Shown here one piece after another: positions 1 through 64,000 of a DNA stretch of 64,000 nucleotides; positions within the stretch are counted from its first letter, which is position 1; every line of letters begins with the position of its first letter. Made by a program: the position numbers and the translations under genes. The DNA lies in contig NC_054702.1 in the NCBI RefSeq assembly GCF_016097555.1, positions 70,002,695 to 70,066,694 of the forward strand, given 5' to 3'. The stretch comes from Gigantopelta aegis. Its lineage: Eukaryota; Mollusca; Gastropoda; Neomphalida; Peltospiridae. The notes under the pieces were generated by a model. That model was not told the origin of the DNA. It searched no databases and saw only the letters and a program-made list of their open reading frames with translations.

Positions 1-2
1 AG

Positions 3-378
3 AAATGTTTTATTTAACGACGCACTCAACACATTTTATTTACAGTTATATGGCATCAGACATATGGTTAAGGACCACACAGATTTTGAGAGGAAACCCG
101 CTGTCGCCACTACATAGACTACTCTTTCTGATTAGCAGCAATGTATCTTTTATTTGCACTTCCCACAGGCAGGATAACACAAACCATGGGCTTTGTTGAA
201 CCAGTTATGGATCACTGGTCGGTGCCAGTGGTTTACACCTACCCATTGAGCTTTGCGGAGCACTCACTCAGGGTTTGGAGTCGGTATCTGGATTAAAAAT
301 CCCATGCCTCGACTGGGATCTGAACCCAGTACCTACCAGCCTGTAGACAAATGGCCTAACCACGACACCACCGAGGCC
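3..378 (-). repeat. Chimeric SINE: SINE-2 head joined to SINE-1 body with tail A
   Basis: Read on the minus strand, it starts with the SINE-2 head (GGCCTCGGTGG at about 378-365), continues through the SINE-1 body (CAGCGGGTTTCCTCT type sequence near 95-110) and ends with tail A at about 3-25. The head and body come from different families seen separately elsewhere in the window. The copy at 60450-60825 has the same head-body junction but tail B, so this is an established composite family and not a one-off. Confidence 0.8.
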
Positions 379-416
379 AGTACTATTACTAAAGCAATAC
401 CGATCCCAACAATTTT

Positions 417-958
417 TCTTATCTCCTAAATTTAAGCGACATGCCTTTGTGCAAAGTGGGTAAAGTGCCATGAAAGTCAAACATAAAATCTAACAGTACA
501 TTATAAAGCTATACACAAAATTTAAGCTCAGTATCTCAAGACCAGGAAAAAACCCGTCTGGAAAACATATTTTTACATCTCCTAAGTTCAAGTGCCATAA
601 CTCTGTCAAAAATGGGTAAATCGCCATGAAAGTCAAACTTGAACTGTAACAGTACATTATAAAGCTATACACAAAATTTCTCAATATCTCAAGGCCTTCT
701 GAAGAAAAAAAATCCGGAAAACAAATGTTCACATCTCCTAAGTTCAAGGACAATAACTCCATCAAAAATGGGTAATCTCCATGAAAGTCAAATTTGATCT
801 GCAAAAGTACATGATAAAGCTAAACACAAATATCTGCTCCATATCTCAAGACATTCTTAAAAAAAAACATCCGAAAAACTATATGTGGAACAGATGGATG
901 GACAGACGACAAACAGATGGACAGATATGAAACCTATAGACTCCTCCGGCTGGACCAG
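417..958. repeat. Three imperfect ~155-bp tandem units of a dispersed repeat
   Basis: The phrase TCTCCTAAGTTCAAG recurs near 423, 578 and 735, each time followed by the same series of short conserved blocks (AACTCTGTCAAAAATGGG, CCATGAAAGTCAAA, AAAGCTATACACAAAAT). The block ends near 925-958 in a GGACAGA-rich stretch and CCTATAGACTCCTCCGG. A related block lies at 62925-63206. Weak translations across it are not coding-like. The element class is unknown. Confidence 0.7.
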
Positions 959-960
959 CA

Positions 961-1894
961 GGGGACTAATAATACAAGATGGTTATGGGTTAGAATCTAC
1001 ATTCCATGTACTTTGACAAATGTTAAACAGCAGTTCTCTTGCTATATACTCTTTAAAAAATTAATAATTAATATCCATTAATTTCCAATAGTTCAGGATA
1101 AATAATTATATCCAGACAAAAGAATGGGAGAGGTGGAGTACTGTTCTCTCTTATTTTCAAATATTATATCTATCACTTCGCTGAAAGAACTTTTATTCCA
1201 TTTGATTTCTGTTATTAAACTAATATTACCCAGGAAGTTCTCTGGACATTTTCTGCAGTTCACTTAACAGAGCATAGTGTCGCCTTTGACGCACTTCTTT
1301 ATGCATTAAGTCTTCACTTGCCATCCTTTCTATGCACTAGATGTACAAAATCTGAAAAAGAATAAAACATGACAAATTATGTTTTCCTATCATTTAAAAC
1401 ATAATAATAAAATAGTTTGTAATGCACATGCATTATTATTAACATATATGTAAGAATGATGCACATCCCAGGCGCAAATTCAGGGGGTAATCACCATCTC
1501 AAATTTCAAAGTGCCCTTAAATGTTTGGTGTTTAGCAAATGAATACAATGAATTTATTACTTTTTAGTGAAGCACATGTGATGTCTTGGTTGGCTTGGTG
1601 TTTCAATACAGATTGCCATCAAAATAAGTAGAGAATGGCCGTTCAGATTACCACATGACATTAGATAATGTACTAGTCCCTAGGGAACGGCACCACATTC
1701 AAATCTGTACATCTGACACCTATGTTGCTGGTGTACGCTACTCATGTATTACATATGTGTAACTACTTATTAAAAAAACAAAACAAAACAAAATTAAAAA
1801 GGAAAGAAAAAAGCTTCTGCAAAGAGTTTATCATCTATGATAAATCATTTAATGAATATTGTCAATGTCCCCAGCTGCATTAATAATTTATTAT
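961..1894. other. Unassigned AT-rich intergenic DNA
   Basis: No exon-like open frame, tandem array or repeat shared with the rest of the window was recognised here. Confidence 0.5.
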
Positions 1895-2085
1895 GCTTCA
1901 AACTCTGTTTGGTTTTTCTCGTGAAATCAACATCCTATTTGTTGTCTGCTTGTCGTTCATTTGTGAGGTTTTTCTTAACGGTTTGGGAACATTTTCATTA
2001 CAAAATATAAGTTCATACAAGTAAGTATCTAAATACAAAACTTTACAAAGCGCTAAAACCATTAATTTTACTAAGTTGTTTTTAT
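1895..2085. repeat. Internal fragment of the TTAA-bounded repeat family
   Basis: About 170 bases match the middle of the 6401-7188 element: both contain TTCATTTGTGAG, then a TTTTTCTT stretch, GAACATTTTCA, GTTCA.ACAAGTAAGT and TACAAA. The outer ends of the family are not evident around this copy, so it is a partial relic. Confidence 0.6.
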
Positions 2086-2684
2086 TTATTCCTTAAAATT
2101 ACCTATATCAGGTCCACTTGACTTGTACAAATTGACTTAAAATAGAGGAAGATGAATTAATATTTGGTGTATGTCACATGACCTCACACATGCTAGATCA
2201 ACAAGGCCAAATCATTTAATTTTATGATTTTCATGCCACCTGTTGTTAGAATTTGTTTTCAATTATTATATTTAATTTGTAAAAGGTATGCTGCATTTTT
2301 GTGACCCTACTGTAATGAATAGCTGACATACACGTAGTCCATTCAGAACAATTTGAAAATAATTTTGAGCATATAAACTGTTTTGCTTAAGAATCAATCA
2401 TTAGAAAATTTATGTTATACAAACTATTCATTAGTATGGATGTATTGCCTATCTGTACTGACATCAAGTATTGTTAGCAATCATGGTGAAAAAAGAGGTG
2501 AACTGACTGCTCTTGACAAACTGACTCTTTCCTTTAAAAATTTTATTAATCAAAGTGTTTGTACACTGTGAACATTTCAGAAACAATTTTTTTTATGTAG
2601 CAACTTTAAAAATTGTAAATGACAAACTACGCACGCACGAAAAAGTAATTTTTCCAAATGCATCTGTTAGAACGCAGTTAGAAA
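2086..2684. other. Unassigned intergenic DNA
   Basis: AT-rich sequence. The one open frame, at 2383-2571, is short and low in complexity, with no recognisable motif. Nothing else is supported. Confidence 0.5.
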
Positions 2685-2709
2685 CTAAAATACTTTCCTG
2701 TTTACTGGA

Positions 2710-2989
2710 ATGAATGAATGTTTAACGACACCCCAGCACGAAAAATACATCGGCTATTGGGTGTCAAACTATGGTAATGCAAATAAATAAAGTGATGATC
2801 AACATCAATATAAAAATTCAAGGTTCAAACAAAAACAGTGTAAAGAACTGTGCAAAAATACAAATACAAATATCAAAGAATTTTACGGACACCGAATTTT
2901 ACTCTAAACTTCAATTTGTGCTGTATTGGCCATTCTCAAAGAGAATGTTACACCCCTGCACCACGGTGAGGTTACAGCACGCGCAGGGG
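2710..2989 (-). repeat. SINE-4, full length, with 24-25 bp target-site duplication
   Basis: The minus-strand copy starts at 2989 with a CCCCTGCGC head and ends at 2710 with the (ATTC)n tail, preceded by GGTGTCGTTAAACA. A direct repeat of 24-25 bases, containing TACTTTCCTGTTTACTGGA, flanks it at 2685-2709 and 2990-3014. That is a clear retroposition signature. Open frames across it merely translate the SINE. Confidence 0.85.
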
Positions 2990-3014
2990 CTAAAATACTT
3001 TCCTGTTTACTGGA

Positions 3015-4582
3015 TGGCGTTACATTTTTGTTGACTAGAATGGACTCATTTTACATTCACTTTGTTGACTGTTTTTGTCAACTGATTGGAGTATATTTTT
3101 CTTCATATACTAGTATCAAAGGGAGACCAGTTTCGGTGAGCATAAGCATTTGGTTTTAAAGCATATCAATATTAATAAACAGAGAGTTGTTATCCAAATA
3201 GCTACCTTTTTATTCATATTTCTATGTTTCAAATGAGCACTAAACTGCCTGCTATTTAGCTAAGTTTACCACATGTGTATCAAAAACTGTAGCATGTATT
3301 AGCCATAAATATTGTTTTAAACTACGTTACCCATCTTGGTGAGTGAAACGTTTGGTGAGCACCAGTAAAGAGTTGACAGACAACATTTTTGGAAAACGAA
3401 TATAGCAATTCTGATGTCTTGCAGTTGTGTTATATATGAAGCAAATAAATTGTTATAAATAATAGTAAAACTGTTGGTCAAAAAATATAAGCTGCATTCT
3501 GAATTTTAATAATTACTGTAGATCGTGAAATTAATGCGATCATAATATTAATACGAAAAATGTGAGTTTGTGTTTGTGTTATTCCCATTAATAATATGAC
3601 GCATTTATTTCTGTTTTGTCCAGCAATAGTACAGCATGCTATGTGTCACACACTATTAAAACAAACAAAGATTAAAACTGTAATGCATTTTATAAAACAA
3701 CTAGCGCACACAATTCATCGTAGGCAAGACAGACTAATTGTTCAATAGTCCAGCAAAAGCCAACACTATTCACTGTGAATGAATGAATGAGTTTTCAGGG
3801 TTCATACACTTAAAACAGTTTCAGTTTCCAGGACTTTTAAGCACCATTTTGGTTCGTTTTCCAGGATTTTTTTTTACATTTTAACAGGAGTCTGAATATA
3901 TTACCTGGAAAGGATTTTGTTTTAAATGACACCCCAGTAAACTGTTCATTCAGTGGTTGTTATGTCTCAAACATAAGCTACACCTAATTTAGATATATCA
4001 CATGGATGCTAAAGTTGTAGAAATACTTAAATGAAATAATATTGTAGTATGCAGACTTTTTTACTGTGTGTATGTGGGTGTGCATGCATCTGTGTCTCAA
4101 TGCTGGATCTTACAGCTAAAACATTTAGCACGCAAATCCTGAAGTTGACCATTTCTTTGTTTTTACTGTTCGCTGCAACTTTGTCGATATATCTTAGGAA
4201 GATGCTGTTGTAATGGTACATGTATGCTAATGTTTAGCCAGATTTAATTAACTACATGTTTTTACGTTAGGATAAATAATTGGTGCAAAAATGTGCTTCG
4301 AGTTGATCTCACTAGGGACTAAACACAACAGAACTTTATTATGCTCAGGTCGTTACACAATGGCATATGAGCAACAGGTTAATGAGTTTATCTCATTGAA
4401 GACACCTGTAACTCGGATTTAATTGAAAAGTACATAGACGTGTGTTATTATTATTAAGAAAGTAATATTTCACAGGGAGGCCATCTGCATTAATTTCATG
4501 TCACATTTTAGTCTGACCACTATCACTCGCATTAATTTAGGGACACGTTAATTTCAGGACCTACAGTATATATTAAACAGAC
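3015..4582. other. Unassigned intergenic DNA
   Basis: AT-rich, with short direct repeats such as a (GAAT)n patch near 3777-3791. No coding-like frame or shared repeat was recognised. Confidence 0.45.
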
Positions 4583-4596
4583 TTCCAGAAAGATAT

Positions 4597-4858
4597 CCCC
4601 TGCGCATGCTGTAACCTCACTGTGGTGCAGGGGTGTAACATTTTCTTTGAGAATGGCCAGGTTGAAGTTTTGAGTAAAATTCAGTATCTATCTGTGATAT
4701 TTGTGTTTTTGCACAATTCTTTACACTGTTTTTGGTTAAATCTTGAATTTTTATATTGATGTTGATCATCACTTTATTTATTTGCATTACCATAGTTTGA
4801 CACCCAATAGCCGATGTATTTTTTCGTGCTGGGGTGTCGTTAAACATTCATTCATTCA
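4597..4858 (+). repeat. SINE-4, full length, with 14-bp target-site duplication
   Basis: The head (CCCCTGCGCATGCTG) lies at left and the (ATTC)n tail at right after GGTGTCGTTAAACA. The 14-base direct repeat TTCCAGAAAGATAT flanks it at 4583-4596 and 4859-4872. It aligns along its length with the copies at 2710-2989 and 49918-50207. Confidence 0.85.
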
Positions 4859-4872
4859 TTCCAGAAAGATAT

Positions 4873-6400
4873 TTATGTTAAAACATATATAAGGACCATA
4901 TATTTTTGGCAAGTATCCGTAGAGTTTTACCAGCTGAAGCTGTCAGTCATGTGACTTCAACAACTAGATAGCAGAACAGCTGTAACAGACAAAAAATAGT
5001 TTTTAAAATTTAAGTTTTCTTTCAAATTACAGTCTTTGAAAATCATAGAAAAAAGGTATTAAGAAATGTGCCGTGTTTATGAGTGGGTACGGTTCAATCT
5101 TGCTTTCTTTATTCGTTTTAACTTTATTTTTATGAACATGTCTGTGAATGTGACAGACATAAATTTGTTACTTTTCCCATGAAAAAGTCATCGATGTCAG
5201 AACAAACGATGCAACCACCAAAACCGGTCAACAGACGATACATACTGTTGCATACAAATGATGCAACCACCGAAACAGTGCAATGAACGATACCGTAACT
5301 GAAAAATATATAATATTCTTTCCTCAAGTATTGTATTAGTGTTTTTATCATTAGTCTTAAGTAGTTAGTGATTTGTAGTATTATACTAGAATGAAAGTGC
5401 GGTTTGACTTAATGTGCGCCCTGCACTAGTGACTTCGATGGTATTAAATTGCAGATAAAAATCTTCCCTTTAAAAATATACATCGTGATAAATATAGGCC
5501 TATATTATAAGTATATAAAACTGGAGCGAAATATGAATAAACTCTTGAATAACTGAATAACTTCAATAAGCAAAACGACCAGCATTCCATTCTATTGACG
5601 ACATAACATTGAATATTATAAAACATAGTATTTATCTACCATGGCAATGTTTTAAATATTAAATCTGTGAAGTCTAGTTTTTCATTTTAAGTGTCGAAAG
5701 CTGCAACACAAGCTATAGAATATTTTGACGATTCCACCAAGCAAACATTTTCTGGGAGCTGCCATTGTTAATTGGTTTGTTGGAAATATTTCCTCTCTCT
5801 TCTTGCGAGACCCGTAGATAGTCGTTACGTTTTCTCACCCATGAGTCTTTTCGTTATGTGAGTCAACTGCTGTAGAAACTATATAATTAAAATGTGAGTG
5901 GACAGAATCTTATTTTGTATCTCGTTGTCACAGCTCTGATTTTGACTAGAGATGTGCGTTATATCTGTGTCTCTGCGTGCGTGCGTTCTCGCGTGCGTGT
6001 GTGTACATGTTCGTATGTGTGTGAAAACCGTGTGCATGTAGGCCTACACACTTTTCACAGTTCGAGTGAAACCAATAGACTCGCAGTTAACAACTTCAGG
6101 ACGTACACATGACGGCTTCCACATGTTTTAGAATAATATGCCCACTTTTTGCATCATACAATTTATATATGGCTAACAGCTAATGATAGTATGACTGCGT
6201 GCTAATGCGATTGTCAAAATATCCACTGAGCTTTGTCTTGTGCAGAAAACCCGCATTTTCATTCAGATTTGTCAACTTACAATGTCTATAGGATGTGCTA
6301 GTAAACTGTTGTCCTGTCGACGAAACACCTGGCAATCAGTGCACAACTTTAGCAAAACATTTGGACGCTTATCTGATGCAGAGGTGCTATCTTGAATATA
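4873..6400. other. Unassigned intergenic DNA with a GT-rich patch
   Basis: No gene or shared repeat was recognised. Positions 5975-6040 are rich in alternating GT/GC (GTGCGT units) and explain a short open frame there. Confidence 0.45.
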
Positions 6401-7188
6401 TTAAAGGGACACACCCTAGTTACGTTTATTTGTTAACCATTACGGCGTTGTTTTTCGCTATTAAACCCCATTTTTCACAAATAAAATTGCACTTTACTTA
6501 CATTTTATTATTTAGAATACACATTTCCATTCACCTGAAGTGCTTTTTGGTAATCCTGATGTTTGTAAAACCACGAAATCCATTTTTTGCATTTTTTCAC
6601 AAAACGTGTTGTCGAGAAAAAACCGTTAAGCAAGCGAGGTCCAATCTATTTTTAATGTCACAGACTTTGGTATATCACGTGACCGTTATCATTTTGGTTC
6701 GGTTTGTTTTCTCGTGCACGGTTCGCGCAATCAACATCCGATTTGTTGTTGTTCATTTGTGAGATTTTTCTTCACAGTTCGTGAACATTTTCAGTAACAA
6801 TAAAGTTCAGACAAGTAAGTGTCTCAATACAAAACGTTACAAACCCTTCAAACCAATAATTTTGCTAAGTCTTACGATATCTGGAGAGGGGATACAACCA
6901 GGACAGAACAGTTGGAACATGTCCAGGAGAGGTGAAACGAACGCACCCCAAGTCTGTGAAATTTGTCGTGACGTAGGCATTGTTGTGCTTCTACCGGTGA
7001 CATCAGAATACTAACTTTCAAAATTATTTCAAGCAATTGGGACATGGGGATTCCCATGGTATTTATCGATATAAAACCTGCTTTTTCACTCCATTTGATA
7101 AAAACGTGATCTAAGTGTGTTACAGGTTTGTAGATTAACCAAATTATAATTTATTTTCGCTGGATGGAACTAGGGTGTGCGGCTTTAA
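6401..7188. mobile_element. TTAA-bounded non-autonomous element, 788 bp
   Basis: The ends are inverted: TTAAAGGGACACACCCTAG at left and the complement of CTAGGGTGTGCGGCTTTAA at right, so TTAA lies at both edges. Related copies lie at 39731-40042 and 50283-50706, with a fragment at 1895-2085. TTAA target duplication is known for the piggyBac superfamily, but no transposase is present, so that assignment is inference. A 155-codon open frame inside (6295-6762) crosses the element edge and has no coding signature. Confidence 0.65.
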
Positions 7189-7418
7189 TAGCATACTTTT
7201 ATCGTTCACTATGTTTAAAGCTGTTATCAACGGGTATTATTTATGTCAACAAGCAACTGAAATGTTTTGTCACCATTTCTAACATACAGTATCACTTTAA
7301 CTTTTGTCTTATTTGTATATAAAGGAAAAACGGTGTAAGTCTAGATATATATCTTTTTTTTTTTCTTCAACTTTTCTGTTCCAATACTTGAATGCGTTTC
7401 TGTGGAATATCTGGGATG

Positions 7419-8508
7419 CAGTCGATTCGTCCACTGGACGATTCGTCCACGGACGATTCGTCCACTGAAAATTCGTCCACTGAGGAACTCGAGACGATTC
7501 GTCCACTACAAAAAATCAGTACCGGACGATTCGTCCACTGGGTTTTTATTTCGTCCATTATTACCCCATATGTTTTTTGCTGTGTCATAAATTTACAAAG
7601 GTGAAAATAAATTATATTGCATTAGATTATGCTTGGTTGATGTTTTTGTAACAATGCTCTGCAGACATAATTCTTTGGCGTTTCTATTTATTAGGTTATT
7701 GTTTGTTTCTATAATGTACGCCTTTCACGCTACATGTCGTAGGATGTTTTTAGTACAATGTGCCCAGTAAAGATAATCTTTAGTCCTTCCCTTTCAACGT
7801 GGTAAGTGTACAGGTGTCCTCTATTGTGATATTGTGAAGTAATTAGCAATGCAGGCTCATTACTGCTTAAGCTTGTTTCACCAAGTTGGATCCAGTAGCG
7901 TCTAAAACAACACGCCGTATTTCAAAGCTGCACCGCTAACTACCTGTATGGACGGAATGAATGAATGAATGTTTAACGACACCCCAGCACGAAAAATACA
8001 TCGGCTATTGGGTGTCAAACTATGGTTTTGTTGAATTATTTTTTAATGTACATTTAATTAAATTGGAATTGAAGACAACACGTTTTTATTTATTTCGAGG
8101 TTATTAGGCATAACGTGACGAGGGAGGGTACAGTGGATAGAATTTACGCCATTGAAGGAGAACATGACGGGGGGGGGGGGGGGGGGGTAATAAAGTCTTC
8201 CGACGCGGAGGCTTGCATTACCTATTTACCACATTGTGTACGAGCGAGTGGACGAATCAACCGCATGATAATGAATACAAACAGTTAATAAAAACTGGAT
8301 AGTAATGTTGAATTCTAACTCTATTTTACTTTTTTGGTTATAGTATACACAAAATAATGTTAAGAAACGATTACAATGTCAAAGAAATAACTATTAATAT
8401 GTTTGAAAAAAATGCAGTCATCGAGTGGACGAATTGTCCGAGGTGAGTGGACGAATCGTCCGTGGACGAATCGTCTGTGGACGAATTGTCCAGTGGACGA
8501 ATCGACTG
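7419..8508. mobile_element. 1.09-kb inverted-repeat element with subterminal GATTCGTCCAC repeats
   Basis: The left end is CAGTCGATTCGTCCACTGG at 7419. The right end at 8508 is its complement. Just inside each end GACGATTCGTCCAC is repeated several times (7434-7548 at left; inverted at 8421-8500 at right), with a lone inverted copy near 8230. No transposase is inside. Clustered subterminal motifs are usual transposase-binding architecture in several DNA-transposon superfamilies, but which one is unclear. It carries a truncated SINE-4 and a G run at 8169-8187. Confidence 0.7.
7954..8026 (-). repeat. Truncated SINE-4 (tail portion only)
   Basis: The (GAAT)n tail and the adjacent 55 bases of SINE-4 (ACACCCCAGCACGAAAAATA and following) are present, then homology stops at about 8026. 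It lies inside the 7419-8508 element and so inserted after it. Confidence 0.75.
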
Positions 8509-8570
8509 GAAAGCGAATATCTGTAGCAATTTAAATTCACACCATGAAAGGCAGGTCTTTTCATTCATTG

Positions 8571-8645
8571 TGACTTGATTTTCGTGCTTAAATCCAATTA
8601 CATTTCAAGCATGCTATCCTGGACACACACACACACACACACACA
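8571..8645 (-). repeat. SINE-2 tail fragment followed by (CA)n
   Basis: TTTTCGTGCTTAAATCCAATT and CAAGCATGCTATCCTGG match the tail region of the SINE-2 copies at 15672-15939 and 63697-63994. A (CA)n run follows at 8622-8645. Confidence 0.65.
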
Positions 8646-8722
8646 TTTGACCACCACGAAAAAAAGTAATTCCACAGTATCAGTCTCCAGAACCATGCGC
8701 CTCCTCTTTTTGCTGGCGTGAA

Positions 8723-8730
8723 ACCCCCCC

Positions 8731-8761
<31 letters not shown>

Positions 8762-9442
8762 AACTACTAGCCTATTAAAAGACCTCTTATCACGCCCGGC
8801 GCCCCACCCACCCTCTACCTTTCACAAACCCCTGGATCTGCACATGCCATTTAAGGAAATAACAAAAATATTTATTTTATAAACAGAAACAATTAAAAAT
8901 AGTCTATATTTGATAATTTGTAAAAAATTAATGTGATAAATGAGATAAATATGCGAATATTGGGGATTCTGTTAAAAATGTTTAAATGTTTGTTAAAAAC
9001 ACGCATTTCTGTCCACCCCCCCCCCCCCCCCCCCCAATTTTAATACTGATGTATATCAGAAACAACATTTTTTCTTTGTTTGTATTCTCTTTAATGAGTA
9101 ACACACACAAAAAAGAAGAAGAAAAAAAGGAATATAATCATAATATAAACTTATGAATATATTTAAAAAATCCTCTTTTTTTCCCCAACTTTTTACCCGC
9201 CAAACAAACAAACAAACAAACAAACAAAAAACAAAACAAAACAAAAAAACCCAAACATATTTAGCAAGTAGTTTCGAGAGTGGATTTTTAATATGTTATA
9301 TAAAATGCATAGGCTATCTAGTTACAACCCCCCCCCCCCCCCCCCCCAACAGCAAAAACAAACAACAACAAAAAAACCAAAAAACCCAAAACAAACCAAC
9401 AACAACAAACAAAACAAAACAAAACAAAAACAAAAAAAAAAC
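8723..9442. repeat. Low-complexity zone: poly-C and CAAA-rich tracts
   Basis: Long C runs lie at about 8725-8751, 9015-9035 and 9329-9347. (CAAA)n and AAC-rich stretches lie at 9200-9250 and 9355-9442. Open frames here encode only N/K/Q/P runs and are not genes. Confidence 0.85.
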
Positions 9443-9488
9443 ACAAACATTTCTGTCCTAATTTGTTTTGGGTCAAACCATATATTGA

Positions 9489-9685
9489 CTGGACTATATA
9501 GACTTGAGTCATCGACTTTAAGTTTGGCAGAGTTTGGGATCGCATCCCAGATTCGACTCCAACCCGACTCGATTGTTTACAGGTTGTTGAAGAAGAAGAC
9601 GTACAACATGAATATCCATCTTTTGTCATTCAAACAAAGCCACTAACCGTTGCCCTCCATCCGCGATCGACAACACTAACAGCTT
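9489..9685 (+). repeat. Diverged SINE-2-like fragment
   Basis: The sequence from CATCGACTTTAAG through GTTTACAG and TTGTCATTCAAACAAAGCCA to CGATCGACAACAC parallels the bodies at 16252-16700 and 21180-21330. The tRNA-like head is mostly missing. Confidence 0.55.
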
Positions 9686-9775
9686 TTTGTGATTGATAGC
9701 AACATATTTGATTGCATATAACATATACACGGATTATACACAAGTAAGGCGGGTCCAGGAATTATTATAATTACT

Positions 9776-9930
<155 letters not shown>

Positions 9931-10122
9931 TATGGGTCTGGGGTGAGGGGGTGGGTGGGGAGTGAGCGGATCAACCCGTAAAAATAGAAACCCGATAAAT
10001 GGAGTTCTTTTACAGCCAGAAAAAAGGCATTTTAATATATTTAGGGAAAAACCAGTCCCCCGCCACCCCCACCTTCCTTAGGAATCGCCTCTGGCACATG
10101 TTATACAACTTACGAGGCCCTC

Positions 10123-10354
10123 ACAGTGGGCCCATTGGGCTATTTCTCGTTCCAGCCAATATATCAAAGACCGTAGTATGTACTATCCTGTCTATGGGAT
10201 TGTGCATATAAAAGATCCCTTGCTGCTAATGAGAACATGTAGCGGGTTTCCTCTTTAAGACTATGTCAAAATTACCAAATTTGTGACAACCAATAGCCGA
10301 TGATTAATAAATGAATGTGGTCTAGTAGTGTCGTTAAACAAAATAATTTTTGTT
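10123..10354 (+). repeat. SINE-1, 5'-truncated, tail B, 13-bp target-site duplication
   Basis: It begins in the body at CATTGGGCTATTTCTCGTTC and ends with tail B (AATAGCCGATGATTAATAAA, GTGTCGTTAAACAAAA). The 13-base repeat TTACGAGGCCCTC flanks it at 10110-10122 and 10355-10367. Confidence 0.85.
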
Positions 10355-10708
10355 TTACGAGGCCCTCTCCAAAATACACCAATAATAATATTAGCGACTA
10401 CAATTACAACTTAATTGTGTGTGTACATGGCAGCGTGTGTGAACCTTAATTAGACAGAAGCTCTAAAATAACCCAAATGAAAAGCATTGAAATAATAAAA
10501 TTAGAACAGTGATTTACATTAATGTTGTTGCGTTGTTAACAAAACATATTATTTGCTCAGCGAAATCGCGAAGCACGCAATGCCATCAGGTATAATAATC
10601 ATGTTGATCTTACCGGTGATAAAAACCTTTCATTAAATTTAGTGAGGATAACACTTTATTATATTGATCCATTTCCGAATCAGACCTTTAACAACTGAAT
10701 GTAAAAGA

Positions 10709-10716
10709 TATAAAAA
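10709..10716 (+). promoter_or_regulatory. TATA box of channel gene 1
   Basis: TATAAAAA lies 72 bases upstream of the ATG. The equivalent position in gene 3 is TATAAA at 22481 (71 bases upstream). In the frameshifted gene 2 it has become CAATAAAA. A start site about 30 bases downstream would leave a 5' leader of roughly 40 bases containing the conserved CAACTGCAGAG and GACGTTAAAATA blocks. Confidence 0.55.
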
Positions 10717-10780
10717 CGAATCGACGTAACACACATTATCATTTCGCCATCAACTGCAGAGAAAACAGGACGTTAAAATA

Positions 10781-12013
10781 ATGGTATCAAATTTGTTGAT
10801 AATCATGTTTACGGGTATCGTTCTGATACCGTCAAACATGTGTAACGTGACCAGTTACAGATCAAACCACAACCGTTTGAAAGAGTACCTGAAGAACAAG
10901 CCGCTCATAATGGATCCTCCGATTTACGAAGTTGGAACTCGTTTATCTATTAGCCTTTTATTTGGTCTTGTGGCTATTCTGGATATTGATGAAGTAAAGC
11001 AGGTTTACACATTCATAGCATATTTTGAAGCTTCGTGGAAAGATCCTGAAGTGTCCTGGAATGCGACAGAGTTCGGTAACATCTCGGAGATACAGCTGGA
11101 TCGCAATTCAGTATGGACACCAACTCTTTTTATTGGTAATGGCGTAGATCGCCTTCGAGTTTTTGACGGATTGTTTGATTATCGTGTAGAGTCACCGGGC
11201 TACATTATAGTATCCACCACCGACATCTTCAAAGTAACATGTTCCATAAACGCGTACAGATACCCATTTGACAGCCAAACATGCGGACTACGAATTGTAA
11301 TCCCATTTCAGGAACCCTGGGATTTTCATGCAATGTCTTTAGATCTACCTCTACAGGAACTATTTGCAACCGACAATGAATGGTACCTTCATGGCAAGTC
11401 TGGAGTCGAGGCCAGAGTTTGGAACTCGAGTGGAAACGCCAGGGTGACAGGACCGTACACCTTCCAGGTTGCCGATTTCATGATGACTCTGAAACGAAAG
11501 TATGTTTTCTACATCGTGACCACCATATTTCCACTGTTCCTGCTGTCGATCCTGGCGAGTTTTGTCTTCCTGTTGCCGGCGTCTTCTGGAGACAAGATGT
11601 CTTACCTCATTTCCATATTCGTGTCCCACACCGTGTTTCTGAACTACGTGAACGAGTCGATGCCCAGGACATCCAACTCCTTGTCCTTGTTCGAGCTCTA
11701 TCTTTCGTTCGTCCTGTCCCACTGCTGTCTGGCTATTCTCGCCACGTTACTGGTTCTACGCGCATACACCAACTGGCAACATCATGACCAATCTGGAAAT
11801 CGTGTATCCTCTCTGTCTGAACTCACCAACATTCTAAAACCAGAACTCTTTAAGGTTCACAACAGTTCCCTAATGAAACCTTCGGTCAAGAAGGGGAATA
11901 CTAGCAAAGGACCGAGAAGGACACGTTGTTATATGACTCTTGGTGCCATATTTTTTGTGCTTTTCCTAACGTCTGCAGTCGTGTTTCCAGTAATACTTGT
12001 GGTGTATCTGTAA
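10781..12013 (+). CDS. Cys-loop ligand-gated ion channel, nicotinic-receptor-like (gene 1, intact)
   Basis: A 410-residue protein in a single exon. Residues 1-21 are a signal peptide, 22-238 the extracellular ligand-binding domain and 240-266 M1. M2 is 271-292, M3 302-327, M4 384-410, and the M3-M4 loop is short (about 56 residues). The Cys-loop is complete: C154 to C168, 13 residues apart, with YPFDSQTC. WKDPEVSWN (86-94) matches the loop D region of nicotinic receptors and W180 lies in the loop B region. The loop C region (about 214-228) lacks the paired cysteines of alpha subunits, so classical acetylcholine binding is doubtful. M2 begins SGDKMS; aspartate at -1' is compatible with cation selectivity. 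The 9' gate residue is valine rather than the usual leucine. The start was chosen because all three copies share it with an identical context. Family membership is firm; ligand and cell type are unknown. Chemosensory use is a hypothesis. Confidence 0.93.
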   Translation: MVSNLLIIMFTGIVLIPSNMCNVTSYRSNHNRLKEYLKNKPLIMDPPIYEVGTRLSISLLFGLVAILDIDEVKQVYTFIAYFEASWKDPEVSWNATEFGNISEIQLDRNSVWTPTLFIGNGVDRLRVFDGLFDYRVESPGYIIVSTTDIFKVTCSINAYRYPFDSQTCGLRIVIPFQEPWDFHAMSLDLPLQELFATDNEWYLHGKSGVEARVWNSSGNARVTGPYTFQVADFMMTLKRKYVFYIVTTIFPLFLLSILASFVFLLPASSGDKMSYLISIFVSHTVFLNYVNESMPRTSNSLSLFELYLSFVLSHCCLAILATLLVLRAYTNWQHHDQSGNRVSSLSELTNILKPELFKVHNSSLMKPSVKKGNTSKGPRRTRCYMTLGAIFFVLFLTSAVVFPVILVVYL

Positions 12014-12117
12014 ACTGCATATATGTTCATAACCATTGGTGTATGAGACGGGGAAGGGGTGCTTGTCATGGGATAAAAAGACAATAACCAACTCGCTACG
12101 AGAAGTTACACATTATC

Positions 12118-12190
12118 TGTCCCTCGTGAATGAATGTTGTAAAATCTTCGCCAGAGGCTCGGGTTTACAACATTCATTCACTCGGGATAG
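12118..12190. mobile_element. Small palindromic element in the 3' flank of channel gene 1
   Basis: GTGAATGAATGTTGTAAA at left is repeated inverted as TTTACAACATTCATTCAC at right, with about 18 bases between. The whole would fold into a long hairpin. It has no counterpart in the 3' flank of gene 3, so it is probably a later miniature insertion. Confidence 0.6.
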
Positions 12191-13330
12191 ATAAATCGTA
12201 ATTCCTGGAAGCTCGTTATTCTCTAATTACTTCACGCCCACTTTACGACTGGTGTAATGGACATTTCCCCAGGGTAATGATGAACTTGTTTCTTAAGTAA
12301 AACCTTCTGATATGTTTTAGTCTTTTGGACTTTCTTAAATTTAAATTGGGTTATATCCTTGCTATCATAATTGTAGCTAATCATTCAGTAGTGGTTGTTT
12401 TCTAACGTTTGTGTTATTTTGTAGTTGTGGAATGGAAGGGTGTACAAGTTTGTAATATCGTTCCTTTTACTAAGATAAGAACGTTTGTGATTTTGACATA
12501 CGAAGAGACATCGGCAGCATACTAAAACATAAAATTTTTATGTTTTACAATAATGTTGTTTAAAATTCACAAAAAAAGAAGCAGCAAGGACTCTTTAATA
12601 TGGATCTGGATATTGTATTTATACGTGTTTCGTTAATTTTGTGTCTAATAATAACTGTAATTTATTGGTGAACAATACGACAGATGCAATAGAACAATAC
12701 AAAATACCAGTACAACAATACAACGATATGCTACAGCAGTACAAGGGGATTATTGTATACTGCTCTATACACGAAACACACAGCAGTCATTCATGGATGT
12801 TTCCCATCACAACTTTATAAAAATAACATCCATTGGACTCTGTCTTCTGCAGAAATACGACCTTAAATATTCCTAATGATGTTGTTAAGATTTCAAGTGT
12901 TAAAAAGGTGTGGAAAGATTTATTATTAACATTGGCGAAGTAATTGTGCAATATTCAAATGAGTGTGTTATTACAGCAGGATAAGGTACAATAATATCAT
13001 GTATATCAAAGACATAAACTCCTGTAACATATTGTACATGTATGGTACTTCTGGTTAAGCTCTAGATACGATAACGTAGAGCTAACATCGACAAAGTCTT
13101 CTGTAACTGAAACGTAGGCGAAAGTTTCCGTTACAATACCATAACTAGTTAAGCTGAAGATAATATCTTGATATGACCGTTTAGCCCGTGCCAAAAGTGT
13201 AATGATGCCGAGGTTTTGTAGGTACCTTTTGGATACACATTCTAGTTGATCATCGGGATATATGACAATTTGGAACACTTCATCTGATTGGGAACTTAAG
13301 CATCTACACGACTTCAGATTCGACGCAGAG

Positions 13331-13500
13331 ACGGGATCTAGTCAGTTGGTAGACCGCTTGCCTGAGGTGTTTGTGTCGAAGAATCGAATCCCATTCTCAG
13401 ACAGGCTTTTTTCCCCCACCCAACCACGTTTGTATATAAACGGCAGTAGTATATGCTGGCATTTGATTAAAAGCAAAACCTATTGGCTCTCCTCACTATT
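13331..13500 (+). repeat. Old SINE-3 relic shared with unit 3
   Basis: GATCTAGTCAGTTGGTAGA, CTTGCCTGAGGTGTTTGTG and AATCGAATCCCATTCTCAG correspond to the SINE-3 copy at 24888-25195 in the third unit. Because it sits at the same place relative to the channel gene, it was already present before the segment was duplicated. Confidence 0.6.
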
Positions 13501-13539
13501 TCAGTTAGAACGACCATCAAAATTGCGCCAAATTTACTT

Positions 13540-13965
13540 CATGTAAACGCGCACCTCTTTCTTTTTGACATAATCCTATGGGACTTTCGAAATTCCATAG
13601 CACCAATTACACCCCGCCTGTCACCAACATTGGACTGCTGGTGCTCCCTTGCCCTTGCCAGTGCAGGCGTCCCTTCTCTATAACCCCCCCCCCCCCCTCC
13701 CCAACTCTTTTCCTGTCCTGGACAGAGGGAACCGGCCAAGGCCGGTCCCTGTGACCAGGATAGGCGTGTGCTACAACAGCTTGCTCTGAATGTGCACGTA
13801 AATCTCTTTCACGTTCACGATGCTGGCATTTGATCTACGAGTCGTGAGGTACTGGTTGTCAAGGGTTGTCGTCAGAGCCAATGGTTGTCGTCCATTAGAC
13901 CCAAGCACACCAGGCAAGAGCTAGAGACTGAATTGGCTAAATCCCACCTCTAACAGACACAAAAA
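13540..13965. other. Unassigned flank with a C run
   Basis: Contains a C run at 13684-13697 and a small palindrome (ACCGGCCAAGGCCGGT at 13732-13747). No gene was recognised. Confidence 0.45.
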
Positions 13966-14273
13966 GTTTGTTTTGTTTAACGACAACACTAGAGCACATT
14001 GATTTATTAATCATCAGCTATTGGATTTCAAATATTTGATCATTTTGACATAGAGAGGAAACCCGCTACATTTTTCCACTAGTAACAAAGGATCCTTTAC
14101 ATGTTTTACATGCACCATCCCACGGACAGGATAGTACATACCACGACCTTTGATATACCAGTCGTGGTGCACTGGCTGGAACGAGAAATAATCAAATGGG
14201 CCCACTGATGGGGATCGATCCTAGACCGACCGCGCATCAGGCGTGCACTTTACCACTGGGCTACATCCCCGCC
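13966..14273 (-). repeat. SINE-1, near full length, tail B
   Basis: Tail B lies at left (TTGTTTTGTTTAACGACA), the body in the middle, and the tRNA-like head complement (TTTACCACTGGGCTACATCC) at right. It has no coding content. Confidence 0.85.
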
Positions 14274-14329
14274 TTGACTAACAGAAATACAATATAATAT
14301 TGTACGAGGACCCAGCATCTTCACCATGT

Positions 14330-14636
14330 AGGGGCGGGACGTATCCCAGTGGTAACTCTTTCGTCAGATGCGAGATCGGTCTAGAATCGATTCCTGTGGA
14401 AGGGCCTTTTGGGTTATTTCTCGTTCCAGCCTGTGCTTTATAACTGATATAAAAAAAAGATCATGGTATGTACTTTCCAATCAGCCTGTGGGATAGTACA
14501 TATTAAAAGAGATGGCTTGCTGCAAAGTGAAAAGAGTAGCCCATGGAGTGATGGCAGCGGGTTTCTTTTTCCTTTATCTGTCCAAAACCGTATTTCCAAC
14601 GCCATATAACAGTAACTAAAAACATAGTCGTCGTTA

Positions 14637-14667
<31 letters not shown>

Positions 14668-14703
14668 TATTTTCTTTCTTTCTTTCTTTCTTTCTTTCTT
14701 TCA
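14330..14703 (+). repeat. SINE-1, tail A, followed by (TAA)n and (CTTT)n
   Basis: The head GGGGCGGGACGTATCCCAG is at left and the body carries CAGCGGGTTTC. The tail A region (GTCGTCGTTAAATAATAA) runs into a TAA microsatellite at 14637-14668 and a CTTT microsatellite at 14672-14703, presumably grown from the SINE 3' end. Confidence 0.85.
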
Positions 14704-14713
14704 ACGTTCACCA

Positions 14714-14812
14714 CTTACATTTTGCACTTACCATAGCTTGACACTCAATAGCCGATGTATTTTTCGTGCTGGGATGTTGTTAAACATCTACTCTATTCTA
14801 TTCTATTCTTTC
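14714..14812 (+). repeat. Truncated SINE-4 (tail portion)
   Basis: CCATAGCTTGACACTCAATA through TTTTTCGTGCTGGGATGTTG to TTAAACAT matches the last 80 bases of SINE-4, followed by an ATTCT-rich end. Confidence 0.75.
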
Positions 14813-15229
14813 AACGTGTAAGTCATGACTGTAATCCATCCTTTAACCAACAAATCAAACATGATTTACAATGAGAATATATTAATTTACCCGGTTTAGT
14901 ATTTTGCAAAATCCTAGATCCGCCCTTGATCATTATTAACAATTTTAGATTTTCATATTCTTTCATCGAAAACAATAAACGATAATCATGAACACTTTTA
15001 CGACTCTTTACCTTTTGTTTTTGTTTCTGCTGTTATTGTTGTGTTTTGTTTTTCTGCAACCCAAGTAAGATAAAACAAAAAATAACTATAGTAATGGAAT
15101 GAGAACAATCAACCCTGTTTATAACAACCATGTTGGTACTATACAGGTATTGCCGTTATATCGAATTTGCCGTTATAACGACCGTGATGAGTTAGTTTGA
15201 CAAGTAAAATTTTGATAATTTTCTTACCG

Positions 15230-15495
15230 GCCTCGGTGGCGCAGTGGTTAAGCCAGCGGACTACAGACTGGTAGGTACAGGGTTCGCAGCCCAGTAACGG
15301 TTCCAACCTAAAGCGAGTTCTTAAGGGCTCAATGGGTAGGTGTAAGGCCACTACACTTTCTTCTATCTCACGAACCAACTAACAACTAACCCACTGTCCT
15401 GGACAGACAGCCCAGATAGTTGAGGTGTGTGCCCAGGACAGCGTGATTGAACCTTAATTGGATATAAGCACGAAAATAAGTTGAAATGAAATGAA
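15230..15495 (+). repeat. SINE-2, full length
   Basis: The head CGGCCTCGGTGGCGCAGTGG lies at left. The middle holds AGTTCTTAAGGGCTCAATGG and CCACTGTCCTGGACAGACAG. The tail GCACGAAAATAAGTTGAAAT is at right. It forms an inverted pair with 15672-15939, separated by about 175 bases. Confidence 0.85.
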
Positions 15496-15671
15496 ATAAT
15501 TTTCTTGAATATGTACATGCTGTATTATATTTACTGACGCGGAAATAGAAAGAAAACAAAAGTTTTTTTTTTTTTAATACACATGTGTATATAACAATAT
15601 CGTTTGCTTCCACAACAATCCGAATATCACATACTGTAACATAATTTACAAGAGTCACTCTTTCACATTCA

Positions 15672-15939
15672 CTTCAACTTATTTTCGTGCTTATGTCCAA
15701 TTAAGTTTCAAGCACGCTGTCCTGGGCACACACCGTAGCTATCTTGGCTATCTGTCCAGGACAGTAGGTTAGTGGTTAATTGTTAGTGGTTAGTGAGAGA
15801 AAAGAGGGTGTAGTGGTCTTACACCTACCCATTGAGTCGTTAAAACTCGCTCTGGTTAGGAGCCGGTACTGGGCTGCGAACCCTGTATCTACCAGCCTTA
15901 TGTCCGACGGCTTAACCACGACAGCACCGATGCCGTCAC
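15672..15939 (-). repeat. SINE-2, full length, inverted relative to the previous copy
   Basis: The tail is at left (ACTTATTTTCGTGCTTATG) and the head complement at right (TTAACCACGACAGCACCGAT). Together with 15230-15495 it could form a long imperfect hairpin in any transcript that spans both. Confidence 0.85.
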
Positions 15940-16236
15940 AACAGTCCATGATGTATTTCTGGACATACCATGCTCTGTACATAGTGCCCCACTGCACGGA
16001 GCGCATTCCACAACTGATGAAGAATGGTCACACGCATTGGAAGGGGTCTGTTCAAAGTTCTGTATTGCCAACGAAGATCCGTCGTTGGAATCACATTTCT
16101 TGTTAATCTGATCGGTGTCACTGTCGTCATTCACATCTTCACAATCATCGCTGGGTACATCATATGAAACATCAGACACGATTTGCATTAATGTATCATC
16201 GCTAAGTGATTCAGCTGTATATAATCTGTAAACCAA
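15940..16236 (-). other. Unassigned open frame with an acidic N-terminal part
   Basis: A minus-strand frame of 112 codons (15898-16236) encodes a serine/aspartate-rich start (SDDCEDVNDDSDTDQ) and then a cysteine-containing stretch. The last part overlaps the SINE-2 head, so the frame end is not original. Acidic N-termini occur in piggyBac-type transposases and many nuclear proteins, but nothing diagnostic is present. It may be a fragment of an old gene or transposon, or chance. Confidence 0.2.
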
Positions 16237-16251
16237 TACTAAATACTGGCC

Positions 16252-16700
16252 TCAATGGCGTATTGATTAAATCACCGACTTTAAAGCTGGCAGATGATCA
16301 TTTATTTTTTGTATATCTTTTGTTTTTGTTTAACGACATCACTAGAGCACATTGATTTATTAATCATCGGCTATTGGATGTCAAACATTTGGTAACTTTG
16401 ACAAATAGTATTAGAGAGCAAACCCGCTACATTTTTTTCCATTAGTAGCAAGGGATCTTTCATAGGCACCATCCCACAGACAGGATAGCACATACCACGG
16501 CCTTTGTTACACCAGTCGTGGTGCACTGGATGGAACGAGGCAGATGATAGGACACATACCAATGCCGGCTCCACCCCTAAACGATCTTTCACAATTCATT
16601 GAAGAAATATAATGTCACAATCCGTCTTCTGTCATTGAATCAACTCGATTTTATTCATTGTTCTCGATCGACAACACAAATACCTCGGTTTTTGTATGCC
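16252..16700 (+). repeat. SINE-2-like element split by a SINE-1 insertion
   Basis: The head (TACTGGCCTCAATGGCG) runs to 16298 and the body resumes at 16539 (GCAGATGATAGGACACATACC through GTCTTCTGTCATTGAATCAA). The 10-base target repeat GGCAGATGAT appears at 16289-16298 and 16539-16548, on either side of the inserted SINE-1. Confidence 0.75.
16299..16538 (-). repeat. SINE-1, 5'-truncated, tail B, nested insertion
   Basis: Tail B is near 16322-16340 and the element is truncated in the body at the GTTCCATCCAGTGCACCACG region. It is flanked by the 10-base duplication GGCAGATGAT made from the host SINE-2-like element. Confidence 0.85.
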
Positions 16701-17047
16701 CATGACAGCGTGCGTGAACCCTGTTCAGACAGAAGCACTAAAGTAAATGAAATAAAATAAAACGAAATAGCGTTAAATAATAACAGTGGTTTACGTTAAT
16801 GGTGTTAAGTTAATAGAAAATGTTAATCGTTCAGCAGAACGGTGTAACACGCACTACCACCAAATATTAATACATCATGTTTATCGTACCCGCGGTAAAA
16901 GACTTTCACTTAACACAAAACGTCAATATACAGATATATTTCCGCATCATACTTTTTAATAGTGCAATCTAAAATCAATAAAACGTGTCAATGAAACATC
17001 CATTATCATTTCGCCATCAACTGCAGAGGAAACAGGACGTCAAAATA

Positions 17048-18281
17048 ATGGTATCAAATTTGTTGATAATCATGTACACGGGTATTGTTCTGATACCGTC
17101 AGGCATGTGTGATGTGAGCAGTTACAGATCCAACCACAACCGTTTGAAAGAGTATCTGAAGAACAAGCCGCTAATAATGGACCCTCCGTATTACGAACCT
17201 GGTTCTCCTTTAGATATTTTGTTTCAATTTGGTCTGGTAGCTATTCTGGACATTGATGAAGTAAAACAAGTTTACACATTCATAGCATATTTTGAAGCTT
17301 CGTGGAAAGATCCTGAATTGTCCTGGAATGCGTCAGAGTTCGGTAACATCTCGGCGATACAGATGGATCGCAATTCAGTATGGACACCAAATCTTTTTAT
17401 TGGTAATGGCGTAGATCGCCTTCGAGTTTTTAACGGATTGTTTGATATTCGTGTAGAGTCACAAGGCTACATTACGGCATCCACCACCAACATCTTCAAA
17501 GTAACCTGTTCCATAAACGTGTACAGATACCCATTTGACAGCCAGACATGCGGACTACGAATTGCCACCACAGAAGAGGAACCTTGGAATTTCTATGCTA
17601 TATCTTTAGATCTGCCTCTGCAGGAACTATTTGCAACCGACAATGAATGGTACCTTCATGACAAGTCTGGAGTCGAGGCCAGAGTTTGGAGATCGAGCAC
17701 AAACTCCACATTGGCAGGGTTACATACGTTCCAGATAGCCGACTTCATGATGACTCTGAAACGAAAGTATGTTTTCTACATCGTGACCACCATATTTCCA
17801 CTGTTCCTGCTGTCGATCCTGGCAAATATTGTCTTCCTGCTGCCGGCGTCTTCTGGAGACAAGATGTCTTACCTCATTTGCATATTGGTGCTCCCACACC
17901 GTGTTTCTGAACTACGTGAACGAGTCGATGCCCAGGACATCCGACTCCTTGTCCTTGTTCGAGCTCTATCTTTCGTTCGTCCTGTCCCACTGCTGTCTGG
18001 CTATTCTCGCCACGTTACTGGTTCTACGCGCATACACCAACTGGCAACATCATGATCAATCTGAAAATCGTGTATCCTCTCTGTCTGAACTCACCGACAT
18101 CCTAAAACCAGAAGTCTTTAAGATTCTCAACAGTTCCATAATCAACCCTTCGGTCAACAAGGGGAATACTAGCAAAGAACCAACAAGGACACGTTGTTAT
18201 ATGTCTCTGGATGCCATATTTGTTGTGCTTTTCCTGTCATCAGCACTCGTGTTTCCACTAATACTTGTGGTTTATCCATAG
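17048..18281 (+). pseudogene. Cys-loop ligand-gated ion channel (gene 2), frameshifted in M2
   Basis: It is homologous over its full length to genes 1 and 3 and uses the same start at 17048. An upstream in-frame ATG at 16985 lies in the conserved leader and is not preferred. Signal peptide, Cys-loop (CSINVYRYPFDSQTC), M1 and the start of M2 are intact. Within 17887-17894, GGTGCTCCC replaces the CGTGTCCC of gene 3, a net gain of one base. The reading frame then leaves the family sequence and stops at 18055, losing M3 and M4; the family frame continues undamaged to 18281. The TATA box is also lost (CAATAAAA at 16975-16983). The two independent changes favour a young pseudogene, though a single-base assembly error cannot be excluded. 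Confidence 0.85.
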
Positions 18282-18533
18282 ATTACATGTATCTTCGTAA
18301 CCATAGGCGTGATATGGGAGAAGATATCACAAAAAAGATGTATATATCTCCCCACATCCGCTAGTACGGTACTGAACGTTATTTTTAGACCAATGATTAG
18401 ATTGTTTTATGGCAGATCCTTGTAGTAAGTTATATTATTTGGGGCTTTCTTTGGATTAAATTGGGCTAATTATTTGCTATCATAATATTTTACATAGGTA
18501 ATAATTCGATGGTTTGTGTTATACATGTTCAGG

Positions 18534-18720
18534 GAAAATTCCTTCTGCCTTCGCCCCTTCTCCGGTAAAGTACCATCACATACCGACCCCCTTCGCCCCC
18601 CCCCCCCCCCCAACAGATCTCACTCCATTTGGGAGGGTGGGAGATCGGCTCATTTACCTTTGACAAACTCACATTACCCTTTGTAAAGTTTTGTAATACC
18701 CCCTTTAGAAAATCCTGGAA
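18534..18720. other. C-rich insertion-like stretch in unit 2
   Basis: A pyrimidine-rich stretch with a C run at 18597-18612 replaces most of the 3' flank seen in units 1 and 3. Its right edge (AAAATCCTGGAAGCGCCCCTG) resembles AAAATCCTAGATCCGCCCTTG at 14909-14929 in unit 1, which suggests a degenerate repeat end in the ancestral segment. Confidence 0.4.
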
Positions 18721-18796
18721 GCGCCCCTGATCATTATTATTATTAACTATTTGTGTTTCTCTGTCTTGCATCAAATGATATATTTAACAGTTTTAG

Positions 18797-19002
18797 GACG
18801 GAACGTAGCCCAGCGGTAAAGCGATCGCTTGATGCGCGGTCGGTTTGGGATCGATCCCCGTCCGTGGGCCCATTGGGCTATTTCTCGTTCCAGCATGTGC
18901 ACCACGACTGGTATATCAAATGCCGTGGTATATGCTATCCAATAGCCGATGATTAATAAATCAATGTACTCTAGTGGTGTCGTTAAACAAAACAAACTTT
19001 AG
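18797..19002 (+). repeat. SINE-1, internally deleted, tail B, 13-bp target-site duplication
   Basis: The head GACGGAACGTAGCCCAGCGG is joined after a large internal deletion to tail B. The 13-base repeat TTAACAGTTTTAG flanks it at 18784-18796 and 19003-19015. The matching site in unit 1 (near 14939-14951, TTAACAATTTTAG) and unit 3 (near 27772-27784) is empty, so it inserted after the duplication. Confidence 0.9.
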
Positions 19003-19250
19003 TTAACAGTTTTAGATTTTCATATTCTTTTCCGAAAACAATAAACTGGAATTATGAAAACTTTTACGACTCTTCTATTTTGTTCCTATTGTTCTTGTTT
19101 GCTGTTGTTGTTGTTTTGTTTCTCAACAACTCAAGCAAAATAAAACTCAAACTAACTAGGGTAATGAAATCAGTACTACGTGTAAATATTCTATTCACGA
19201 AATAAATTCCCCCCACCCTCTCCCCGAGTAAATGTATTTAACTACTGTGA

Positions 19251-19369
19251 ACTAGGTTGCAGGTTGTCATAGCAACGTGGTCAAATGTTTTGCATCTGTA
19301 TGTATTTGAATATCGAATGTCGGAAAAGTTTAGTCGTTGGTGTTTTTCATTTTGCCAATGTTGTCATGA
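19251..19369 (-). pseudogene. Remnant of the transgelin-like gene 3' end, co-duplicated with channel unit 2
   Basis: It matches the real last exon and 3' flank at 28500-28630. Shared blocks are AACGTGGTCAAA, TATTTGAATATCGAATGTCG, AAAAGTTTAGTCGTT and CATTTTGCCAA. On the minus strand it still encodes the last eight residues (GKMKNTND, compared with GKMRNIND in the gene) and the TAA stop, but it shifts frame a few codons upstream and has no more exon. It marks how far the duplicated segment reached into the neighbouring gene. Confidence 0.8.
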
Positions 19370-19379
19370 AAATTGAGCC

Positions 19380-20699
19380 TTTAGCAACAAAAACAAGTTG
19401 TTTTTACTCCCATCAAACAAGTTCTGAGCCCGTAATATATTTTGAGAATTAATGTATTTCCATCATTTTACACTTAAAATTGGTTGTAATCCATGTACAA
19501 ATGCGTAGTGATTCGTTTGCAACCCTATATAGCTGTTTGGTAGTAATGCTAATATGAATAGATGTTGTCCACAGCCTGCCCACCTATAAAAATGGGAGCC
19601 CGTACGCCTATGATTAGTAAGGTAGAAGATTGCAGTTATTTATGAAACTTCAATTGAGATTCATGAATACCAGCCTCTGGCATTATAAATAGCCACTTAT
19701 GTTAAAAAAACAAAAACATACAGGTGTTTTAAATCTCAAGGAAATTAAAAATAGCGTCATACCTTTAAACAGGACTCATTAAAAATATTTCAAGAAAACA
19801 TTTTTGTCTTAATTCCATATGTTCCAAAAATACACGAATTTTGGTAAATTTTTAACAATCTTCACACCCATATAAACTACACGCATCACCTTTCCAGAAT
19901 ATCCATTTGAATAAAAGTTTAACCTTTCATGTTTTCCCCTCAAAATCAGCATGTTTGAAAATTCCCCAAATTGGTCTCCCGCCACTTGTGTCTCAAATAC
20001 TATCCACTGCATGAACACTGAGACTCATTACAGTCAAACATTTTGCAATGAAAAAACAAAGGAACAAATTTAATTTAAAAATAACTCCTTGGTTATCTAT
20101 CAGTAAACCTTATTTCATATTCCCAATAATTAGCTTTGAAACATGGATGTATGTAAAAGCAGCATGTGATGTCTTTTCGCTAGGCACAGTGTACACAGGG
20201 GAGCTAACTCTATACTGCTACATTAAGTGAACAATGCACATATCAGGCCTCAGACCACAATTAATTTCGCTATATGTTTCTATATAGCCTTAGTGGCTAT
20301 AACATTTTTATTAATATCAGCAGGCCCGTGAAGTTTTGTATGTACCTTTGCCTGCATTGGGGACACATACCCTGAAAAGGACAACCCCTGTTGTCCAGCT
20401 CTTTCTCCCAGCATATTGGTTTAAACAGACACACCCTCTAAACCAGGCCGGAGTACACCCATTTTACACAAAAAGCACTACTTTTGCATGGGCCGGAATT
20501 ACCACAAACAAGTCTTCAATGTCAACAAGTTACACATGTTTACAAACTACATGCTATCCCCTGTCACTTCAGTCAAACAGTTGCCACTTCATAGCTGTCT
20601 GCCATGAAATAATCACAGTCAAACAGCAGACTACTTGCGCGGTGAAACTTCCGGATTTTCGACAACCAAATGGGAAGATAACTGTAATCTGAGGCCAGC
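19380..20699. other. Unassigned intergenic DNA
   Basis: Mostly unique-looking AT-rich sequence. Open frames such as 20336-20692 have no recognisable motif or coding signature. Confidence 0.45.
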
Positions 20700-20701
20700 T
20701 G

Positions 20702-20905
20702 GCCTCGGCGGCGCAGTGATTAAGCCATCGGACTACATGATGGTAGGTACACGGTTCGCAGCTCTGTACCTGCTCCAACCCGGAGCGAGTTCTTAAGGGC
20801 TCAATGGGTAGGTGTAAGACCACTGCACCCTATTATCTCTCACTAACCACTAACCAACTAACAACTAACCCACTGTCCTGGACAGACAGCCCAGATAGAC
20901 AGTTT
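20702..20905 (+). repeat. SINE-2, 3'-truncated
   Basis: The head GGCCTCGGCGGCGCAGTGAT and body through CCACTGTCCTGGACAGACAG are present; the distal tail is missing. Confidence 0.8.
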
Positions 20906-21015
20906 TATCTTACATTTATTTGTTTTTAAGACGCGTGAGTTAATCATACCCTACTATATTTGCTTACTTTACTACCAAGGGATACTAGAGATCGTATAGT
21001 TTTCATTCTGTCACA

Positions 21016-21180
21016 AATGTACATAATAGTGAGACCAATACTAAATACTAGCCTCGGTGGCGTGGTGATTAATGTACATAATAGTGAGACCAATACTACA
21101 TACTGGCCTCGGTGGCGTAATGATTAATGTGCATAATCTTCAGACCAGTACTAAATAGCGACGTGATTAACTTCTCGATT
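21016..21180 (+). repeat. Three tandem 55-bp units carrying a SINE-2 head
   Basis: AATGT(A/G)CATAAT starts at 21016, 21071 and 21126, exactly 55 bases apart. Each unit carries ACCAATACTA(C/A)ATACT-type flank, then the SINE-2 head (GCCTCGGTGGCGT.GTGATT). Only the last unit continues into the SINE body. The period equals that of the unrelated head array at 54590-55140. Confidence 0.75.
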
Positions 21181-21330
21181 TTAAGACTGGCAGATGCTGG
21201 AATCACGTTCCAATGCTGCCTCCAACCTAAACCGATTATTTACAGCTTAGTGGAGAAATATTTATGTCACTATCGGTCTTCTGTCATTCAAACAATTAGC
21301 CATTAACCACTGTCCTCGATGGACAGAACA
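21181..21330 (+). repeat. SINE-2-like body
   Basis: TTAAGACTGGCAGATGCTGG through GTTCCAATGCTGCCTCCAAC and TCTTCTGTCATTCAAACAAT matches the 16252-16700 and 9489-9685 copies. Confidence 0.65.
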
Positions 21331-21407
21331 AATAGCGTAATATCGTATTTTAATTATTGAAAATGACTCAATTGCTAAACACATGTTACTAAGATGGCAA
21401 AGTTAAA

Positions 21408-21482
21408 GTTTGTTTTGCTTAACGATACACATTGATTTATTAATCATCGGCTATTGGATGTCAAACATTTGGTAATTTGACT
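21408..21482 (-). repeat. SINE-1 tail B fragment
   Basis: Only the 3' 75 bases of the family are present (TTTGCTTAACGATACACATT through AAACATTTGGTAATTTGAC). The usual ACTAGAGC block of the tail is deleted. Confidence 0.75.
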
Positions 21483-21766
21483 TATATGAGTTGACCCACA
21501 TTTTATTTTGCCAAAACATATACAGTTTGTAGGCATACATACATATTTATAGATAATATAATGTGCACATTGCTGGGAATGGTAAGTAGCAACGGGTTTC
21601 AATCGATGAACCTCAATAGTAAATGGGTAAAACATGCATATCGATAAGATACAATATAATAACATATGTCATGGAGCAATGTTGTCTGTTCTATGCGTGG
21701 TAGCAGTGTTCAGATACTTACACACTTTAATTAGCTGTTTTGAATTGTTGCTGGACATCAGTTGCG

Positions 21767-22190
21767 TTAATTTAAATGTTTATTATAATAAAAAGGTTTA
21801 ATATATTTATCTCTTATGGTACTGTAGAAAGGACACACTAGAACAAAGTGTGATTCGTCTTCTACTACATTCATATTGCACAGACTACAAATTCTATTAT
21901 TCCTGTCAATATTGTGGTATCTGCCCGTTTCTATAAAGAGATTATGGGAAGATAATCTATATTTACTCAAAATATGTTTGTATTTCAGGTCAATAAGTTT
22001 CTGAAGTTAAGGTTGTAAGCAAAAATTATTAACAACGAATTTGTATAAGAAACATTTTGGAGAATTGTTGAATACAGCAAACATAGATTGGATAAATCGA
22101 TCAGTCATTCTCTGTTTGAATAGTGATATAAATGTACTGCAATTTTCTACATTTTGATTATACCATATGCTACCAAAAGCATTAGTGAGA
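21767..22190 (-). mobile_element. LINE 3' fragment: C-terminal end of a reverse transcriptase ORF
   Basis: The minus-strand translation from 22190 reads FGSIWYNQNV, then LFKQRMTDRFIQ, then YRLSSHNLFIETGRYHNI and RICSLCNMNVVEDESHF...CPFY..IRDKYI, ending at a stop at 21767. This is the characteristic C-terminal region of non-LTR reverse transcriptases: the LxxSSHNLxIExGR block followed by a C-x2-C...H-x4-C zinc-knuckle-like motif. One in-frame stop lies near 22010. The catalytic part is missing, so the copy is dead and 5'-truncated. Its clade was not determined. Confidence 0.85.
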
Positions 22191-22480
22191 AGCTTAGATG
22201 TGTGATAACGTGTGTTTACCCCAGTTAAACAGAAGTACTACAGTAAATCTAAACAATATGAAATGAAATAGTGCTAAACCGAGGGTTACATTAACGAGGT
22301 TGCTTTGTTAATAGAAAATGTAATTTGCTCAGGACAAACAATGTAACACGCACTGCCATCAGATATGAATGATGATGTTTATCTGACCGATAATGAAACC
22401 TTTCATGAGATATATGGAAGACAACACTTCATTATACAGTTTTATTTCTAATCACTCTTTTAACAACGCAGCCCGAACGC

Positions 22481-22486
22481 TATAAA
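22481..22486 (+). promoter_or_regulatory. TATA box of channel gene 3
   Basis: TATAAA lies 71 bases upstream of the ATG, at the aligned position of the gene 1 TATA box. The leader between carries the same CTGCAGAGGAAACAGGACGT block. Confidence 0.55.
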
Positions 22487-22551
22487 GCGTGTTGATAGAA
22501 CACACTTTATTATTTCGCCATTAACTGCAGAGGAAACAGGACGTTAAAATA

Positions 22552-23784
22552 ATGGTATCAAATTTGTTGATAATCGTTTTTACGGGTATCGTTCTGATAC
22601 CGTCAAACATGTGTGACGTGACCAGTTACAGATCAAACCACAACCGTTTGAAAGAGTATCTGAAGAACAAGCCGCTAATAATGGACCCTCCGTATTACGA
22701 ACCTGATTCTCATTTAGATATTTTGTTTGTATTTGGTCTTGTGGCTATTCTGGATATTGATGAAGTAAAGCAGGTTTACACATTCATAGCATATTTTGAA
22801 GCTTCGTGGAAAGATCCTGAATTGTCCTGGAATGCCTTAGAGTTCGGTAACATCTCAGCGATACAGTTGGATCGCAATTCAGTATGGACACCAAATCTTT
22901 TTATTGGTAATGGCGTAGATCGCCTTCGAGTTTTTGACGGATTGTTTGATATTCATGTAATATCACAAGGCTACATTAAGGTATCCACCACCGACATCTT
23001 CAAAGTAACGTGTTCCATAAACGTGTACAAATACCCATTTGACAGCCAGACATGCGGACTGCGAATTACCACCACAGAAGAGGAACCTTGGAATTTCTAT
23101 GCTATGTCTTTAGATCTGCCTCTACAGGAACTATTTGCAACCGACAATGAATGGTACCTTCATGGCAAGTCTGGAGTCGAGGCCAGAGTTTGGAGATCGA
23201 GCACAAACTCCACATTGGCAGGGTTACACACTTTCCAGATAGCCGACTTCATGATGACTCTGAAACGAAAGTATGTTTTCTACATCGTGACTAGCATATT
23301 TCCACTGTTCCTGCTGTCGATCCTGGCGAGTTTTGTCTTTCTGCTGCCGGCGTCTTCTGGAGACAAGATGTCTTACCTCATTTGCATATTCGTGTCCCAC
23401 ACCGTGTTTCTGAACTACGTGAACGAGTCGATGCCCAGGACATCCGACTCCTTGTCCTTGTTCGAGCTCTATCTGTCGTTCGTCCTGTCCCACTGCTGTC
23501 TGGCTATTCTCGCCACGTTACTGGTTCTACGCGCATACACCAACTGGCAACATCATGACCAATCTGGAAATCGTGTATCCTCTCTGTCTGAACTCACCGA
23601 CATTCTAAAACCAGAAGTCTTTAAGGTTCACAACAGTTCCCTAATGAAACCTTCGGTCAAAAAGGGGAATACTAGCAAAGGACCGATAAGGACTAGTTGT
23701 TATATGACTCTTGATGCTATATGTTTTGTGCTTTTCCTGTCATCAGCACTCGTGTTTCCAGTAATACTTGTGGCTTACTTGTAG
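22552..23784 (+). CDS. Cys-loop ligand-gated ion channel, nicotinic-receptor-like (gene 3, intact)
   Basis: A 410-residue single-exon paralogue of gene 1 with the same layout: signal peptide, Cys-loop (CSINVYKYPFDSQTC, C154-C168), M1-M4 and a short M3-M4 loop ending at M4. It shares SGDKMS at the start of M2, valine at 9', and the absence of paired cysteines in loop C. From residue 241 to 349 (M1 through the start of the intracellular loop) it differs from gene 1 at only three positions. In contrast, residues 48-60, 134-143, 173-184 and 215-228 are strongly changed. The last two map to the loop B/F and loop C regions of the binding site. The pattern suggests a conserved pore with altered binding surfaces, or recent conversion of the pore half. 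The ligand is unknown. Confidence 0.93.
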   Translation: MVSNLLIIVFTGIVLIPSNMCDVTSYRSNHNRLKEYLKNKPLIMDPPYYEPDSHLDILFVFGLVAILDIDEVKQVYTFIAYFEASWKDPELSWNALEFGNISAIQLDRNSVWTPNLFIGNGVDRLRVFDGLFDIHVISQGYIKVSTTDIFKVTCSINVYKYPFDSQTCGLRITTTEEEPWNFYAMSLDLPLQELFATDNEWYLHGKSGVEARVWRSSTNSTLAGLHTFQIADFMMTLKRKYVFYIVTSIFPLFLLSILASFVFLLPASSGDKMSYLICIFVSHTVFLNYVNESMPRTSDSLSLFELYLSFVLSHCCLAILATLLVLRAYTNWQHHDQSGNRVSSLSELTDILKPEVFKVHNSSLMKPSVKKGNTSKGPIRTSCYMTLDAICFVLFLSSALVFPVILVAYL

Positions 23785-24682
23785 ACTGCACATATGTTCT
23801 ACGTTACGATTAGTGTACCGAACATATTTCACTAAATTTCAGGTCAATGATAAAATTATTTTAGGAAAGATCCTTCTAACATTCTAAGTTGTATTCCTGT
23901 TGAGCTTTTCTCCCCCAATTTAAGTTGTGTTAATTACTTGCTATGACACTTTAATATGTAGCTAATAATTAGGTAGTGGTTGAATTGTTAACCCTTGTGG
24001 TATTGTTGTGGCTGCGGAATGGAAGGGTGTGTAAAATGCGTTTTCTTTTACCAAAATTCGAAATGTTTTGATGTTGAACAACTGACGGCATACTAAAACA
24101 TAACATTGTATGTTTTATAATAATTTTGTTTCAAATTCATGGTAAAAGAAGAAAATACTAGCAAGGACTCTCTTTATATGGATCTGGATATTGCATTTAT
24201 ATGACTGTGTTTCATGTGTCTAATAATAACCGATTGATACAACAACAATAAAACAACAGCCCAGTACAATACAGCATACCAACACAGTAATAAAGACGGG
24301 ATGTATTGTATTGGAATGCGACACCTCTATATACAATCATGGAGTTATACCATCACAACTTTGTGAGAAAACAGTCCTTAAATGTGCCAAATGATGTTGT
24401 TGAGATTTGATAAGTGTGCACAAGGTTATACACCGGAAACAGTTTTGTTTTCTCTTCTATAAGATGCATCACTAACATTGGCGAAGGTACCTATTTGTAC
24501 AATTTTCAAATGCGTTTACTATTACAGCAAGATAACGTAGAATAGCATTATGTTTGTATTACAGGCACACACTACTCTAAAACACTGTATATGTATGGTA
24601 CCTCTGGTTAGTGAATCATTGGGATGTATGACAATTTAGAACATATCTGATTAGGAACATAAGCATTTACATGTCGTCAGAT

Positions 24683-24871
24683 TAAGATCTCCACGAGTAC
24701 TCGAGTACTCGGCCACGCTAGTGTAAGTGTCGAGTACTCTGGTCCGGGTCGAGTGACCCTCAAGTACTCGAGTGATCGGCCACGCTAGTGTAAGTGTCGA
24801 GTACTCGGGTCCGGGTCGAGTTTGACCCTCGAGTACTCGGAGTCCAATATTTTGGACTCGTGAAGGCCCTA
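24683..24871. mobile_element. hAT-like miniature element with 8-bp target duplication
   Basis: The 15-base ends are imperfectly inverted: TAAGATCTCCACGAG at left, and the complement of CTCGTGAAGGCCCTA at right. The interior repeats GAGTACTCGAGT-type motifs and GGCCACGCTAGTGTAAG twice. The 8-base flanks are CGTCAGAT (24675-24682) and CTTCAGAT (24872-24879). Unit 1 has the unoccupied site CTTCAGAT at 13312-13319. An 8-bp duplication is typical of hAT. A second member lies at 53356-53711. Confidence 0.8.
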
Positions 24872-24887
24872 CTTCAGATACGATGTA

Positions 24888-25195
24888 TGAGCGGGGTCCA
24901 GCTCAGTAGGTAGATCGCTCGCTCGCCTGAGTTGTTTGGGTTTAAAATCCGAATCCCGTTGGTAGACCCCTTCTCTGATTGGTTTGTTGCCCAGCGCAGC
25001 ACGTGCCTCACGTCTAGTACATAAAACGTTGTTGTAAGTGTTGTCCTGCCTATGGGAAAGTATATATAAAAGATCCCTAGCTGGTAATGGAAACAGTGTA
25101 GCCGGATGTCTCATGAAGACCAAGTGTTTCACATCCAGTAGCCGATGATTAATTAATCAGTGTGCTCTAGTGATATCGTTAACCAAAACTAAACT
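24888..25195 (+). repeat. SINE-3, tail B
   Basis: The head GGTCCAGCTCAGTAGGTAGA is at left. The body runs through GGGAAAGTATATATAAAAGA, and the tail TAGCCGATGATTAATTAATC to ATATCGTTAACCAAAAC is at right. The same SINE occupies the matching place in unit 1 (13331-13500). Confidence 0.8.
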
Positions 25196-25344
25196 TTACC
25201 TTCAGATATATTGTTAATAATTATATACTGGCGTTGTGAATTGTATGCAAGACGAATTTGTAGGTGATTCATACACTTAGAAATACATTTTACATGACTA
25301 GATGGCTATTTCAAGAAAAAAACTGAGTTATGGAGAGAATTTAA

Positions 25345-25866
25345 AGTTACTTTCAGTTAAACGACACAACTCGAGCACATTAATAAATTCATCATCGGCT
25401 ATTGAAGGTCAAATATTTGGTAATTCTGATATGTAGTCTTCAGACAAAAACCTGTTATATATTTGTTTTAGATTAGTAGCAAGGGGTCTTTTATATGCAC
25501 TTTTTAGCCAGTGCACCACGACTGGTATATCAAAGACCGTGGTATGTGATATTCTGTCTGTGGGATGGTGCATATAAAAGACCCTTTGCTTCTAATGGAA
25601 AAATGTTGCGGGTTTCATCTCTAAGACTATATGTCAAAATTATCAAATCTTTGACATCCCATAGCCGATGATTAATAAATCAATGTGCTCTAGAGGTGTT
25701 GTTAAACAAAATAAAATTTTTTAACCTTGTATATTTTCCCACAGACAGGACAGTACATTTGATTTACCCGTGGTGGGGCACTGGATGTCACGGAAAACAA
25801 GCCAATAACGTTCGATCCTAAAACCGAAGCTATATTAAGCGCTCTACCGACTGGGCTAAAGCCCAT
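25345..25866 (-). repeat. SINE-1 split by an opposite-strand SINE-1
   Basis: Tail B and half the body lie at 25345-25502. The other half with the head complement lies at 25724-25866 (CCCACAGACAGGACAGTACA through TACCGACTGGGCTAAAGCCC). The break is at TATATGCAC...CCCACAG, contiguous in other copies. Confidence 0.8.
25503..25723 (+). repeat. SINE-1, 5'-truncated, tail B, nested
   Basis: It starts in the body at AGCCAGTGCACCACGACTGG and ends with tail B (AGCCGATGATTAATAAATCA, GTGTTGTTAAACAAAA). It sits inside the minus-strand SINE-1 and is therefore the younger of the two. Confidence 0.85.
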
Positions 25867-26166
25867 TCCTAACAGTACTATACAATAGGTTAAAAGGACC
25901 AAGTACCTTTAATATACCGTACTGAGCTCCCTTGAAAACGCACCGCCCGATATTCAGTTATTCTCGCTATCGCATGTCTGAGATTTGCTATAAACTACAC
26001 AGTAACCCTAGAGCTTGTGTACAATTTTAGGGTTATTTATTACTTATCAGAATACATCGAGTTATACAAAATCAGTTAAATCTATTATTAATACCTATGA
26101 TACCGGTTTTATAACTATAAATGTGACTTCTGCGTTTTGAATGGAGTTCAGTATATCTTCCACATA

Positions 26167-26544
26167 TAGGGAGCGGGACGTAGCCCAGTGGTAAAGAGCT
26201 TGCCTGATGCGCCACCTGTCTAGCATTGATTCCCGTCGGTGGACCCATTGGGCTATTTCTCCTCCCAGCCAGTGTACCACAGCTGGTTTAACAAAGGTCG
26301 TGATATGTACTACTAGTATCCTGTCTGTGGAATGGTGCAATAAAAGATGGCTTGCTGTGAATTGAAAAAAAATATTTTCCCATGGAGTGGCGGCTTCCGG
26401 TTTCCTCTCTCATTATCTGTGTGGTCCTTAACCATATGCTCGACGCCATTATATAACGGTATATAAGTGTTGAGTGCATCGTAAATTAAATTCTTTCTTT
26501 CTTTCTCCGTTTTGTCTTTCATTCTTTCTTTCTTTCTTTCTTTC
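26167..26544 (+). repeat. SINE-1, tail A, with (CTTT)n tail
   Basis: The head GGGAGCGGGACGTAGCCCAG is at left and the body is full length. The tail (GTGTTGAGTGCATCGTAAAT) is followed by CTTT repeats, as at 14330-14703. Confidence 0.85.
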
Positions 26545-27177
26545 AACAGACAAGTCATGGATATAATCCATTCTTTAATCAACAGAAAACAAATGAAACA
26601 TGATTATGAGAATATATTAGTTTATCTCATATCTACACACCTTTGATTATTTGACTGCACTTCAAACAGTATACACCTTCATGATAGTGTATTCTATAAC
26701 ATTCATCACACACGGTGAATTTTTAAACTATGGAAATAATATGAATAAAACAAAACAAAACGAATCATCTGTGCAAAAATAAAAGGATAAAGTTACAAAG
26801 AAATAGCAAAACTTTAAAAACAAAAAAACAAAACAAACACAAATTGACATTAAGATGAAACATCATTAAAGAAAAGAAATATACATAATGGAAAAAGCGA
26901 AACGAAAGGAAGAGAGGTACAGGTGCTGGTGTCTCAGTAAAATAGTTTTGAATAATGATATACAAACGGAACCACAAATAAAAATAATAGTAATTATAAC
27001 TTATATATCTGATTTTCAGGGAAACGTAACATTTATTCCTATATATTTATGAACGAACGAACAAACAAATTTGTGAAAACCGCAACCGAGTGAAGAGGTG
27101 TTTTAACGGCACAGAAAGAATGGATTTGATAGGAAAGATATGCGGTCCAGTGAATCGCCAAAATGGACCGAAACGGT
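26545..27177. other. Unassigned AT-rich DNA of unit 3
   Basis: Contains AAAC-rich stretches around 26740-26850. No gene or shared repeat was recognised. Confidence 0.45.
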
Positions 27178-27185
27178 ATGTACTC

Positions 27186-27404
27186 CATGGGCGTACATAG
27201 GATTTTGAAACGGGGGGTTCCAAAATAGAGGATTTTGAAAAGGGGTTCCAAAATAGATTGCAGAGATATTGGGCATATATTTCTATGTTGAGTAAATATA
27301 ATAATGTCAGATATCAATGTTAGATATATTAAATTATTAAAAAAAGTGATTTCGGGGGGGGGGGGGGTCGAACCCATCGACCCCCCCCCCCCCTATGTAC
27401 GCCC
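27186..27404. mobile_element. Miniature inverted-repeat element with 8-bp direct flanks
   Basis: The left end CATGGGCGTACATAGG is mirrored at right by CCTATGTACGCCC. The 8 bases ATGTACTC flank both sides (27178-27185 and 27405-27412). The interior has two GGGGTTCCAAAATAGA repeats and long G and C runs at 27354-27367 and 27380-27392 that could pair. Eight-base duplication suggests a hAT relative; no transposase is present. Confidence 0.65.
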
Positions 27405-27816
27405 ATGTACTCGTGTAGAAACCTGAACAAGTGATATCTATAAAATAGTTTACTCATATCGACCAAAATAGTGCTCATATGATCCACAGCCAGAGAGAAG
27501 TTAAAGGGGAGGTAATCTCCCATCCCCACCACGACCGCCAGATAACAACTGAAAGCACCATTAGAGGCCTGAAAACAGTATTTTTGAGCGAGACATATTT
27601 TGTAATATAGTGTCAAAGTCATTATCCCAGAATATTTAATAGACTTCAAAGTATTATGATCAGTACGTACTGGCTACACCCATCACACACTCTTGGTTTT
27701 GATCTGAATTAAAGTGTATTTACTTACAAATTACATAATCATTATTATTAACAATGCTTTTGTTTTATATTTAACAGGTTTAGATTTCCCTATTCTTTTT
27801 TCAGCAACCAATAAAC

Positions 27817-28111
27817 CAGGGCCCGTTCTTATAAAACTTTTAGTCTAGACTCACATCCCCAATGACGTCACATGAATGCACTGTCAATGGCGTTACCATG
27901 ACGTTAAAGTCTCGGACTCCATTATAGTGTCGAGTCTAGTGCTATAAGCACGAGACCAGGGCCCGTGCTGATAAAACCTTTAAAGTCCAGACTTAATCTT
28001 TAATGACGTCACACACATACAATGTGTATGACGTTGTCATGACATTATTAAATGTCTCACACTCTATTAGTCTTGAGTCTAGACTCTAAAAGTTTTATAA
28101 GCGCCAGGCCA
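27817..28111. mobile_element. Dimeric miniature inverted-repeat element
   Basis: CAGGGCCCGTTCTTATAAAA at left is mirrored by TTTTATAAGCGCCAGGCC at right. A second internal copy of the end (CAGGGCCCGTGCTGATAAAA at 27958) suggests two elements in tandem. Each half contains AATGACGTCACA, a CRE-like palindrome. Units 1 and 2 lack it. Confidence 0.65.
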
Positions 28112-28241
28112 GATCTACAGAAGGTTTGCATGACTCATGTTGTCTACAACCCAAGCAAATTAAAACACAAATTAACTGAAGAAATGAAATAAGTACTAGA
28201 TGTAAGAATTCTATTCACTAAGTACATTTGTTCCTGAGCAA

Positions 28242-28483
28242 TGCTAGGCTCATACTGTCAACTGTTACGACGAAGATGGCCAACTCGACGGTTTCGTTGT
28301 AATTTCTCCCACTCCCGACTTAGTACGGGTGTATTCAGATTAACAACTAATTGGTCGTAGGTGTTGTATACGACGACAATCGAGTTGTAAGAACGCTCAG
28401 ACAAGCAACTGGAGAGTCGTAGAAGTCGTGAGGTAAAAAAGTTGGCCAACTTTGTGCTGGCAGTTGATAGTCTGAGCCTAGCA
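28242..28483. mobile_element. Palindromic miniature element beside the transgelin 3' end
   Basis: About 42 imperfectly inverted bases begin TGCTAGGCTCATACTGTCAA at left. The right side ends CAGTTGATAGTCTGAGCCTA followed by GCA. The corresponding place in unit 2 (about 19235-19255) is unoccupied. An open frame across it is not a gene. Confidence 0.65.
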
Positions 28484-28590
28484 GAATGTATACTACTATT
28501 GACTAGCTTGCAGGCTGACATAACAACGTGGTCAAAAGTATGTTGCACACGTCTCCATGGCTGTATTTGAATATCGAATGTCGCAAAAGT

Positions 28591-28776
28591 TTAGTCGTTA
28601 ATGTTTCTCATTTTGCCAAGGTTCATGCCGGCTTGACTGGCCCCCTTGTTACTGCCATACTGTAAACTGACGACGTTCTTAGCTTCTAGCAACTGTTGCT
28701 CCGTAAACTGCCTCTCGTTCTTTTCAGCCATCTTGGGACCTAGAACTGGACCAGTGTAGTCGGGCTTGGTCTGGCA
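28591..28776 (-). CDS. Transgelin-like gene, last coding exon
   Basis: The acceptor is CCATTCCACAG at 28777-28787. The exon opens in phase 0 with CQTKPDYTGPVLGPKMAEKN and ends at TAA (28591-28593) after NLGKMRNIND. It holds the calponin repeat core SLQYGSNKGASQAGM. 186 bases, 61 residues plus stop. Confidence 0.92.
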   Translation of the reverse strand, partial: CQTKPDYTGPVLGPKMAEKNERQFTEQQLLEAKNVVSLQYGSNKGASQAGMNLGKMRNIND

Positions 28777-29357
28777 CTGTGGAATGGCAAAATGAAGGTT
28801 TAGCACATTACAGAGTTCATTACTCTTCAAAAAAAGTAGTCAACTCTAATAAGAATTTATAATTGCCAAAATTGTACGGTATTTTAGCTGTGGGAATGGT
28901 TATATGATGATAGTGAATTAATTGGGCAAACATTACAGCCGATACTTCAGTATTACAGTAGGTTTTATGACCACCAAAGATCTTGAAGGACGATTGGGGT
29001 CAGAAGTGAAATTGAAAGTTGACGTGTTTTTTTCATCAGTAAATCGCAAATTCAAACAATAAAAATGACTAAAAACAAAACAATAACAACTGTATGATCA
29101 ACAGAATGAAAAATATTGACAGAAATAATGTTCTACAGTGATTAATCGACCTTCCTGGAAATTGTCAAAATCGAGAATGACACCCCACGCACATGTACGG
29201 GGCAACTGCGTGATGCACATGCAAACTATGGAATGTGTTTCGGTGTATTGATAAACAGGCCTGAACGTTTTGTACTAGGATGTCTGTGGTCAAAACGTAT
29301 GTTCGGTCTAATAGGTGATATTAACATTTATATTTCAGGTTCCCCTACTTTTTTGAA

Positions 29358-29391
<34 letters not shown>

Positions 29392-32300
29392 CACTGTAAA
29401 TAGGTATTGTACAATAAAAACGATACTGCTGTGAAGTCAATCAGCTAATTGATTAACACAGTTGACCCACTGCTGGAGGTAGCCTAAGGTTGCTGGGAAG
29501 ACTGGGGCAGTACCACTAAAGCAGGCAGGTGTGTACAGGATATATTATATAACCCAATAAACGGTTTTGGCTATCAAGTGAGATGTCTGCCTTGTGGGAT
29601 GTCTGTCTTTGGGAAGGGAACCATTTTTTCCCCAGCCATTCTCTGTTAAACTGCGCTCAATTGGTTTTAGTATTTTTGAAGTTGTAAATTATTAAATTCG
29701 GGCGTGTCTATAACGAACGTAGTTTCGATTCCACTACAAAAATTAATGACATTGACAAGTTTTACTGTTTATTACTTCTAATAAAACACATTCACTTGAT
29801 CGACATTGGAACAACGTTACCAAAAATTGCATTGAAATCAAATTCAACAAGAACAAAATAATTTTTGAGAAATAAAAAAGAAAACGGAATAAACGGTGTG
29901 TGTGTGTGTGTGCGCGCATGCGCACGCGTGAATGTATGCGTGGTTATTGCGTGACACATATAACTACAATTAATGAAGAGACTGTTCTAAATTTGCTGCC
30001 ATCGTAACGTGTTACCGACTAACAGCATTTTAATGATCAACCTTTTAATTGAATTTCCCAATCTAATTAAAATTAGCTCCATAATTACATGTGGATCTAA
30101 CAGCAGCCAGTTGGAGCTCATGTCCACCAATCAAAACCTTACTTGCAGAATCCTGCCAGTGATTTAAAAATAATTTGAAAACATTCCGAATTATTCTGAG
30201 GGTATACGACATGTTTCGTGTGAATTACGAATGCCTTAAAACATGTTTTATTTTATAAAATAAATAATTTGTAATGTAAAACTGAAAACTGATTTAGTTT
30301 GGTTTTTTTTTATAAATAAATAAATAATTTTTAATGTAAAATTGAAGACTGATAACCCACCCCGTACGTATTGGTATGGTTCGCTGTACTGCGGCCACTA
30401 AAATAGACTCGCCCGATATTTTTAGAATTTGTATGCTCCCAAATAACGTTATAAAAGGTGAAGTGTGATTGGTCAATATTTAAATTATTATTTACAGACG
30501 AAATGTTACCTGGACATTGGGGACTACGCAGTGTTGTTAGCAATCCGATTAAAATTAGTTTTACTGGTCTAAATAAGGCATTCGTAATTCACACGAAACA
30601 TGTCGTAAACCCTCAGGATAATTCGGAAAGAATGTTCAACAACACGTTTAGTGTACAGACACTGTCCGAAAGACGGAGCGGTACGTATCCCAGTGGTAAA
30701 GCGCCCGCTCGATGCGCGGTCGGTCTGGGATCGATCCCCGTCGGTGGGAGCATTGGGCTATTTCTCGTTCCAGCCATTGTACCACAACTGGTATATCAAA
30801 GGCCGTGGTATGTACTATCCTGTCTCTGGGATGGTGCATATAAAAGATCCCTTGCTGCTAATCGAAAAGAGTGGCGACAGCGGGTTTTCTCTCTTAATAT
30901 TTGTGTGGTCCTTAACCATAATATGTCTGATGCCATATAACCGTAAAGTAAAATGTGTTGAGTGCGTCGTTAAATAAAACATTTCCTTCCTTCCTTCCTG
31001 TCCGAAAGATTCTACAATGGCAGCAAACCACGGCCCAGATTTTCGAAGCTATCTTAGCGCTACGATATCGTAAAACCGTCGAAGGCTATGGAATGCACCG
31101 TTATGACGTCATAGATTACGACGGTTTTACGATATCGTAGCGCTAAGATAACTTCGAAAATCTCTGGACATTTAACCCTGTAATCGATTTCTGACGATGT
31201 CAGAATTTGCATTCAGGATGGACATGCCAGAACCTTCCCTGGACATGGGCTTAGCAAACATGTTTGGATCTGGAATAAGACATTTTAAAAACACTGACCA
31301 CTCGACCCAGGGCGTGGATGCAGAGAGTGACCTGGGGGATGTTCTTCCTCTCCCACAGATCCACCGTCTGGAAACACTCGGACGTGGGCACGCCGAACTT
31401 CCTGGCAGCTTCGGAGAATCTCTCGATATTCTGCATCAGTGCAAAGCCGCCTCCTTTCTTGTCGATCTTCTTAATACAACCCGGCGTTAGTTTGTTCATC
31501 AAGCTGAAAATCACAAAACAGGCTGTATGTTATTTGTTTATAACACAACCCGGCGTTAGTTTGATCATCAAGCTGAAAATCACAAAACAGGCTGTATGTT
31601 ATTTGTTTATAACACAACCCGGCGTTAGTTTGATCATCAAGCTGAAAATCACAAAACAGGCTGTATGTTATTTGTTTATAACACAACCCGGCGTTAGTTT
31701 GATCATCAAGCTGAAAATCACAAAACAGGCTGTATGTTATTTGTTTATAACACATCCCGGCGTTAGCTTGATCATCAAGCTGAAAATCACAAAACAGGCT
31801 GTATGTTATTTGTTTATAACACAACCCGGCGTTAGTTTGTTCATCAAGCTGAAAATCACAAAACAGGATGTATGTTATTTGTTTATAACACAACCCGGCG
31901 TTAGCTTGATCATCAAGCTGAAAATCACAAAACAGGCTGTATGTTATTTGTTTATAGCACAACCCGGCGTTAGTTTGTTCATCAAGCTGAAAATCACAAA
32001 ACAGGCTGTATGTTATTTGTTTATAACACAACCCGGCGTTAGTTTGTTCATCAAGCTGAAAATCACAAAACAGGCTGTATGTTATTTGTTTATAACACAA
32101 CCCGGCGTTAGTTTGTTCATCAAGCTGAAAATCACAAAACAGGCTGTATGTTATTTGTTTATAACACAACCCGGCGTTAGCTTGATCATCAAGCTGAAAA
32201 TCACAAAACAGGCTGTATGTTATTTGTTTATAACACAACCCGGCGTTAGCTTGATCATCAAGCTGAAAATCACAAAACAGGATGTATGTTATTTGTTTAT

Positions 32301-35300
32301 AACACAACCCGGCGTTAGCTTGATCATCAAGCTGAAAATCACAAAACAGGCTGTATGTTATTTGTTTATAACACAACCCGGCGTTAGCTTGATCATCAAG
32401 CTGAAAATCACAAAACAGGATGTATGTTATTTGTTTATAACACAACCCGGCGTTAGCTTGATCATCAAGCTGAAAATCACAAAACAGGATGTATGTTATT
32501 TGTTTATAACACAACCCGGCGTTAGCTTGATCATCAAGCTGAAAATCACAAAACAGGATGTATGTTATTTGTTTATAAAACAACCCGGCGTTAGTTTGAT
32601 CATCAAGCTGAAAATCACAAAACAGGATGTATGTTATTTGTTTATAAAACAGCCCGGCGTTAGTTTGTTCATCAAGCTGAAAATCACAAAACAGGCTGTA
32701 TGTTATTTGTTTATAACACAACCCGGCGTTAGCTTGATCATCAAGCTGAAAATCACAAAACAGGATGTATGTTATTTGTTTATAACACAACCCGGCGTTA
32801 GTTTGTTCATCAAGCTGAAAATCACAAAACAGGCTGTATGTTATTTGTTTATAACACAACCCGGCGTTAGCTTGATCATCAAGCTGAAAATCACAAAACA
32901 GGATGTATGTTATTTGTTTATAACACAACCCGGCGTTAGCTTGATCATCAAGCTGAAAATCACAAAACAGGATGTATGTTATTTGTTTATAACACAACCC
33001 GGCGTTAGTTTGATCATCAAGCTGAAAATCACAAAACAGGATGTATGTTATTTGTTTATAAAACAGCCCGGCGTTAGCTTGATCATCAAGCTGAAAATCA
33101 CAAAACAGGCTGTATGTTATTTGTTTATAACACAACCCGGCGTTAGTTTGTTCATCAAGCTGAAAATCACAAAACAGGATGTATGTTATTTGTTTATAAC
33201 ACAACCCGGCGTTAGTTTGTTCATCAAGCTGAAAATCACAAAACAGGCTGTTTGTTATTTGTTTATAAATCAGCCCGGCGTTAGTTTGTTCATCAAGCTG
33301 AAAATCACAAAACAGGCTGTATGTTATTTGTTTATAACACAACCCGGCGTTAGTTTGTTCATCAAGCTGAAAATCACAAAACAGGCTGTATGTTATTTGT
33401 TTATAACACAACCCGGCGTTAGTTTGTTCATCAAGCTGAAAATCACAAAACAGGCTGTATGTTATTTGTTTATAAAACAGCCCGGCGTTAGTTTGTTCAT
33501 CAAGCTGAAAATCACAAAACAGGCTGTATGTTATTTGTTTATAACACAACCCGGCGTTAGTTTGTTCATCAAGCTGAAAATCACAAAACAGGCTGTATGT
33601 TATTTGTTTATAACACAACCCGGCGTTAGTTTGTTCATCAAGCTGAAAATCACAAAACAGGCTGTATGTTATTTGTTTATAAAACAGCCCGGCGTTAGTT
33701 TGTTCATCAAGCTGAAAATCACAAAACAGGCTGTATGTTATTTGTTTATAAAACAACCCGGCGTTAGTTTGTTCATCAAGCTGAAAATCACAAAACAGGC
33801 TGTATGTTATTTGTTTATAAAACAACCCGGCGTTAGTTTGTTCATCAAGCTGAAAATCACAAAACAGGCTGTATGTTATTTGTTTATAAAACAGCCCGGC
33901 GTTAGTTTGTTCATCAAGCTGAAAATCACAAAACAGGCTGTATGTTATTTGTTTATAAAACAGCCCGGCGTTAGTTTGTTCATCAAGCTGAAAATCACAA
34001 AACAGGCTGTATGTTATTTGTTTATAACACAGCCCGGCGTTAGTTTGTTCATCAAGCTGAAAATCACAAAACAGGATGTATGTTATTTGTTTATAAAACA
34101 GCCCGGCGTTAGTTTGTTCATCAAGCTGAAAATCACAAAACAGGCTGTATGTTATTTGTTTATAACACAACCCGGCGTTAGTTTGTTCATCAAGCTGAAA
34201 ATCACAAAACAGGCTGTATGTTATTTGTTTATAACACAGCCCGGCGTTAGTTTGTTCATCAAGCTGAAAATCACAAAACAGGCTGTATGTTATTTGTTTA
34301 TAACACAGCCCGGCGTTAGTTTGTTCATCAAGCTGAAAATCACAAAACAGGCTGTATGTTATTTGTTTATAACACAACCCGGCGTTAGTTTGTTCATCAA
34401 GCTGAAAATCACAAAACAGGCTGTATGTTATTTGTTTATAACACAACCCGGCGTTAGTTTGTTCATCAAGCTGAAAATCACAAAACAGGCTGTATGTTAT
34501 TTGTTTATAACACAACCCGGCGTTAGTTTGTTCATCAAGCTGAAAATCACAAAACAGGCTGTATGTTATTTGTTTATAACACAACCCGGCGTTAGTTTGT
34601 TCATCAAGCTGAAAATCACAAAACAGGCTGTATGTTATTTGTTTATAAAACAGCCCGGCGTTAGTTTGTTCATCAAGCTGAAAATCACAAAACAGGCTGT
34701 ATGTTATTTGTTTATAAAACAACCCGGCGTTAGTTTGTTCATCAAGCTGAAAATCACAAAACAGGCTGTATGTTATTTGTTTATAAAACAACCCGGCGTT
34801 AGTTTGTTCATCAAGCTGAAAATCACAAAACAGGCTGTATGTTATTTGTTTATAACACAACCCGGCGTTAGTTTGTTCATCAAGCTGAAAATCACAAAAC
34901 AGGCTGTATGTTATTTGTTTATAACACAACCCGGCGTTAGTTTGTTCATCAAGCTGAAAATCACAAAACAGGCTGTATGTTATTTGTTTATAACACAACC
35001 CGGCGTTAGTTTGTTCATCAAGCTGAAAATCACAAAACAGGCTGTATGTTATTTGTTTATAACACAACCCGGCGTTAGTTTGTTCATCAAGCTGAAAATC
35101 ACAAAACAGGCTGTATGTTATTTGTTTATAACACAACCCGGCGTTAGTTTGTTGATCAAGCTGAAAATCACAAAACAGGCTGTATGTTATTTGTTTATAA
35201 CACAACCCGGCGTTAGTTTGTTGATCAAGCTGAAAATCACAAAACAGGCTGTATGTTATTTGTTTATAAAACAGCCCGGCGTTAGTTTGTTCATCAAGCT

Positions 35301-38300
35301 GAAAATCACAAAACAGGATGTATGTTATTTGTTTATAACACAACCCGGCGTTAGTTTGTTCATCAAGCTGAAAATCACAAAACAGGATGTATGTTATTTG
35401 TTTATAACACAACCCGGCGTTAGTTTGATCATCAAGCTGAAAATCACAAAACAGGCTGTATGTTATTTGTTTATAACACAGCCCGGCGTTAGTTTGTTCA
35501 TCAAGCTGAAAATCACAAAACAGGCTGTATGTTATTTGTTTATAACACAACCCGGCGTTAGTTTGTTCATCAAGCTGAAAATCACAAAACAGGCTGTATG
35601 TTATTTGTTTATAACACAACCCGGCGTTAGTTTGTTCATCAAGCTGAAAATCACAAAACAAGCTGAATGTTATCACAAACACAGGCGTGTTTGTTGTTAA
35701 AATTTGTTTTGTTTATAACACAACCCGGCGTTAGTTTGTTGATCAAGCTGAAAATCACAAAACAGGCTGTTTGTTATTTGTTTATAAAACAGCCCGGCGT
35801 TATTTTGTTCATCAAGCTGAAAATCACAAAACAGGATGTATGTTATTTGTTTATAACACAACCCGGCGTTAGTTTGTTCATCAAGCTGAAAATCACAAAA
35901 CAGGATGTATGTTATTTGTTTATAACACAACCCGGCGTTAGTTTTTTCATCAAGCTGAAAATCACAAAACAGGATGTATGTTATTTGTTTATAAAACAGC
36001 CCGGCGTTAGTTTGTTCATCAAGCTGAAAATCACAAAACAGGATGTATGTTATTTGTTTATAAAACAACCCGGCGTTAGTTTGTTCATCAAGCTGAAAAT
36101 CACAAAACAGGATGTATGTTATTCGTTTATAAAACAGCCCGGCGTTAGTTTGTTCATCAAGCTGAAAATCACAAAACAGGCTGTATGTTATTTGTTTATA
36201 ACACAACCCGGCGTTAGCTTGATCATCAAGCTGAAAATCACAAAACAGGATGTATGTTATTTGTTTATAACACAACCCGGCGTTAGTTTGTTCATCAAGC
36301 TGAAAATCACAAAACAGGATGTATGTTATTTGTTTATAAAACAGCCCGGCGTTAGTTTGTTCATCAAGCTGAAAATCACAAAACAGGATGTATGTTATTT
36401 GTTTATAAAACAACCCGGCGTTAGTTTGTTCATCAAGCTGAAAATCACAAAACAGGATGTATGTTATTTGTTTATAAAACAGCCCGGCGTTAGTTTGTTC
36501 ATCAAGCTGAAAATCACAAAACAGGCTGTATGTTATTTGTTTATAACACAACCCGGCGTTAGCTTGATCATCAAGCTGAAAATCACAAAACAGGATGTAT
36601 GTTATTTGTTTATAAAACAGCCCGGCGTTAGTTTGTTCATCAAGCTGAAAATCACAAAACAGGCTGTATGTTATTTGTTTATAACACAACCCGGCGTTAG
36701 TTTGATCATCAAGCTGAAAATCACAAAACAGGCTGTATGTTATTTGTTTATAACACAACCCGGCGTTAGTTTGATCATCAAGCTGAAAATCACAAAACAG
36801 GCTGTATGTTATTTGTTTATAACACAACCCGGCGTTAGTTTGTTCATCAAGCTGAAAATCACAAAACAGGCTGTATGTTATTTGTTTATAACACAACCCG
36901 GCGTTAGTTTGTTCATCAAGCTGAAAATCACAAAACAGGCTGTATGTTATTTGTTTAAAACACAGCCCGGCGTTAGTTTGTTCATCAAGCTGAAAATCAC
37001 AAAACAGGCTGTATGTTATTTGTTTATAAAACAGCCCGGCGTTAGTTTGATCATGAAGCTGAAAATCACAAAACAGGCTGTATGTTATTTGTTTATAACA
37101 CAACCCGGCGTTAGTTTGTTCATCAAGCTGAAAATCACAAAACAGGCTGTATGTTATTTGTTTATAACACAACCCGGCGTTAGTTTGTTGATCAAGCTGA
37201 AAATCACAAAACAGGCTGTATGTTATTTGTTTATAACACAACCCGGCGTTAGTTTGTTGATCAAGCTGAAAATCACAAAACAGGCTGTATGTTATTTGTT
37301 TATAACACAACCCGGCGTTAGTTTGATCATCAAGCTGAAAATCACAAAACAGGCTGTATGTTATTTGTTTATAAAACAGCCCGGCGTTAGTTTGATCATC
37401 AAGCTGAAAATCACAAAACAGGATGTATGTTATTTGTTTATAACACAACCCGGCGTTAGTTTGTTCATCAAGCTGAAAATCACAAAACAGGCTGTATGTT
37501 ATTTGTTTATAACACAACCCGGCGTTAGCTTGATCATCAAGCTGAAAATCACAAAACAGGATGTATGTTATTTGTTTATAAAACAGCCCGGCGTTAGTTT
37601 GATCATCAAGCTGAAAATCACAAAACAGGCTGTATGTTATTTGTTTATAATACAACCCGGCGTTAGTTTGTTCATCAAGCTGAAAATCACAAAACAGGCT
37701 GTATGTTATTTGTTTATAACACAACCCGGCGTTAGTTTGATCATCAAGCTGAAAATCACAAAACAGGCTGTATGTTATTTGTTTATAACACAACCCGGCG
37801 TTAGCTTGATCATCAAGCTGAAAATCACAAAAGAGGCTGTATGTTATTTGTTTATAACACAACCCGGCGTTAGTTTGTTCATCAAGCTGAAAATCACAAA
37901 ACAGGCTGTATGTTATTTGTTTATAACACAACCCGGCGTTAGTTTGTTCATCAAGCTGAAAATCACAAAACAGGATGTATGTTATTTGTTTATAGCACAG
38001 CCCGGCGTTAGTTTGTTCATCAAGCTGAAAATCACAAAACAGGATGTATGTTATTTGTTTATAACACAACCCGGCGTTAGTTTGTTCATCAAGCTGAAAA
38101 TCACAAAACAGGCTGTATGTTATTTGTTTATAGCACAACCCGGCGTTAGCTTGATCATCAAGCTTCATACACAGTAGTTCAAAATGCAGTAAATGGTGAT
38201 GGAACTGACAATATCCATGTTTAAGAATGAAAGCTTACGTGGTCACTGGGAAATGTTCGTATTCTAATAATATAGAACATTCGCATGTGTACTCTACAAA

Positions 38301-38783
38301 ACTTGACAATTTATATTCCCACCCTCTGTTTTGGCTCGACGAATATAACAGTTAACAACCTACGTACAACACTCTTGCTTATGTCATAATAGGTATATAT
38401 ATTTTCATTAAAAAAGTTAAAATATTAAATTAAATATTACAAACATTGCTAATTAATGTGTCATATTCACTACATTGTACATATTGTCAGGAAATTTAAG
38501 ATATTCACAACTTGTCTGCACAAAATAAGTCTGTTATTTAAAATATACAGTGTTACTGTAACAATATGACAGAGATATATGATCCATATGAACCTAGCAG
38601 TCACTGCATTTTACTAAAATTATTATATTATTATATTATTAATGGTGTGAAGATAGTGTGGACTTACTTGCATAAAATTATACCATCTTTTAACACATCT
38701 TCGTACGGTCTCTTCCTGTCGATCGGTTCTCCCAAAATAGCTTCGATCCAATCCAAGGCTTGAGTCTCCAACTCTGGGTCACG
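28591..38783 (-). CDS. Transgelin/calponin-like muscle protein, partial (exons 2-4 found)
   Basis: Three exons on the minus strand, by GT-AG or near-consensus junctions: 38668-38783, 31299-31503 and 28591-28776. Joined, they encode 168 residues: RDPELETQALDWIEAILGEP, then ...LMNKLTPGCIKKIDKKGGGF...FGVP...FQTVDLWERKNIPQVTLCIHALGRV, then ...VVSLQYGSNKGASQAGMNLG and a stop. This is a type-3 calponin-homology domain followed by one calponin-like repeat, the layout of transgelin, SM22 and insect Mp20 (usually about 185-200 residues). The first exon, expected to give about 20 residues, was not found in the window and may lie beyond 64 kb. Such proteins bind and bundle actin in muscle. The gene converges with the channel cluster. 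Its second intron is almost entirely a 69-bp tandem array built from its own 3' splice site. Confidence 0.92.
28784..30661 (-). other. Part of the last transgelin intron: unassigned
   Basis: Intronic, with a (TA)n tract at 29356-29391 and a GT/GC-alternating, potentially Z-forming tract at 29897-29930. Nothing coding was recognised. ATTCACACGAAACATGTCGT at 30587-30606 recurs inverted near 30208-30227, with related sequence around both, suggesting a further inverted-repeat element across 30200-30610. Confidence 0.5.
30674..30997 (+). repeat. SINE-1, full length, tail A, 12-bp target-site duplication
   Basis: The head CGGAGCGGTACGTATCCCAG is at left; tail A and (CCTT)n at right. CTGTCCGAAAGA flanks it at 30662-30673 and 30998-31009. 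It lies antisense in the last transgelin intron. Confidence 0.9.
31035..31167. mobile_element. Palindromic miniature element, about 47-bp arms
   Basis: AGCGCTACGATATCGTAAAA in the left arm is perfectly mirrored in the right arm (TTTTACGATATCGTAGCGCT). The outer parts (AGATTTTCGAAG and CTTCGAAAATCT) also pair. About 35 bases separate the arms. It lies in the last transgelin intron, where the transcript could form a long hairpin. Confidence 0.75.
31299..31503 (-). CDS. Transgelin-like gene, CH-domain exon with the multiplied acceptor
   Basis: The acceptor is TGTGATTTTCAG ending at 31504. One base completes an Asn codon, then 68 codons run LMNKLTPGCIKK to CIHALGRV, followed by a GTCAGT donor at 31298. 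The exon's first 28 bases and its acceptor are the template of the 69-bp array that abuts it. 205 bases. Confidence 0.92.
31478..38164 (-). repeat. Minisatellite of ~97 copies of a 69-bp splice-acceptor unit in a transgelin intron
   Basis: AACCCGGCG or AGCCCGGCG recurs every 69 bases from 31478 to 35618 (61 starts) and from 35722 to 38137 (36 starts). One irregular 104-base step at 35618-35722 separates the blocks. Read on the gene's strand, each unit is about 40 intron bases, the acceptor TGATTTTCAG, then CTTGATGAACAAACTAACG and CCGGGTTGT, i.e. the first 28 bases of the exon at 31299-31503. The exon-proximal unit is the exon itself. Variant positions: agTTtgTTc / agTTtgATc / agCTtgATc, caggCtgta / caggAtgta, and the ends of TTTATAACACAA / TTTATAAAACAG. 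The far end stops at 38164, two bases short of an acceptor. Length variation is almost entirely absent. Confidence 0.97.
38668..38783 (-). CDS. Transgelin-like gene, first CH-domain exon found
   Basis: The acceptor TTTCTTGACAG ends at 38784 and the donor AA|GTAAGT lies at 38667. The exon encodes RDPELETQALDWIEAILGEP through KRPYEDVLKDGIILC plus two bases of the next codon (completed as Asn). 116 bases. Confidence 0.92.
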
Positions 38784-38804
38784 CTGTCAAGAAATTAAAA
38801 ATAT

Positions 38805-39045
38805 AGCACATTAATCATCGGCAATTGGATGTCACATAGTCTTAGAGAGGAATCCCCCTACATATTTCCATGTCTTCCATATGCATCATCCCACGGACAG
38901 GGTAGCACATACCACGTCCTTTGATATACCAGTCGTGGTGCACTGGCTGGAACGAGAAATAGCCTAATGGGACCGCCGACGGTTATCCCAGACCGACCGC
39001 GTTTCAAGCCCACGCTTTACCACTGGGATACGCCCCCCCCCCCCC
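38805..39045 (-). repeat. SINE-1, partial tail B
   Basis: A shortened tail lies at left (AGCACATTAATCATCGGCAA). The body and head complement run to TTTACCACTGGGATACGCCC, ending in a C run at 39026-39040. Confidence 0.85.
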
Positions 39046-39049
39046 CCCC

Positions 39050-39730
39050 CAGTGAACAGAAACAAACAATAGAAACAAAAACATAAAAATACAATCAATA
39101 GGTCGGTGCTGAATGAACACGAAACAAATGAAACATGCTATAATTAAGTAGAGGATACTACATGAGTGGTATGAATGTCATTTATTTTACGAGTTGTTTC
39201 AAGACGTATCTAATGAGCGGAAATGAGTTCCACACATTTTAAAATCAGTTCCTTACATATTCTCATAAAGTAGTTTTAAAACAAACGTTTTTTTTACAAC
39301 TAAAACATATTTACAACTCTTGCGCGTGAAGTTAATTTATGCTTCAAAGAGCAATCAGTTTCGATCGTGTTTTTTTTTCATTGGATGGTATTCCTGTGGC
39401 GACCGGGTCATCAACTAGGAGCAGCCAATAAAATGTATTAAATTGATATCACACATATTTGTTATTGGAGGCTGTTATCATAAATAACGAATGATGCTTT
39501 CTGCAACTGGTGTCTAAGAAATTATATTAAATAAGTTCCCCTTTTTCAAGTTTATATTCCGAATGAAATGGTTGCAGATTTGATATTCTACTTATTATAC
39601 AGTAACTGTGTTTTAAACAATACGGTACGTGGAATTAATCATAAGGAATGGAAATAAAATGTTACAAAACCTACAAAGGATCAAATCACTGCCTAGTGGG
39701 ATATTTCACTTTAATGCCTATCAAGATATC
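39050..39730. other. Unassigned DNA, probably transgelin intron 1
   Basis: AT-rich, with no exon-like frame. It is upstream of the first transgelin exon found, so it is intronic if the missing first exon lies further right. Confidence 0.4.
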
Positions 39731-40042
39731 TTAAAGGGACAGACCCTAGTTTTTAAACACTAAGGCATATTTTTCACTATTAGAGCCTTTTATGATCACT
39801 GAAATCAAACATGACTTATATTTATTTTTTAAAACGCACGTGCGTCTGAGAAGTAACAGTTATGGAATCGCGTTCTAGTCTATTTTTAACGTCACAGACT
39901 CTTGTTTTACTCTGTTGTATCTAAATGTGTTAGAGTTTTGTCAATTAACCAAACCTAGTGTCAATTTTTAAGGTTTGAAATCAGGGTCTAGGTGAAAACA
40001 TATTCCTTAGTTTTTTTTAAAACTGAGGTCTATCCCTTTAAA
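39731..40042. mobile_element. TTAA-bounded non-autonomous element, 312 bp
   Basis: The left end TTAAAGGGACAGACCCTAG and the right end (complement of GAGGTCTATCCCTTTAA) are inverted and both edges carry TTAA. The interior shares CACTAAGGCATATTTTTCAC and ATGATCACTGAAATCAAACA with 50283-50706. Confidence 0.75.
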
Positions 40043-40803
40043 CTAAATAAGTATAAAACAAAATAATTTATTAGCATTTATGTGTTACAATAAACTGAAC
40101 AAGACAAAAAACTGAACATTTCTTATGACTGATTAATCGTAAGCAAACTGCATGCTACAGATGGTTATTGCAAGCTGCACCGACATAACACATCTTAAGT
40201 GGATTGTTGGAGTATAATTTTATGTTTTAACATGATATAGCAAACAGACGCTTCCATAGCTGTAAGAACAAGAGACTGTTTTCTTTGTATTAATCCCGCT
40301 GTTGGGCTACATTTTATTCAGTGCCATTTGCTCTCTGAGAAGTGCCACATCAGCTTGGCAACTACAAGTACCCAATGATGCAGTTACGCCACCTGGTCTT
40401 TTGGTGCAAATAGCACATGTAAACTCGTTTATGCAATGTTCTTCAAATCTAATACTTCCTCCATATCACTATAGGTTACACACCACCATTAATTACTCCA
40501 TGCAGTTAAAGACAATTTCTGTCAGAATATATTCTGTGAAAAATACAACACTGTCGAGAGGGTCACGTGACTGAAAAGTTTAGAAGGTACTCTCCCTTTT
40601 AAATCTTGTTTTAAAAAAAATCAAGATAGTTTGAACGCGACCATTTTCAGTTAGCCACTCTTATGCCAGGGCACCGCCTCATTTCGCTGTTGTACAAGTG
40701 GCACTATTCTACTTGCACAGCTGTTATCAGTTATTTAAATACTACAGAGGTCAACCTACTTGTAACCATTCAAGAAAGCCTTCAAAAGGCGATGTTTTAA
40801 TTT
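40043..40803. other. Unassigned DNA
   Basis: An open frame at 40302-40574 (90 codons) has no recognisable motif and no splice context that I trust. Nothing else was seen. Confidence 0.4.
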
Positions 40804-40996
40804 AAAGTTTGTTTTGGTTAACGACACCATTGATTAATTAATCATCGGCTACTGAATGTCAAACATTTGGTAATTCTAACACATGGGTTTCAGAGGAAAG
40901 CCGCAACATTTTTCCATTAGCAGCAAGAGATCTTTTATATGACCTTTCCACGTTAAAAATATATATACCACGATGTTTGATATAGTCGTGATTTTG
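40804..40996 (-). repeat. SINE-1, tail B, 5'-truncated and diverged
   Basis: Tail AAGTTTGTTTTGGTTAACGA through ATTAATCATCGGCTACTGAA and part of the body to the TATAGTCGTGATTTTG region. Several small deletions suggest an older copy. Confidence 0.8.
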
Positions 40997-42497
40997 TAGT
41001 ATTTGCGATTGAGTAATATTCGTCATTTCGTAATGTTCTTCACATTTAGGTGAGGTCTGTTTTACGAATAACTATGTGGGACAGATATAAAACCAAATAC
41101 GTTTGACTCCTCCCATACTGTGTGCGTGTGGACATGACTGGCACATACTTGCGATTAAGAAAAAAACATCTCAGCCGTTTCTGTTGTTACTCGTAAATGA
41201 TACAGTTCAACAATCCCCATTAAAGAGTTTGCACCTTGTTAACTGTCTGAATGCACATCGACTTTGCCTATTATTCTCTGAGGTATGTTTTCGCTCCAGG
41301 TTACACTGATACAACAGTCAGATAGGTCAGTCGCAGAGGTGAACCATAGACACGTCATATACCATCCCCTTCATTCAGCAATCGGAACGTTTCCAGTGGC
41401 AACAGCACACATGCTCATCACTTCTTCCCCCAGTGAAGACAGATTGTAAACCAATAACATTCCCAGCCCAGAACTAATAACACACTCGGCCATAAAAAGA
41501 TCCCACTCGTCTGCCGTATCATGATGTGATACGTATTTTGTGATCCGAATAAATGCGTGTTTTGGCAAATATTTTGTAATATGATCTCTTTATTTAAATA
41601 CTGAATTGTGGAGATATATGTATGCCTTTTTCATTGTTGACATTTTTATACCTCGTACAAGCGAATACATTTTAAAGTTGTTTTCTTTTTTTTAAATATG
41701 TTTTTCCCGGTTGCCAGCAATTCCAGTTCAGTTTGACGTAAAAGAGAAACATTGTTTCGGAAGTAACAAAAATGTTTCATATTTATTAGCAATTTGTTAA
41801 AACATTGGTAATGCAGCTTAGTAAAGAATATTGTCTGCTTAGAGAATCCGAAATAATATTTTCTCGATATTAAAAACCCTTACACACATACAAAACAGGA
41901 CTCCAACTAGTAGAGACACATTAACAAAATAATAAACGAATATTAGTAATATTTTTAACTTTGACGGTATTTACTGAGCAGTGAAAATAATTACAGTTCT
42001 GGCGTTTTTACGAGCCAGCTGTTCTGTAAATCGTTACTACAAATCGTATCATGCGAAGACACCTTTATTGATACTTTGTACATCTAGTAACCCCGCCCTC
42101 ACAGTAAGCACAACAGTTTGCGCATTGCAGAGTTAGCGAACCGATCGCTTCCAGGAATATTTTTCACCCACACACTTTTATTTATTGACTTGCCAGTCGA
42201 AATGTATCAACAGCGCATTCCAGGTGGTGGTGAGTTCATACACCTGCACATGGTCTACGTATTACGTATATTCACAAGGTAGTCAGTCCTAAGATAAACT
42301 AGGAACCTAACAACGTAATCAGACATAGGTCTCGAAAGGTGACAGCAACTGGGAGGTGGGGGTGCAGCTATATATTAATTTGATTTTCATAGGGGTAAAA
42401 TACATCTTTAGAGTTGGAGGTAGTGTCCCCTGCCCCCAGAACCCTCCGCTTTCAACGCCTACATGTATTAAATGAGTTCATTTTCTTAAGTAAAAGA
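40997..42497. other. Unassigned DNA
   Basis: No gene, tandem repeat or shared element was recognised. Short open frames at 41103-41309 (+) and 41371-41568 (-) carry no known motif. Confidence 0.4.
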
Positions 42498-42712
42498 AAG
42501 AGAGTTTGTTTCGTTTAACAACACCACTAGAGAACTTTGATTTATCAATAATGGTCTGCTGGATGTGAAAAATTTCATAATTCTGACACATATCTTAGAG
42601 GAAACCCGCTATATGTTCGCATCTTTTATATTCACTTTCCCACAGATAGGACAGCACATGCGGCCTTTGATATACCAGTCGTGGGGCATTGGTTTGGATT
42701 GAAAAACATTCT
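42498..42712 (-). repeat. SINE-1, tail B, head missing
   Basis: Tail AGTTTGTTTCGTTTAACAAC and body through GATATACCAGTCGTGGGGCA. It abuts an opposite-strand SINE-1 fragment. Confidence 0.8.
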
Positions 42713-42920
42713 GCGCGGTCGGTCTGGGATCGATCCCCGTCGGTGGGCTACTTTCCGTCCCATCTAATGCTGCACGACTGGTACATCGAATACTATACAT
42801 AAAGTATCCTGTCTATTGGAAAAATTATATATAATATCCCTTGCTGCTTTTCAGTAGGAGTTGCGAAGCGAATTTCTCCTCTCTCATTCCAGATTAAGTG
42901 TTAAAATGACGATATGTTAG
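42713..42920 (+). repeat. SINE-1 fragment from the head onward, diverged
   Basis: It starts GCGCGGTCGGTCTGGGATCG inside the head and continues through the body to ATATGTTAGACACCAAATAA. The head-to-head abutment with 42498-42712 gives an inverted pair. Confidence 0.75.
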
Positions 42921-43137
42921 ACACCAAATAACTGTAATTTAAACTACTAGTATTTTAGATATACGTGCAGCAGTACATTTAGATCCGCTATTCAAGTTGA
43001 GAGCATTATAGTTAATGTCTTCAGCTGATGACCAAAACGCCATTAAGAGAAGGAAACACGTAGTTGTCGAAATCACAAACAGAAATTGTTGGAGAGATTG
43101 AGTTTATAGTAGAAATTAAACCCATTTTGGTGACAGA

Positions 43138-43306
<169 letters not shown>

Positions 43307-43309
43307 GGA

Positions 43310-43936
43310 CGGGTGAGAATATATAAATTATGATTACGAATACCCACTACTTATAAACTAAAATTTGGCATTTATATACATTGGCAGAATGATCACCCAT
43401 CAAATAAATACTTTTCCCCTAACCTCCCACCATGTACTAATTTCTGAAATACAGTAGCTCTTAATCTTCCGAACTGTGGATTTAGCTGTCATCTTTTTAT
43501 CGTCTTCGTGAATAAAATGATTCAGTATGTTGTCCTACATGGTATAGAATGCTACCAACTGAAATGTGTTTTTCATTACCAAAAGGTAAAAACACAGAAA
43601 TATAAATGCCAAGCTTTGCATCAAAGAAAGAAGTACAGATGTATATATCTGCGGTGTGCTATAGCACGGTCGAATCTCCTTTATTTCCTTCCATTTCCTT
43701 GCGATCAAAGGTCTGCTATAAACGCGAGTCTTCGTTAATATATATGTGATATGCATACAAACGTTTATTAATTGAAGTGGACCAAACTCTGTATACAGGT
43801 ATAGCAGACCTCACTTTCTGAAAGGTCGCCCGCAAAATGTGGAAGATGAATATATGTGTGTACCGCTGGCTTAGGAAGAAAGCTGTTGACGTAGTTTTAT
43901 AGTGATGAGTCGTGAAAATCATTTAAAATTCAGTGA

Positions 43937-43938
<2 letters not shown>
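43310..43938. other. Unassigned DNA
   Basis: No supported gene. Overlapping short frames at 43508-43756 exist on both strands with no motif. Confidence 0.4.
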
Positions 43939-43984
<46 letters not shown>

Positions 43985-44023
43985 AGAGAGAAAGACACAC
44001 ACACACACACACACAGACACACA

Positions 44024-44061
<38 letters not shown>
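43939..44061. repeat. (CA)n microsatellite with a GA interruption
   Basis: CA dinucleotides at 43940-43980 and 43995-44060, with AGAGAGAGAGAA between. Confidence 0.95.
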
Positions 44062-44063
<2 letters not shown>

Positions 44064-45840
44064 CTAACTACGCCAGAATTGTTATTAATAAACAACTAAA
44101 ATAACCAGTTTCCCAAATAGAAGTTAAGTTTGATGAAATATTGAGTATGTTCTATATATAGAAACCATCACTTGTTTTCTTTTATACCTGGTTGAACTGT
44201 TATATATTCATTTATTTATGTAACTGATAAAAAAGAAGAAAACAATACACGTTTTTATGGATGGTACAAGCTATTCAAAATTCCACGTGGGTTTTTTTTT
44301 GATACAGTATTGAATTCAAAAACATTTTGGAGGCAAGACACAAAATATTTGAATGGGTGTGAAAACATTTTACCTCTTCCCTTGGCAATGTGATAATTTC
44401 TTTTAAAAACTCTTAATATAAATTATGCCTTCATCGCATCTCCTGTAATATTTCCAGAAAAAACTCAAGGGTGTCCAGAAGTGTTCTGTTTCTTACCGCA
44501 GGTGTAATAAATTACCCAGGCAATATTCGCTAAGTGCAGCAGTACTAATGTGCTATTGCCAAATTACCGTGCCAAGAATGCGTTTAGTGTTCCCGCAGTG
44601 AACGTCGTCATGTGGCGTAACTCGTTCATGTTCAATTTGCCAAGTGTTAGCAAAACATGTTCAGTATTTTCCACACACAGGTTTCCGCAGTTAAACCGGT
44701 GCAGCGCTTCGTTTCGGACACATGTTCCGCTACAAGGGTCATCTTGTATGGCAAACGTATGTCTACAAAGATCCTTTCAGAAAAATCCTTTTTGTCTACA
44801 GATGTATACGCACTTGTCCTCTGTGTGGCCTCTTTAGATAAATCTGGTCTCATTAATATCTGCAGGCTTTCCTCACTGCTAAAACATGTTCTTTTTATAC
44901 CTAAAATAGGCTTAATACCTAAAACAAATTCAAGTACATGAACTAATCGTCATCAACACTTAGGCCCGTAGGAATCCCAGATTTATTGGTAATGTCTATT
45001 CTGACTACACCACGCGTGGACGAGATAATGCTCTCGCCAATACTGATTATAAATAAATGCTATGTGCTACATTGTATAACACAATTGAAGCAGAAATGTA
45101 TAAGTTTAGATGACAGTGTTTGGCGATGTTATACTTCGAGAAGGATTAACGACACCATGAAATATGTATTTTCTCAAATTAAAAATCAGGCCAAATATTG
45201 ATCAAGCCTGACCGGCCTTATCGCTAAATACGGCTTTGACATTTCGCATCTTCCTATCCCTCTAAGCAATGTTCTCAAGGAACGGCCTTGGCGATGGGCA
45301 ACATGAGTATTTTGAGTTCAATACCTTCTGATCCTTTGACCGGAAGACAAAACGTACACAAACCGTCAACCTGTATACGTCAAAGTGACGAGGCATACGC
45401 GTTGATGAACACGTATATATAATTGGCACGTGCATGGTATGCATTTACAATGTTGGTGTTTTACAGAAAATATCACTTATTGGCCATCATTTCAAAAGCT
45501 GTATCTGCTTTACTAATCAGAGACACGCCGCTGTTTTCCCCGGACTAATTGCATCCAGGGAATGTTTTTCTAGCTAGTGAAGGCGGATTTACTTTTATCA
45601 GTAAGCAAAATGTAAAAGAGATCGCTGCATGTGATAAAGGCAACCTTCTGACTGCACAGACACATCAAAGTTGTATTTTATGCTTTAGGGCTGTTCTAGA
45701 AATTATATGTTGCAAGTGGGTGGGGTAGTTTTTCTCCAACATTAACCTCTTATGTTGAAAAAAACAACCAACGTTCATATTTATGCAATAAAATACTTTT
45801 GTCTGCACAATGCCTGGTTCAGTTTTTCTTACTAAAATGT
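44062..45840. other. Unassigned DNA
   Basis: Open frames at 44550-44837 and 44657-44941 overlap in different frames, with no recognisable domain. No splice-supported exon or shared repeat was seen. Confidence 0.4.
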
Positions 45841-46110
45841 TAGGGGCCGAATTTACAAAGCCTGTTTAGACGCATGTAACTACATACATTTACGATGCTT
45901 AAACACCTGTAACTACATACATTTACGATGCTTAAACACCTGTAATTACATACATTTACGATGCTTAAACACCTGTAACTACATACATTTACGATGCTTA
46001 AACACCTGTAACTACATACATTTACAATGCTTAAACACCTGTAACTACATACATTTACAATGCTTAAACACAAGCATTAAAGATAAACAAGCTTCGTAAA
46101 TTCGGCCCTA
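45841..46110. mobile_element. Inverted-repeat element filled with six 33-bp tandem units
   Basis: The outer ends pair: TAGGGGCCGAATTTACAAAG at left, and CTTCGTAAATTCGGCCCTA at right. Between them, at about 45872-46072, CTTAAACACCTGTAACTACA with TACATTTACGATG repeats about six times at 33-base spacing. No transposase is present. A target duplication is not obvious. Confidence 0.75.
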
Positions 46111-47280
<1,170 letters not shown>

Positions 47281-47935
47281 CAAAGACAGCAAGAAAGAAA
47301 AAAAGATCGTAGCCAAAAATTGGACTGTCCTCAAGATAGAATCCAAGAGATATTTCGATTGGGTGAAAAGCTGTGATAATATGTGACCATGAACTACTAT
47401 TTCTGCTCCTGTAGTTCTTATTGCGAACGTTTACTAAGTAAATGTGCGTAGGTGATCTAATGATTCTTAAATATAATTAGAACTGGATACAGCCGCCAGA
47501 CAGGAATGAATGGTTATATTCACTGTCCTGTATGTGATGACAAAGACGACTAACAAACACAAAGCCTCCACCAGAATGCCGTTGCTTACATTGAAAAATA
47601 GCAAAGGTAATTTCATAAAGCTGTGTCAGAATAACACCTTTGATAAGAGATGGCCGATTACTTATCTGTTTGGTGCAGGAATCCCCCACAACACAGATCG
47701 TGCCCACGCGATATAATTAAATGAGCCAGATTTAAAAACACGAGCGAGAGTTGAGTGAGATGAAGCGTGTCTGGGTTCTCTCACTCCACACTTTATCTTT
47801 TACATGCATGGGTACAACATGATAACCAAGCTGTATGTCGAAGATTACCCGTTAATTGCATGGCAGAAAACGGTCTCCTCTTATTCAGAGGCTGGGGATG
47901 GAGGTGAGGTGGATACAGGTATAGACCTATATGTC

Positions 47936-48115
47936 CTATGCTGGCACCGCTGTGTATGATCGGTTAAAACGTATGGTTTACTCCTGTTTGCAGATACCTG
48001 CTATTTGTGCTAATCCATTTCTATGTCAATGCTTATGCTCGCATTTGATTTTTAAAAAAAATTGTTTCCAAGTTAAGTCAAGTGAAAAAGATGGCTATCG
48101 TTCTTTTTTTTTATA
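47936..48115 (+). repeat. Dispersed 180-bp duplicate, copy 1
   Basis: CTATGCTGGCACCGCTGTGT through ACTCCTGTTTGCAGATACCT to GATGGCTATCGTTCTTTT aligns along its length with 48831-49010 in the same orientation, with scattered substitutions. Confidence 0.8.
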
Positions 48116-48830
48116 GGCCTGTATGTTCTATACCAGCTCAGACGCGTGTGTAGGAAGTTTAGCAAAGGGTGAGGCAGGTCTAGTCTGTGGCGACCGACGT
48201 TTATAGTAGGGGTCGAGTCGTGCTCCCCACAAAAAATATATATTGAGAAACTAACATGCTTGAATAGGAAGGGTATCGACCTTCGCAACCCTCTCCCTGC
48301 TGAGCTTCCACTTAAATATAATCTTAACTAAAAACTCTACGCACGTTCCAAGCACTGCTCCCACCTCTCCAGCCCTAAAATATAAGTATGTTTGTTTGTG
48401 ATGCCTTACGAACAGTCCAAGACTACTCATTAAATGTACAGTGGACATACCACAACCGTTATCCCAGAAAGGACTGTAACATAGATCTATAGATACAAAT
48501 GAATGGTGTTACGCTATAGTCCAACATAAGCTATTTGTTCTAGGGTTTTTGTTTGCATATTTTAATAGAAAGGTATGCCGCTTGGTATAGTTTGTAGACA
48601 TTGTTCTTGTTACCCATCTCCTACAAGTAAGATAGTATGTTATCTCCAGCCAGGTAATGAGCCGAGACGTGTGTCAAATGAAGACATGTAATGGGAGTTG
48701 GCAGTAACTGGCAATACCACAGCTGTCTGCTGGTAATGATCGGCCCTGCAGGCCGTACTACACCAAATAAAAAGTATTTATAACCCATTAGTACCATTAT
48801 ATTAGTATATCATCGCATGCAGATCAACAC
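48116..48830. other. Spacer between the two 180-bp duplicates
   Basis: No gene was recognised. It contains GGTAATGAGCCGAGACGTGT and a short GC palindrome (GGCCCTGCAGGCC at 48742-48754). Confidence 0.4.
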
Positions 48831-49010
48831 CATGCTGGTACTGCTGTGTACGATCGGTTAACACTTATGGTTAACTCCTGTTTGGAGATACCTGTTATTT
48901 GTGATAGTCCATTTCTATGTCTGTGCTTATGCCATCATTTGATTTTTTAAAAATTGTTTCTCAATTAAGCCAAGTAAAAAAGATGACTATCGTTCTTTTG
49001 TTTTAATTAT
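48831..49010 (+). repeat. Dispersed 180-bp duplicate, copy 2
   Basis: CATGCTGGTACTGCTGTGTA through ACTCCTGTTTGGAGATACCT to GATGACTATCGTTCTTTT, the partner of 47936-48115. The two are about 0.9 kb apart. Confidence 0.8.
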
Positions 49011-49917
49011 GGGCAAGAGAAGGATATTTTTATTCTTCTTCTTCTTTTTGGGGGGTGGAAGGGGTGGTGGTGGGAGGAGTTGATTATACAGAACTGGACA
49101 AGAAACTTTTAAAATGAAATCAAAGAACTTTTAAAATGCATTATTATTTTCAGTTTCAACACAAGTGGTTTTGGCATACTGAAGAATATATCTTAGATGT
49201 CAGCATTTAATAAGTTGCAAGCGCTACTATCTAGAATGGCCAATAGAGATGCTACGGATCGAAACTGAACATCGTTAGAAGGTTCGTGGGGGTTTTCATT
49301 AAAAAAAAAAAGATAAAAAAATATTGTACCTTTTTCTAGGGGCGGGTGGGGACGATCACCAACTAAGTTTTTAAGTGGCCTAACGTAGCTATGCAAATCA
49401 GTAGTATATGGTGTCATTTCAAAAAGAAGTAAACTATAAACTTTTTTCCGAAACTGCCATACCACCGTGTGTGCCAACAGCTCCTGAAGTGTTGAAATCT
49501 GGAAAGCTAGCACGTGAGTAAACATTAATAAACACCATAAAATAGCCCATGGGTCCAGGGAGAGTTGTAAGATCAACGGATAGCAGTTGTAAAGCTGCGA
49601 TCTCAAGTATAGATATAATACATACACGTATGGGATGTATTATGCAGTTTATACTTCGACCATGACGCAACATCCTTCGATTTAACGTATAGCTTCTATT
49701 TTCAATTTAAGATACACAAAAAAAACCCACGCATTATTAGCTATTGCCAGACTCCGATAGTGTACCGCGTGTGATCGCTTTAATATTATATAGACGTATG
49801 AGATGGCAATTTAATTGGGAAAGCGTGCCTCGAAAAACAAAATGCCTTAAATCCACCTCAAGGAATAACATTTCCAACGAATACAAGTACATGTATCAGA
49901 ATTATTGGTCCTGGAAA
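49011..49917. other. Unassigned DNA
   Basis: A 144-codon minus-strand frame (49193-49627) is hydrophobic at its start but contains phenylalanine/asparagine runs from A/T-rich DNA and has no recognisable domain. I rate it as chance or a decayed repeat. Confidence 0.35.
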
Positions 49918-50207
49918 AAGAATGAATGAATGAATGAATGAATGAATGTTTAACGACACCCCAGCACGAAAAATACATCGGCTATTGGGTGTCAAACTAT
50001 GGTAATGCAAACAAATAAGGTGATGATCAACATCAATATAAAAATTCAAAATTTAAATAAAAACAGTGTAAAGAACTGTGCAAAAATACAAATATCACAG
50101 ATAGATACTGACTTTTACTCAAAATTTCAATTTGTGCTGTATTGGCCATTCTCAAAGAGAATGTTATACCCCTGCACTACGGTGAGGTTACAGCACGCGC
50201 AGGGGTG
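49918..50207 (-). repeat. SINE-4, full length
   Basis: The (GAAT)n tail is at left and the body is collinear with 2710-2989. The head complement (GGTGAGGTTACAGCACGCGC then AGGGG) is at right. Confidence 0.85.
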
Positions 50208-50282
50208 GGAAAAGAAAGAAAAATGAGAGCTCAATTCCTTACAAAACTTTCTACTTTTACATGTACAAACTAGGGTCTGCAA

Positions 50283-50706
50283 CTTCAAAGCGACAGACCC
50301 CAGTTTTTAAAACACTAAGGCATATTTTTCACTATTAAAGCCGTTTATGATCACTGAAATCAAACACTACTTATATTTTAGTTAGATAATCCATTTCCGT
50401 ACAACCGTGGTGTTTCTGGTCATTCTGGTGTTTCTAATACCACAAAATGCATTTTTCATATTTTTAAATACGCACGTGCGTCTGAGAAATAACAGTTATG
50501 GTGTCAAGTTTAAGTCTATTTTTAACGATATTTCACCGTTTCAACGTCACAGACTTTTGTTTTACTATCTTGCAACGTTATCCAAATGTGTTTCAGGTTT
50601 GTAACTTAACCAAAATTAGTGCGTTATCCAAATGTGTTTCAGGTTTGTAACTTAACCAAACTTAGTGTCCATTGTTATGGGTTAAAACTAGGGTCTGTAC
50701 CTTTAA
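50283..50706. mobile_element. TTAA-family non-autonomous element, 424 bp
   Basis: The left end (CAAAGCGACAGACCCCAG, TTAA decayed) mirrors the right end (CTAGGGTCTGTACCTTTAA). The interior shares blocks with 39731-40042 and 6401-7188. Near the right end a block of about 50 bases (TTATCCAAATGTGTTTCAGG and following) is duplicated in tandem. Confidence 0.7.
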
Positions 50707-51463
50707 CGATATCCGTCGATAAACTTAAAACTGTAATTTAAGCATACAGAGATTTGCTTTAAAGTGAAGCAATTTCGTGCCTTTTTCGTGAAGGATTGTA
50801 TTTGAAATTCGTAGGAATTTGGGTTTGTTTTTATAAATATGTAAAGAAACACAATACTGAACAACAATTAAATGTAATTTGAGCACAAAAAAACCTTAGG
50901 ATTTAAATAATTGAACGGTACAATAGCATACATGCACGTTCGAGCGAGCGAGGGCATGTGCGTACACTCATAACTCACAAAAAAATATTATAGCACAGAG
51001 CCAAACTTGAAGCTAAAATGACTCATGATTCTCATGTCGCGGACAGAGAGACCTTTTATCTGTAAATGCCAGACGTAACTAGTATACCCGCAGTGAAATC
51101 GAGTAGTTCCATCTGACGTCACGCCAGGAAACCGCGCTATCTTGTCTGAGCGAAAATATCTTCTAAAACCCGACCATCGGATGACGTCCATTGCACGATA
51201 ACCCTGCTCTTTAACAAGTTCGCCGCTGTACTTTGAAATACGGGATGAGAAAGGTGCCGGTGTCTAAAAATATACTTCTTTATTTATTGTCTGATATATA
51301 AACACTGCACAAACTGAGGTTGTTGTTGTGTGTGTGTGTACGTTCGTGTGTGTTTGATTGTATATGCGCATGAGTGTATGCGTCTTTTATATGCGAGTGT
51401 CAGTTTTTGCTAGCGTGTGCGCTCGTACGGTTGCACGCTCGTGTGTGTGTGTGTATATATATA
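50707..51463. other. Unassigned DNA ending in GT/TA microsatellites
   Basis: No supported gene. GTGT and TATA tracts at 51327-51350 and 51440-51463 precede the Tc1-like transposon. Confidence 0.45.
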
Positions 51464-53063
51464 CTACTCAAAAGAATTTAAGGGTCAAAAATGTATAACC
51501 AAATAAGTTTCAGAGTGTATTAGATTGATGATGTAAACTACACCAAAAATTTAATTTATTGTTCCATATTTACAAAAAACCCACAAATAAACGTCACTGT
51601 ATACAAGAAAGTCACATGACATGCTGTCAAAGTTGAAGGTTGTCAAACATGGATTTTACACATTAGAACATTCGTTTAATAGTGTGTGAATCCACCCCTG
51701 GCGCGAATACACTCGACACATCGTTGCCTCATGCTGTTGATCAGACGTCTGAAGAACTCTTGGGGAATGGCCTGCCACTCTGCCATAAGAAGTTGACCCA
51801 GATCATGAAGGTTGGCCGGAGGGGCATGGTTATCCCTAACTCTCCTGCCTAATTCGTCCCAGGCGTTCTCTATTGGGGCCAAGTCAGGCGAATATGCTGG
51901 CCAATCCATCCTGGCGATACCTTGTTGTCTGAGAAAGTCCGTTACCACCCTGGCGCGGTGGGGTCTGGCATTGTCATCCTGCAGAACTGCCCCGCCGCCA
52001 ATTTGCTGAAGGCCTGGGAGAACCAACGGCCGGATAATCTCATTCAGATAGCGGATTCCATTCAGATTGCCATCCACCACATAGAGAGGGGTCCTGTGGT
52101 GGATAGAGATGCCGCCCCACACCATGACGCTGCCACCACCGAACCGGTGACGTTGTCTAACGTTAACGTCAGCGAAGCGCTCCCCAGGACGCCTGTAGAC
52201 ACGAACCCGACCGTCGTTGAACTGGAGACTAAACCTGGACTCATCAGTGAACATCACTCGACCCCACTGAACACGTTGCCACCGCAGATGAAGTGTGCAC
52301 CAGTGACATCTGGCCGTTCTGTGACGTGGTAGGAGTGGTGGTCGAACAGCCTGGCGACGGCAGCGTAGATTATTGGCTCTCAGACGATTGCGTATGGTTT
52401 GATCAGACACTCGAGTTCCAGTCGCAGTCCGCAGATTGTCACGTAATCGGCGTGCAGTGGTTGTGCGTTGACGTAGAGCCATATTGGTGATGTAGTGGTC
52501 CTCTCTATTTGTAGTGCTTCGGGGTCTTCCCGAACGTGGACGATTTCGAACAGAATTCGTTGCTTGGTACCGTTGCCACAGTCGGCCAACGACACTGACT
52601 GACACAAAGTCTCAGAGCAACATTTCTTTGCGTATTGCCATCCTGAAGCCAAGCAATAGCCCTTCCTCGATCTTCGATAGTCAGTTGACGTCGTACCATT
52701 GTCGAATTTGGAGTGTGCACCGTACACGAACACAAGCTCCAATTATACGGAAATTCAGCATTGGGAACATGGAATACACATGCAAAGCGTGAAAATGAAG
52801 CGCTTTGTGAAAAAGCAAGTTATGGGCACTTAGCAGACCTTTCGCTTTCGCCCTAATTTACATGCAAATGTAAGCATGTTTTCGCCATTAGAACTAGTCG
52901 ACAGTGTCAATGACAGTGGATTTTAATTCATTTATGGGTTGCTTAGTCCCACTTTCGTCAAAATGGAACAATACCATGCGTGACATTATGGTCTAGCTAA
53001 TATAATTGACATTCAGAAAATAATGTCGAAAATATCGTCTGACCCTTAAATTCTTTTGAGTAG
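51464..53063 (-). mobile_element. Tc1-like DNA transposon, 1.6 kb, perfect 24-bp inverted ends
   Basis: CTACTCAAAAGAATTTAAGG plus GTCA at 51464-51487 is exactly inverted at 53040-53063. The element sits inside a TA-rich microsatellite, as expected for a TA-targeting transposon. TA is present at the left edge; the right edge reads TTA, leaving one base of ambiguity. It has one transposase gene, on the minus strand. Identical ends and a nearly open transposase imply recent activity of the family. Confidence 0.93.
51676..52699 (-). pseudogene. Tc1-like DD34E transposase with one frameshift
   Basis: From MVRRQLTIEDRGRAIAWLQD at 52699 the frame covers the first helix-turn-helix to about 52610. 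It then shifts to the frame running VVGRLWQRYQATNSVRNRPR to GGFTHY and a stop at 51676. The span is 1024 bases, so the net shift is one base. Catalytic residues are in place: D in MFTDESRF, D in LQDDNARPH and E in SPDLAPIENAWDE, with 34 residues between the second D and E, the Tc1 spacing. The bipartite DNA-binding region with the GRPRS linker is recognisable. Without the N-terminal helices, the product of the long frame alone should not bind the ends. Confidence 0.9.

Positions 53064-53151
<88 letters not shown>
53064..53151. repeat. (TA)n-(TG)n microsatellite flanking the Tc1-like element
   Basis: TA at 53065-53126 followed by TG at 53127-53151. Together with the GT/TA tract left of the transposon it was probably one microsatellite before insertion. 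Confidence 0.92.
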
Positions 53152-53155
<4 letters not shown>

Positions 53156-53355
53156 ATAGAACAACGACAGAGATAACACTAACACTAATTGCAAAGAGTA
53201 ACTGCAACCTAACCCCCTCATCCATATAGTTTTAGGAAGATAACCGTGTTACTCTCAGCCAACCCCCACATCACTGACATTCAGTATCACATTACATCGT
53301 TTTACTTTATACAAACAGCACGACCCTAATAGTGAATTAAATTTCGTCTACAGAC

Positions 53356-53711
53356 TAGGGTCTCCACGAGTACTCGAGTAGGCTACTCTGGCACGGGTCG
53401 AGTTTAGCAAGACTCGAGTCTGTTCACAGGACTCGAGTACCCGTGCAAGGAAGAGCGCTCTTATTTATTATTTATCACTTTGCCATTTGCTTGCTACCGG
53501 TTACGTTACAGGGCTATAGGACATCGAGGGAAGACAAAAGTCGAATGTGGTTAATGCAGTACAACAGCATGATTTGGCACCCATGTACAGCGCTGAAATT
53601 AAGATGCATGATGCTATTTTACTTTATTCCTAAGTCTGATGATCATCTAGTCCTGATCGAGTCTGACCCTCGAGTACCCGAGTCCATTATTTAGGACTCG
53701 TGGAGGCCCTA
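53356..53711. mobile_element. hAT-like miniature element, 356 bp
   Basis: The ends are TAGGGTCTCCACGAG and the complement of CTCGTGGAGGCCCTA (14 of 15 match). The 8-base flanks are CTACAGAC (53348-53355) and TTACAGAT (53712-53719). Subterminal GAGTACTCGAGT-type motifs are shared with 24683-24871. The unrelated interior (about 53450-53640) is longer than in that copy. Confidence 0.75.
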
Positions 53712-53722
53712 TTACAGATACC

Positions 53723-54240
53723 AAGTGTTCCCATATGGTTTTTCTCTCAGTATATGTAAGTGCATGTGTGTGTTAAATTTCATATAAGTGTTCCCATATT
53801 GTTTTTCTCAGTATATATCAGTGCATGTGTGTGTTAAATTTCATATAAGTGTTTCCTTATTGATTTTCTCTCAGTATATATAAGTGCATGTGTGTGTTAA
53901 ATTTCATATAAGTGTTCCCTTATTGATTTTATCTCAGTATATATAAGTGCATGTGTGTGTTAAATTTCATATAAGTGTTCCCATATTGTTTTTATCTCAG
54001 TATATATCAGTGCATGTGTGTGTTAAATTTCATATAAGTGTTCCCATATTGTTTTTATCTCAGTATATATAAGTGCATGTGTGTGTTAAATTTCAAATAA
54101 GTGTTCCCATATTGTTTTTATCTCAGTATATATTAGTGCATGTGTGTGTTAGATTTCATATAAGTGTTCCCATATTGATTTTCTCTCAGTATATATAAGT
54201 GCATGTGTGTGTTAAATTTCATTTTAGCGTTCCCTTATTG

Positions 54241-54243
<3 letters not shown>
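53723..54243. repeat. Tandem array, 61-63 bp period, about 8 units
   Basis: AAGTGTTCCCATATTG, then CTCAGTATATATAAGTGCAT and GTGTGTGTTAAATTTCATAT, recurs from 53723. Spacing varies by two bases through CT or T changes. A further partial unit lies after the SINE insertion at about 54481-54575. Confidence 0.9.

Positions 54244-54304
<61 letters not shown>
54244..54304. repeat. (CT)n microsatellite
   Basis: About 60 bases of CT, grown from the CTCTCTC of a 63-bp unit. Confidence 0.95.
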
Positions 54305-54307
<3 letters not shown>

Positions 54308-54316
54308 AACTATAAA

Positions 54317-54480
54317 AAAACGACACCACTAGAGCACATTGATTCATTAATCATCGGCTATTGGATGTCAAACATTTGGTAATTTTTACATATAGTCTTA
54401 GAGAGGAAACCCGCTAAATGTTTTCATTAGTAGCAAGGGATCTTTTATATGCACCATCCAACATACAGATAGCACATACC
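54317..54480 (-). repeat. SINE-1, tail B, 5'-truncated
   Basis: Tail AACGACACCACTAGAGCACA through the body to CATACAGATAGCACATACC. It interrupts the 61-63 bp array. Confidence 0.85.
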
Positions 54481-54589
54481 TCTGTATATATATGTGCATG
54501 TGTGTGTTAAATTTTGTCTACAAATACCAAGTGTTCCCTTATTTATTTATTTCTCTCAGTATACATTGTGTGCATGCATGTGTCGTAGG

Positions 54590-55140
54590 GGGCGGGATCT
54601 AGCTCAGTCGGTAGGGCGCTCGCCTGAAGTGCATGTGTCGTAGGGGGCGGGATCTATCTCAGTCGGTAGGGCGCTCGCCTGAAGTGCTTGTGTCGTAGGG
54701 GGCGGGATCTATCTCAGTCGGTAGGGCGCTCGCCTGAAGTGCTTGTGTCGTAGGGGGCGGGATCTAGCTCAGTCGGTAGGGCGCTCGCCTGAAGTGCTTG
54801 TGTCGTAGGGGGCGGGATCTAGCTCAGTCGGTAGGGCGCTCGCCTGAAGTGCTTGTGTCGTAGGGGGCGGGATCTAGCTCAGTCGGTAGGGCGCTCGCCT
54901 GAAGTGCTTGTGTCGTAGGGCGCGGGATCTAGCTCAGTCGGTAGGGCGCTCGCCTGAAGTGCTTGTGTCGTAGGGGGCGGGATCTATCTCAGTCGGTAGG
55001 GCGCTCGCCTGAAGTGCTTGTGTCGTAGGGGGCGGGATCTATCTCAGTCGGTAGGGCGCTCGCCTGAAGTGCATGTGTCGTAGGGGGCGGGATCTATCTC
55101 AGTCGGTAGGGCGCTCGCCTGAAGTGCTTGTGTCGTAGGA
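54590..55140 (+). repeat. Ten tandem 55-bp copies of a tRNA-like SINE-3 head
   Basis: Each unit reads GGGCGGGATCTAGCTCAGTC, GGTAGGGCGCTCGCCTGAAG, TGCTTGTGTCGTAG, repeating at exactly 55 bases. TAGCTCAGTCGG fits the pol III box A consensus. AGCTCAG/ATCTCAG and TGCTTG/TGCATG are the main variants. No box B lies inside the units; only the last unit continues into a box-B-like GGATCGAATCA and the SINE body (55139-55312). Confidence 0.92.
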
Positions 55141-55312
55141 TCGAATCACCACAGTGGACCCATTCTCCGATGGTTGTTTTTCACGCCCCAACCAGTGCCC
55201 CACAACTGGTATATCAAAGGATGTGGTATGTGCTGTCTTGTCTGTGGGAAAGTGCATATAAAAGATCACTCGCATACAGGAAATTTACCAATGAGGTAAT
55301 TTCAGGGTAGAA
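55139..55312 (+). repeat. SINE-3 body following the head array
   Basis: AGGATCGAATCACCACAGTG through CCACAACTGGTATATCAAAG and GGGAAAGTGCATATAAAAGA. The common tail is absent, so the copy is 3'-truncated. Confidence 0.8.
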
Positions 55313-55619
55313 TTAACACGTTTCACAATTTAAACAAACTTCCAGATTAGTAGTTTAACGCTCTGACCTATTCAATAATTCTATCAGTAATTACAATTCT
55401 GGTCTCCCAACTTATATTGTTTGGAAATATTACTTCCCCCTTACAAATGCCACTTTTCAATCATAGGAAAAACTCCCAAAATCATAATAAAAGACGGCAT
55501 CCCTCCCTGCTCCATAATACATAAAACTGTTCTCTCTAAACAAACTACTAGCGTTATTGATGTAAACACCAACATAATAATACTGGGCCCCGTTTTACGA
55601 AGTTGAATACCCAGCCCTC
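55313..55619. other. Unassigned DNA
   Basis: No gene or shared repeat was recognised. Confidence 0.4.
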
Positions 55620-55862
55620 TTCACCCGTCGGTACGCCCATTGGGTAATTTCTCGTTCAAGCCAGTGCTCCACAACTGGTGTAACAAAGGCCGTGGTAGGT
55701 ACTATCCTGTCTGTGGGATGGTGCATATAAAAGAACCCTTGCTGCTAATTGAAAAGAGTAGCCCATGAAGTGGCGACAGCGGGCTTCCTCTCTCAATATG
55801 TGTGTGGTCCGTAACGGCATATAACCGAAAATAAAATGTGTTGAGTGCCTTCCTTCGTTCGC
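55620..55862 (+). repeat. SINE-1, 5'-truncated, tail A
   Basis: It starts near CACCCGTCGGTACGCCCATT and ends AAAATGTGTTGAGTGCCTTC with a CTTC-rich end. Confidence 0.85.
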
Positions 55863-56035
55863 CAAAAAACATGATCATTTTTTGTGAAAACATTAAACTC
55901 CACATTGTGGTTAGGCTCTAAACTAAAAATGAGTTGTTTTTGGGAACATGCCAAAAAAAATAAAAATAGGTAGGATCGGTCAGGTTTCTACATTTTTACT
56001 CTTTCCCCCTAAATATTAATAAATTTAAAACATCG

Positions 56036-56187
56036 AAAAAAAAAAAAAAAAAAAACATTCAAAAAAAAAAAAAAAAATTCTAATTGAAAATCTAATCCGT
56101 TAACTGTTTAGATGCTTAACTAAACCGATAACATAACACACTTGTGTGCATGCGTGTGTGTGTATGTGTGCGTGCGTGTGCGTGTGC

Positions 56188-56231
<44 letters not shown>
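56036..56231. repeat. Poly-A tracts and (TG)n microsatellite
   Basis: A runs at 56036-56055 and 56062-56077. TG with GC interruptions at 56141-56231. Confidence 0.9.
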
Positions 56232-56232
<1 letters not shown>

Positions 56233-56527
56233 TAATTTACTGCCAATTTACAGAGTATAGTGTATATGAATGCAGTAAAACAGGTTCTAACAAGTATGTA
56301 GGTCTAGGTCAGCATCTGACATCAATCAAAGATTCCATAATCATACACCACAGCAAAACAGCGCGAGCTTCACGATATGAGAAATACTAATGAACAACAG
56401 ACAATGAACAATGAATGAGTTTCCAGCCCCACCCACAACAAACATCATGACTTAATTAAACAGACTGACAGGTGAGTTTGGTGATATTATAACACTGAGC
56501 CTGTTTAATCACTCAAATTACATTTGA

Positions 56528-56806
56528 AAGTTTGTTTTGTTTAACGACACCACCAGAGCACATTCATTTATTAATCATCGGCTATTGGATGTCAAACAAA
56601 TGGTTAGTTTTGATATATTTTACAAAGTAAAGTCGCTACATTTGTTCATTAGTAGCAAGGGATATTGTATATGCACCATCTCACAGATACGGCCTTTGAT
56701 ATACCAGTCGTGTTGCACTGGCTAGAACCAGAGAAATAACCCAATGAGCCCACAGACGGAGATCGATCCCAGACCGACCGCGCATCATGCGAGCGCTTAA
56801 TCCGCG
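56528..56806 (-). repeat. SINE-1, tail B, nearly complete
   Basis: Tail AGTTTGTTTTGTTTAACGAC is at left. Body and head complement run to AGACCGACCGCGCATCATGC. Confidence 0.85.
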
Positions 56807-56968
56807 TATTCTCCGAACGCTTTAAAAATTACATATCAAATGCATTTTTTTATTCAGAATATCAGTGTCTGTACAATATATACAAGATATTTTTGATTGC
56901 ACAATTTGTTTTAGAATTCAAGAGTAGATTTTTCTTCCCACTAATTCCATACGTACGAAAAATATATA

Positions 56969-57287
56969 GGGGAAGGATTTAGCTCAGTCGGTTGAGTGCT
57001 CGCTTGATGTGCTTGCGTCGCAGGATCGAACCACCTCGGTGGATCCATTCAGCTGATTGGAGTTTTTCTCGTTCCAACCAGTGCATCACAACTGGACAAA
57101 GGCCATGGTATGTGCTTTCCTGTCTGTGGGAAAGTGTATATAAAAGATCCCTTTCTGCATTAAGAAAAATGTAGCGGGTTTCCTCTGATGACTACGAGTC
57201 AGAAATTACCAAAATGTTTGACGTACAATAGCCGATGATTAATTAATCAATGTGCCCCACTGGTGTCGTTAAACAAAACAAACTTTA

Positions 57288-57290
<3 letters not shown>
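56969..57290 (+). repeat. SINE-3, full length, tail B
   Basis: The head GGATTTAGCTCAGTCGGTTG is at left and the body runs through GGGAAAGTGTATATAAAAGA. The tail is TAGCCGATGATTAATTAATC, then GGTGTCGTTAAACAAAAC. It shows the normal single-head form for comparison with 54590-55312. Confidence 0.88.

Positions 57291-57292
<2 letters not shown>

Positions 57293-57347
<55 letters not shown>
57293..57347. repeat. (TA)n microsatellite
   Basis: About 54 bases of TA directly after the SINE-3 3' end. Confidence 0.95.
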
Positions 57348-57350
<3 letters not shown>

Positions 57351-59121
57351 GAAGTAAAATGAAATCTGAAATACTACAAACATTAGGACGACCATACTAC
57401 TGAATATACAGACACTAAGTGATAATGTATTTAACATGTAATTTTAGCTGTTAAAATGCTTTGTTAGTCAGAAAGATTACAATGGCAGAAAATGCAGGAC
57501 TGTCCCTTCAGTAAGTTCATAACAAGAGAGAATTAACAAAAGTATTGGTTCGCGTTTCATATCCAATGAAACCTTCAATAACGGGCACCGTCATAATAAT
57601 TACATGTTTTTTTAAGACCACCTCATAGTAAAAGCCAGTTTTTGTAAACCAGAATGGTATTACCATTTAAAAAAAAAAATCGAACCTGCTTTATATAGAA
57701 CGGGGGACGGGCGGGTGGATATTTCTCCCACCTCTCCCTGTTACTGTGCTCAGAACGCTGGAAATGTGTCATATTTGAAGACCTGAAAACAGGTTCAAGA
57801 CCTTCAAGTTCAAGGCCTCAAATCCCCCCCCCCCCCTCGGGCCATCGCACTAACTGTGGCACCCACATTTTCAAATACATTCCGCGTGCTCTGCTGTGTA
57901 TAAGGGGATCTCACGATGTATCAGTTTTGTAGAACACATATGTACATGTATTGATATCTATAAAAATCCACCTGCATATTTGTGCGGCTTATTTATAGAC
58001 AGATTGCATTCTTCAAGTTTTTTCAATTTTACCAGAATCGACGAACACGTAATACACGGGGGTGGGTCTCATACAGGGCAGTTACCCCATCAAAAAAAAA
58101 AAAAAAAATAAAATAAAATCCTTATTTGTTAAGTTGGAGAAAAACGTATATTACTGTCCATCTATTTTATTAAAACAATTTTTCTGCTCACCATCCGTAA
58201 ATTTTATTATTTCACACAGGTTGCATTAAATAAGACTGGTCATTGTTTTTTATTTCTGTAATATGAAACAAATATTTGAAATAGTTTATATTAATTTCGT
58301 GGTTAATATTTCCAATAAAAGGTATTATTGTTTTAGATGAACACTTGCTTACCTTAGGTCCCATTTCAAAGTTTTTACTGCTTATATAAATCCACTTGTC
58401 AATGCACCCCTCTAGCTACAGGTAAAGAACAGCACTAAACAAGATTAACCCCAACCACCAGAATGGGGAAAATATCACCGCTTTGGTGGGCGCATGGAAT
58501 CGCCCTATAGGAGTTATAACTTAAAAAAATATCTAACAAAAAAGTAAAGTACAATTTATTGATAATGCTACATTACACATTTTGACTAATTACGAATAAA
58601 ATTAAGAAAACAACAATGGAATTTTTATTTTGTCTATATCACAAATCGTTTGGTTCAGCGTTTTAAAAATATCAAAAACCTTACACCCCTGGTGCCAAAA
58701 TAGATTCATCCCGTCTGATTTTGGCAAACTATCTTCTTTCAAGAACATTCGTTTGATACGCCAAAAGCAATCGGCGGGGGAATTCCACGTACATCTGTTA
58801 CCAGGCGTACACACATCGCATCTACATCGTCGTTACTGTGTTAATGTGTATCAGTCGTCCAAGTTTGCGGACTTGATTATTCTGTTATGGGTCGTGTGCC
58901 GTCATGTTTTCGGTTTAAGGCGTGTTTACAAAACATACCTGTGTCGTATTTCATCCCATGTCTTTGAATCAAAACCTGTAGAACCCGAAGAACCGACTGT
59001 ATTTCTATAAAGCGTATACAATAAAGTGTTTCTTACAGATTAACATATAATGTATTAGGCCAGTAAAATGATGTACATTTGTACTTTGAAGTAAGTTACT
59101 ATTTCATATTGCCCACGTTAA
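57348..59121. other. Unassigned DNA
   Basis: A plus-strand frame of 126 codons (58630-59010) ends ESKPVEPEEPTVFL but has no recognised domain, and a 70-codon frame overlaps it on the other strand. A C run lies at 57825-57836. No gene is claimed. Confidence 0.4.
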
Positions 59122-59272
59122 TAGGGCGGGTGCCGTCAACTGTACAGCGCTCGCCCGAGATGCGATGTATTGTAGGATCGAAGGCATTAAGTTTACCTGT
59201 CGAATGTTTTCCAGATCTAACCAGTGCCCTGCGATTGGTATACCAATAGTCGTGGTATGCGTTGCCCTATCT
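59122..59272 (+). repeat. SINE-3 fragment, diverged
   Basis: AGGGCGGGTGCCGTCAACTG (head), AGCGCTCGCCCGAGATGCG and body to GTCGTGGTATGCGTTGCCCT, ending in a short TA tract. Confidence 0.7.
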
Positions 59273-60032
59273 ATATATATATATATATATATAAAAAAAG
59301 AACATACAAAACATCCTTTCTGGTTTTCTTTAGAAGTAGCCTCCTTGTATTTCATGGCAGCGAGTTTCTCGTTGTACCTAGTGTCTCAATAATAATATAC
59401 TAGACACGAAATATCCGTAGTTGAAAATTAGCTAAGGTGTCGGTAAACTATTTCTTTCCTTTCTTTTCCGAAAGGTCACAGATCAGGAGGTGATATAAAG
59501 TTATTTTCATGCAACTAATGGAGGTTAAATAACGCAATTCCGCTGCTTCAGTTGGGCGTTAATGTGGGAGAGGAAATCCTCAGCTACCGCTTAAGTCATT
59601 CGTCTGAGTCACTAGCAGCAGAGGGTATATTACATGCACTTTAGCACATGTGTAACGGTAATTGATTTAGACATTTAAAAATGTGTTTCAGCAAATATGT
59701 ATATATTTTTCCCACCTACATGTTAATTAAAAAATACAAATAAAATAAAATAAAATAAATCAGTGTACAAGACTAAAATGGTTTCGGTTTCGTGGGTTTC
59801 CGACAAGTGTCTTTAATAAATATAGCAATGTGTTTCACTCGATAGTTGAACCAGAGAAATGTGCCTTTCTAATCAGTGTACAATTATTAACAGCAAGTAC
59901 ACACGCCAATTCGACGAACATGTTTTTATGTATATTTATACCTAAAAACAGAAAACTACTCATTAATGCACTTAAAATTTATTTTCATATCTACCCACCA
60001 AAAAATGTTTTTACGGATGCTGTACAAAAGTT
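59273..60032. other. Unassigned DNA
   Basis: No gene was recognised. An AAATA-rich stretch lies near 59725-59760. Confidence 0.4.
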
Positions 60033-60323
60033 AAAGTTTGCTTTGTTTAACGATACCACTAGAGCACATTGGTGTATTAATCATGGGCTATTGGATGTCA
60101 ACCATTTGGTAATTTTGAGATATAGTCTTAGAGAGGAAACCCGCTACATTTTTTTTTTTAACATTAGTAGCAAGGGATCTTTTATATGCACCATGCCACA
60201 GACAGGATACCACATACCACGGCCTTTGATATACCAGTCATGATGCACTGGCTAGAACGAGATCGATCGATCCCAAACCGATCGCGCATCAAGCGAGCGC
60301 TTTACCACTGGGTACGTTCCGCC
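60033..60323 (-). repeat. SINE-1, full length, tail B
   Basis: Tail AAGTTTGCTTTGTTTAACGA to head complement TTTACCACTGGGTACGTTCC. Confidence 0.88.
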
Positions 60324-60449
60324 CTCGGATGCTATACCTAACAGAAAAATTGTTTTAAACACACCCAAGCAGGTCTCAAGCCATGTTTCATATAAAGAAG
60401 AATTAAGTAATTCTATTTTCTGGATAATAATTGTATCTTATAGAGTTCA

Positions 60450-60825
60450 CCGGCCTCGGTGGCGTCGTGATTAGACCATCGGTCTACAAGCTGGTAGGTA
60501 CTGGGTTCGGATCCCAATCGAGGCAGATACCGACTCCAAACCCTGAGTGAGTGCTCCGCAAGGCTCAGTGGGTAAGTGTAAACCACTTGCACCGACCAGT
60601 GATCCATAACTGGTTCAACAAAGGCCATGGTTTGTGCTATCCTGCCTGTGAGAAGCGCAGATAAAAGATCCCTTGCATCCTGTCGTAAAAGAGTAGCATA
60701 TGTGGCGACAGCGGGTTTCCTCTAAAAAACAGTGTCAGAATGACCATATGTTTGACGTCCAATAGCCGATGATAAGATAAAAAATCAATGTGCTCTAGTG
60801 GCGTCATTAAATAAAACAAACTTTA
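60450..60825 (+). repeat. Chimeric SINE: SINE-2 head, SINE-1 body, tail B, 13-bp target duplication
   Basis: The head CGGCCTCGGTGGCGTCGTGA joins the SINE-1 body through CCAGTGATCCATAACTGGTT and CAGCGGGTTTCCTC, and ends with tail B. CTTATAGAGTTCA flanks it at 60437-60449 and 60826-60838. It shares its composite structure with 3-378. Confidence 0.9.
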
Positions 60826-61077
60826 CTTATAGAGTTCAACATGTTAAAATGTTTAAGATATCCTAATGGACATACTTCAGTTTTGAGACGAAAACGTCAA
60901 AATTAACTTTGCCAGTTACATTTTCTTATCTGATTTGTCAAGCGCTTTCCCATTGTTTTGTGCTGAATAGTACTAAAAACATTGCGATGGACTTGCATAT
61001 GTTGTATAAAAACAGCTGAATAAAAACAAAATTGCTAGCGATAGCATGTGAATTTGTTAAAACTAAAGAAAAAGAAA

Positions 61078-61316
61078 GAAAGAAATGTCTTATTTAACGA
61101 CGCACTCAACACATTTTATTTTCGGTTATATGACGTCAGACATATGGTTAAGGACCACACAGATATTGAGAGAGGAAACCCGCTGTCGCCACTTCATGGG
61201 CTACTCTTTTCGATTTGCAGCAAGGGATGTTTTATATGCACCATCCCACAGACAGGGTAGTACATACCACGGCCTTTGATATACAAGTCGTGGTGCACTG
61301 GCTTGGACGAGAAATA
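61078..61316 (-). repeat. SINE-1, tail A, 5'-truncated
   Basis: Tail A complement (TTATTTAACGACGCACTCAA) is at left and the body runs to GCACTGGCTTGGACGAGAAA. Confidence 0.88.
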
Positions 61317-61474
61317 TTGTTAAAACTGTAGTTGTGTGTTTTGTTTTGTGGGTTTTTTTTTGTTGTTATTTTATTTTTGCATGTATAAATAATATGGTGA
61401 AGAGGTATTTCATCTTTACTAAAGACGTAAGTGCCACTTTCCGTCGTCAAGCTCGGTCTTCTCTGAGCTGCACT

Positions 61475-61790
61475 GTGGGCGGGACCTAGCCCAGTGGGAA
61501 AGCGCCCGACTGATCGGTCGGTTTGGGATCGATCCCCGTCGGTGGCACATTGGGCTATTTTTCGTTCCAGCGAGTGCACCACGACTGATATATCAAAGGA
61601 CTTGGTATGCGCTATCTTGTATGTGGGATGGTGCATATAAAAGATTCCTTGCTACTAATGGAAATTAGCGGATTTCTCTTCTCCAAAACTATATACCAGA
61701 ATTATCAAATGTTTGACAACCAATAGCCGATGATAAATAAATTAATGTGTTCTAGTGGTGTCGTTAAACAAACCAAACTTTAACTCTATG
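61475..61790 (+). repeat. SINE-1, full length, tail B
   Basis: Head GTGGGCGGGACCTAGCCCAG, full body, tail B ending GGTGTCGTTAAACAAACCAA. Confidence 0.88.
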
Positions 61791-61851
61791 CTGCACTAAG
61801 AAACGTTGACACCTACACAATATATTAATACGAATCAACAAAAAGCGTATT

Positions 61852-62154
61852 AAAAAGTTAACGTTTGTTTTGTTTAACGACACCATTAGAGCATATTGAT
61901 TTATTAATCGTCGGCTATTGGATGTCAAACATTTGGTAATTCAGACATATAGTCTTAGAGAGGAAATCCGCTACATTGTTCCATTAGTAGCAAGGGATCT
62001 TTTATATGCACCATTCCACAGGCATAATAGCACATACCACGGCCTTTGATATACCAGTCGTGGTGCACTGTCTCGATCGAGTAATAACCCAATGGGCCCA
62101 CCGATGGGAATCGATCCTAGACCGACCGCTTTACCACTGGGCTACGTCCCGCAC
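61852..62154 (-). repeat. SINE-1, full length, tail B, 13-bp target-site duplication
   Basis: CAAAAAGCGTATT flanks the element at 61839-61851 and 62155-62167. Tail is at left, head complement at right (TACCACTGGGCTACGTCCCG). Confidence 0.9.
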
Positions 62155-62426
62155 CAAAAAGCGTATTCATTATTAAAAACCCCACAAAAAAAACATATAT
62201 TGATTGTCCGAAGCGACCAAGGTGTGTTTTGTTTAATATTGACATAGCTAATGAAAGTAATGAACGTGTATATTGACAAAGTCAGCTGTACTCTCTGTTA
62301 ACAATAAAATGCATTAAAATCCTTTTAAGCCATTTCAATGATGATCGGGACTAAACACATTTAATTCATGTGTAATTCAATATGATATCACCTATTGTCA
62401 GTGTAATGGAAGTGTCAAAAGTAATG

Positions 62427-62735
62427 TTTAGTTTGTTTAACGACAACACTAGAGCACATTGATTAATTAATCATCGGCTACTGGATGTCAAACATTTAGT
62501 AATTTTGACATATAGTCATGAGAGGAAACCCGCTACATTTTTTTCTATTGCAGCAAGGGATCTTTTATATGCACTTATCCACAGACAGGATAGCACATAC
62601 CACCGCCTTTGATATACCTGTCGTGTTGCACTGGCTGGAACGAAAAATAGCCTAATGGGCCTACCGACGGGGATCGATCCCAAACTGACAGCGAATCAAG
62701 CGAGCATTTTACCACTGGGCTACGTCCCGCCCTGC
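62427..62735 (-). repeat. SINE-1, full length, tail B
   Basis: Tail TTAGTTTGTTTAACGACAAC to head complement TACCACTGGGCTACGTCCCG. Confidence 0.88.
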
Positions 62736-62924
62736 AGTCAAAAAATAAACTACATTGTACCATGTGACAGTTTTCACACACTTTTGTTGTGGTAAAAAAA
62801 AAAAAAAATGTGATAGGAGCGGCCCGTAAGAACCGAGGTTATAGACAGACATCCACCTACTCTATAAACAAGCATTCTGAGAGTACTGATAAACCAATGC
62901 ATGCCCCCTACCGAGCCCAACAAA

Positions 62925-63206
62925 ATCCCGTATTTCCTACCTTCAAGGGCCACAACTCAGTGAAACATTCATAAATCGTCATGTATGTCAAACCTGATCT
63001 CTACATTTAAGCTTCATATATTGAGGCATTGCAAAAAAAACACAAAAAACTATCGGAAAACCATTTTTCGTATCTCCTAAGTTCAAGGGCCATAGCTCTG
63101 TAAAAAAAAAAAGAAGGGGGAGTAAACCTATATGTGGGACAAAAGGACTGAAAGAAGAACGGACGCGAAACCTATAGTCCCTTCCGATTTGACCGGTAGG
63201 GGATTA
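62925..63206. repeat. Second block of the 417-958 dispersed repeat
   Basis: TATCTCCTAAGTTCAAGGGC and CATAGCTCTGTAAAAAA recur, and the block ends GAAACCTATAGTCCCTTCCG, matching the end of the first block. It is shorter and more diverged. Confidence 0.65.
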
Positions 63207-63696
63207 AAAAAGATAAAACAATTGTATTGTACGTTCCACTAGAGATTGTGCCCCCCCCCCCCCCCCACACACAACACACACACTCACACACTTTAAAATC
63301 AGGGGTCTCGCTACATGTCATAAGCAATGGCGGGCCCACCATCTCTTAAGACTAATTTCCAATACGCCCGCCATCCATTGGCAGCGATAGTAATATCCGC
63401 CATCCGTTTATTTAGGCCGCCATCCAAAATCACAAGTCATGCCATCGTCTTGAACTACCAGAGTAATCAGGTTCATCGTCGTTTACAAGACATTTTCGAA
63501 ATACTTGTACCCTGAAAATCTTAGGTACCATCCCTTCCTATAAGTGGAACCAGCTCTACCGATTCCCTCCATCCCTTTCCTGAATATTGGAGAGATCACC
63601 GCACTTCAGATAGCGTTCTTTCATATATGCCTGTTGAAGAAGGGCTGATATGCCAGTAAATTACTCATATCGTGTGGCGTGGCCTTAACTAATTAT
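63207..63696. other. Unassigned DNA with a C/CA tract
   Basis: A C run at 63250-63266 followed by CACA. The 62-codon frame at 63327-63515 has no recognisable motif. Confidence 0.4.
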
Positions 63697-63994
63697 TTAA
63701 TTTCATTTCAACTTATTTTCGTGATTATGTCCATTTAAGGTTCAAGCACGCTGTCCTGGGCACACACTCCCCCCCCCCCCCCCCCCCCCCAGCTATCTGG
63801 GCTGTGTGTGTAGCACAGTGGGTTAATTGTTAGTTGTTATTTATTAGTGAGAGAGAAGAGGGTGTAGTGGTCTTACACCTACCCACTGAGTAGCTAAAAC
63901 GCGCTCTGGGTGGGAGCCGGTACCGGGGTGCGAACCTAATACCCACTAGTTTCATGTCTGATGGCTTAACTTACCACGACACCACCGAGGCAGG
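63697..63994 (-). repeat. SINE-2, full length, with a C run inserted
   Basis: Tail ATTTCAACTTATTTTCGTGA is at left and head complement CACGACACCACCGAGGCAGG at right. A run of about 20 C at 63771-63790 interrupts the GGGCACACAC...CAGCTATC region. Confidence 0.85.
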
Positions 63995-64000
63995 TTAACT

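Follow-up and report, generated by a model that had tools for sequence, protein, structure and literature searches.

An intron of a transgelin/calponin-like gene on the minus strand of Gigantopelta aegis DNA is filled almost entirely by 97 head-to-tail copies of its own 3' splice junction, each 69-nt unit comprising 41 nt of intron end and 28 nt of exon start; the copy nearest the exon body is the exon itself, giving 96 decoys and one real site. We consider it probable that this array is a mirage minisatellite that arose by ordinary repeat growth across the junction and is tolerated through exon definition, which would select the exon-most copy. Coordinates refer to the window, that is, the whole 64,000-nucleotide stretch of DNA that was analyzed, and the relevant features are as follows.

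38668 to 38783, minus strand: upstream CH-domain exon, 116 nt, ending in phase 2
38666 to 38667, minus strand: donor GT of the array intron, CAA/GTAAGT, scoring 5.67 bits on approximate weights
31504 to 38667, minus strand: array-bearing intron, 7164 nt, almost entirely array
31476 to 38164, minus strand: mirage minisatellite, 97 copies, copy 97 being the real exon start
35644 to 35747, minus strand: copy 36, the sole 104-bp unit, with a 35-nt insert (spacing 35747 to 35643)
31504 to 31505, minus strand: AG of the frame-keeping acceptor, placed from copy positions and the translation of the joined exons
31299 to 31503, minus strand: downstream CH-domain exon, 205 nt, its first 28 nt repeated upstream and its donor GT running from 31298
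28591 to 28776, minus strand: last coding exon, carrying the calponin repeat and the stop; 5' edge placed from the translation

The protein encoded by the joined exons matched calponin-2 (E 9.3e-19). Pfam searches returned a CH domain for exon 31503-31299 (E 9.5e-11) and a calponin repeat for the last coding exon (E 4.7e-10); the upstream exon, 38783-38668, when searched alone gave a CH domain at E 0.0035 and 18 bits, below the curated cut-off of 26. The donor at 31298 scored 1.49 bits on the same approximate weights, and the intron that it opens extends over about 2.5 kb to its presumed end. No convincing candidate for the start exon of the gene was found within the 64-kb window, Rfam and tRNA scans of the whole window produced no matches, and a comparison of the CH exon with viral contigs found no relative.

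With TRF scores of 7830 and 4452, the repeat array in this intron is not a product of chance. Exon-start copies lie at 38162, 38093 and so on to 31572 and 31503, with a spacing of 69 bp in 95 of the 96 intervals and 104 bp in the remaining one. An AG stands ahead of the exon start in all 97 copies; the motif TTTTCAG directly precedes copies 2 to 97, and TATGAAG precedes copy 1, the most distant from the exon. The composition of the unit, the figure of about 97 copies filling the intron and the identity of the exon-nearest copy with the exon, all proposed in the sequence-only reading, are thus borne out. Both strands of the array carry long open frames (1413, 845, 1473 and 836 aa), which were rejected as evidence of genes, since they are to be expected where the unit length is a multiple of 3. 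A search of the window for a source of the 41 intronic bases gave an unconvincing best score of 31, the highest score among 15 shuffles being 28, and the distal intron flank, considered as an ancestral acceptor, bore no similarity to the unit. That the unit might be confined to this gene had also been raised, and a search of the 1.149-Gb assembly (5216 contigs), in which only the best candidates were scored, agrees: all 44 unit matches among these best-scoring candidates lay inside the window array. Introners are likewise repeated sequences with splice signals, but those described in the available text of PMC9860276 are dispersed over many genes, a dispersal that the 44 matches do not display.

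The copies are not uniform. Copies 2 to 97 comprise 33 different unit types, irregularly arranged, the longest repeated run being 5 units, and the exon copy carries the commonest type (22 of 96). Neighboring copies differ at 1.86 positions, compared with 2.31 after shuffling, a value as low being reached in none of 2000 shuffles; this likeness of neighbors, together with the shortness of the repeated runs, is consistent with local duplication and does not resemble the blockwise copying that an assembler would produce. An assembly error, in which the true copy number is far smaller or the assembler added copies, is accordingly very unlikely, even though an amphioxus draft contained a mis-assembled mirage, according to a supplement legend of PMC3087553, and the intron flank has one genome match, so that a single haplotype and no second allele is present in the assembly; the array sits inside a 120.6-Mb contig, and similarly built arrays of different sequence were found elsewhere in the genome. 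Likeness to the real copy showed no trend with position along the array (Spearman 0.01, P 0.90); copies close to the exon are no more like the real one, and growth from the exon side is therefore not visible.

The decoys resemble the real acceptor so closely that local sequence can hardly pick between them: 95 of the 96 equal the real site over positions -15 to +1, 65 over -20 to +3 and 21 across the full 69 bases. It is the reading frame that separates them. When joined to exon 38783-38668, every one of the 96 decoys is predicted to run into an in-frame stop, as had been anticipated for any upstream copy. The more specific expectation that the copied exon start reads NK and then stop held for most of the array, 94 translations finishing in NK* or NE*, but failed for two, one of which ends earlier at TPG* and the other of which extends to NIQLVL*. 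The array is also devoid of donor-like GTs. The best of its 425 GTs scored -2.81 bits, against 5.67 at 38667 and 1.49 at 31298, where scoring used approximate weights and the 95% point of all 4072 minus-strand GTs in the window was 1.10 bits; this speaks against recursive splicing and against use of the decoys as whole exons. Tandem alternative exons of the Dscam type also place many acceptors in one intron, but their copies are whole exons with donors, and the retention of acceptor, donor and frame in each copy is not seen in the window array, the decoys of which have no donor-like site and all carry a stop. That the copies serve as mini-exons or alternative exon starts is therefore extremely unlikely: their local acceptors are complete, but the missing donors, the universal stops and the amino-acid-changing variants in the decoy exon portions (N to I, for example) all count against such a role. 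Folding of the unit was set aside as evidence. Three single units gave RNA hairpin z values of -1.44, -2.09 and -3.03 and a 310-nt stretch gave -3.15, but the stretch holding the real acceptor gave +0.89, and the paired variable positions +25 and -20 showed no covariation (Fisher P 0.21); folding as DNA gave z values of -0.20 and 0.10.

Junction arrays are present at other genes. A protein search with the gene returned 10 matches, 3 of them the window gene itself, and led to a transgelin paralog (L019) 70 Mb distant on the same contig. In its acceptor array the exon start of that gene occurs 27 times (as GGTAGCCAATGTGATAGCC or a variant of it), mostly at 34-bp spacing and with an AG before 26 of the 27; the array finishes at the real CAG/GGTAGCC. 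The unit is unlike that of the window, and the exon appears from its translation to start at the same phase-2 position (VANVIAPG versus LMNKLTPG). We surveyed 68 exon regions fetched by homology (L013, L015-L036, L038-L079 and L081-L083; 230,940 bp), which contain 55 arrays of period 20 or more covering 16,699 bp; L001-L012 and L037 (all the window gene), L014 (the same gene as L019) and L080 (which continues L046) were left out. The regions partly overlap or adjoin, and 28 of the 68 hold matches longer than 450 bp and may represent intron-poor genes. Within the subset of arrays whose sequence was read by eye, 10 junction arrays in 9 of the 68 regions were verified.

L019: acceptor, 27 copies
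L023: donor, 94 bp x 2.8, exonic part just 3 nt
L029: acceptor, 24 bp x 3.2, with 7 nt of exon, decoys lacking AG
L046: acceptor, 106 bp x 10, with about 58 nt of exon
L046, other side of the same exon: donor, 51 bp, TRF 96.5 copies, at least 97 counted (a lower bound, as the array reaches the end of the examined stretch), 95 with GT
L047: donor, 98 bp x 3.1
L068: donor, 16 copies, of which several lack the GT at its position
L070: donor, 273 bp x 5, GT missing at 5 of 10 matched sites
L081: donor, 80 bp x 8, exonic part 23 nt
L082: acceptor, 40 bp x 3.8, copies carrying the AG but zero exon bases

The genes concerned include a plastin-like exon at L046 (plastin-3, E 1.6e-16), an ERK5-like kinase at L068 (MAPK7, E 7e-67), a protein kinase at L070 (E 1.1e-36) and a myosin head at L081 (E 1.9e-30); at L047, L023 and L082 the exon edges lie beyond the domain match, and the exons were recognized by their open frames. 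All 10 arrays occupy the intron side, and the exon-joined copy is in each case the junction of the gene, whether acceptor or donor. Five other candidates did not qualify: L026 and L043 are not exon-linked, L081:1-149 ends in a polypyrimidine tract, L015 consists of repeats within coding sequence, and L083, where no exon was shown at the array edge, was not counted.

These arrays bear on a regulatory role, in which decoys would bind U2AF/U2 or slow splicing and copy number would tune output or intron retention. Promotion of intron retention by decoy exons is a mechanism described in the available text of PMC8706089, and in the window array the AG is kept in all 96 decoys, with tract and +1 unchanged in 95. 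With the rearranged unit masked, 15 sites of the array vary, through at least 17 events, none of which falls in -15 to -1 (binomial P 0.015); the longest invariant run gave P 0.11, and the two results together do not establish constraint on the decoy acceptors. Elsewhere in the same genome decoy sites decay, with AAG for CAG in L019, no AG in L029 and GT lost at 5 of 10 sites in L070, and we judge regulation by the array improbable. The lack of variants in -15 to -1 of the window array could nonetheless hint at decoy constraint, and we count it against the explanation by tolerated growth.

The survey also raises the question of whether minisatellites in this genome arise preferentially at splice junctions, for example by transcription-linked breaks or polypyrimidine-tract slippage, so that many exons (9 of 68 regions) carry private arrays that exon definition makes survivable; such seeding would add to mirage growth and does not exclude it. 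A first, looser test gave no excess, arrays lying over an exon edge in 5 of 66 loci against 6.4 expected from circular shifts. When exonic overlap was restricted to about one unit or less, 6 arrays were found against 2.03 expected (P 0.0135), and the addition of L081-L083 brought this to 7 against 2.56 expected from circular shifts (P 0.014), or 6 against 2.35 (P 0.027) without L019. A near-edge test yielded 10 against 4.07 (P 0.008), the 10 including three not verified as junction copies (L015, L081:1-149 and L083). Both the stricter and the near-edge criteria, under which the excess is two- to threefold, were written after the hits had been seen, and the regions are few and some overlap. The occurrence of unrelated arrays at apparently the same intron of two transgelin-like genes favors seeding, which we nevertheless hold to be possible but unproven and, on balance, doubtful. 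Arrays are dense in this genome and reach junctions about as often as expected by chance or somewhat more.

The sequence-only reading knew of no described case of such an array. The kind has in fact been described in amphioxus, with fewer copies in the cases listed: the available text of PMC3087553 reports "mirages," minisatellite-like duplications of intron-exon boundaries, in the globin genes BflGb6 and BflGb9 and cites an Adh3 mirage of 10-72-bp units, and that of PMC3902484 names a troponin C mirage and describes one in PGBD5. These mirages occupy 3' or 5' junctions and have many copies with AG or GT and homogenized neighbors. The window array is similarly built of boundary-spanning tandem copies that include the authentic boundary at the exon, with splice signals throughout and neighbors more alike than shuffled ones. 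The two differ in scale, units of 150-160 bp in 6 and 3 copies in BflGb6 and of 157 bp in BflGb9 comparing with 97 x 69 bp here, and in the boundary units, which escape homogenization in BflGb6, whereas the window exon copy is of the commonest type. Splicing of the amphioxus genes was assayed by RT-PCR, which suggested that it was undisturbed; the present analysis covered the genomic sequence of the window gene. Internal tandem repeats also occur at exon-intron boundaries of human duplicated genes (PMC2812944, available text), again as minisatellite expansions; those that change genes have on average 30-bp units, 4 copies and a length of 160 bp, and can yield novel introns or alternative transcripts. 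Earthworm metallothionein genes have intron minisatellites, which the text available does not describe as junction-spanning. Among the literature matches listed, none was recognizable as a comparably large junction array or as one from a mollusc. Thus, within the literature searched, the kind of array was already known, and its size, its presence at both edges of a single exon and its genomic abundance are new.

We infer the following course of tolerated growth, in its mode, in the choice by exon definition and in its near-neutrality. A tandem duplication would by chance have spanned the 3' splice junction of the transgelin-like gene and then expanded through slippage or unequal exchange to 97 copies, confined to the intron side. 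The copy nearest the exon would stay functional, as the only one joined to the exon body and to a donor beyond it; the flanking introns both being large, the spliceosome would pair sites across the exon and skip the decoys, any use of which would end the protein at a stop codon. The array is probably near-neutral. That the exon-joined copy is the junction copy in every verified array is what exon definition predicts. According to the available text of PMC9225289, the sites closest across the exon are favored in large introns, under exon definition; section 9 adds that 3' sites in large introns show only a reduced upstream preference, so that exon definition may leak to nearby decoys.

In genes such as these, competition is among about a hundred acceptors or donors that are almost identical locally, and the reading frame shows which must win, so that an old question, pairing across the exon against first-come or scanning choice, can be tested with ordinary cDNA. 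If junctions are indeed birthplaces of arrays, up to about a hundred acceptor or donor copies lengthen introns and give spare sites for intron sliding or gain. If arrays are as common as our sample suggests, they would be liable to mislead gene prediction and short-read assembly, and would steadily provide for intron growth and for additional splice sites, a path to intron gain that was proposed from the amphioxus globins (PMC3087553, available text).

In a transgelin paralog of the same genome (L019), tandem copies of the paralog's own exon start lie in an intron whose position looks like that of the array-bearing intron of the window gene, and most of these decoys, the copies other than the real splice site, end in AAG rather than CAG. 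The arrays of the paralog's next intron contain an acceptor-like CCCTTGTGTAG, and their units are not copies of the start of the exon that follows. In the donor array of a protein kinase exon (L070), copies bearing GT and copies without it are in partial alternation, a pattern that possibly reflects a higher-order unit.

Arrays in homology-defined exon regions of G. aegis
L019:588-1540 (G000:C4:136921-137873), paralog's own exon start, 27 copies
L019:1821-2019 and 2405-2563, 35-bp arrays, paralog's next intron
L070:1848-3210, donor array of the kinase exon
L046:498-1554, acceptor array, 10 copies, 5' of the plastin-like exon
L046:1668 to the end of L080, its continuation, donor-end array, at least 97 copies (a lower bound, as the array extends beyond the stretch analysed), 3' of the plastin-like exon

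The plastin-like exon is flanked by a two-sided mirage (a minisatellite of tandem exon-intron boundary copies), which lies at G000:C9:81307977-81313900, with acceptor copies on one side and donor-end copies on the other.

Other features of the window
10730-12013, + strand, long open frame, neurotransmitter-gated ion-channel family (Pfam)
16982-18055, + strand, the same; goes on in a different frame at 17787-18281
22525-23784, + strand, the same
51676-52611, - strand, 311-aa open frame, Tc-type transposase domains (DDE_3, 1.4e-15; HTH_Tnp_Tc3_2, 5.7e-14)
53723-54240, 63-bp unit x 8.3, acceptor-like TTGTTTTTATCTCAG on the + strand
54575-55139, 55-bp unit x 10.3

The three ion-channel-family frames resemble one another. 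The 55-bp unit holds TAGCTCAGTCGGTAG, which resembles a tRNA A box, and is perhaps the head of a SINE; a tRNA scan of the window called none. Several of the short myosin-head matches listed for the genome (G000) fall within open frames 750-1094 aa long; these frames could be either genes poor in introns or arrays that keep the reading frame.

Within the exon part of the window array, the commonest variants by count (CTTGATGATCAAG; TTGATCAA) fall at +7, +9 and +13 and make a near-palindrome perfect, a change that may reflect templated correction of quasi-palindromes.
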